A DNA stretch of 32,107 nucleotides from Methanobacteriota archaeon (GTDB lineage: Archaea; Thermoplasmatota; Poseidoniia; Poseidoniales; Thalassarchaeaceae). The notes beneath the pieces are model-generated. The model saw only the letters and a program-made list of their open reading frames with translations, did no database searches and was not told where the DNA came from. A program made the translations under genes and the position numbers. Location of the stretch: the NCBI GenBank assembly GCA_002698225.1, contig NZWD01000042.1, positions 1-32,107 on the forward strand, in the 5' to 3' direction. Shown here piece after piece: positions 1 through 32,107 of the stretch; the first letter of the stretch is position 1, and every line of letters begins with the position of its first letter.

Positions 1-1689
1 CCAACCAAGCAGAAGGCGGCTCGATTGGTTGTTGATCTTGCTTCCACTGCGGCGGCCACTGAGTTCATCGAAGTAGAGAATGCACATGTCTCTGGAGTCA
101 GTGTAATCACAGGGGGACACGGCCTCAGACGCTTCTTGGCCGATTTGTCCGGTGACCTTGATGGAAAGGTTGCAATTCCTACCACTCTAAACTCGGCCGG
201 ATGTGATCATCAGAAGATGGATGAGATGGGTATTGATCATCCCGACTTCCTTGAGCAGCAGTTTGAGATCGTGCATGCATACTCCGAGTTGGGCATAGAA
301 GCAATACTTTCGTGCACACCTTATGACCGAGGAATTGAGGATGACGAAGGAATTGGATCTTGGGCCGAATCCAATGCAGTCTGCTTCTCCAACTCCTACA
401 CTTCACTCATCACCAACAGGGAATCAGGTCTTTCCGCCCTAGCTACCGCACTAACTGGATGGGCCCCAAAATGGGGGCTCCACCTCGCCGAGAACAGAGT
501 CCCGAACATTCTTGTGAAGGTCGAGTGCGCTATGGCTGATCCCACCGATTGGAGCATCCTAGGGGACTGGATAGGCAAGCAGGTCAGTCCGGATTGGGAT
601 CTACCCTGGGGGCCGATGCCCAACATCGTTGGTCTTCCCGAATGGTCCAGCTTTGAGATGCGCAAGGCACTCACCGCTGCAGCTGCGAACTATGGTTCCC
701 CGATGCTGTGGGCCGAAGGCCATACCGCTGTTGCTCCAGAAGTTGATGATTACCAGGGAGAACTAATATTCACCGAGGATGATTTGGCAGAGCGATACCG
801 CGAACTAGCCCCTAGGGGACAAATCGATCTGGTAGTCATAGGATGTCCGCAAGCAAGTGTAGGGGAGGCCAGAGCAGTCGCCGCTGCTGCCAGAGCTAGG
901 ATGGAGTTGGGAGAAGCTATCCCGGACCAGAGGCTCTGGATTTTCATGAGCGCTCACAACCACGACTTGATTTCAGTAGACGGAACGCTCGATGTGCTAG
1001 AGGAGTCCGGTGCCTTGGTTCTCCGAGATACTTGTCCAGAAGTCACTCCTTACAATCGCTCCCGCTACAACCACTTGCTGACTAATTCCCTGAAGGCTGA
1101 GCACTATCTGACAAGTGGCTTGAATCGGATGCCAACAAGCGTCACAAGCATTGGGGAATGCGTGGCTCACGCATTTGATCCAACTCTAGCAGCAGGGGAA
1201 AGGCCTGAATTACACAGGTCTGGAGCCAAGCCGATTCCGTCCTCGAAGAAGCATGCAGAAGGAGAATTCGGGGCGACAGGATTGGGCATCCCAAGCCAGT
1301 CGGAGTGGAAGGTGACAGGCAAGGCGCTAGTCACCGATGTCCCGATAACATACCTTGGATATGTAAATCGCGATACTGGAGTCATTGAGGAGCCGGGCCA
1401 CCCATTGGATGGAGAATCAATTGGTGATACTGTGCTAATCTATCCGAAGGGATCGGGTTCGACTGTTGCCCCATTCGTACTGATGGGGTTACTATACACT
1501 GGAGCGGGCCCCAAGGCGATAGTAAACCGTGATGTCTGCCCATTGACCTTGCCCGCAGCATCTCTCCTGGGCCTACCTTACGCCCACGACTTCGATGATG
1601 ACCCAACTATGAATGTCAACTCCGGCGATGAGGTGGAAATCTGTCTTGAAGAGGGAGTCACGACCCTCAAAGTGCTAAATCGTGCATGA
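1..1689 (+). CDS. Aconitase X family protein, catalytic domain (DUF521) fused to C-terminal swivelling domain (DUF126-like); possible phosphomevalonate dehydratase; 5' end truncated by window edge
   Basis: Open frame continues upstream of the TTG at 25 to base 1 (PTKQKAARLVVDLA...). Motifs: ENAHVSGVS, PTTLNSAG, SCTPYDRG, WAESNAVCFSNSYTSLITNRESG, then a swivel domain PLDGESIGDTVLIYPKGSGSTVAPFVL...AIVNRD. Confidence 0.88.
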   Translation, partial: PTKQKAARLVVDLASTAAATEFIEVENAHVSGVSVITGGHGLRRFLADLSGDLDGKVAIPTTLNSAGCDHQKMDEMGIDHPDFLEQQFEIVHAYSELGIEAILSCTPYDRGIEDDEGIGSWAESNAVCFSNSYTSLITNRESGLSALATALTGWAPKWGLHLAENRVPNILVKVECAMADPTDWSILGDWIGKQVSPDWDLPWGPMPNIVGLPEWSSFEMRKALTAAAANYGSPMLWAEGHTAVAPEVDDYQGELIFTEDDLAERYRELAPRGQIDLVVIGCPQASVGEARAVAAAARARMELGEAIPDQRLWIFMSAHNHDLISVDGTLDVLEESGALVLRDTCPEVTPYNRSRYNHLLTNSLKAEHYLTSGLNRMPTSVTSIGECVAHAFDPTLAAGERPELHRSGAKPIPSSKKHAEGEFGATGLGIPSQSEWKVTGKALVTDVPITYLGYVNRDTGVIEEPGHPLDGESIGDTVLIYPKGSGSTVAPFVLMGLLYTGAGPKAIVNRDVCPLTLPAASLLGLPYAHDFDDDPTMNVNSGDEVEICLEEGVTTLKVLNRA

Positions 1690-3851
1690 CAGCATTGATG
1701 ACTCCGATTCTTCGCAGCGGATACATGCCTGCGCGTGCAGACTCCGACCCCTGTCGCGAGCAAGACCTAGGTCTGTTCGAAGTAGTGGTTCGCGATGGGG
1801 CTGCCAGAATCGGCCGACTCCACACTTTGCATGGCTCCCTACAGACCCCTGCCCTGTTGCCAGTGGTCAATCCAAATCTCAGGACAATCGAGCCGAGAGA
1901 GATGTGGGACAGGTACGGCGTCGATGCCCTCATCACAAATTCATATGTCATCTGGAAGCATGAGAAATTGAAGGACGAGGCTCTCTCTGAGGGAATCCAC
2001 TCGCTACTAGATTTCCCAGGGGTCGTGATGACCGATTCGGGTACCTTCCAATCGTATGTCTACGGCGATGTTGAGGTCGGAGTCAGTGAGATTGTCGAAT
2101 TCCAGAGAGACATAGGCGTTGACATAGGGACTATGCTCGATGTCTTTGGGCGACCCGACATGACTCGCTTGGAGTTGGAGGAATGCGTGCAGGAGACCGC
2201 CCGCAGAGCTCCCGAGTCACTGGCAGCAGTTGGAGATAAAATGCTCCTAAATGGCCCGATTCAGGGAGGTACACATCAGGACCTGAGGGCTGAGGCTGCT
2301 AGCCTAATGGGTTCGGCCGAAGAAGGAGGTCGAGGCTTTTCTGTCCACCCCCTCGGAGGCATAGTTCCTCTGATGGAGAAGCAGAGGTACAGAGATCTCT
2401 TCGAGGCACTGATGGCTGCTAGATCAACGACACCCTCCGACAGACCAATTCACATGTTTGGCTGCGGCCATCCGATGCTATTCCCAATGGCCATAGCACT
2501 GGGTGCCGATTTGTTCGACAGTGCCGCTTACGCTATTTTCGCCCGTGACGACCGCCTACTGTCCCCTGAAGGCACAATCAAACTAGGGAGTCTGACCGAG
2601 TGGCCGGTAACTTCCTCAGCCCTTTTCGGACGCACTCCTGGAGAGGTCAGGGAGATGGACGAGGAAGAGCGCTCAGTGCTCCTTGCTCATCACAATCTTG
2701 AGGTAACTCAGACAGAGCTCGCTAAATGCCGAGAGGCAGTACGGGAAGGTAGGATATGGCAACTGGCCGAGAGAAGGAGTCACGTTAATCCTCAGTTGAG
2801 AGAGGCTTTCCTTTGGGTACTGGATCAATTGGAGGAAATTCCCGATGAACCATCGGGCGAGGCTGCACTACAGATACTGGCCTCCACCAATCCCGTGAGG
2901 TTGGGAAGAGAGGACATTAGTGACGATGTAGGTTCTCGTCCACACATACTGCATCTGCACGCCTTGCTTTCGATGCGATGGAGAACCCCTGGTTCTTGGT
3001 GGGATGGCAGTGATGACAATCCCGAGAGAGTGGTCCTGATTGACTCGGCACCACCTCCCTGGCGCATCACCGCGCTCGGTGCAGCTATGTCCGCACTTCT
3101 TGAAAATCCGCGAAGCGTTGTGATGATTCCCACCCCCTTGGGCCCAATCCCATACACTATGGAAGATGTCTCCCCTTGGTGCCATCTAGAATGCTCTGAC
3201 GAAATTTGGTTGGAGCCGTACGATGACGAGGAGATATTAGAGGGGCTTGAAGAGCTCGGACTGCAAGACCTGCCACTAGTTAGAGTGACGCCAACGGACA
3301 TCCCGGACGATGAGAGATCTTCTGAGGTCAGAGACTGGCTTGATAGGTGCTCGATAGTGGACAAGCTCTCTGTTCTTTGTGCCATTCCTCCACTTGAGGC
3401 CTGCCGGCTGACAGGGGAAATGGAAGTGCGCCGCTCTAATACCGACCGGATAGTCAATGTTCTCAATGATGGCCAGCACATTCTCTCTCCTAGGCTGACT
3501 GATGGAGGCATCAGTCTCGCCTTGGAGGGTGCATCGAGACTTAACTCGAAAACCAATCCTCCTGCGCTATTCGGAGAGCAAACTCTCGACTCTGGAAGCG
3601 ACCACCCTGGCGTCCCAAGAGTCAGACTGCTAGAGGACGCCGTACCCTTCGTAGGCAGGGGAAGAAATGTGATGCACGGATACATCCTCGGCGCAGACCC
3701 ACACCTGATTCCCGGACAACCATGCATTGTTGTGGACGATGGGGGCAGATTGGTTGCACACGGCACTGCCATCACAACTCCAAGGGAAATGTCACAACTG
3801 TCTAAGGGAGTTGCAGTAAGAGTTCGCGAGGGGGCCCTCAGGGGCGATTAA
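1686..3851 (+). CDS. tgtA: tRNA-guanine(15) transglycosylase-like protein (TgtA/ArcS family) with C-terminal PUA domain
   Basis: TPALLPVVNPN, VVMTDSGTFQSYVYG, CGHPMLFPMAIALGADLFDSAAYAIFARDDR and a C-terminal PUA-like VVDDGGRLVAHGTAITTPREM...GVAVRVREG. ATGA overlap with the upstream CDS. Zinc ligands apparently absent (see findings). Confidence 0.82.
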   Translation: MTALMTPILRSGYMPARADSDPCREQDLGLFEVVVRDGAARIGRLHTLHGSLQTPALLPVVNPNLRTIEPREMWDRYGVDALITNSYVIWKHEKLKDEALSEGIHSLLDFPGVVMTDSGTFQSYVYGDVEVGVSEIVEFQRDIGVDIGTMLDVFGRPDMTRLELEECVQETARRAPESLAAVGDKMLLNGPIQGGTHQDLRAEAASLMGSAEEGGRGFSVHPLGGIVPLMEKQRYRDLFEALMAARSTTPSDRPIHMFGCGHPMLFPMAIALGADLFDSAAYAIFARDDRLLSPEGTIKLGSLTEWPVTSSALFGRTPGEVREMDEEERSVLLAHHNLEVTQTELAKCREAVREGRIWQLAERRSHVNPQLREAFLWVLDQLEEIPDEPSGEAALQILASTNPVRLGREDISDDVGSRPHILHLHALLSMRWRTPGSWWDGSDDNPERVVLIDSAPPPWRITALGAAMSALLENPRSVVMIPTPLGPIPYTMEDVSPWCHLECSDEIWLEPYDDEEILEGLEELGLQDLPLVRVTPTDIPDDERSSEVRDWLDRCSIVDKLSVLCAIPPLEACRLTGEMEVRRSNTDRIVNVLNDGQHILSPRLTDGGISLALEGASRLNSKTNPPALFGEQTLDSGSDHPGVPRVRLLEDAVPFVGRGRNVMHGYILGADPHLIPGQPCIVVDDGGRLVAHGTAITTPREMSQLSKGVAVRVREGALRGD

Positions 3852-3901
3852 CGAGGCTCCCGACGGGGATTAGTTCAAGTGACGAATGGTTAAGCAAGAA
3901 A

Positions 3902-3918
3902 CGACTCCGAAGGAGTCG
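3902..3918 (+). promoter_or_regulatory. Perfect stem-loop immediately upstream of the Shine-Dalgarno of the first ABC gene
   Basis: CGACTCC-GAA-GGAGTCG, followed by GAGGTGACTC-ATG(3928). Confidence 0.4.
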
Positions 3919-3927
3919 AGGTGACTC

Positions 3928-4926
3928 ATGCGTGGTGCGACCGGCGTAGAACCAGTAATCACATCTCGCAATCTGCGCAAGATGTACGGCCCCCACCTCG
4001 CCCTGGATGACATCAATCTTGACATCCCTCCTGGCGCCATCGGAATTCTAGGCCCCAACGGAGCTGGTAAATCGACTTTGTTCAAATGTCTCTTGGGGCT
4101 GATTACGACTACTTCTGGTGAAGGAACGGTCCTAGGATATGACATCAGGACTGAGGGAGATAAGATTCGCTCCAGAATAGGGTATATGCCTGAATACGAT
4201 GCATTGGACCCAGGTCTTTCTGCAGTGGATCAGGTCAGATACTCTGGAGAACTACTTGGAATGAATCCAGCACATGCAACTAGGAGGGCCCATGAGGTAC
4301 TGCAGTATGTAGGGCTAAAGGAACAGAGATACAGAAAGATTGAGACCTATAGTACTGGAATGAAGCAGGCAGCTAAACTGGCTTGCGCCCTAGTCCACGA
4401 TCCTGATGTCCTGATTTGTGATGAGCCGACCAATGGACTCGATCAGAGGGCTAGAGAATTCATGCTCCAAACTCTCAAGAAGACTGTCACAGAGGGAAAT
4501 AGAACAGTTCTGATGAGTAGCCATGTCATGGACGATGTCCAAGAGGTCTGTGATAGAATTGTGATGATTCATCAGGGCAAGATTGTCGTCCAACGCAGGA
4601 TAGAAGATCTCGCAAACCGGGTCGAAAGAGAGATTGAGATCTCAGTCTGGGGAGGGGCTAGCAGAATGCAGGCAGAACTCGAATCGAATGGATTCACAGT
4701 CCGTCGCATGGGGCGTGTCCTGAGGGTAATCAGGATGGACGACTCGACCACCTCAGAGATTCTCAATGCGGCGGTAAACGCAGATGTACAAGTACGACAG
4801 ATGCAGGAGTATGATCCCGATTTGGAAGATATCTTCCTTCTCATCATGGACAGACTCGGAGCAGAGGTCAAGAGTACCTCTGATCTGATGACTGAAGGCC
4901 ATACAGGAGGTGATGAGTCTGCCTGA
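3928..4926 (+). CDS. ABC transporter ATP-binding protein (ABC-2 type exporter)
   Basis: Walker A GPNGAGKST, signature-like YSTGMKQ, Walker B VLICDEPTNGLD, H-loop MSSHVMDDV. Confidence 0.95.
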   Translation: MRGATGVEPVITSRNLRKMYGPHLALDDINLDIPPGAIGILGPNGAGKSTLFKCLLGLITTTSGEGTVLGYDIRTEGDKIRSRIGYMPEYDALDPGLSAVDQVRYSGELLGMNPAHATRRAHEVLQYVGLKEQRYRKIETYSTGMKQAAKLACALVHDPDVLICDEPTNGLDQRAREFMLQTLKKTVTEGNRTVLMSSHVMDDVQEVCDRIVMIHQGKIVVQRRIEDLANRVEREIEISVWGGASRMQAELESNGFTVRRMGRVLRVIRMDDSTTSEILNAAVNADVQVRQMQEYDPDLEDIFLLIMDRLGAEVKSTSDLMTEGHTGGDESA

Positions 4927-5935
4927 GGAAGAACTCAACATAGATGGCGTCAAGACCAGAATGGAGGTTGCCTATGGCGCTGGTGATGGCGATGAGGACG
5001 CCAAGGCGATAGTGGCCAAGTCAGAAGCCCATGTCGGCACTTTGTTCGAGCAGACATACCGTCCTTGGGATGGAGAACTTGGACCTCGATGGGTAAGGAA
5101 CTACGCGATATTCAGGCACCATGTCTACGGGCTATTCAGAGGGACTGGTCACAGGCACTATCACCCAATGGTCAAGCTTACCATCTTCGTCATCCTACTG
5201 TACTCTCTACTTCCTGTTCTGATGCTCTTCCTCGCTTCACTGTCAACTGATGGCTTCATGAGCGATCTTTTCTCTAGACTCTGGGGAATAAATCGCTACA
5301 ATCTATGGGGGCAGGTGCTAGGATACTTCCCAAGAAATCTCTGCTGCTGGCCTATGCTAACTGCTCTAGTGGTAGGGGGGATGATTTCGGATGATAGGAA
5401 GTTTGGCACGAGTGCCATCTACTTCTCAAGACCCGTAACTAGGACCGATTACACTGTCATGAAGTACATCAGTGTGGCTGTGGTGTTAGGCTTTGTCATC
5501 GTCCTTTCATACTTCGTCTACTACACCTCAGCGATTGTATTCAATGGCGAAGGTTGGGCATATCTGGTCGATACTTTACCTATGTTCCTGGGGGGCCTGA
5601 TTGCTGGAATCCTAGTCGTAATTACCTACACCTCAATTGGCCTAGCTCTCTCGAGTATCAGCCAGAGCAGGTTCTTCGCTGCTATCGCATTCCTAGGTGT
5701 CATCTATGGGACGAAACTACTGGCCCTGCTAATCGAATCGCAGTTCGATACATCGATACTGTATGTCCTTAGTCCATATGACTCCCTAGCCCACATAGGC
5801 CAGTGGCTACTGGGCATTGAGCCGAACTACGATCACCCACTAGCATTCTCTTTAGTTTCGATGCTTCTGTATAATGCGTCCGCAATTGCACTGCTCACCT
5901 TCAGAGTGGGCACTCTGGAGGTGACTAGGGAATGA
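4913..5935 (+). CDS. ABC-2 type transporter permease
   Basis: Multiple hydrophobic TM segments; MISDDRKFGTSAIYFSRPVTRTDYTVMKY resembles the ABC-2/NosY-like cytoplasmic loop. Overlaps the upstream ATPase by 14 nt. ORF track starts at GTG 4910; ATG at 4913 also possible. Confidence 0.85.
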   Translation: MSLPEEELNIDGVKTRMEVAYGAGDGDEDAKAIVAKSEAHVGTLFEQTYRPWDGELGPRWVRNYAIFRHHVYGLFRGTGHRHYHPMVKLTIFVILLYSLLPVLMLFLASLSTDGFMSDLFSRLWGINRYNLWGQVLGYFPRNLCCWPMLTALVVGGMISDDRKFGTSAIYFSRPVTRTDYTVMKYISVAVVLGFVIVLSYFVYYTSAIVFNGEGWAYLVDTLPMFLGGLIAGILVVITYTSIGLALSSISQSRFFAAIAFLGVIYGTKLLALLIESQFDTSILYVLSPYDSLAHIGQWLLGIEPNYDHPLAFSLVSMLLYNASAIALLTFRVGTLEVTRE

Positions 5936-6870
5936 GTCAGAAGACACCTGCTGTAGTAGTCGACCAAGTCTCAAAGTGGTATGATCAGGTAATTGGGTTG
6001 AATGATGTATCTCTGGCAATCGACGGCGGAGTTACGGGAGTTCTAGGCCCCAACGGAGCTGGAAAATCAACTCTGTTTAAGCTCCTAATGGGTAGGCTAA
6101 AGCCGAGTCAGGGAAGTGTCAAGCTGTTCGGTGAGGATCCTTGGGTCAATCCCTCTCCCTATCGAAGAATCGGGTATGTCTGCGAAACCGAGAGGATGTA
6201 CGACTGGATGACTGCTCTGGATTTTGTATCCACTCTCGCTCGTCTGCACGGCATGACTCGTGAAGAAGCAACTGCTAGGGCTGAGCATGTACTCGACTTC
6301 GTTGGTCTATCAGATGTCCAGAACAAGGAGATAGGGAAGTATAGCAAGGGGATGAGGCAACGTGTCAAAATAGCTCACGCGTTGGTCCACGACCCTGATC
6401 TGATTATCCTAGACGAGCCTCTGCACGGCTGCGATCCAATCGCACGGACAAGCATAATGAGCGTCATCAGGGAGTTGGGAACACAGGGCAAGACAGTTCT
6501 CGTTTCAAGTCACATTCTTGAAGAGATTGAACGAATCACCGAACAGATTGTCATTCTGAATGAAGGCAGACTGCTAGCCTTGGGTAACCTGCACGCCATC
6601 AGAGGACTTCTGGACAAGCACCCTCACCGAATCCTGCTGACATGCGAGGACCCTAGAAAACTCGCTCGCAGATTCATCGTTGAGAATCCAGTATACGGCG
6701 TTCGCTTCCCCAACGAGGGCCAACTGGAAATTCAGACCAACGATCTCTCAGCCGCACATTCCATTCTTCCCCGAGTAATTACAGATTCCGGAGTCTTGGT
6801 CGAGTCAATCGACAATCCGGATGACAACTTGGAGGCATTACTGGGCTATCTGATAGGAGGGAGTTCGTGA
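5932..6870 (+). CDS. ABC transporter ATP-binding protein (second ATPase of the cassette)
   Basis: Walker A GPNGAGKST, YSKGMRQRVKIAHALVHDPDLIILDEP, SSHILEEIE; D-loop region reads DEPLHGCDP. 4-nt overlap with the upstream permease. Confidence 0.95.
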   Translation: MSQKTPAVVVDQVSKWYDQVIGLNDVSLAIDGGVTGVLGPNGAGKSTLFKLLMGRLKPSQGSVKLFGEDPWVNPSPYRRIGYVCETERMYDWMTALDFVSTLARLHGMTREEATARAEHVLDFVGLSDVQNKEIGKYSKGMRQRVKIAHALVHDPDLIILDEPLHGCDPIARTSIMSVIRELGTQGKTVLVSSHILEEIERITEQIVILNEGRLLALGNLHAIRGLLDKHPHRILLTCEDPRKLARRFIVENPVYGVRFPNEGQLEIQTNDLSAAHSILPRVITDSGVLVESIDNPDDNLEALLGYLIGGSS

Positions 6871-8480
6871 TGGATGAGAAGGGCAGATCTCTAGCTCAGT
6901 CTGTGTGGACTCGAATGGATCGCAAGGCGGGAGCAATTACTGAGTTGACAATCAGGCAACTCAGGCACCGAGTCTCGACGTGGGTAGTCTTGTCTGTTGG
7001 AGCTCTGGTCATGGCTCTGCTACTGGCATTCTACATTGATAACATCAGGGACGAATTTGAACCGATAGACAATGATGGCGACTCTGAAGATCAGGACAAT
7101 GATGGATATCCAAGAGGGCAGGAGGAGAAGTTTGGCACTAGCGACTGGGATGGAGAGGAGTACCCCGGCTCAGGCTACTACATTGGCATAGGTGAGATTG
7201 ACTGGAATGACGATTCTAGAATCCACTCTGGCAATCACACTTGGGAGGGTAGTGGATATCTCGACGCAGAGTGGATAGATGTCGACTATTCAGGAAACAG
7301 ATGGTCTGGCATCGTAGACTGGGGAGATGTAGACTCATGTGATGATGGAGAGCCGCTGGAGGACTGGTGGATGGGGTGGGGCTCTGCATGCATATACGAG
7401 GATAATTCATACTTCGTTAATGGGCGATTTAAGGCGTCTGGCTCGGTCAATGTTCCTGAGATGCAATACATGGAATGGGGATACTTCACTTTGGAGGAAT
7501 TTGTAGAGCCGGACCCAGCTTCGATGTATATCGACGAGGATGGGATTGACTGGGACGGAATCGATGTTAACGAAATAGGAATAGAAGTGGACGATGATGG
7601 AGATTGTCTCGCCATTCAGAACGATGACAACAGAAATGGAATTCCTTGTGATGTCATCTGGATATTGGATGCCGACGGTGATGAGATTATCGAAATTAGG
7701 GCAGATTACAATGTCAACGAGGATCCGGCCGAGAGTGAGTTTGAGGGAGAGATGTCTCACAGGACATTCATCATAGGTACTGGAAAGATGGCCTTCGTGT
7801 TGATGCTGGGCATATTCATCCCACTATTCCTAGCCCTTGGACTCATCCGGGATGAGACTGAGAATGGCACCCTGCACTATCTACTATCGAAGCCAATACA
7901 TCGAGCAGAATTCATCCTTTACCGGTTACTGGGGTATCTCCTACTTACTGGCACCTACATTCTCGTTCTAGTGTTGATTATGGCATTCATCACTTCACTG
8001 ATAGCTCCCGGGGACGGCTTAGTGAGGCTATCTGACTATCCTGTCTGGTTAGGGGTTGGATTAGCGACCATTCTGGTTCTGGCCGCTTACGGAGCCCTGT
8101 ACAATACAATTGGTCTGATTGCCCCCAAGTATGGAGTATACTTCTGCATAATTCTCGGAATCTGGGAATTCATCATGGGAATGTTCACCATGACTCTGCC
8201 ATCTTCCACTGTACCGATGCTATCGGTTTCCCATTGGGCCTTACAGCTCATTGACGCCGTGGTACTGATAGCATGGCCCGACACTCTACAGTACGCTCTG
8301 ATTTCAGATGTATTCGGTATGGATTCCGGGCTGCACTTCTTTTGGGCACCGCCAGAACATACTCTTGAGACCCAAAGTCCAGTCGTTGCGTTGTTAGTCA
8401 GTTGCACAGTTCTAGTCATGATTACTCTGCTGATGATAGCAATCGGACAATCAAGCTTCAAGAATCGCGAAATCATGTGA
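6867..8480 (+). CDS. ABC-2 type permease with ~235-aa acidic DxDxDG-containing insertion between TM1 and the remaining TMs
   Basis: TM1 VVLSVGALVMALLLAFYI, acidic loop, then FIPLFLALGLIRDETENGTLHYLLSKPIHRAEFILYRLLGYLL (ABC-2 permease hallmark). GTG start overlaps the upstream stop by 4 nt; alternative ATG at 6870. Confidence 0.85.
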   Translation: MMDEKGRSLAQSVWTRMDRKAGAITELTIRQLRHRVSTWVVLSVGALVMALLLAFYIDNIRDEFEPIDNDGDSEDQDNDGYPRGQEEKFGTSDWDGEEYPGSGYYIGIGEIDWNDDSRIHSGNHTWEGSGYLDAEWIDVDYSGNRWSGIVDWGDVDSCDDGEPLEDWWMGWGSACIYEDNSYFVNGRFKASGSVNVPEMQYMEWGYFTLEEFVEPDPASMYIDEDGIDWDGIDVNEIGIEVDDDGDCLAIQNDDNRNGIPCDVIWILDADGDEIIEIRADYNVNEDPAESEFEGEMSHRTFIIGTGKMAFVLMLGIFIPLFLALGLIRDETENGTLHYLLSKPIHRAEFILYRLLGYLLLTGTYILVLVLIMAFITSLIAPGDGLVRLSDYPVWLGVGLATILVLAAYGALYNTIGLIAPKYGVYFCIILGIWEFIMGMFTMTLPSSTVPMLSVSHWALQLIDAVVLIAWPDTLQYALISDVFGMDSGLHFFWAPPEHTLETQSPVVALLVSCTVLVMITLLMIAIGQSSFKNREIM

Positions 8481-8489
8481 GGATTCTAC

Positions 8490-9683
8490 ATGGATAAGAT
8501 GGAGAAGTTTGTAGGAGACCTCTCTCTTCTGTGGAGGCTCGATGTGATGCCCCCCATTCCGAGACTATCTTGGTGGTGGTACTGGGTGATTATGTTCGTT
8601 CCCGATCCAGTAGACCCAAGGCGTTCGCGGCAACTGATGATACTGTGGTCGACTAAGGAGACGCCAGCAATCAGGGTCAATGGGCATTGGTGGAAACCCG
8701 GTTCTAGAATGTCGATTGATGAGGATGGCGGACATGTCATCCCTGGCATGGTGTGCGCATGGTGGTATGATGGCGAGCGCATGTTCGAGCCCCTAGTGAT
8801 TAGAGAATGCAGGATGGCTTTAGTCAGCGATAAGCACCCCCTTTGGCCCGCAGACGGGTCCGGCGAGGGAGCCGGTGCAATCGTACCTATTCTCGATGAA
8901 GACTTCTCTCTGGGGATGAGGCCTGGCAACAAAGGCTTCTGGCTCTCTCTCACAAGTGATGAGGAAGCCCGCTCAGAAGGTGCACCGACCTCGTTCGAAG
9001 CTGAGATGACTCCTTGGTGGGGCCCACCAAGCACCCTGACCTACAGGAACAATGTGTATGGCTTCGACATGGGATATGACATTCTGAGACTGCAAGGAAC
9101 CAAACTCAAACTGAAGGTGGATGGCGAGGAGTTTGAAGGCTCGGCTTACTTCCAGAAAGTATCCGTCCAAGCCCCGTCCTTCCCATGGTTTTGGGGCATG
9201 CTTCACTTCGATGACGGCTCGTACATCGATTGGTTCAGACCACACATCCCCCCGGGGATGACTTCGATGGACGACAAGCCATGGCGCCGCCGGGACTTTC
9301 TACGCACCCCAGCTATCGGCACGGGTATCTTCCATGATGCCAGACGAGGCCGGACTGAGAATTTCAAGCGTTGCGAGGTCGAGGTTCTAGAGTCGGACGG
9401 GGAACAGCCTCTGCTAGATAATCACGGTAATCCTCTGCCCAAGTTCAAAGTCAGGATTTGGAACGGGCGTACACAGATATCAATCGAAGTTAGGGCAGTC
9501 AGCAGGGCCCGTTGGACCTTCGATCAACCTACACGCGCTGGAATGGTGAGCCACCTTACCTACAACGAATACCCTCTCGAAGTCCTGAAGATTGCTATCC
9601 TAGACGAGCAGGGATTGAGGACGGCTGATGATTACGAGTGGATGGTCGGGAACGCTGAGCACACATGGGGAATCTTACACTAA
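8490..9683 (+). CDS. AttH/carotenoid 1,2-hydratase (CrtC)-like lipocalin-superfamily protein, tentative
   Basis: Trp-rich; GSAYFQKVSVQAPSFPWFWGMLHFDDGSYIDWFRPH resembles the AttH/CrtC core (W...HFDDGS). 9 nt after the ABC permease stop. Confidence 0.42.
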   Translation: MDKMEKFVGDLSLLWRLDVMPPIPRLSWWWYWVIMFVPDPVDPRRSRQLMILWSTKETPAIRVNGHWWKPGSRMSIDEDGGHVIPGMVCAWWYDGERMFEPLVIRECRMALVSDKHPLWPADGSGEGAGAIVPILDEDFSLGMRPGNKGFWLSLTSDEEARSEGAPTSFEAEMTPWWGPPSTLTYRNNVYGFDMGYDILRLQGTKLKLKVDGEEFEGSAYFQKVSVQAPSFPWFWGMLHFDDGSYIDWFRPHIPPGMTSMDDKPWRRRDFLRTPAIGTGIFHDARRGRTENFKRCEVEVLESDGEQPLLDNHGNPLPKFKVRIWNGRTQISIEVRAVSRARWTFDQPTRAGMVSHLTYNEYPLEVLKIAILDEQGLRTADDYEWMVGNAEHTWGILH

Positions 9684-9737
9684 CGCTGCCGCACCTTCAT
9701 AACCACCAGCCCACCAAGTCGAAACCGAGGCGATAAG

Positions 9738-10283
9738 ATGAGCGATGAAGACTTGGTGACGAGAGCGGCACAGCATATCATGCAAAGTGATTTCATGGGG
9801 GCCATGGGGCTTTTCGAAACACATGTAGGGAACAATCCGGATGATCCGGCCGGGTATCATGGATGGGCTGAGTCAGCCCTGTTTGAGATACAGCAGAACG
9901 GGAATATCGACGATAATGGTAAAGATCGAGTAAATGAGGGGCAGGTTGCTGCCTACTTCCGTAAGGCATCTTCTCTAGCCCCGGATAACGCCGAGTACCT
10001 CGCCGCACACGCAAACGCTCTCCTAGAGTTTGACCGAATACCTATGGCAGTACGAGAGTTCGAGAAACTATGTGACCTCGGTGCTTCGAGCGACGAGGTC
10101 GATGTCTCATTTCACCTATACGAGGCCGCCCGCATGCTAATCGATTCCGTCGACCTCAAGACAGATTTCGATCGAAGTCACCCCTTTGCTAGACAGTATG
10201 TCCCAGTCGCCATCAAATTCGCGCTTCTAGGGCTGGGCTTCCCCTCCGCTGAAGAGGCTACTGAGTACCTGGCCGAGGACTAG
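9738..10283 (+). CDS. TPR-like helical repeat protein
   Basis: AAQHIMQSDFMGAMGLFETHVGNNPDDPAGYHGWAESAL and AYFRKASSLAPDNAEYLAAHANALLEFDRIPMAVREFEKL have TPR-like spacing. Confidence 0.6.
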   Translation: MSDEDLVTRAAQHIMQSDFMGAMGLFETHVGNNPDDPAGYHGWAESALFEIQQNGNIDDNGKDRVNEGQVAAYFRKASSLAPDNAEYLAAHANALLEFDRIPMAVREFEKLCDLGASSDEVDVSFHLYEAARMLIDSVDLKTDFDRSHPFARQYVPVAIKFALLGLGFPSAEEATEYLAED

Positions 10284-10296
10284 TGGAGGCAATCGC

Positions 10297-11178
10297 TTGG
10301 ACAGCGACCGTGTGATGGTCGCCCTAGGCTATCATGGTGATTCCTTCCATGGGTCCCAGACCCAGCCCGGCATCAAGACAGTCGAAGGCTCCCTGACTAG
10401 GGCACTAGACCGACTGGACTGGTGGAGGCCCAAATGCCTAGAGATGTCCAGCCGGACAGATGCCGGAGTAAGCGTGAGGATGAATCTAGCTAGAATCGAT
10501 CTTCCAAATGAGGTGGCAGGGTCAATCCAGAGGGCCAATCTTCTGAGGGCACTGAATGACAACCTGCCGATAGGAATGGTCGCTTGGGGTGTCAAGGCCA
10601 TCCCCGAAGACACGAGAATCAGGCACTCCATCTCGCGTCATTATTTGTATCGCACAGAGGTATCTCACGACTGGCCTAGAGGGTTCGACGAGGATGCGTT
10701 CGCTGAGGCGTGCTCATCCTTGCAAGGTCAGCACGACTTCACGAACCTGTGCCGCCTTGATGAGGGAAAGGACCCGGTCAGAACTGTGGACGAGTGCAGT
10801 CCATGGGTGACCGATGAGGGTAGAATTATCGGTATCTCAGTTAAGTCGCGAGCCTTCCTTTGGAATCAGGTCCGCAGAATGGCCAGCGCGGTATCAGGTG
10901 TGGCTTCGGGAAGGAACACCATCGAAGACATCCGCTTGGCCCTTGAAAGGCCGAATATCCCTATTGACCTCGGCCGCGCTCCTTCTGAGGGCCTGATTCT
11001 ATGGTCGATAGAGAACGACCATACTTCGGATATCTTCGATTCTTCTCTACCAGATACAAGCTGGTTCACACCTCCTCCTGATGATATCAGGCAGCACACC
11101 AGATGGCTTTCTCTCGCCCGTCTGGAGATGTCAACGCTGCTTGAGAGGGAGTGGATGAGGCCTCTCAGACGAGCCTGA
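10297..11178 (+). CDS. truA: tRNA pseudouridine synthase A (TruA)
   Basis: ALGYHGDSFHGSQTQPGIKTVEGSL, catalytic SSRTDAGVSV, FTNLCR, FLWNQVRRMA. TTG start after GGAGG. Confidence 0.93.
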   Translation: MDSDRVMVALGYHGDSFHGSQTQPGIKTVEGSLTRALDRLDWWRPKCLEMSSRTDAGVSVRMNLARIDLPNEVAGSIQRANLLRALNDNLPIGMVAWGVKAIPEDTRIRHSISRHYLYRTEVSHDWPRGFDEDAFAEACSSLQGQHDFTNLCRLDEGKDPVRTVDECSPWVTDEGRIIGISVKSRAFLWNQVRRMASAVSGVASGRNTIEDIRLALERPNIPIDLGRAPSEGLILWSIENDHTSDIFDSSLPDTSWFTPPPDDIRQHTRWLSLARLEMSTLLEREWMRPLRRA

Positions 11179-11599
11179 TGAAGACCTCGTCACCATCCTC
11201 GCAGGGTAGCGCTTCGCGCAGGAAGGAGGCTGATATCACCTCAGCGATCTCGGTATGGCGAGTCAGGTCCGGTATCAGTATGGCACAACCTATCCACTCA
11301 TCTCCGCCACGACTTATCTCCGCCCTGAAGGCGGTGGCCCCTCCGAAGGATTTCCCTGAACGCTCGAAGCCATGGACCCTCAGGGCCTTGGTTCTCTGGG
11401 CCTTTTCCCCTTCCTCCAGGCCGGCTAGAGCCCTAAGGCTTCGATATTCTGCGAGATTGTCTCCAAACAAATTGATGTTCAGAGTCCCAGGCCAAGCGCC
11501 CGTCCCCAGTATCAACTTGAACTGATCCTGATAGTGAGGCTGAGCCATGAATACATGGGCCCGGCCGAGCCCACTTGACACCACTCCGGTCAGATGCAC
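11165..11599 (-). CDS. ribK: CTP-dependent riboflavin kinase, archaeal type
   Basis: GVVSSGLGRAHVFMAQPHYQDQFKLILGTGAWPGTLNINL and CAILIPDLTRHTEIAEVISASFLREALPCEDGDEVFIRL match the archaeal RibK pattern. GTG start. Confidence 0.85.
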   Translation of the reverse strand: MHLTGVVSSGLGRAHVFMAQPHYQDQFKLILGTGAWPGTLNINLFGDNLAEYRSLRALAGLEEGEKAQRTKALRVHGFERSGKSFGGATAFRAEISRGGDEWIGCAILIPDLTRHTEIAEVISASFLREALPCEDGDEVFIRLV

Positions 11600-11618
11600 G
11601 CCCCTTCCCTAGGGGGGC
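11600..11618 (-). promoter_or_regulatory. GC-rich inverted repeat abutting the ribK start codon
   Basis: GCCCC (11600-11604) pairs GGGGC (11614-11618); contains CCCTAGGG (11607-11614). Confidence 0.25.
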
Positions 11619-11643
11619 CGCTCATAATGTTCCTGATACGAAA

Positions 11644-12510
11644 TCAAAGCGAAAAGTGCTGACCTTGCCAACCGACTCCCCAACCCATTCCGGTCAACTC
11701 ATCGTACTCTTTCTCCTGATTTAGAAGCGGATTCGAGTGATTGAGGTGGATGAAGTGAATCTCAGGATCTCCTTCACTTCTCACCCCGAGTCTCAACAGA
11801 CTCTCTGAAACGGTGGGGTGAGGTATCTCACTCATATCCCTACCAGGAAGCTCTCCAGAGTCCCAGAATGAGCCATCAATCAGAGCCAGGTCTGCTCCAA
11901 TCTCGGCGAGCCACCCGCGAATAGTCTCAGCACCATGCTCGGCAAGCGTAGCATCCCACTTGTCATGGTCAGGTAAGAACAGGGCCGACCTAGAAGGACC
12001 TCTAATTAGGATAGCGTGAGTGTCTGCGAACTCATCACGATGAGGTACAGGGACGAAGAACAACTCAAAGCCGCAACCCTCGGAAGGTTCGAACCCTTGC
12101 ATTGGAGAAACTTCAGATGGACTGAATGGCTCCATCACTTCCCGCTTTTCCATCTCGGCGATGACTGAACTGCTTGCGTAAAGCGGTAAGTTACTGACCC
12201 CCATGACCTCCTTGCCGAATTGACCAAGTCCATCCACATGTCCAAGGTGTACATGTGTAAGACTCACACTATCCGGTCTAGCTACTCCGCCTATGCCCAC
12301 AGTCTCGGCCCACAGCCTCATCTGGTCTGGCAGCGACCTGCTGGCCTCGATTAGGTGCATACTGCCATCAGCACCGAGTACTCCGCATGCGACAGGATGC
12401 CTGCGAAGCTGATGATCCCGATGCGCAGCCATGCAATGCGAGCATGCGCAGCCAGCGTGGGGGACCCCTCCGTCCTGAGCAATCCCTAACAGAGTCAGCG
12501 AGACGGCCAT
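11644..12510 (-). CDS. Metallo-beta-lactamase-fold protein, PqqB-like
   Basis: LLGIAQDGGVPHAGCACSHC, SLTHVHLGHVDGLGQFG, LFLPDHDKWD. Start placed at ATG 12510 (MAVSLTLLG); the ORF-track start at 12696 would extend into the divergent neighbour. Confidence 0.8.
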   Translation of the reverse strand: MAVSLTLLGIAQDGGVPHAGCACSHCMAAHRDHQLRRHPVACGVLGADGSMHLIEASRSLPDQMRLWAETVGIGGVARPDSVSLTHVHLGHVDGLGQFGKEVMGVSNLPLYASSSVIAEMEKREVMEPFSPSEVSPMQGFEPSEGCGFELFFVPVPHRDEFADTHAILIRGPSRSALFLPDHDKWDATLAEHGAETIRGWLAEIGADLALIDGSFWDSGELPGRDMSEIPHPTVSESLLRLGVRSEGDPEIHFIHLNHSNPLLNQEKEYDELTGMGWGVGWQGQHFSL

Positions 12511-12605
12511 AGTGGTCGGTAGAGGGCATTGCGAATGAAGGACACGCAAGATAGGCGAGGATTGGCGTCCGATGGAGCAATGAACCTGAACTGGTTCTGC
12601 GGAAC

Positions 12606-13784
12606 ATGGCAGCCGACTTATCGTGGATGCGCGAGCGTTACGAGGAGTTACGTTCACAAGGATTCGACTGGGACCCTCCTGCCTTGCAGTCGGCAAGTGA
12701 GCCGCGTTGCATTATAGATGGACAAGAGATGATTATGCTCTCGGCTAACAACTATCTCAATCTGACAACTCATCCCAAAGTTGTCGAGGCCTCGATTGAG
12801 GCCACTCAAAAGTATGGAGCAGGTTCTGGCTCAGTCAGAGCGATAGCTGGAACCCTTGAACTCCATCTCGAGGCCGAGCGCCTGTGTGCCCAATTCAAAG
12901 AGGTCGAGGCAGCGCTCACCTACTCGGCAGGATACACTGCCAATGTCGGCCTGATCCCAACTCTTGTGCGCGGACCGGAGGATGTGATTATCTCCGATGA
13001 ACTAAATCACGGATCGATAATTGACGGAGTCCGGCTGACCAAGGCATCGCGGGCGGTGTACCAGCACAACGACATGGACGCCCTCGAGAGTACCCTAAAG
13101 CAGCACAAGCACAGTGAGAGAAAACTGATCATCACTGATGGGGTGTTCAGCATGGATGGCGACATAGCACCCCTCGACCGAATCACCGAGCTCGCTGAGG
13201 AGCACGATGCGATGGTGTTCGTAGATGATTGCCATGGAGAAGGAGTCCTCGGAGAAGGACGTGGAATAGTGGCTCACTTTGGACTACAAGGAAGAGTAAC
13301 CTTCGAAATTGGCTCCTACTCGAAGGCACTGGGGGTGCAGGGAGGCATCGTGGCAGGATCGGAGGATGTCCGCAGACACGCTCTGAATCATAGCAGGTCA
13401 TGGCTACTGTCTGGAAGCCAGCCACCCGGTGTTGCAGCAGCCCAGAAGGCAGCAGTACAGGTGCTGATGACGGAGCCGCAGCATGTCCGAAAACTCTGGG
13501 AGAACACTGATTACTTCCGCAATGAACTCGAGTCACTCGGGTTCGATACGGGTTTGAGTGAGACTCCGATAATCCCTGTGATGTGTGGAGAGAGCTCAGT
13601 AGCCCAAGACCTATCTTCTGCACTCAGAGAGAAGGGCGCGATGGTGGGTGCAATTGTATTCCCGATGGTCTCCCGGGACAAAGCGAGAGTGAGGGCTCAG
13701 ATATCTGCGGGACTGTCGCGCGAGGACTTAGATGAGGTTCTCGTAAAGTTCGATTCGTGTGGTCGACAATTAGGATTGATATGA
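12606..13784 (+). CDS. Alpha-oxoamine synthase family (2-amino-3-ketobutyrate CoA ligase / 8-amino-7-oxononanoate synthase-like)
   Basis: SANNYLNLTTHPKVVEA, GAGSGSVRAIAGTLELHLEAE, FSMDGDIAPLDRI, VDDCHGEGVLG, PLP-lysine motif SYSKALGVQGG. Confidence 0.92.
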   Translation: MAADLSWMRERYEELRSQGFDWDPPALQSASEPRCIIDGQEMIMLSANNYLNLTTHPKVVEASIEATQKYGAGSGSVRAIAGTLELHLEAERLCAQFKEVEAALTYSAGYTANVGLIPTLVRGPEDVIISDELNHGSIIDGVRLTKASRAVYQHNDMDALESTLKQHKHSERKLIITDGVFSMDGDIAPLDRITELAEEHDAMVFVDDCHGEGVLGEGRGIVAHFGLQGRVTFEIGSYSKALGVQGGIVAGSEDVRRHALNHSRSWLLSGSQPPGVAAAQKAAVQVLMTEPQHVRKLWENTDYFRNELESLGFDTGLSETPIIPVMCGESSVAQDLSSALREKGAMVGAIVFPMVSRDKARVRAQISAGLSREDLDEVLVKFDSCGRQLGLI

Positions 13785-14009
13785 GTGATTGACATGCAAG
13801 GTGAAAGACGTGAGAGATTACTGGTGTTTTGGCTGCTTGCCTCGGCTTTTGGGATAATGTTCGCAGTACTATCTTGGATCCAGGAGGCTGGAATCCTACC
13901 GCCTGCTGACGAACTTGGAGCATGGAAAGGGGCCCTCGCTGTCGCAACGGGCCTCGTACTCTATTGGATAGTGGCCAGAGAGATACCAGGAGGTCCGGGC
14001 GATGCCTGA
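13785..14009 (+). CDS. Small membrane protein of unknown function
   Basis: 74 aa with two hydrophobic segments; abuts the upstream CDS and overlaps the downstream thioesterase by 8 nt. Confidence 0.6.
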   Translation: MIDMQGERRERLLVFWLLASAFGIMFAVLSWIQEAGILPPADELGAWKGALAVATGLVLYWIVAREIPGGPGDA

Positions 14010-14433
14010 GTTAGGACACTGGCCCATAAAGTGCGAGATTCCGGTCCAGTGGGGCGATCTCGATGCCTTCAATCATGTCAATCACACTGTCTTCCTAACT
14101 TGGATGGAGACGGCCCGAATGAACTACTTCATCGCCTGCGGTTTCGATGAATTGCACAAATCTAAGGGGATTGGCCCCATTCTAGCTGGCCTGCAGGCCG
14201 ACTACTTGGCACCCGTGGGCTTCCCGGACACAGTGACTGTTCACACGACAGTAACTCGCATTGGCAACTCATCATTTGAGATGGGCTATCGAATCACGAG
14301 CGAGGCCAATGGAGGAGAGATGGCCGCCCAAGGAAGAGTCTCAGGCGTGGTTTTTGATTACGAATCTCGTAAGAGCACACCCATGCCCGATTCGCTGAGG
14401 AAGAGGATATACGACCTAGAGGCATCTGCCTGA
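14002..14433 (+). CDS. 4-hydroxybenzoyl-CoA thioesterase family (hotdog fold) acyl-CoA thioesterase
   Basis: IPVQWGDLDAFNHVNHTVFLTWMETARMNYF is the 4HBT/YbgC active-site region. Confidence 0.92.
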   Translation: MPELGHWPIKCEIPVQWGDLDAFNHVNHTVFLTWMETARMNYFIACGFDELHKSKGIGPILAGLQADYLAPVGFPDTVTVHTTVTRIGNSSFEMGYRITSEANGGEMAAQGRVSGVVFDYESRKSTPMPDSLRKRIYDLEASA

Positions 14434-14435
14434 GA

Positions 14436-15155
14436 CTAAGTCTCCTTGACTACTTCTTCCAACTCGTCGTCCTCATTAGCAACGAGTTCTTCGGATTCAG
14501 GTTTGTCAATTGTTCTAATCATGCCCTCAAATGGATGGAGTCCGCGATCCAACCTGTCAATTATCCTCCACCTTGGAGCATAGGAGAGGTGGATGTATAA
14601 TGGACCAGGGAGGACGAAGCACACCCAACCTGAGAACATGGCGTAATCTGGAATCTCGTTCATCATCGAGACCGATATTATCGCTAGGCCGATGAATGGG
14701 AATGGGAATAAGAATCTCCTACGGTTTTCCAATCTAATCGGCGGGCGCTTAGATACGGATGCGATAATCGAGGAGGAACCTCCAAGGAACGAGCATAGTG
14801 TAATCAGCATCAGAGTTTGCATCCCCCAATTTCTGAATGATTCCATAATTGGAATATCGTCGACGCTACCAAAGTATGCGTATGGAAGAAGCAGAGTGAG
14901 GCCCACTAGGAAGCCGTAGAATGAGCCGATGAATACTGGATGCGAGAGGGAGAGAGGATAGCCTAGAAACAACTGACTGAGGGTCCCGCCTTCGAGCATA
15001 TGGCGGTGTTCCGAATCCAACTCCTCCAACCGGTCGCGCCAATCAGTCACGAGTATTACCGCAAACCTCCCTGATTTCACCATTCCGGGGGGATTTGAGA
15101 CCAATTGCCAGTTAAGAAAATACAATTCCAGCCCACTATCGGCCTCTAGATTCAC
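14436..15155 (-). CDS. Integral membrane protein of unknown function
   Basis: 239-aa ORF with several hydrophobic segments and an acidic C-terminus; start uncertain (ATG at 15083 possible). Confidence 0.6.
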   Translation of the reverse strand: MNLEADSGLELYFLNWQLVSNPPGMVKSGRFAVILVTDWRDRLEELDSEHRHMLEGGTLSQLFLGYPLSLSHPVFIGSFYGFLVGLTLLLPYAYFGSVDDIPIMESFRNWGMQTLMLITLCSFLGGSSSIIASVSKRPPIRLENRRRFLFPFPFIGLAIISVSMMNEIPDYAMFSGWVCFVLPGPLYIHLSYAPRWRIIDRLDRGLHPFEGMIRTIDKPESEELVANEDDELEEVVKET

Positions 15156-15200
15156 TAATCTACTGTCCGAAGGGTTATCATTGACTACTCTTTAGGTCTA

Positions 15201-16385
15201 ATGCTAGGCGATAACATGGGTGACGATGACACACTTTTCACAATCACTGAAGATAATCTGGACTCCGGCCTCCGAGGAATCCCTGTCGGGACATGCAAAA
15301 CCTCCTTCGTAGACCCAATCGAAGGCGTGCATTATGTGGGCTATCCAATCGGTGACCTCGCTAATCTTGAGGAGGAGGATGTAATCTATCTCCTGATGAA
15401 CAAGAGACTTCCGAACGAAGATGAATCAGCGGCTTTTCGAGCAGAACTCGCCCACCGCGCAGAGGAGATGCCAACAGGGGCACTCAGAGTACTGGAGTCG
15501 TTGACTCCGGGTAGTGGCCACCCTATGGATTGGCTAGCAATCGGCATCATGGCCCTAGGGGCTGCTGACTCTACAGGAGACTCTCGCTCGGGTTCGATGA
15601 ATCTGATTGCCCGTATGCCTGAGTTGATGGCGAGACTATTCCTGCTGCGTGGCGGCAAGTCAGAAGAACTCAGACCACGCAAACCCGAGTTGGGCCTAGT
15701 GGAGAACTTCGTCCATATGCTCGGCGTCGAGGGCGAGGAAGCTGAGAGGATGGAACGCGTCCTGAGATTCTTCTTCATACTGCACATGGATCATGGAGGA
15801 GGAAATCTCTCAACATTCTCAGGCAAAGCAGTCGCTTCAGGCCGAGCCTCGATTTACGCATCGATCGCCAGCGCGATGAATGCGTTGTCTGGCCCGCTGC
15901 ACGGCCGAGCAAACCAGGCTTGCCTAGAGTTCGTCCAGCGTATTGGGACATCAGACCCAGCAGAGATTGAGGAATTCGTCCGATCAGAATTGGCGGCTCG
16001 CCGACCAATCTATGGCTTCGGGCATGGAGTCCTCAGGGCTGAGGACCCTCGAGCGCGTTTACTAATCGAACTTGGCTCCGAGATTTGTCCCGATGACGAG
16101 AATTACAAGATCGTGACAGCCCTGAGAGAAGTAGTCCCACCCATCCTCAAGGAAATTCCAAAAATCAGCAACCCGTATCCGAATGTGGACATAGCAAGTG
16201 GTAGCCTGCTGCATTCAGTCGGCTTCCGAAAGCCCGACTACTACACCACCTTCTTCGGGTGGGCCCGAGTTGCTGGAATCTGCGCCCAGATTCTGGATGA
16301 GAGAAGCGCTAGAGGAGGTAGAGGAACTCCAATCTATCGACCGAAGTACATTCCTCGTGAACAACCGCACCAGCGTTTAGAGTAG
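15201..16385 (+). CDS. gltA: Citrate synthase
   Basis: Catalytic regions: ALSGPLHGRANQ, YGFGHGVLRAEDPR, NPYPNVDIASGSLLHSVGF. Alternative ATG at 15216. Confidence 0.93.
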   Translation: MLGDNMGDDDTLFTITEDNLDSGLRGIPVGTCKTSFVDPIEGVHYVGYPIGDLANLEEEDVIYLLMNKRLPNEDESAAFRAELAHRAEEMPTGALRVLESLTPGSGHPMDWLAIGIMALGAADSTGDSRSGSMNLIARMPELMARLFLLRGGKSEELRPRKPELGLVENFVHMLGVEGEEAERMERVLRFFFILHMDHGGGNLSTFSGKAVASGRASIYASIASAMNALSGPLHGRANQACLEFVQRIGTSDPAEIEEFVRSELAARRPIYGFGHGVLRAEDPRARLLIELGSEICPDDENYKIVTALREVVPPILKEIPKISNPYPNVDIASGSLLHSVGFRKPDYYTTFFGWARVAGICAQILDERSARGGRGTPIYRPKYIPREQPHQRLE

Positions 16386-17504
16386 TCAAACGGTGCCATA
16401 GGTCTTTCCGGAACCTCTGTGACCTATTATCCTGCATGCCTCCCAAGGCATGCTTGATCCGTTCGATTCGGATATCAGAGTGTCAATATCTCTCTCCCAC
16501 ATCCACTTCTTCCTCCAGTTTTCGAGAAACTGCTTCTTCTCTGGAATGGATAGCTCCGGCCACGGCGAGACATCCTGCTGCAACTCTGCAATCACTGACG
16601 CATGATGTTCAGGTAATGCCGAGTCTAATTTGTTCTGATGCTCCGCACCTAGGGGTTGGGTGGCAGGTCTCAACCACCTAGCCTCTCCTGTAGGTAATGT
16701 AGTGACTTCGGGAGATAATTCATCCGAGATTGCAGTCAAGCCAGCTTCTAGTAGGGCTCGCTCAACTCGGAGTTTTGCCGGCCAGACATATACTGGGAAA
16801 CCCCTCCTCTTTCGGGTTAGGTTTGTCAGTTGCTTGCCTTGCAATCCCATTGTGGTGCCGATGGTCAGGTGCCGCTTCGCTCCGTCAAGATAGTCGAGAG
16901 CCGCTGGAAGCATCGGGGCGCCCACATTTCGTTGCAGACGCATAAGCATGGGCAGAGATAGGCCGATGAAGTAGGGGGAAGCGAACACTCTCTTGACGAA
17001 ACTGCTCCCCCACGGTCTGAGGTATGGCACCAATCTAGCGAAGCGCAGCTTACTGGTTGTCCTCTTCGCGGCTTTGAGGAGTTTAGGCTCGAACGAGTAG
17101 ACCACGGTGCCGGACTCACCTATATCCAGAGGCTCCAATGCTTCGTCGACCAGTTCGATCATCTTGCGCATGTGCTCGGTTCTAGCCTCTCCTGACATCA
17201 ACCAACCAGTCTTTCCGCTACTAGGGTGAGGGGTCTTGAGCTCGATACACGCAAACCTCCCTCCTTCCAGCCAAGGCTCGGTAAAACCAGGCTCAGATAG
17301 CATCTCGTCCAATGTACACACATATTCAGGCATGGAGGATGAATCCTCGCATTCGGGAAACCTCCCGTCTGCTGTCCTCGTATCATGAAATGCTACTAAT
17401 TCGTCATCGGCAGATAGCCTAAGGTCCAACTCAACTCCGTCGGAGATTTGCATCCCATGGACAAGAGCAGCGAGCGAGTTCTCAGGGGGCTGCTCCCATG
17501 CCAT
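16386..17504 (-). CDS. Glycerophosphodiester phosphodiesterase (GDPD) family protein with C-terminally placed HRG motif (apparent circular permutation)
   Basis: N-terminus MAWEQPPENSLAALVHG...GVELDLRLSADDELVAFHD, IELKTP, VYVWPAK...GLTAISDELSPE; extreme C-terminus RIIGHRGSGKTYGTV-stop. Start taken at ATG 17504; upstream GTG 17510/17513 possible. Confidence 0.82.
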   Translation of the reverse strand: MAWEQPPENSLAALVHGMQISDGVELDLRLSADDELVAFHDTRTADGRFPECEDSSSMPEYVCTLDEMLSEPGFTEPWLEGGRFACIELKTPHPSSGKTGWLMSGEARTEHMRKMIELVDEALEPLDIGESGTVVYSFEPKLLKAAKRTTSKLRFARLVPYLRPWGSSFVKRVFASPYFIGLSLPMLMRLQRNVGAPMLPAALDYLDGAKRHLTIGTTMGLQGKQLTNLTRKRRGFPVYVWPAKLRVERALLEAGLTAISDELSPEVTTLPTGEARWLRPATQPLGAEHQNKLDSALPEHHASVIAELQQDVSPWPELSIPEKKQFLENWRKKWMWERDIDTLISESNGSSMPWEACRIIGHRGSGKTYGTV

Positions 17505-17608
17505 GGGCACCACGAGGCGTATCAAGTCCAATAATGCACGGACGAAGCCCTTTCTCAGCAGCCCCAATGCTCAAACCCTTGTTCTTCCACCGCACCGTAG
17601 GTATAACC

Positions 17609-19534
17609 ATGTCAGAGTTAGTTGAATTGGACCGCGCATCAGATCCACAAGCAGTCAAAGGGTATGCATTCTATGATTGGGGAAAGTCAGCATTTGAGAC
17701 TAGTGTAACCGTTGCTATTCTTCCGGCATGGTACGCATATTTGTTCCTCGAGGCGAACGGACTCACAACTACGCTGGGTTCAATCGAGATGACTGGCGAT
17801 GCATTGTGGTCTTATGCAGTGGCCGCCGCGGCATTAGTGGTAGCAGTATTATCTCCTGCATTTGGAGTGGTCGCCGATAAGCGTCCAATCAAGATGTGGT
17901 GGCTCAGGACCCTGACATACATCGGGGCGGGAGCAACTTTCCTAATCGGATTTGATTTCCTGTTGGGTGGCTCGGAATGGGTCTGGCTGATGGTTTTCTT
18001 TATCCTCGCAAATGTGGGTCTGAATGGAGCGGGCGTGTTCTATAATGCCCTTCTGCCGCATATGGGTACTGATGATGAGATGGATGATATCTCAAACCGA
18101 GCCTTCGCCTACGGTTACATCGGAGGAGGAATACTCCTGCTCGTACATTTCATCCTAGTCTTGGGTGTAGGAGGAGATTTCGTCATTAGGATGTGCTTGG
18201 CTTCTGCCGGAGTTTGGTGGTACGGTTTCGCACTTCTGACCTTCAAGTATGTTCCAGAGCCGCCTATTGAGGGCGAAGAGGAATACATCGACTTGAAATC
18301 AGCTTACAAGCAGGTATTCCAGACTCTGAAGGAAGTTAGTAAATTCCGAACTCTCTTCATCTACATGCTAGCCTATTTCTTCTTCATCGATGGGATCAAC
18401 AGCGTCACAGCCTTGGGTGGGGTTTTCGGCGCCACTGTTCTCGGAATCAGCACTACAGAGTTGATGATTACCATCCTAGCAATTCAGTTTGTTGCTTGGC
18501 CAAGCGCACTATACTTCACCAAACTATCCGCCAAGTGGGGAACTAAGCAGGCCCTGACATTCTCATTGGTCGGTTGGGTCATTTTGTGTTTTGCTGCTCT
18601 TGCCTTCGCACCTCTTGCCCTAGACTCTCACGAACAGTACGATGTGCTGGTAGAATGGGACTACAATGACGATGGCACTCCAGACTCAGAAAACTGGGAC
18701 GGCGACTGGTTCACCAACGACGAGGAGGCTGCAGCAGGTACCGATCCTCTAGATTACAATGATAACCCATCTGACCTGCCTCAGACATGGCTCCAACAGA
18801 GGCTGAGTTCAAGCGGTTCCTATGTCGTCTATGTCAACTGGAATGCTCATGAGATAGCTCAGAAGGCGGATTTCTCAGATACTCAGTTCGACGAGCAGGG
18901 ATGGGCGACTACATTCTCCGCGACTCTGCCTGTGGAGATCGACAATAGGAGTGGACTGTATGGGTGGACTTGGGGTGAGGCCGAGAATGAACCTCACTTC
19001 GTATCCGGAGTCAGTGCTGAGCAAGTTCAATCCCTGCTAGACTCAATGGCTGGCTCAAGATTCAGTGCCAGTGTTGCTGGAGGTCCACTGGACTCATCCT
19101 CGGCCTTGGGAATTGATCACCCGACTAATTTGGGAGACGGCCCTATAGATGTAATTCCAGATACTGCTAGGAAGGTAGTCTGGGGCCCTCTCGGACTCTC
19201 TGTTGGCCTCCAGTTCTTGCTTCTAGGATGCGGTATGGGAACCCTTCTGGGTGGCTCACAGGGCCTGTCTAGGAGTATGTTCGGACAAATGGTACCAGAA
19301 ACTCGCAGTGCTGAGTTCTTCGGCTTCTTCGGCTTCTTCGGCAAGGTCGCCGCTCTAATCGGACCATTGCTGTACGCAACCCTGACTGTGATGTACGACA
19401 GCAGAGTTGGAGTACTCAGTATCTCCATGCTAATTCTGATTGGAGCATATATGATGCGAATGGTCGATGTCGAGGATGGCAGAGCTGCAGCTAGGGCTGA
19501 GGACGCAAGGAATAGAGGAATCAGCCTCGACTAG
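17609..19534 (+). CDS. MFS transporter, UMF1/Atg22-like, with large extramembrane insertion containing a DxDxDG motif
   Basis: GYAFYDWGKSAFETSVTVAILPAWYAYLF, AYGYIGGGILLL, AEFFGFFGFFGKVAALIGPLLYA; ATG 17609 (MSELVELD) preferred over the track start at 17498. Confidence 0.88.
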   Translation: MSELVELDRASDPQAVKGYAFYDWGKSAFETSVTVAILPAWYAYLFLEANGLTTTLGSIEMTGDALWSYAVAAAALVVAVLSPAFGVVADKRPIKMWWLRTLTYIGAGATFLIGFDFLLGGSEWVWLMVFFILANVGLNGAGVFYNALLPHMGTDDEMDDISNRAFAYGYIGGGILLLVHFILVLGVGGDFVIRMCLASAGVWWYGFALLTFKYVPEPPIEGEEEYIDLKSAYKQVFQTLKEVSKFRTLFIYMLAYFFFIDGINSVTALGGVFGATVLGISTTELMITILAIQFVAWPSALYFTKLSAKWGTKQALTFSLVGWVILCFAALAFAPLALDSHEQYDVLVEWDYNDDGTPDSENWDGDWFTNDEEAAAGTDPLDYNDNPSDLPQTWLQQRLSSSGSYVVYVNWNAHEIAQKADFSDTQFDEQGWATTFSATLPVEIDNRSGLYGWTWGEAENEPHFVSGVSAEQVQSLLDSMAGSRFSASVAGGPLDSSSALGIDHPTNLGDGPIDVIPDTARKVVWGPLGLSVGLQFLLLGCGMGTLLGGSQGLSRSMFGQMVPETRSAEFFGFFGFFGKVAALIGPLLYATLTVMYDSRVGVLSISMLILIGAYMMRMVDVEDGRAAARAEDARNRGISLD

Positions 19535-20285
19535 TCAACCTGTCAAGAATTAGTGCGGCCTCTAGCAGAATCAAGACAGGACCGCCCACAAGGAAGAGTG
19601 AGAGCGGGTCAGGAGGAGACAGCAGGGCACCGAATGCAAGAGCGGAGAACCACATTATCTCTCGATTATTGGCGATACTCGTTCGTTCGATAATGTCATA
19701 ACGAAGCATCAGAAGAACAGCCAAGGGAACCTGAAATCCGACCACCGATGCGAAGAACAGCCCGACGATGAAACCAATCCACGCTTGCAACTGCCAGGTG
19801 GATTCCAACCCGGAAGCAGCCGCATCCTCGGACAGGTATTCAAGCAGCATGGGGATGAGAATGCCATCCGAGTAAGCAGCCCCCGCTGCGGCAAGAGCGG
19901 TCATGCTCAGCAGGACGAATAGAAGCCCCCCTACTCCTCCTCCGGTTGGAACGAATTTCTTCCTGTACGCTTCGGATAGAATCCTGCGACCGTTCCAACC
20001 AAAATCAATCAGAATAGTCAGGACAATGCAAGCGATTCCAATATTGGCAGCAATCCTGAGCCTGAGTAGAACCGCCTCCATGGGCTGGAGTATGATGATG
20101 TGGACTCCGTCGGGAAGATATCCGTCATTGGCGATTAACCACTCGATGATTTCTGCGGCAGCGGGATATCCGCCTACGAAACCGACTAGGAAGACTGCCA
20201 CCAGTAGGTACAACCTACCTCTCATGTGCTCAATTAACCCTCTCAAGGCGGCGCGAGGAAGGAGATCCCCTGTGCCTTCGTCCAT
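19521..20285 (-). CDS. tatC: Sec-independent protein translocase TatC
   Basis: LIEHMRGRLYLLVAVFLVGF, ILQPMEAVLLRLRIAANIG, VVGFQVPLAVLLML, LLSPPDPLSLFLVGGPVLILLE. Confidence 0.85.
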   Translation of the reverse strand: MDEGTGDLLPRAALRGLIEHMRGRLYLLVAVFLVGFVGGYPAAAEIIEWLIANDGYLPDGVHIIILQPMEAVLLRLRIAANIGIACIVLTILIDFGWNGRRILSEAYRKKFVPTGGGVGGLLFVLLSMTALAAAGAAYSDGILIPMLLEYLSEDAAASGLESTWQLQAWIGFIVGLFFASVVGFQVPLAVLLMLRYDIIERTSIANNREIMWFSALAFGALLSPPDPLSLFLVGGPVLILLEAALILDRLTSRG

Positions 20286-20329
20286 GTATCGTGTAGGCGT
20301 ACCGTTCGTGAATACATCGCTGAGCGGAT

Positions 20330-21445
20330 TTACTTACGGACGATGATGGTCAATAGGTCATTATCCTTCAGAACATGGTCTAGTCCCACTCTCTGCCAGT
20401 CAAACTTGGCACTGGGCCCCTTCACCCTAGCATATCGAAACTTGCGTACGAAGTCACGATGCAATTTGGTGCATACCTCCCTAACCGTCGAAGTATCCTT
20501 TACAATCAATGGTTCGATCAAATCAGCATCCTGACCTTGGGGCTTGAGGTATATCGACATGAAATTCAGATTATCGAATATGAAGTCCTTCATATCCTCG
20601 ATTCCTTCACCAGTCTTGGCCGACACCTCAAGCACAGGCCAACCATCAGGTAGCATATCTCTGGTCCTCTTGATATCCTTCTTCGTGGCCAGATCGATCT
20701 TGTTCAGAACCACCACTGCACGACTGTAGATGCGACTACCCGCTAGAGTGTCGACGATATGGTCATCGGTGACATTGGTACGCAGGGTAACGGTAGCAGA
20801 AACGATCCCGAAACTGCGTACGATTCCTCGTATCTCATCCTCTGTAAGATTGGTTTGTTCCACAGTAGAGCGAACAACTATCCCTCCTCTCTTGGTTCTA
20901 GTAATGAACACCTGAGGAGGCTGTTGGTTCAGTCTCATTCCGGATTTCCAAAGCTCTCTGTCTAGAATGTCGAAATGAGACTCCTGAAATGGGTCCACTA
21001 CATACAGGACCATGTCGGAGCTACGAATGACATTCAGAATCTCTCTTCCTCTGCCCTTACCGTCTGCTGCACCCTTGATTAGGCCGGGTAGGTCGAGAAT
21101 CTGAATTTTGGCACCTCGATGCTCCATCAGTCCCGGGATGCAAGTCAGGGTTGTGAAGGCAAACTCGCCAACATGCGAGTCGGCTTCGGTTAACTGGGAG
21201 ATCAAACTGGATTTTCCCACACTAGGGAATCCAACTAGTGCAACTGAAGCATCCCCTGATTTCTTCACCTCGAAACCAGGACCTCCACCACTCGACTTAG
21301 CATGGGCCTGAGCCTTTTCCTTGCGTGCCTTGAGAGCGGCTATCTTGGCCTTAAGTTTCCCAATGTGGCCCTGAGTTGACTTGTTGTATTTGGTCTTCCC
21401 AATCTCTTCCTCAAGGGATTGAATCTGTTCCTCAATGGTGGCCAA
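20330..21445 (-). CDS. DRG/Obg-family GTPase with TGS domain
   Basis: VALVGFPSVGKSSLISQLTEADSHVGEFAFTTLTCIPGLMEHRGAKIQILDLPGLIKGAADGKGRGREIL; C-terminal TGS-like region; TTG start after GGAGG. Confidence 0.95.
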   Translation of the reverse strand: MATIEEQIQSLEEEIGKTKYNKSTQGHIGKLKAKIAALKARKEKAQAHAKSSGGGPGFEVKKSGDASVALVGFPSVGKSSLISQLTEADSHVGEFAFTTLTCIPGLMEHRGAKIQILDLPGLIKGAADGKGRGREILNVIRSSDMVLYVVDPFQESHFDILDRELWKSGMRLNQQPPQVFITRTKRGGIVVRSTVEQTNLTEDEIRGIVRSFGIVSATVTLRTNVTDDHIVDTLAGSRIYSRAVVVLNKIDLATKKDIKRTRDMLPDGWPVLEVSAKTGEGIEDMKDFIFDNLNFMSIYLKPQGQDADLIEPLIVKDTSTVREVCTKLHRDFVRKFRYARVKGPSAKFDWQRVGLDHVLKDNDLLTIIVRK

Positions 21446-21577
21446 GGGGTTGCCTCCTGCTCTCCAGCGAATCCGACGCCCAGCCCCGGGTTATTGAATC
21501 CGGTGGCATCTCATCGCCTGTCAAAGCCGAGCGAGGGTTCTTTGCGTACCGCCCATTGGTTAGTATGAGGGGAGCCG

Positions 21578-22258
21578 ATGGCCGACATCATCCTGCAACT
21601 GGTCGACAGAACAGCCCTCCGAAGACTGCTCTCTATACCCTTAGAGGGGTTGCTTGATGGGATGAGTTCTCAATCCCTAAGGAACCTCAGACCCAATGCC
21701 GATCCGAGATTCCACCGGCCATTCGATGTCGATCTGGAGGGGGACATACTCGAGTGGTTCGATTCCAACGAGGATATTGACCGCTCGGCATCACTATCTA
21801 ATCAAAATCTGAATGAGAGTCCTACTAGCGAATTAGCATTGAATCTGGCCCACTGGTGTTCTCTAGGGGAATGGCGATGCTGGGAGGCCAGACTCTTCCT
21901 ATATGTCGAACCTCTCCTAGACAGAGACATTTCTGCATTTGAGTTCCTAAGTTATGTGATGTGGACGGAGTTATCAGATGTCTTAGCCTCCTTAGACAGG
22001 GTGTCGTACTCGGAATCTGTGGTTCTAGATTGGATGGGCAGAAGGCAGGAGCTGGGCGAGACCATGGAACCCTCAGAAGACCCGAGAATTCTCCCGACTA
22101 TGGAAGCACACAGATCTTCCAGCGATTCCCTGTTCTTATTCCTAGAGCGACACAGGGGAGAGGATCTTTCCATGCTGATAGGGAGGGAGTTTCTCGAACC
22201 TACTGCATGGACTCTCGATTCGACCTCTCTGATTGATGTGATGGAGGTGGAGGCTTGA
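21578..22258 (+). CDS. Hypothetical protein, 226 aa
   Basis: Long ORF overlapping nadM by 4 nt; ATG preceded by GAGGGGAG; no family recognised. Confidence 0.65.
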   Translation: MADIILQLVDRTALRRLLSIPLEGLLDGMSSQSLRNLRPNADPRFHRPFDVDLEGDILEWFDSNEDIDRSASLSNQNLNESPTSELALNLAHWCSLGEWRCWEARLFLYVEPLLDRDISAFEFLSYVMWTELSDVLASLDRVSYSESVVLDWMGRRQELGETMEPSEDPRILPTMEAHRSSSDSLFLFLERHRGEDLSMLIGREFLEPTAWTLDSTSLIDVMEVEA

Positions 22259-22869
22259 CTGAGTTGCCCCTAACTCCCCTCCCTCCTGAATCGCCCCCCA
22301 CTCCTGGAGTTGTCATTCTAGGCCGCTTCCAACCATTCCACCGCGGTCACGAATTACTGCTGATTGCTGCAGAGGAGTGGCGCCGGGAAAACGCAGCGAA
22401 TCTGCCACTAATTATTGCGATCGGCTCTTCCAACAGAGAGGAGTCACTTCAGAATCCATGGAGCGCTGACGAGAGGTCAGCTATGATTCAGGCGTGGTTA
22501 TTCGAGTCGGGATACGAAGATTTCACAATAGTGCCTATCCCTGATATCGAGGATCCTCCGAACTGGGTCGCTCATGCAGAAAAGTATCACGGCACTGCTG
22601 GAATCTTATTCACTAGTGATGTTCCATCAGCCGAACTCTACGCAGTTTCAGGATGGCAAATACTGACAGTACCGCTTGAGCACCGAGAGAGCTTCGAGGG
22701 ATGGAGAGTCAGGGAGACTGCTAGGATGCTTTCGACGGTTGGGGACGAGGATGCTGTCCGATCTGTGCTTTCACAGACAATACCTTCTGCTGTAGTCAAT
22801 TATCTCGTCAGCAATGACGCCCTGCGACGCCTCGCCTTCCTGGGCGAGGGCGGAGAGCCAGTTGGTTGA
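22255..22869 (+). CDS. nadM: Nicotinamide-nucleotide adenylyltransferase, archaeal NadM-type
   Basis: VVILGRFQPFHRGHELLL (HxGH nucleotidyltransferase), AIGSSNREESLQNPWSADERSAMI, EGWRVRETARML. Confidence 0.88.
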   Translation: MTELPLTPLPPESPPTPGVVILGRFQPFHRGHELLLIAAEEWRRENAANLPLIIAIGSSNREESLQNPWSADERSAMIQAWLFESGYEDFTIVPIPDIEDPPNWVAHAEKYHGTAGILFTSDVPSAELYAVSGWQILTVPLEHRESFEGWRVRETARMLSTVGDEDAVRSVLSQTIPSAVVNYLVSNDALRRLAFLGEGGEPVG

Positions 22870-24960
22870 TTACCAGGTCCCAACAAATGTGCAGGAACCA
22901 TCACAGGTATCGCTGATAAGTCCCGATTCGAGATAATCGAAGGCCATGTTGTAAGCTGCTGGTAGTCCACCTAGGGCGCCGTGCGCCTGCCCGTGATAAT
23001 CCAGTGATCCGGCTAAGTTACCCTCGGGAACTGCGGGGAATCCTCCATCGAAGTACGCCACCCCTGAGCCACTGAGCGGCCCGGAATCTACCTCGATTCC
23101 CCATGGATGCCAGGCCGAGGCCTCTAGGTTACCCAATCCAGCAGTCCTAACTGCCCTATCGCAACTGAGTGTAGAAACTTGGAAATCGTTCATTGAGGTA
23201 ATGTACAGCATTTCGAACGGATGAACCATCCCCTCTAATCCCTCATTATGGAACGGCAGGAAGGTCTCAGCATCAGTAGAGTCCCAAAGCGACTGCATAG
23301 CCGCAATCATCAGCCCTCTATCATTCCTTGACGGGTAGGCAATAACCTCTGAGAACAGAATGTCAAAACTCGTATAATGTGTCGATCTCTCAATCTGGTG
23401 GGTGAAGGAGGAACCTCCCACCCAGAGAACCCCTCGGTCAACCTCGGGCACCATGGCCATTAGGGCAGGACCGCGTAGCCCGCCGAACGAAACCCCGTAG
23501 TAGTCTACATTCGACACATCGACAAGATTCGAACCTTCATGATGGAACCATTCAATGTCTGAGCACACACCTGTGAATGTCCTAATCATTGCTAGATTAT
23601 TGATTATTGACTGCATGTGCCTCTCTTGCTGATGCTGGAAGTACTCGACATTGATCAGAGAATAGGTCAGAGCGTCGTAGTCATTGTCGTGACTCCATCC
23701 CTTCCAATCGGTTCCAATCATCACTCTACCAGTCATATTTGCACTGTTACCCGAACCAGCTACCATGCCATCTCCGCTACCCATGAATCCATGCCCGAGA
23801 ACTGTCATCAGCCCAGTGCTGCCTTCATCAACGAGAACTTGAGGTATCAGAATCGTAACAACAACCTCTCTGAATTCGATGAATTCCGGTGCACCCGAAG
23901 AATCTCTACGCATAGTTGAGGGCGGAGAGTCGGACTCCATGTACTGAGGAGTTGTCACCGTCCCTCGGAGTAACCTGAATGTGGTATTATCCTCGCCGTA
24001 GTTTTCGATAACCTCGGTGATATTGCATCCTATCCCACTCTCACCCAGCCGCTGCTCCGCATCGTCTCGCATGGCGACCATGTCCTGTAGAGTAGAGGCA
24101 GTGGAGGCCGTATGGAAGAACCAAGCTGCCTGCAACTCACCCCTCTCTACACCTGCTTCGCCAAGTGCTTCAAACAGCCCCTCATACTGATTCCTTTGAC
24201 TTTCAATCTGCTCAGAGTCTGTACTCAACCCGTCTCTGAGGGCTACGAAGGCCTGAGAACCTTCTATCGCATTACCATCAGAATCTACGAGGTTGCGGTA
24301 TGCAACTCCATACGAAGCATCATGATTCAGACCCCTTACAGTACGGACATAGACGAAAGTAGGCTCGTCGTCCTGGCTCCTCTGGTCAAGCTCTACCCAG
24401 TGAGGTAGTTTCTCACCTGTAGCTAAATCAATCAATACTGTCTCGTGATCGCCACTCAGAGATTCTCCTATGCTGTTATGTCCAGCGAGTCCGGTTATGT
24501 CAGGCACAACATCAAAGGTCGTAAAAATCTGAGTCGATGGGCTGTACCCGTCCAGTCTGTTTAGCATATGGAATTCTCCTGATTCCACAGAACCAGAATC
24601 GGGTATTGCCTCGCCGGGAATGTCCAACCTGTACCCTGTAGTAGTGGCCTCATCCTGAACTAGGAAAGCGGGCGCTGGGAAAGGTAGCATGCAGTGGTGA
24701 GGGTTGACATCATCGCAGAACTCAGACTTCGAGTCCAGATTTACATCGGGCCCCTCCGGCTCAGGCTCGGCGTAAACACAGGACCTGTCCGAAACCGTTG
24801 CATCAGGGTTGTAATTCTCTGCATTTTCATCCATACAGCCAGGAATCTCTTCCGGTTCTTCCTCAATATCCGCATCACCGGCACAGCCGGATAGCAGCAT
24901 GCATGTCACTAGCAATATGGAGATTCTCGCCTTCGCCCTCTCATTCATGCCTTGCCTCAT
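22870..24960 (-). CDS. Secreted lipoprotein with alpha/beta-hydrolase-like domain
   Basis: Signal peptide plus lipobox ISILLVTCMLLSGC; GCMDENAENYNPDATVSDRSCVY module; GHGFMGSG and nucleophile-elbow-like YYGVSFGG. Start (24960, 24948 or TTG 24978) uncertain. Confidence 0.7.
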   Translation of the reverse strand: MRQGMNERAKARISILLVTCMLLSGCAGDADIEEEPEEIPGCMDENAENYNPDATVSDRSCVYAEPEPEGPDVNLDSKSEFCDDVNPHHCMLPFPAPAFLVQDEATTTGYRLDIPGEAIPDSGSVESGEFHMLNRLDGYSPSTQIFTTFDVVPDITGLAGHNSIGESLSGDHETVLIDLATGEKLPHWVELDQRSQDDEPTFVYVRTVRGLNHDASYGVAYRNLVDSDGNAIEGSQAFVALRDGLSTDSEQIESQRNQYEGLFEALGEAGVERGELQAAWFFHTASTASTLQDMVAMRDDAEQRLGESGIGCNITEVIENYGEDNTTFRLLRGTVTTPQYMESDSPPSTMRRDSSGAPEFIEFREVVVTILIPQVLVDEGSTGLMTVLGHGFMGSGDGMVAGSGNSANMTGRVMIGTDWKGWSHDNDYDALTYSLINVEYFQHQQERHMQSIINNLAMIRTFTGVCSDIEWFHHEGSNLVDVSNVDYYGVSFGGLRGPALMAMVPEVDRGVLWVGGSSFTHQIERSTHYTSFDILFSEVIAYPSRNDRGLMIAAMQSLWDSTDAETFLPFHNEGLEGMVHPFEMLYITSMNDFQVSTLSCDRAVRTAGLGNLEASAWHPWGIEVDSGPLSGSGVAYFDGGFPAVPEGNLAGSLDYHGQAHGALGGLPAAYNMAFDYLESGLISDTCDGSCTFVGTW

Positions 24961-24985
24961 GCTAGCAGGGGTTATCAATTACCCG

Positions 24986-26044
24986 TTAGGAAGTTAGCAT
25001 TCTGTGGAAGTGATGCACTCCAGTTTCTCTAGTTGGGGAATATCTCCCTCTGTCGTAAGCACCCGATTTTACCCCTCTGTGCGTCGCCTCAACGATGTCT
25101 TGGTCTTCTGCTTCCACCTTGTCGAGATCACCTCCAGCACCTGCTCCTAACTTTGAATGGTCCCAGACGAAGCCGTGGTAAACGATTCGGGTTCGGCCAA
25201 CAGAGAGTGGAATGACTAGATTGACCGACAACCCCCAGGGATAGAAGTTCAGCATCAAACCCGGGTACAGCCAGTAGTAGTATGCCGCTATTCTCTGGCC
25301 GTAATCTGGAGATGACTCAGGCAAACTGAAACAGGACTCGCTGTCTGAGGCTACTCCAATCTGTAACACTCCGCCCTCGAACAACTCGGTGCTATATGAG
25401 TCGTAATCTAGCTCCCCGTGCAAATCCCCATGGACATAAGGAATGTGAAAACCTTCGAGGTAATTATCAACATACAGCGCCCAATTAGCATCGATTTCGT
25501 AAGTACGGTGGCGCGACGGATCGTGTTGGAACGATTCTATCGGCATCCAGCCTATCCTAGCCTCAAGCTCTTCCAGACAGTCGTTGAAACGAATCGGATT
25601 ACTTCCTGCGAACAGCAGTCCTTTCCAACGCTTTAGGTCGAACGATGAAAGATCGTCAGAAAGACTAGGAAAGTCCTCGACATCTTCGAACTCCGGCATG
25701 TTGCGCATACAACCGTCTAGGCCGAAGGTCCGACCGTGGTAGCCACACTTCAGAGTCGAAGCGCTACATGCCTCTGTTGCAATGAGCATCCCGCGATGTG
25801 TACACACATTGGATAGGCACCTGATGACAGCATCTCGCGTCAGTAGCATCGGCTCGCCGACAAGTGACTCCATGTGTTCGAGTGGGAGTATGTTGTTCTC
25901 CGACAATTGATCCTCATGGGCGGCGAAGTGCCAGCATTCTTCGAAACCTGCCACTAAGTCGGTGAATGACTCCTCATCAGTGTAGAACCGGGAGGGCAGC
26001 GTATGCGCCTTTCGAATATCCGGATCAATTAGATTGGTCGTCAC
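24986..26044 (-). CDS. Rieske [2Fe-2S] aromatic-ring-hydroxylating oxygenase alpha-subunit-like protein
   Basis: Rieske motif CTHRGMLI...CGYHGRTF; mononuclear iron region DNYLEGFHIPYVH; C-terminal EDQDIVEATHRGVKSGAYDRGRYSPTRETGVHHFH. Confidence 0.9.
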   Translation of the reverse strand: MTTNLIDPDIRKAHTLPSRFYTDEESFTDLVAGFEECWHFAAHEDQLSENNILPLEHMESLVGEPMLLTRDAVIRCLSNVCTHRGMLIATEACSASTLKCGYHGRTFGLDGCMRNMPEFEDVEDFPSLSDDLSSFDLKRWKGLLFAGSNPIRFNDCLEELEARIGWMPIESFQHDPSRHRTYEIDANWALYVDNYLEGFHIPYVHGDLHGELDYDSYSTELFEGGVLQIGVASDSESCFSLPESSPDYGQRIAAYYYWLYPGLMLNFYPWGLSVNLVIPLSVGRTRIVYHGFVWDHSKLGAGAGGDLDKVEAEDQDIVEATHRGVKSGAYDRGRYSPTRETGVHHFHRMLTS

Positions 26045-26563
26045 TCACTCGTCCTCGGCCACTATCACTCTAGCAGCACGTAGGATGCGGTCATGGTACA
26101 TGTACCCGACTTCGACGATTTCGATAACCGAACCAGGTTTTTCCCCCTCTGGTACTGGGATTGTTGCTATGGCCTCCATAGTCGTTGGATCGAAGGCTGA
26201 ACCGACCTCAATCTTGATCACCCCCTCTGATTCGAGGGCTGCTCTGGCCCCCTCTAGGGTTAGTCTAACGCCCTCGCTTAGTGAATGTGAATCATCTCCC
26301 TCTCCAGCCCCTAGAGCCTTCTCAAGACTGTCGAGAAGAGGAAGCATCCTCAGAGCAAGAGACATGCCACCGTATCTGATTGCGTCTGAACGGTCACGAG
26401 CAGCCCTCTGCCTGACATTGACCATCTCTGCGGCGGAATACTGCAATTCCTTTTCCAATTCCTCCACTCTAGCCTCTAGGGCAGCCATAGGGTCAACTTC
26501 CTCCTCAAGCTCCCCCTCTTCCTTGGTCTCTACTGGCTCATCCGTCACATCATCACGTCCCAT
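26045..26563 (-). CDS. grpE: GrpE nucleotide exchange factor
   Basis: Acidic coiled-coil N-terminus; MLPLLDSLEKAL; FDPTTMEAIATIPVPEGEKPGSVIEIVEVGYMYHDRILRAARVIVA. Confidence 0.92.
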   Translation of the reverse strand: MGRDDVTDEPVETKEEGELEEEVDPMAALEARVEELEKELQYSAAEMVNVRQRAARDRSDAIRYGGMSLALRMLPLLDSLEKALGAGEGDDSHSLSEGVRLTLEGARAALESEGVIKIEVGSAFDPTTMEAIATIPVPEGEKPGSVIEIVEVGYMYHDRILRAARVIVAEDE

Positions 26564-26590
26564 TCCACATTCAATAATCCGATGGTCATC

Positions 26591-28369
26591 CTATTCTGCG
26601 TAGAAGTACTCGCCAGAAGCCTTCTGCTCCCTGTCTTTTACGCTATCAGTCTTGTTGATTCTCGGGCGATGTGAGTCATGGTCACGACGGAAGGTGACAC
26701 CAACTTCTGAAAGGAATCTGTTCATACCTTTTCTGAGGCTTAGAGGTCCTATAGCATCACCATTCTGCCCCCCCTCGCCCTCGAATACTAGAAGAGAATC
26801 AGAGACGATATCGATGAAATAGATATCATGGTCGATAACCATGGCCGCCTTCTCGTTGCTTTCCATGGTACGACGGATTGCCTTGGCAGCTTCCATCCTA
26901 GCATTCGCATCAAGATGGGCGCTAGGCTCGTCCAGTAGGTACAAATCAGCCTCCTTACCTAAGCAGATAGCTATGCTGACAGCCTGCAACTCGCCTCCTG
27001 ACAACTTCTTCGCGCGCAACTCCAGCATCCTGTCGACCTGTAGTGTGCGAATAACCTGAGTGTTGAATTCACCCGTCCTCCACTTGTTGCCAAGTTCGGT
27101 GTCTAACCAGTCCTGCACAGTCCCCTCAAAGTCGGTATTCACATGCTGGGGTTTGTAGGAGACCTTCGCATCCATCGTGCACCAGCCTTCATCAGGGTCA
27201 ATTTCTCCAGCGATAATCTTGACCAGAGTGGTCTTACCAGTAGCATTAGGACCGACGACCCCAACCACTTCAGCCGACTTCACCTCTCCTTCACCGGTCT
27301 CAAGTCTGAAGTCCCCGAGAGTCTTCTCAATCCCGCCCCACTTCAGTATTGGCGAGCCAATATCCTCGCCCCTAGTACGCCCTCTGAGGAAGCTAATCGG
27401 TTTGTCGCGAATTCTGATGTTCTCCTCAGGGAGAAAACCATCGAGATAGGAGTTGATGGCAGTTCTGGTCGAGCGTGGAGGAGTGAAAATCCCGTAGGCT
27501 GCACGCTCACCATACACAACATGAAGGAGGCCGCACAGAACATCGAGGATTGCAAGGTCGTGCTCGACCACTAGGACCCTTTTTCCTTTCTCAGCAAGGT
27601 CTTGGATGATCTTGACTACTCGCATCCTCTCATGGATGTCCAAGTATGAAGAAGGCTCATCGAAGAAGTATACTTCAGCCTCTTTGAGCAGGGTTGCACA
27701 GATTGCCACACGTTGCAACTCTCCACCTGACAGACCTCCGAGTTTGCGCCCTAGGACATGATTGATGGCGAGCAGTTCTGCATACTCTTGCAATTGATCT
27801 CTGTCATCCACCCGCTCGAGCAGTTCCCTTACATCGCCATCAAATATCTTCGGCAACTTATCGATATACTGCGGTTTGACTGCTATACTCACTCCTTCTG
27901 AGGCTACTAGACTCAGGTAGTCTCGCAACTCACCTCTAGGAAATGATTCCAGGACTTCCTCCCATTCTCTCGAGTTAATGGTCCAGTCTCCGAGATTAGG
28001 TTGAATCGTACCTGCCAGCAGATTGACCGCCGTTGACTTGCCCATCCCATTGGGCCCTAGGATTCCAACCACCTGCTCCTCTCTCGGAGCAGGGAGTCGG
28101 AACAGGCGGAATCCATTCTCTCCGTAGCGATGAGTCATCTCGCCATCCAACTCCTCTGGGAGATTGGTTATGATGAGAGCATCGAAGGGGCATTTCACAA
28201 CGCAGATTCCGCAGCCAATGCACAATGGTTCAGAGACAAGGGGCTTCCCGCTCGAGTCATCCAGAACTATGCACTCAATGCCGTTTCGAACAGGTGGGCA
28301 AAATGCCCAGCACTCCGCATTGCACTTCTTGGGCTGGCAGCGATCTTCGAGTAGAACTGCAACCCTCAT
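26591..28369 (-). CDS. Ribosome recycling ATPase ABCE1/RLI
   Basis: N-terminal Fe-S clusters DRCQPKKCNAECWAFCPPVRNG and CIGCGICVVKCPFDAL; two ABC domains (GPNGMGKST, GPNATGKTT; LSGGELQRVAI, LSGGELQAVSI). Confidence 0.97.
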   Translation of the reverse strand: MRVAVLLEDRCQPKKCNAECWAFCPPVRNGIECIVLDDSSGKPLVSEPLCIGCGICVVKCPFDALIITNLPEELDGEMTHRYGENGFRLFRLPAPREEQVVGILGPNGMGKSTAVNLLAGTIQPNLGDWTINSREWEEVLESFPRGELRDYLSLVASEGVSIAVKPQYIDKLPKIFDGDVRELLERVDDRDQLQEYAELLAINHVLGRKLGGLSGGELQRVAICATLLKEAEVYFFDEPSSYLDIHERMRVVKIIQDLAEKGKRVLVVEHDLAILDVLCGLLHVVYGERAAYGIFTPPRSTRTAINSYLDGFLPEENIRIRDKPISFLRGRTRGEDIGSPILKWGGIEKTLGDFRLETGEGEVKSAEVVGVVGPNATGKTTLVKIIAGEIDPDEGWCTMDAKVSYKPQHVNTDFEGTVQDWLDTELGNKWRTGEFNTQVIRTLQVDRMLELRAKKLSGGELQAVSIAICLGKEADLYLLDEPSAHLDANARMEAAKAIRRTMESNEKAAMVIDHDIYFIDIVSDSLLVFEGEGGQNGDAIGPLSLRKGMNRFLSEVGVTFRRDHDSHRPRINKTDSVKDREQKASGEYFYAE

Positions 28370-28436
28370 GCTCTTTACCCCGTGATGAATTATTCAATAC
28401 TTCTTCCATTGGCTAGCCGTCGGCAGCCGCTTCTGC

Positions 28437-29732
28437 TCAGAGAGCGAGAAAGCGGTAGCGGATGTATACATACGCGGCGAAAACCATCTTTTCGGTCTTT
28501 GAGAGTTGCACCCTCTCGGTGAAAACATCGCCACCATTCTTCTCGATCTTCTTGAGTATTGATTGATAGAAAGTAGCCATTGCTGCGGGTGAATACCGCG
28601 ACCTACGATCGAGAAGCGGGAGCAGTTTGAATGCCTTCTCCTTGTATTGATTGCATTTCTCTATGTACTCCTCGACGAAAGGCTTCCAGCCGGGATGTTC
28701 TAGCAACCCGATTCCACTCTTCACATCATCCTCAGAGATGCCGTACTTGGCGAGATCATCGAGCGGCAGGTATATTCTGTCTCTTTCTGCATCCTCAGCG
28801 ACATCTCTCAGGATGTTGGTGAGCTGCATGAAAACGCCCCACGACTCAGCATATTCTCTCGCTCGATGGTCGTCGTAGCCGTAGATTTCGATGCAGACCA
28901 GTCCAACAGTTGAGGCGACCCTGTAGCAGTAAGAGTACAGATCCTCAAAGGTCTGGTATCGGTTGCGGTGGAAGTCATCTTCCATTCCACTAATCATGTC
29001 GTCGAGGAACTGACGAGGGAGTGAGAAATTCTCCACTGTATCCTTCATCGCCATAAAGATAGGATCGGTCGAGGTCACATCATCGTAAGCGCTGGATAAC
29101 TTCTTCCTATAGTAGAACAACTGCGACATCTTGTCATTGTAGGTGGATCGCTCAACGACAGGGCGACCGGGGCTCAGTGACTCAATCTGCTCACGATAAT
29201 CTACAGATTCCTTCTCCTCAGAGGAACCCCCGGGAAAGATATCTTCGTAATCTCCATCGGCTATGTCGTCAGCCCTGCGGCAGAAGGCATAGTAGGCCAT
29301 TATCGCCCTTCTCTCATAGTCTGGTAGATACTTGAACGAATGATAGAAATTGCCAGCCTCCCTTCTTGTTAACTCCTCGCAGTAGTCGTAAGCGGTGTCA
29401 ATCATCTCTTGAGGAACCTCGGGCTCAGTCCAGATTGCAGCATCGATGTGCCTGAACGGATTAACCAATTCTCCTCTAGTTCCGATTACACCCATAAACA
29501 GGGCCCCTTCCCTGACGGCTTCGAGTGCGGTGATACTGATTACGCGAACAGCCTCCTTGGTTATGGTGACTGCAGATCGAACTCTCTCTAGGCCACTGGC
29601 AGGGACCTCGTCATAGTCATACACAGATATGCTACGCTCATCGTACTCCGAGCCCCCAAGGGCCGAACCGGATTGCTGCTGCCGTGGCATTCTGCTCGTG
29701 GCTAGCGACCAGAGCCCACCTTTGAAACTCAC
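28437..29732 (-). CDS. Squalene/phytoene synthase family protein (phytoene-synthase-like)
   Basis: YHSFKYLPDYERRAIMAYYAFCRRADDIADG; LTNILRDVAEDAERDRIYLPLDDLAKYGI; ~110-aa N-terminal extension before the core. Confidence 0.88.
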   Translation of the reverse strand: MSFKGGLWSLATSRMPRQQQSGSALGGSEYDERSISVYDYDEVPASGLERVRSAVTITKEAVRVISITALEAVREGALFMGVIGTRGELVNPFRHIDAAIWTEPEVPQEMIDTAYDYCEELTRREAGNFYHSFKYLPDYERRAIMAYYAFCRRADDIADGDYEDIFPGGSSEEKESVDYREQIESLSPGRPVVERSTYNDKMSQLFYYRKKLSSAYDDVTSTDPIFMAMKDTVENFSLPRQFLDDMISGMEDDFHRNRYQTFEDLYSYCYRVASTVGLVCIEIYGYDDHRAREYAESWGVFMQLTNILRDVAEDAERDRIYLPLDDLAKYGISEDDVKSGIGLLEHPGWKPFVEEYIEKCNQYKEKAFKLLPLLDRRSRYSPAAMATFYQSILKKIEKNGGDVFTERVQLSKTEKMVFAAYVYIRYRFLAL

Positions 29733-29788
29733 CCTCGGGCGCGCGAGACATGCGTCAAAGCATCAACATCAGCGCAGTGGCACGAAAA

Positions 29789-30811
29789 TCAACTTCGCCC
29801 AGCCATTCCGGCTCTGTTTAGCAATTTTGAACTGGAACCTGGGAAGGGTACGGCCACAGCGACCTGCTTGAGAACCTCTTTAATCTCGTCCCTAGATATC
29901 TTGATTCGCTCTTCTGGATTGAGTACATTACCCAACCTTAACTTCTCAAGGGTCCTGTATGCAATTAATACGGGAAGCATGCATGCTCCGCGAAGTCTGA
30001 ATTGCGAGTGTGGCAGCATCCCGATGTATTCTATAGCGGCTTCGAGATGATCTGCGGTCAAATCCAGATATCGAGAGTACAATGGTCTGAATCTCTCAAT
30101 ATTACCGGGTTCTAAGAGATCCGAGGCAGAGAGTTCGAATTCAGACAAGACTGGAGAGGGGATGTAACAGCGTCCCATTGCCAAATCCTCGGGTATATCG
30201 CGCAGGATGTTAATCATCTGCAACGCCTTGCCAAATCGAACAGCTAAATCGTAGATTCTAACCTTATCCTCCTCTCCAAGATCGAACAAGTGCCCCAATG
30301 AAACGCTGGTCCAGAACTCACCTACGCTACCGGCCACGCGGTAGGCGTAGTCATCTAGCTCGGAATCATCCTGCAGTGATACCATGTTCTCCGAACTCGC
30401 GTCGGAAAACCTCTCTAAATCGAGTGTCTGACCACTGATGATTATGTCTAGGCAGCGCCTGATTCGATTTTGATCCTCATCCGAGAATCTACTCAAACAG
30501 GAGACCGACGATTCCACTACCTCTAGTAACCTCGCCTCAGCGGGATTACGCTGTACTGCGGACAACTTGCTCAAATCCGGTAGCTCTTCTTCGGCCCCTT
30601 GGACGAAGTCGCCGTACTGTTTGAGCCAGCCAAGTCTGTCGGAGGTAGAGCCTCGTTCTGAGTCTGCTATAGTGTCAGAAGTTCTAGCTAGAAGGTACAG
30701 TAGCCCGACCTGAGACCGAATCTTCGATGGGAGCTTACCAAGACTGAGGTAGAAAGATCTCGAAGTACCCTCGAGTATCTTGTCCAACTCCGGGTTGAGC
30801 AACTCGGCCAT
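29789..30811 (-). CDS. Squalene/phytoene synthase family protein (squalene-synthase-like)
   Basis: TSRSFYLSLGKLPSKIRSQVGLLYLLARTSDTIADSE; QMINILRDIPEDLAMGRCYIP. Confidence 0.88.
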   Translation of the reverse strand: MAELLNPELDKILEGTSRSFYLSLGKLPSKIRSQVGLLYLLARTSDTIADSERGSTSDRLGWLKQYGDFVQGAEEELPDLSKLSAVQRNPAEARLLEVVESSVSCLSRFSDEDQNRIRRCLDIIISGQTLDLERFSDASSENMVSLQDDSELDDYAYRVAGSVGEFWTSVSLGHLFDLGEEDKVRIYDLAVRFGKALQMINILRDIPEDLAMGRCYIPSPVLSEFELSASDLLEPGNIERFRPLYSRYLDLTADHLEAAIEYIGMLPHSQFRLRGACMLPVLIAYRTLEKLRLGNVLNPEERIKISRDEIKEVLKQVAVAVPFPGSSSKLLNRAGMAGRS

Positions 30812-30821
30812 ACTATCTCCC

Positions 30822-30840
30822 GTGTCGGCTCAGCCGACAC
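30822..30840 (-). promoter_or_regulatory. Perfect 9-bp-arm stem-loop between sucD and the squalene-synthase-like gene
   Basis: GTGTCGGCT-C-AGCCGACAC; followed on the minus strand by GGGAGATAGT-ATG; no U-tract. Confidence 0.5.
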
Positions 30841-30845
30841 ATCAT

Positions 30846-31775
30846 CTAAGACTCTCGCAGTCCGGCTTCTACCAAGACTCGTAACAAAACCTCTCCAATC
30901 TTAGAGGGATCTCTAGCTATGTGAATACCTGCCGCCTCGAATGCAGCAAACTTCTCCTCAGCGGTACCTTTCCCTCCAGAGATGATGGCGCCTGCGTGAC
31001 CCATTCTCTTGCCAGGTGGAGCAGTCGCCCCGGCCACGAAGCCGACAATCGGCTTGCTGAAGTTGTCTGCGACCCAAGCCGCTGCATCCTCCTCGGCAGT
31101 ACCACCAATCTCGCCAATCATCACGACTGCCTCAGTCTCAGGGTCTTCCTCGAAAGCCGCTAGGCAGTCGATGAATCCGGTTCCACTGACAGGGTCGCCA
31201 CCAATTCCGATACATGTGGTCTGACCTTCACCTACACTCATCGTCTGAGCCACTGCCTCGTATGTGAGCGTACCAGATTTTGAGATTATACCGATTCTGC
31301 CCTTGGCGTGGATGTATCCAGGCATGATTCCGACCTTGCAACCCCCATCTTCTCCGGGGGTGATGATTCCCGGACAGTTTGGACCAATCAGCCTGATTCC
31401 GGGTATCTTTGAGATATGTCCGACGCATCGGACCATATCGAGGGTTGGGATGCCCTCAGTGATACAAACTATCAATCCCCCTCCCTTGATTTCATTGAAC
31501 GCATCGGCAGCTTCGATGATTGCCGAGGCCGCGAATCTAGCTGGTACGTAAATCACGCTAACATCAGCATCAGTTTGGGAGATTGCTTCTGACATGCCAT
31601 TGAACACAGGGACATCACGACCGGGTAGTTCAACCACCTGCCCTCCCTTGCCGGGGGTGACTCCACCTACCACATCGGTTCCGTACTCTATCATCCGGGT
31701 AGCGTGAAATGTGCCTTGACTTCCAGTGATGCCCTGAACTAGGACTTTGCTCGCTTCATCAATCCAGATGCTCAA
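30846..31775 (-). CDS. sucD: Succinyl-CoA synthetase (ADP/GDP-forming) alpha subunit
   Basis: [45 protein letters not shown]; catalytic-His region [18 protein letters not shown]. Confidence 0.96.
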
Positions 31776-32107
31776 ACCCTCGCCCCCTCTAGTGCTGCGA
31801 CAATCGCTTCAGCTCCCTCGGCTAGTGTACTCACAGTAGTGACTTCCAAGGAACTCTCCTCCAGGACAGTCCTGCCTTCGACATGATTGGTGCCAGAGAA
31901 TCTGACCACAAGTGGAACCGACAAACCGACCTCTCTGGATGCATCAATAATGCTTCTAGCCACCATATCGCAGCGGATGATGCCTCCGAAGATATTCACT
32001 AGAATGCCTTCCACATTAGGATCTTCTAGAATGATACCGAATGCAGTAGTGATTGATTCCTTATTGGCCCCTCCTCCGATATCTAGGAAGTTGGCGGGCT
32101 CACCACC
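31772..32107 (-). CDS. sucC: Succinyl-CoA synthetase beta subunit, truncated by the right window edge
   Basis: Reverse-strand translation from 32107: [47 protein letters not shown]...; 4-nt overlap with sucD. Confidence 0.95.

Follow-up and report, generated by a model that had tools for sequence, protein, structure and literature searches.

A GDPD homolog of Poseidoniales with its HRG motif at the C-terminus: a probable natural circular permutant of the TIM barrel

How is a protein to be understood that begins at one catalytic motif of the GDPD family and ends at the motif expected to precede it? The window, by which we mean the whole stretch of DNA analysed (32,107 nucleotides, contig NZWD01000042.1 of GenBank assembly GCA_002698225.1, from an archaeon of the order Poseidoniales), contains such a gene (Table 1). 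Its product, read from 17504 to 16386 on the reverse strand, is an intact open reading frame that opens with MAWEQPPENS (MAWEQPPENSLAALVHGMQISDGVELDLRLSADDELVAFHD) and closes with RIIGHRGSGKTYGTV (PWEACRIIGHRGSGKTYGTV). The sole longer in-frame start, a TTG at 17567, would lengthen the product by 21 residues (LGLLRKGFVRALLDLIRLVVP) that lack HRG and show no conservation among orthologs, several of which have a stop codon directly or a few codons 5' of the MxWEQPPENS or MxWxQP start. The preliminary description of this sequence was thus exact in its coordinates, start and end, in placing HRG at 16413-16421 and in reporting none upstream in frame; the helical-looking linker that it put at about 75-90 residues measures about 84 in the window protein.

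Table 1. Coordinates of the gene, its motifs and its neighbours in the window
Feature	Position	Strand	Remarks
Citrate synthase gene, convergent, abutting the GDPD stop	15201..16385	(+)	Pfam PF00285; conserved neighbour in the order
Permuted GDPD gene	16386..17504	(-)	372 aa; ATG at 17504, stop at 16388-16386; ortholog N-termini at the same point
Putative relocated beta1 strand, MPWEACRIIGHRGSGKTYGTV, residues 352-372	16389..16451	(-)	hhalign columns 362-372 to canonical 9-19; HRG 74/74
Catalytic HRG, H362 R363 G364	16413..16421	(-)	74/74 orthologs
Linker from old C-terminus to old N-terminus, residues 264-351, mostly helical	16452..16715	(-)	AlphaFold helices 287-345
Last barrel strands, residues 233-263 (GFPVYVWP...AISDEL)	16716..16808	(-)	hhalign to canonical GDPD 200-232
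ExK strand, E88-L-K90	17235..17243	(-)	E88, K90 59/59
E25/D27 (ELD) metal site to H40-D41 (HD): beta2 and start of GDPD insert	17382..17432	(-)	E25, D27, H40 invariant; Pfam profile 9-47
PEN motif, residues 7-9, second half of GDPD beta1-alpha1 loop, now N-terminal	17478..17486	(-)	N9 59/59, E8 nearly invariant
ATG22/MFS-like transporter gene, divergent	17609..19534	(+)	Pfam PF11700; neighbour in many orthologous loci

GDPD (PF03009) is the sole Pfam match of the window reading frame, scored in its TTG-extended form, at 29.8 bits against a cut-off of 23.6; orthologs score up to 54 bits, and the NCBIfam score of the permuted protein falls far under the cut-off. The native match of the window protein opens at position 9 of the PF03009 profile, past the HRG with which the profile begins. 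At about 370 residues the protein is also larger than the 250 of the GDPD family. Ten of its residues, N9, E25, D27, H40, E88, K90, D261, H362, R363 and G364, show no variation in 59 orthologs, and they map to the PEN, ExD, HD, ExK, barrel-end Asp and HRG of GDPDs; the E/D/H ligand motifs described as kept are indeed so, E25, D27, H40 and E88 being invariant in 59/59. All the motif residues of the family are therefore present, but the linear order HRG-PEN-ExD-HD-ExK is broken, HRG coming after the last barrel strand. Since the canonical order is universal in the GDPDs seen outside Poseidoniales, we file the window protein as a permuted homolog rather than an ordinary member: it is, by its sequence, a GDPD homolog that has every residue feature tested and departs from the family in their order.

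The gene ends are a property of the family as a whole. A contig scan yielded ten orthologs in assemblies of Marine Group II Euryarchaeota, at 43-85% identity, all with a common start point and an ending of the form PWE..R(I/L)(I/L/V)GHRG; none of the ten has HRG upstream of the start in any frame. The permuted gene is present in 188 of the 195 sampled genomes of Poseidoniales / Marine Group II, in 21/21 genera. Among 74 distinct ortholog sequences extracted from fetched loci, HRG lies 2-15 residues before the C-terminus in every one and at the N-terminus in none (0/74), and H, R and G are all retained down to about 34% identity. The codons for these residues turn over, His being CAC or CAT (32/42), Arg using all six of its codons and Gly all four: residues fixed while codons vary freely point to selection on the protein, not the DNA. 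The C-terminal GHRG is, from this pattern, no chance event.

These data also bear on whether an assembly error, frameshift or pseudogene masks a normal N-terminal HRG in the window, where an alternative upstream frame does carry a loosely GDPD-like stretch, GLDTPRGAHGMGAAP, just before the ENS point. Against this stand the in-frame stop right before the start in some orthologs, the lack of any upstream HRG in the ten orthologs of the contig scan, and the same gene ends in many genera, across dozens of assemblies made independently; close relatives with an N-terminal HRG, which the preliminary description had named as a refuting result that would imply misassembly or local rearrangement, were sought within the order without success. 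The probability of a hidden N-terminus is next to nil, and we have rejected it. Two orthologs (G067:C5:199641-200741 and G120:C229:7224-8327) have one in-frame TGA within the matched stretch, a sequencing error or a pseudogene.

A second way of discounting the tail is to read GHRGSGKT as a Walker A P-loop (GxxxxGK[ST]) that binds nucleotide, its likeness to HRG being coincidental. The pattern fits exactly in the window tail and in 43/74 orthologs, but its Lys is found in only 56/74, whereas H and R, which Walker A leaves free, are found in all. The chain moreover ends so soon after HRG that there is no room for a P-loop fold, the C-terminal 88 residues match no Pfam family, and the GDPD site is otherwise complete, missing exactly an HRG motif. 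With its signature lysine variable and no space for the fold, P-loop NTPase identity was discarded as extremely improbable.

If HRG has been relocated by circular permutation, the protein should align with canonical GDPDs in cyclic order. A family profile built from 31 diverse orthologs matched GDPDs in a PDB profile search (best 2pz0, E=1.7e-13), and was compared with canonical GDPDs of about 230-300 residues from other members of the phylum, which have HRG or HKG at the N-terminus. With hhalign, family positions 5-168 align to canonical 21-161 (E 8e-20); positions 239-269 align to 200-232 and positions 362-372 to 9-19, each weak by itself, the isolated tail having a probability of 24%; residues 169-238 align poorly. 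Only a circular permutation puts the three segments in line. The canonical phylum GDPDs were matched either at the N-terminus by the family tail (353-371) or, further along, by the head (4-95).

Shuffled-tail runs served as the control for the weakness of the last two segments. With the tail placed first, the profile score rose from 142.9 to 164.3 and the alignment reached canonical position 9, while shuffling the tail columns (n=200) gave a mean of 143.9 and a maximum of 153.8. Four rotated orthologs gained a Pfam match from profile position 1, at +2 to +6 bits relative to a scrambled tail; for the N-terminal 270 residues of one ortholog (L121) the GDPD match covers positions 9-237 of 244 in native order and 1-237 of 244 when rotated. 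For symmetric folds, permutation is accepted where similarity rises on permuting (PMC2395249), and the gain on rotation is such a rise. The proposal that the motif was relocated by circular permutation is borne out by the cyclic-order alignment, by the gain over shuffles obtained with the rotated sequence, as the preliminary description had suggested trying, and by the agreement of the orthologs. At the level of sequence we consider circular permutation almost certain.

What this would mean for the fold can be set out as follows. A GDPD/PF03009 barrel would have been permuted once, presumably by the usual route of duplication then trimming. The new N- and C-termini would lie where the active site opens, between HRG and PEN, in a beta1-alpha1 loop that is only about six residues long in the canonical proteins aligned by hhalign. 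The original termini, on the bottom side of the barrel, would be connected by a linker that varies among orthologs and is helical for the most part. In the folded protein, the barrel would be completed by the C-terminal strand as beta1, and His362 and Arg363 would thereby adjoin E25/D27, H40 and E88, restoring a metal-dependent active site able, we infer, to cleave glycerophosphodiesters. We regard this whole reading, a fixed natural circular permutant of the GDPD TIM barrel whose ends lie in the beta1-alpha1 catalytic loop, as highly probable.

The relocated block itself comprises only about 15-20 residues. The part that joins it to the barrel varies in length: in a survey of the family, HRG follows the last barrel Asp at a distance of 60-107 residues. 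Two residues of the linker, W315 and W336, are nearly invariant, and it is shortened in some genera. Two members of one genus (L126 and L070; genus g15, family f2) have a linker of about 60 residues in which most of the Trp-rich helices are lost and GHRG is retained, from which the linker appears to act as a bridge and HRG to be the constrained part.

AlphaFold models made from 11-sequence alignments, with the window protein or L011 first, have mean pLDDT values of 56 and 59. The N-terminal half is well modelled, and the window model matches GDPDs in Foldseek; the linker is predicted as helical with moderate confidence; the second half is mostly below pLDDT 50, as are the last 16-19 residues in both models, so that the seat of the last strand in the barrel is deduced rather than modelled. 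The unplaced tail, together with the long and variable linker, would also suit an arrangement in which the HRG strand completes the barrel of a neighbouring subunit, as a domain swap or intertwined dimer, and sequence alone does not separate cis from trans. In a TIM barrel, however, the two original ends lie on the same face, so the cyclic order offers a simple solution in cis. Donation of the C-terminal strand in cis as beta1 is, in our judgement, very likely, and the domain swap has little probability. Scarcely more probable is that the HRG strand joins late or can be exchanged, docking last, in cis or in trans, on a barrel that folds without it and so acting as a switch of activity.

The chemistry can be approached through LpgD of S. 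aureus (PMC10404611, 8ghh), work on which credits the metal cluster and the pair of GDPD histidines with forming, then hydrolysing, a cyclic phosphate intermediate. LpgD has the GDPD TIM barrel, the two catalytic histidines (one in HRG, one in the insert) and the metal cluster that are predicted for the permuted protein as well; it differs in having the canonical strand order, a membrane anchor and a lysophospholipid as substrate. Assigned by motif, H362 in the tail would correspond to LpgD His51 and H40 to His93. GDPD-type catalysis is accordingly a likely prediction, and the absence of an N-terminal extension suggests a cytosolic enzyme. It is conceivable, though rather unlikely, that the permuted fold was kept while its substrate or activity changed, for example to a lysophospholipase D-like or ether-lipid-specific one: region 169-238 is lineage-specific, as is the linker, the free termini are now at the active-site mouth, and GDPD-fold enzymes with other substrates exist, LpgD being one, but the canonical catalytic and metal residues are all invariant.

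The distribution of the permuted form is sharply bounded. In a sample of 297 genomes of the phylum, full-length matches were confined to Poseidoniales, matches elsewhere being to the PEN-HD region of ordinary GDPDs; outside the order only GDPDs of canonical order were seen, among them those of the other family in this class. Relatives sought in viral contigs by scanning and in plasmids and phages by tblastn were not found. Within the order, GDPD lies tail-to-tail with citrate synthase in 24/24 loci examined, from both families, and this synteny, in which the ATG22-like gene often takes part, indicates one ancestral locus. A canonical precursor beside citrate synthase was sought in that other family, where no neighbour of the window gene adjoins a GDPD. 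The permuted form in the order and the canonical one in the other family fit a single permutation on the Poseidoniales stem, which would have taken place before the two families of Poseidoniales diverged. The transporter at 17609-19534 has, after its membrane part, a weak match to TSP3-type calcium-binding repeats, below the cut-off.

Most of 117 genomes surveyed in the order have no GDPD other than the permuted protein and a paralog of about 200 residues. The latter, seen in many genomes of family f1 (L118/G058, L119/G048, L120/G103), has canonical order, GHRLGASG...ENT in place of HRG and a conserved KPKWLF(G/F)L C-terminus, and seems to make up roughly half a barrel. An ordinary, N-terminally anchored GDPD of about 320 residues occurs in two genomes that belong to one genus (L122/G073 and L123/G030), and a third genome of the order has a fragment of one. 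In G030 the permuted gene was not found; the ordinary GDPD has possibly replaced it, or the assembly has a gap.

To our knowledge, catalytic TIM barrels offer few documented cases of natural circular permutation. Transaldolase B and class I aldolase (PMC2213659) are homologous TIM barrels related by a natural circular permutation and recognised, as here, by alignment after rotation, although the enzymes are others and the shift is of two beta/alpha units. The TIM-barrel pair 1YAD and 2DUA (CPSARST, PMC2395249) was likewise accepted as a permutation of a symmetric fold by its gain in similarity on rotation; again the enzymes differ, and that was a pairwise structural finding whereas ours concerns an order-wide family. 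A search of the open-access literature for GDPD together with circular permutation found no relevant paper. Relative to the GDPD family itself (PF03009; T. tengcongensis 2pz0, UgpQ-type 2otd, P. furiosus 7e0v), the order PEN, ExD, HD, ExK, barrel end is common to both, and the permuted protein is distinguished by its C-terminal HRG and the extra residues before it.

The cut thus lies inside a short loop bearing two catalytic motifs, yet it has become fixed throughout an order of archaea that abounds in the ocean. Family models with rules of motif order under-read such real enzymes, as the late start of the Pfam match and the low NCBIfam score illustrate. Canonical and permuted GDPDs form a natural pair for studies of folding and active-site assembly, and the rearrangement, probably a single one, marks the Poseidoniales.
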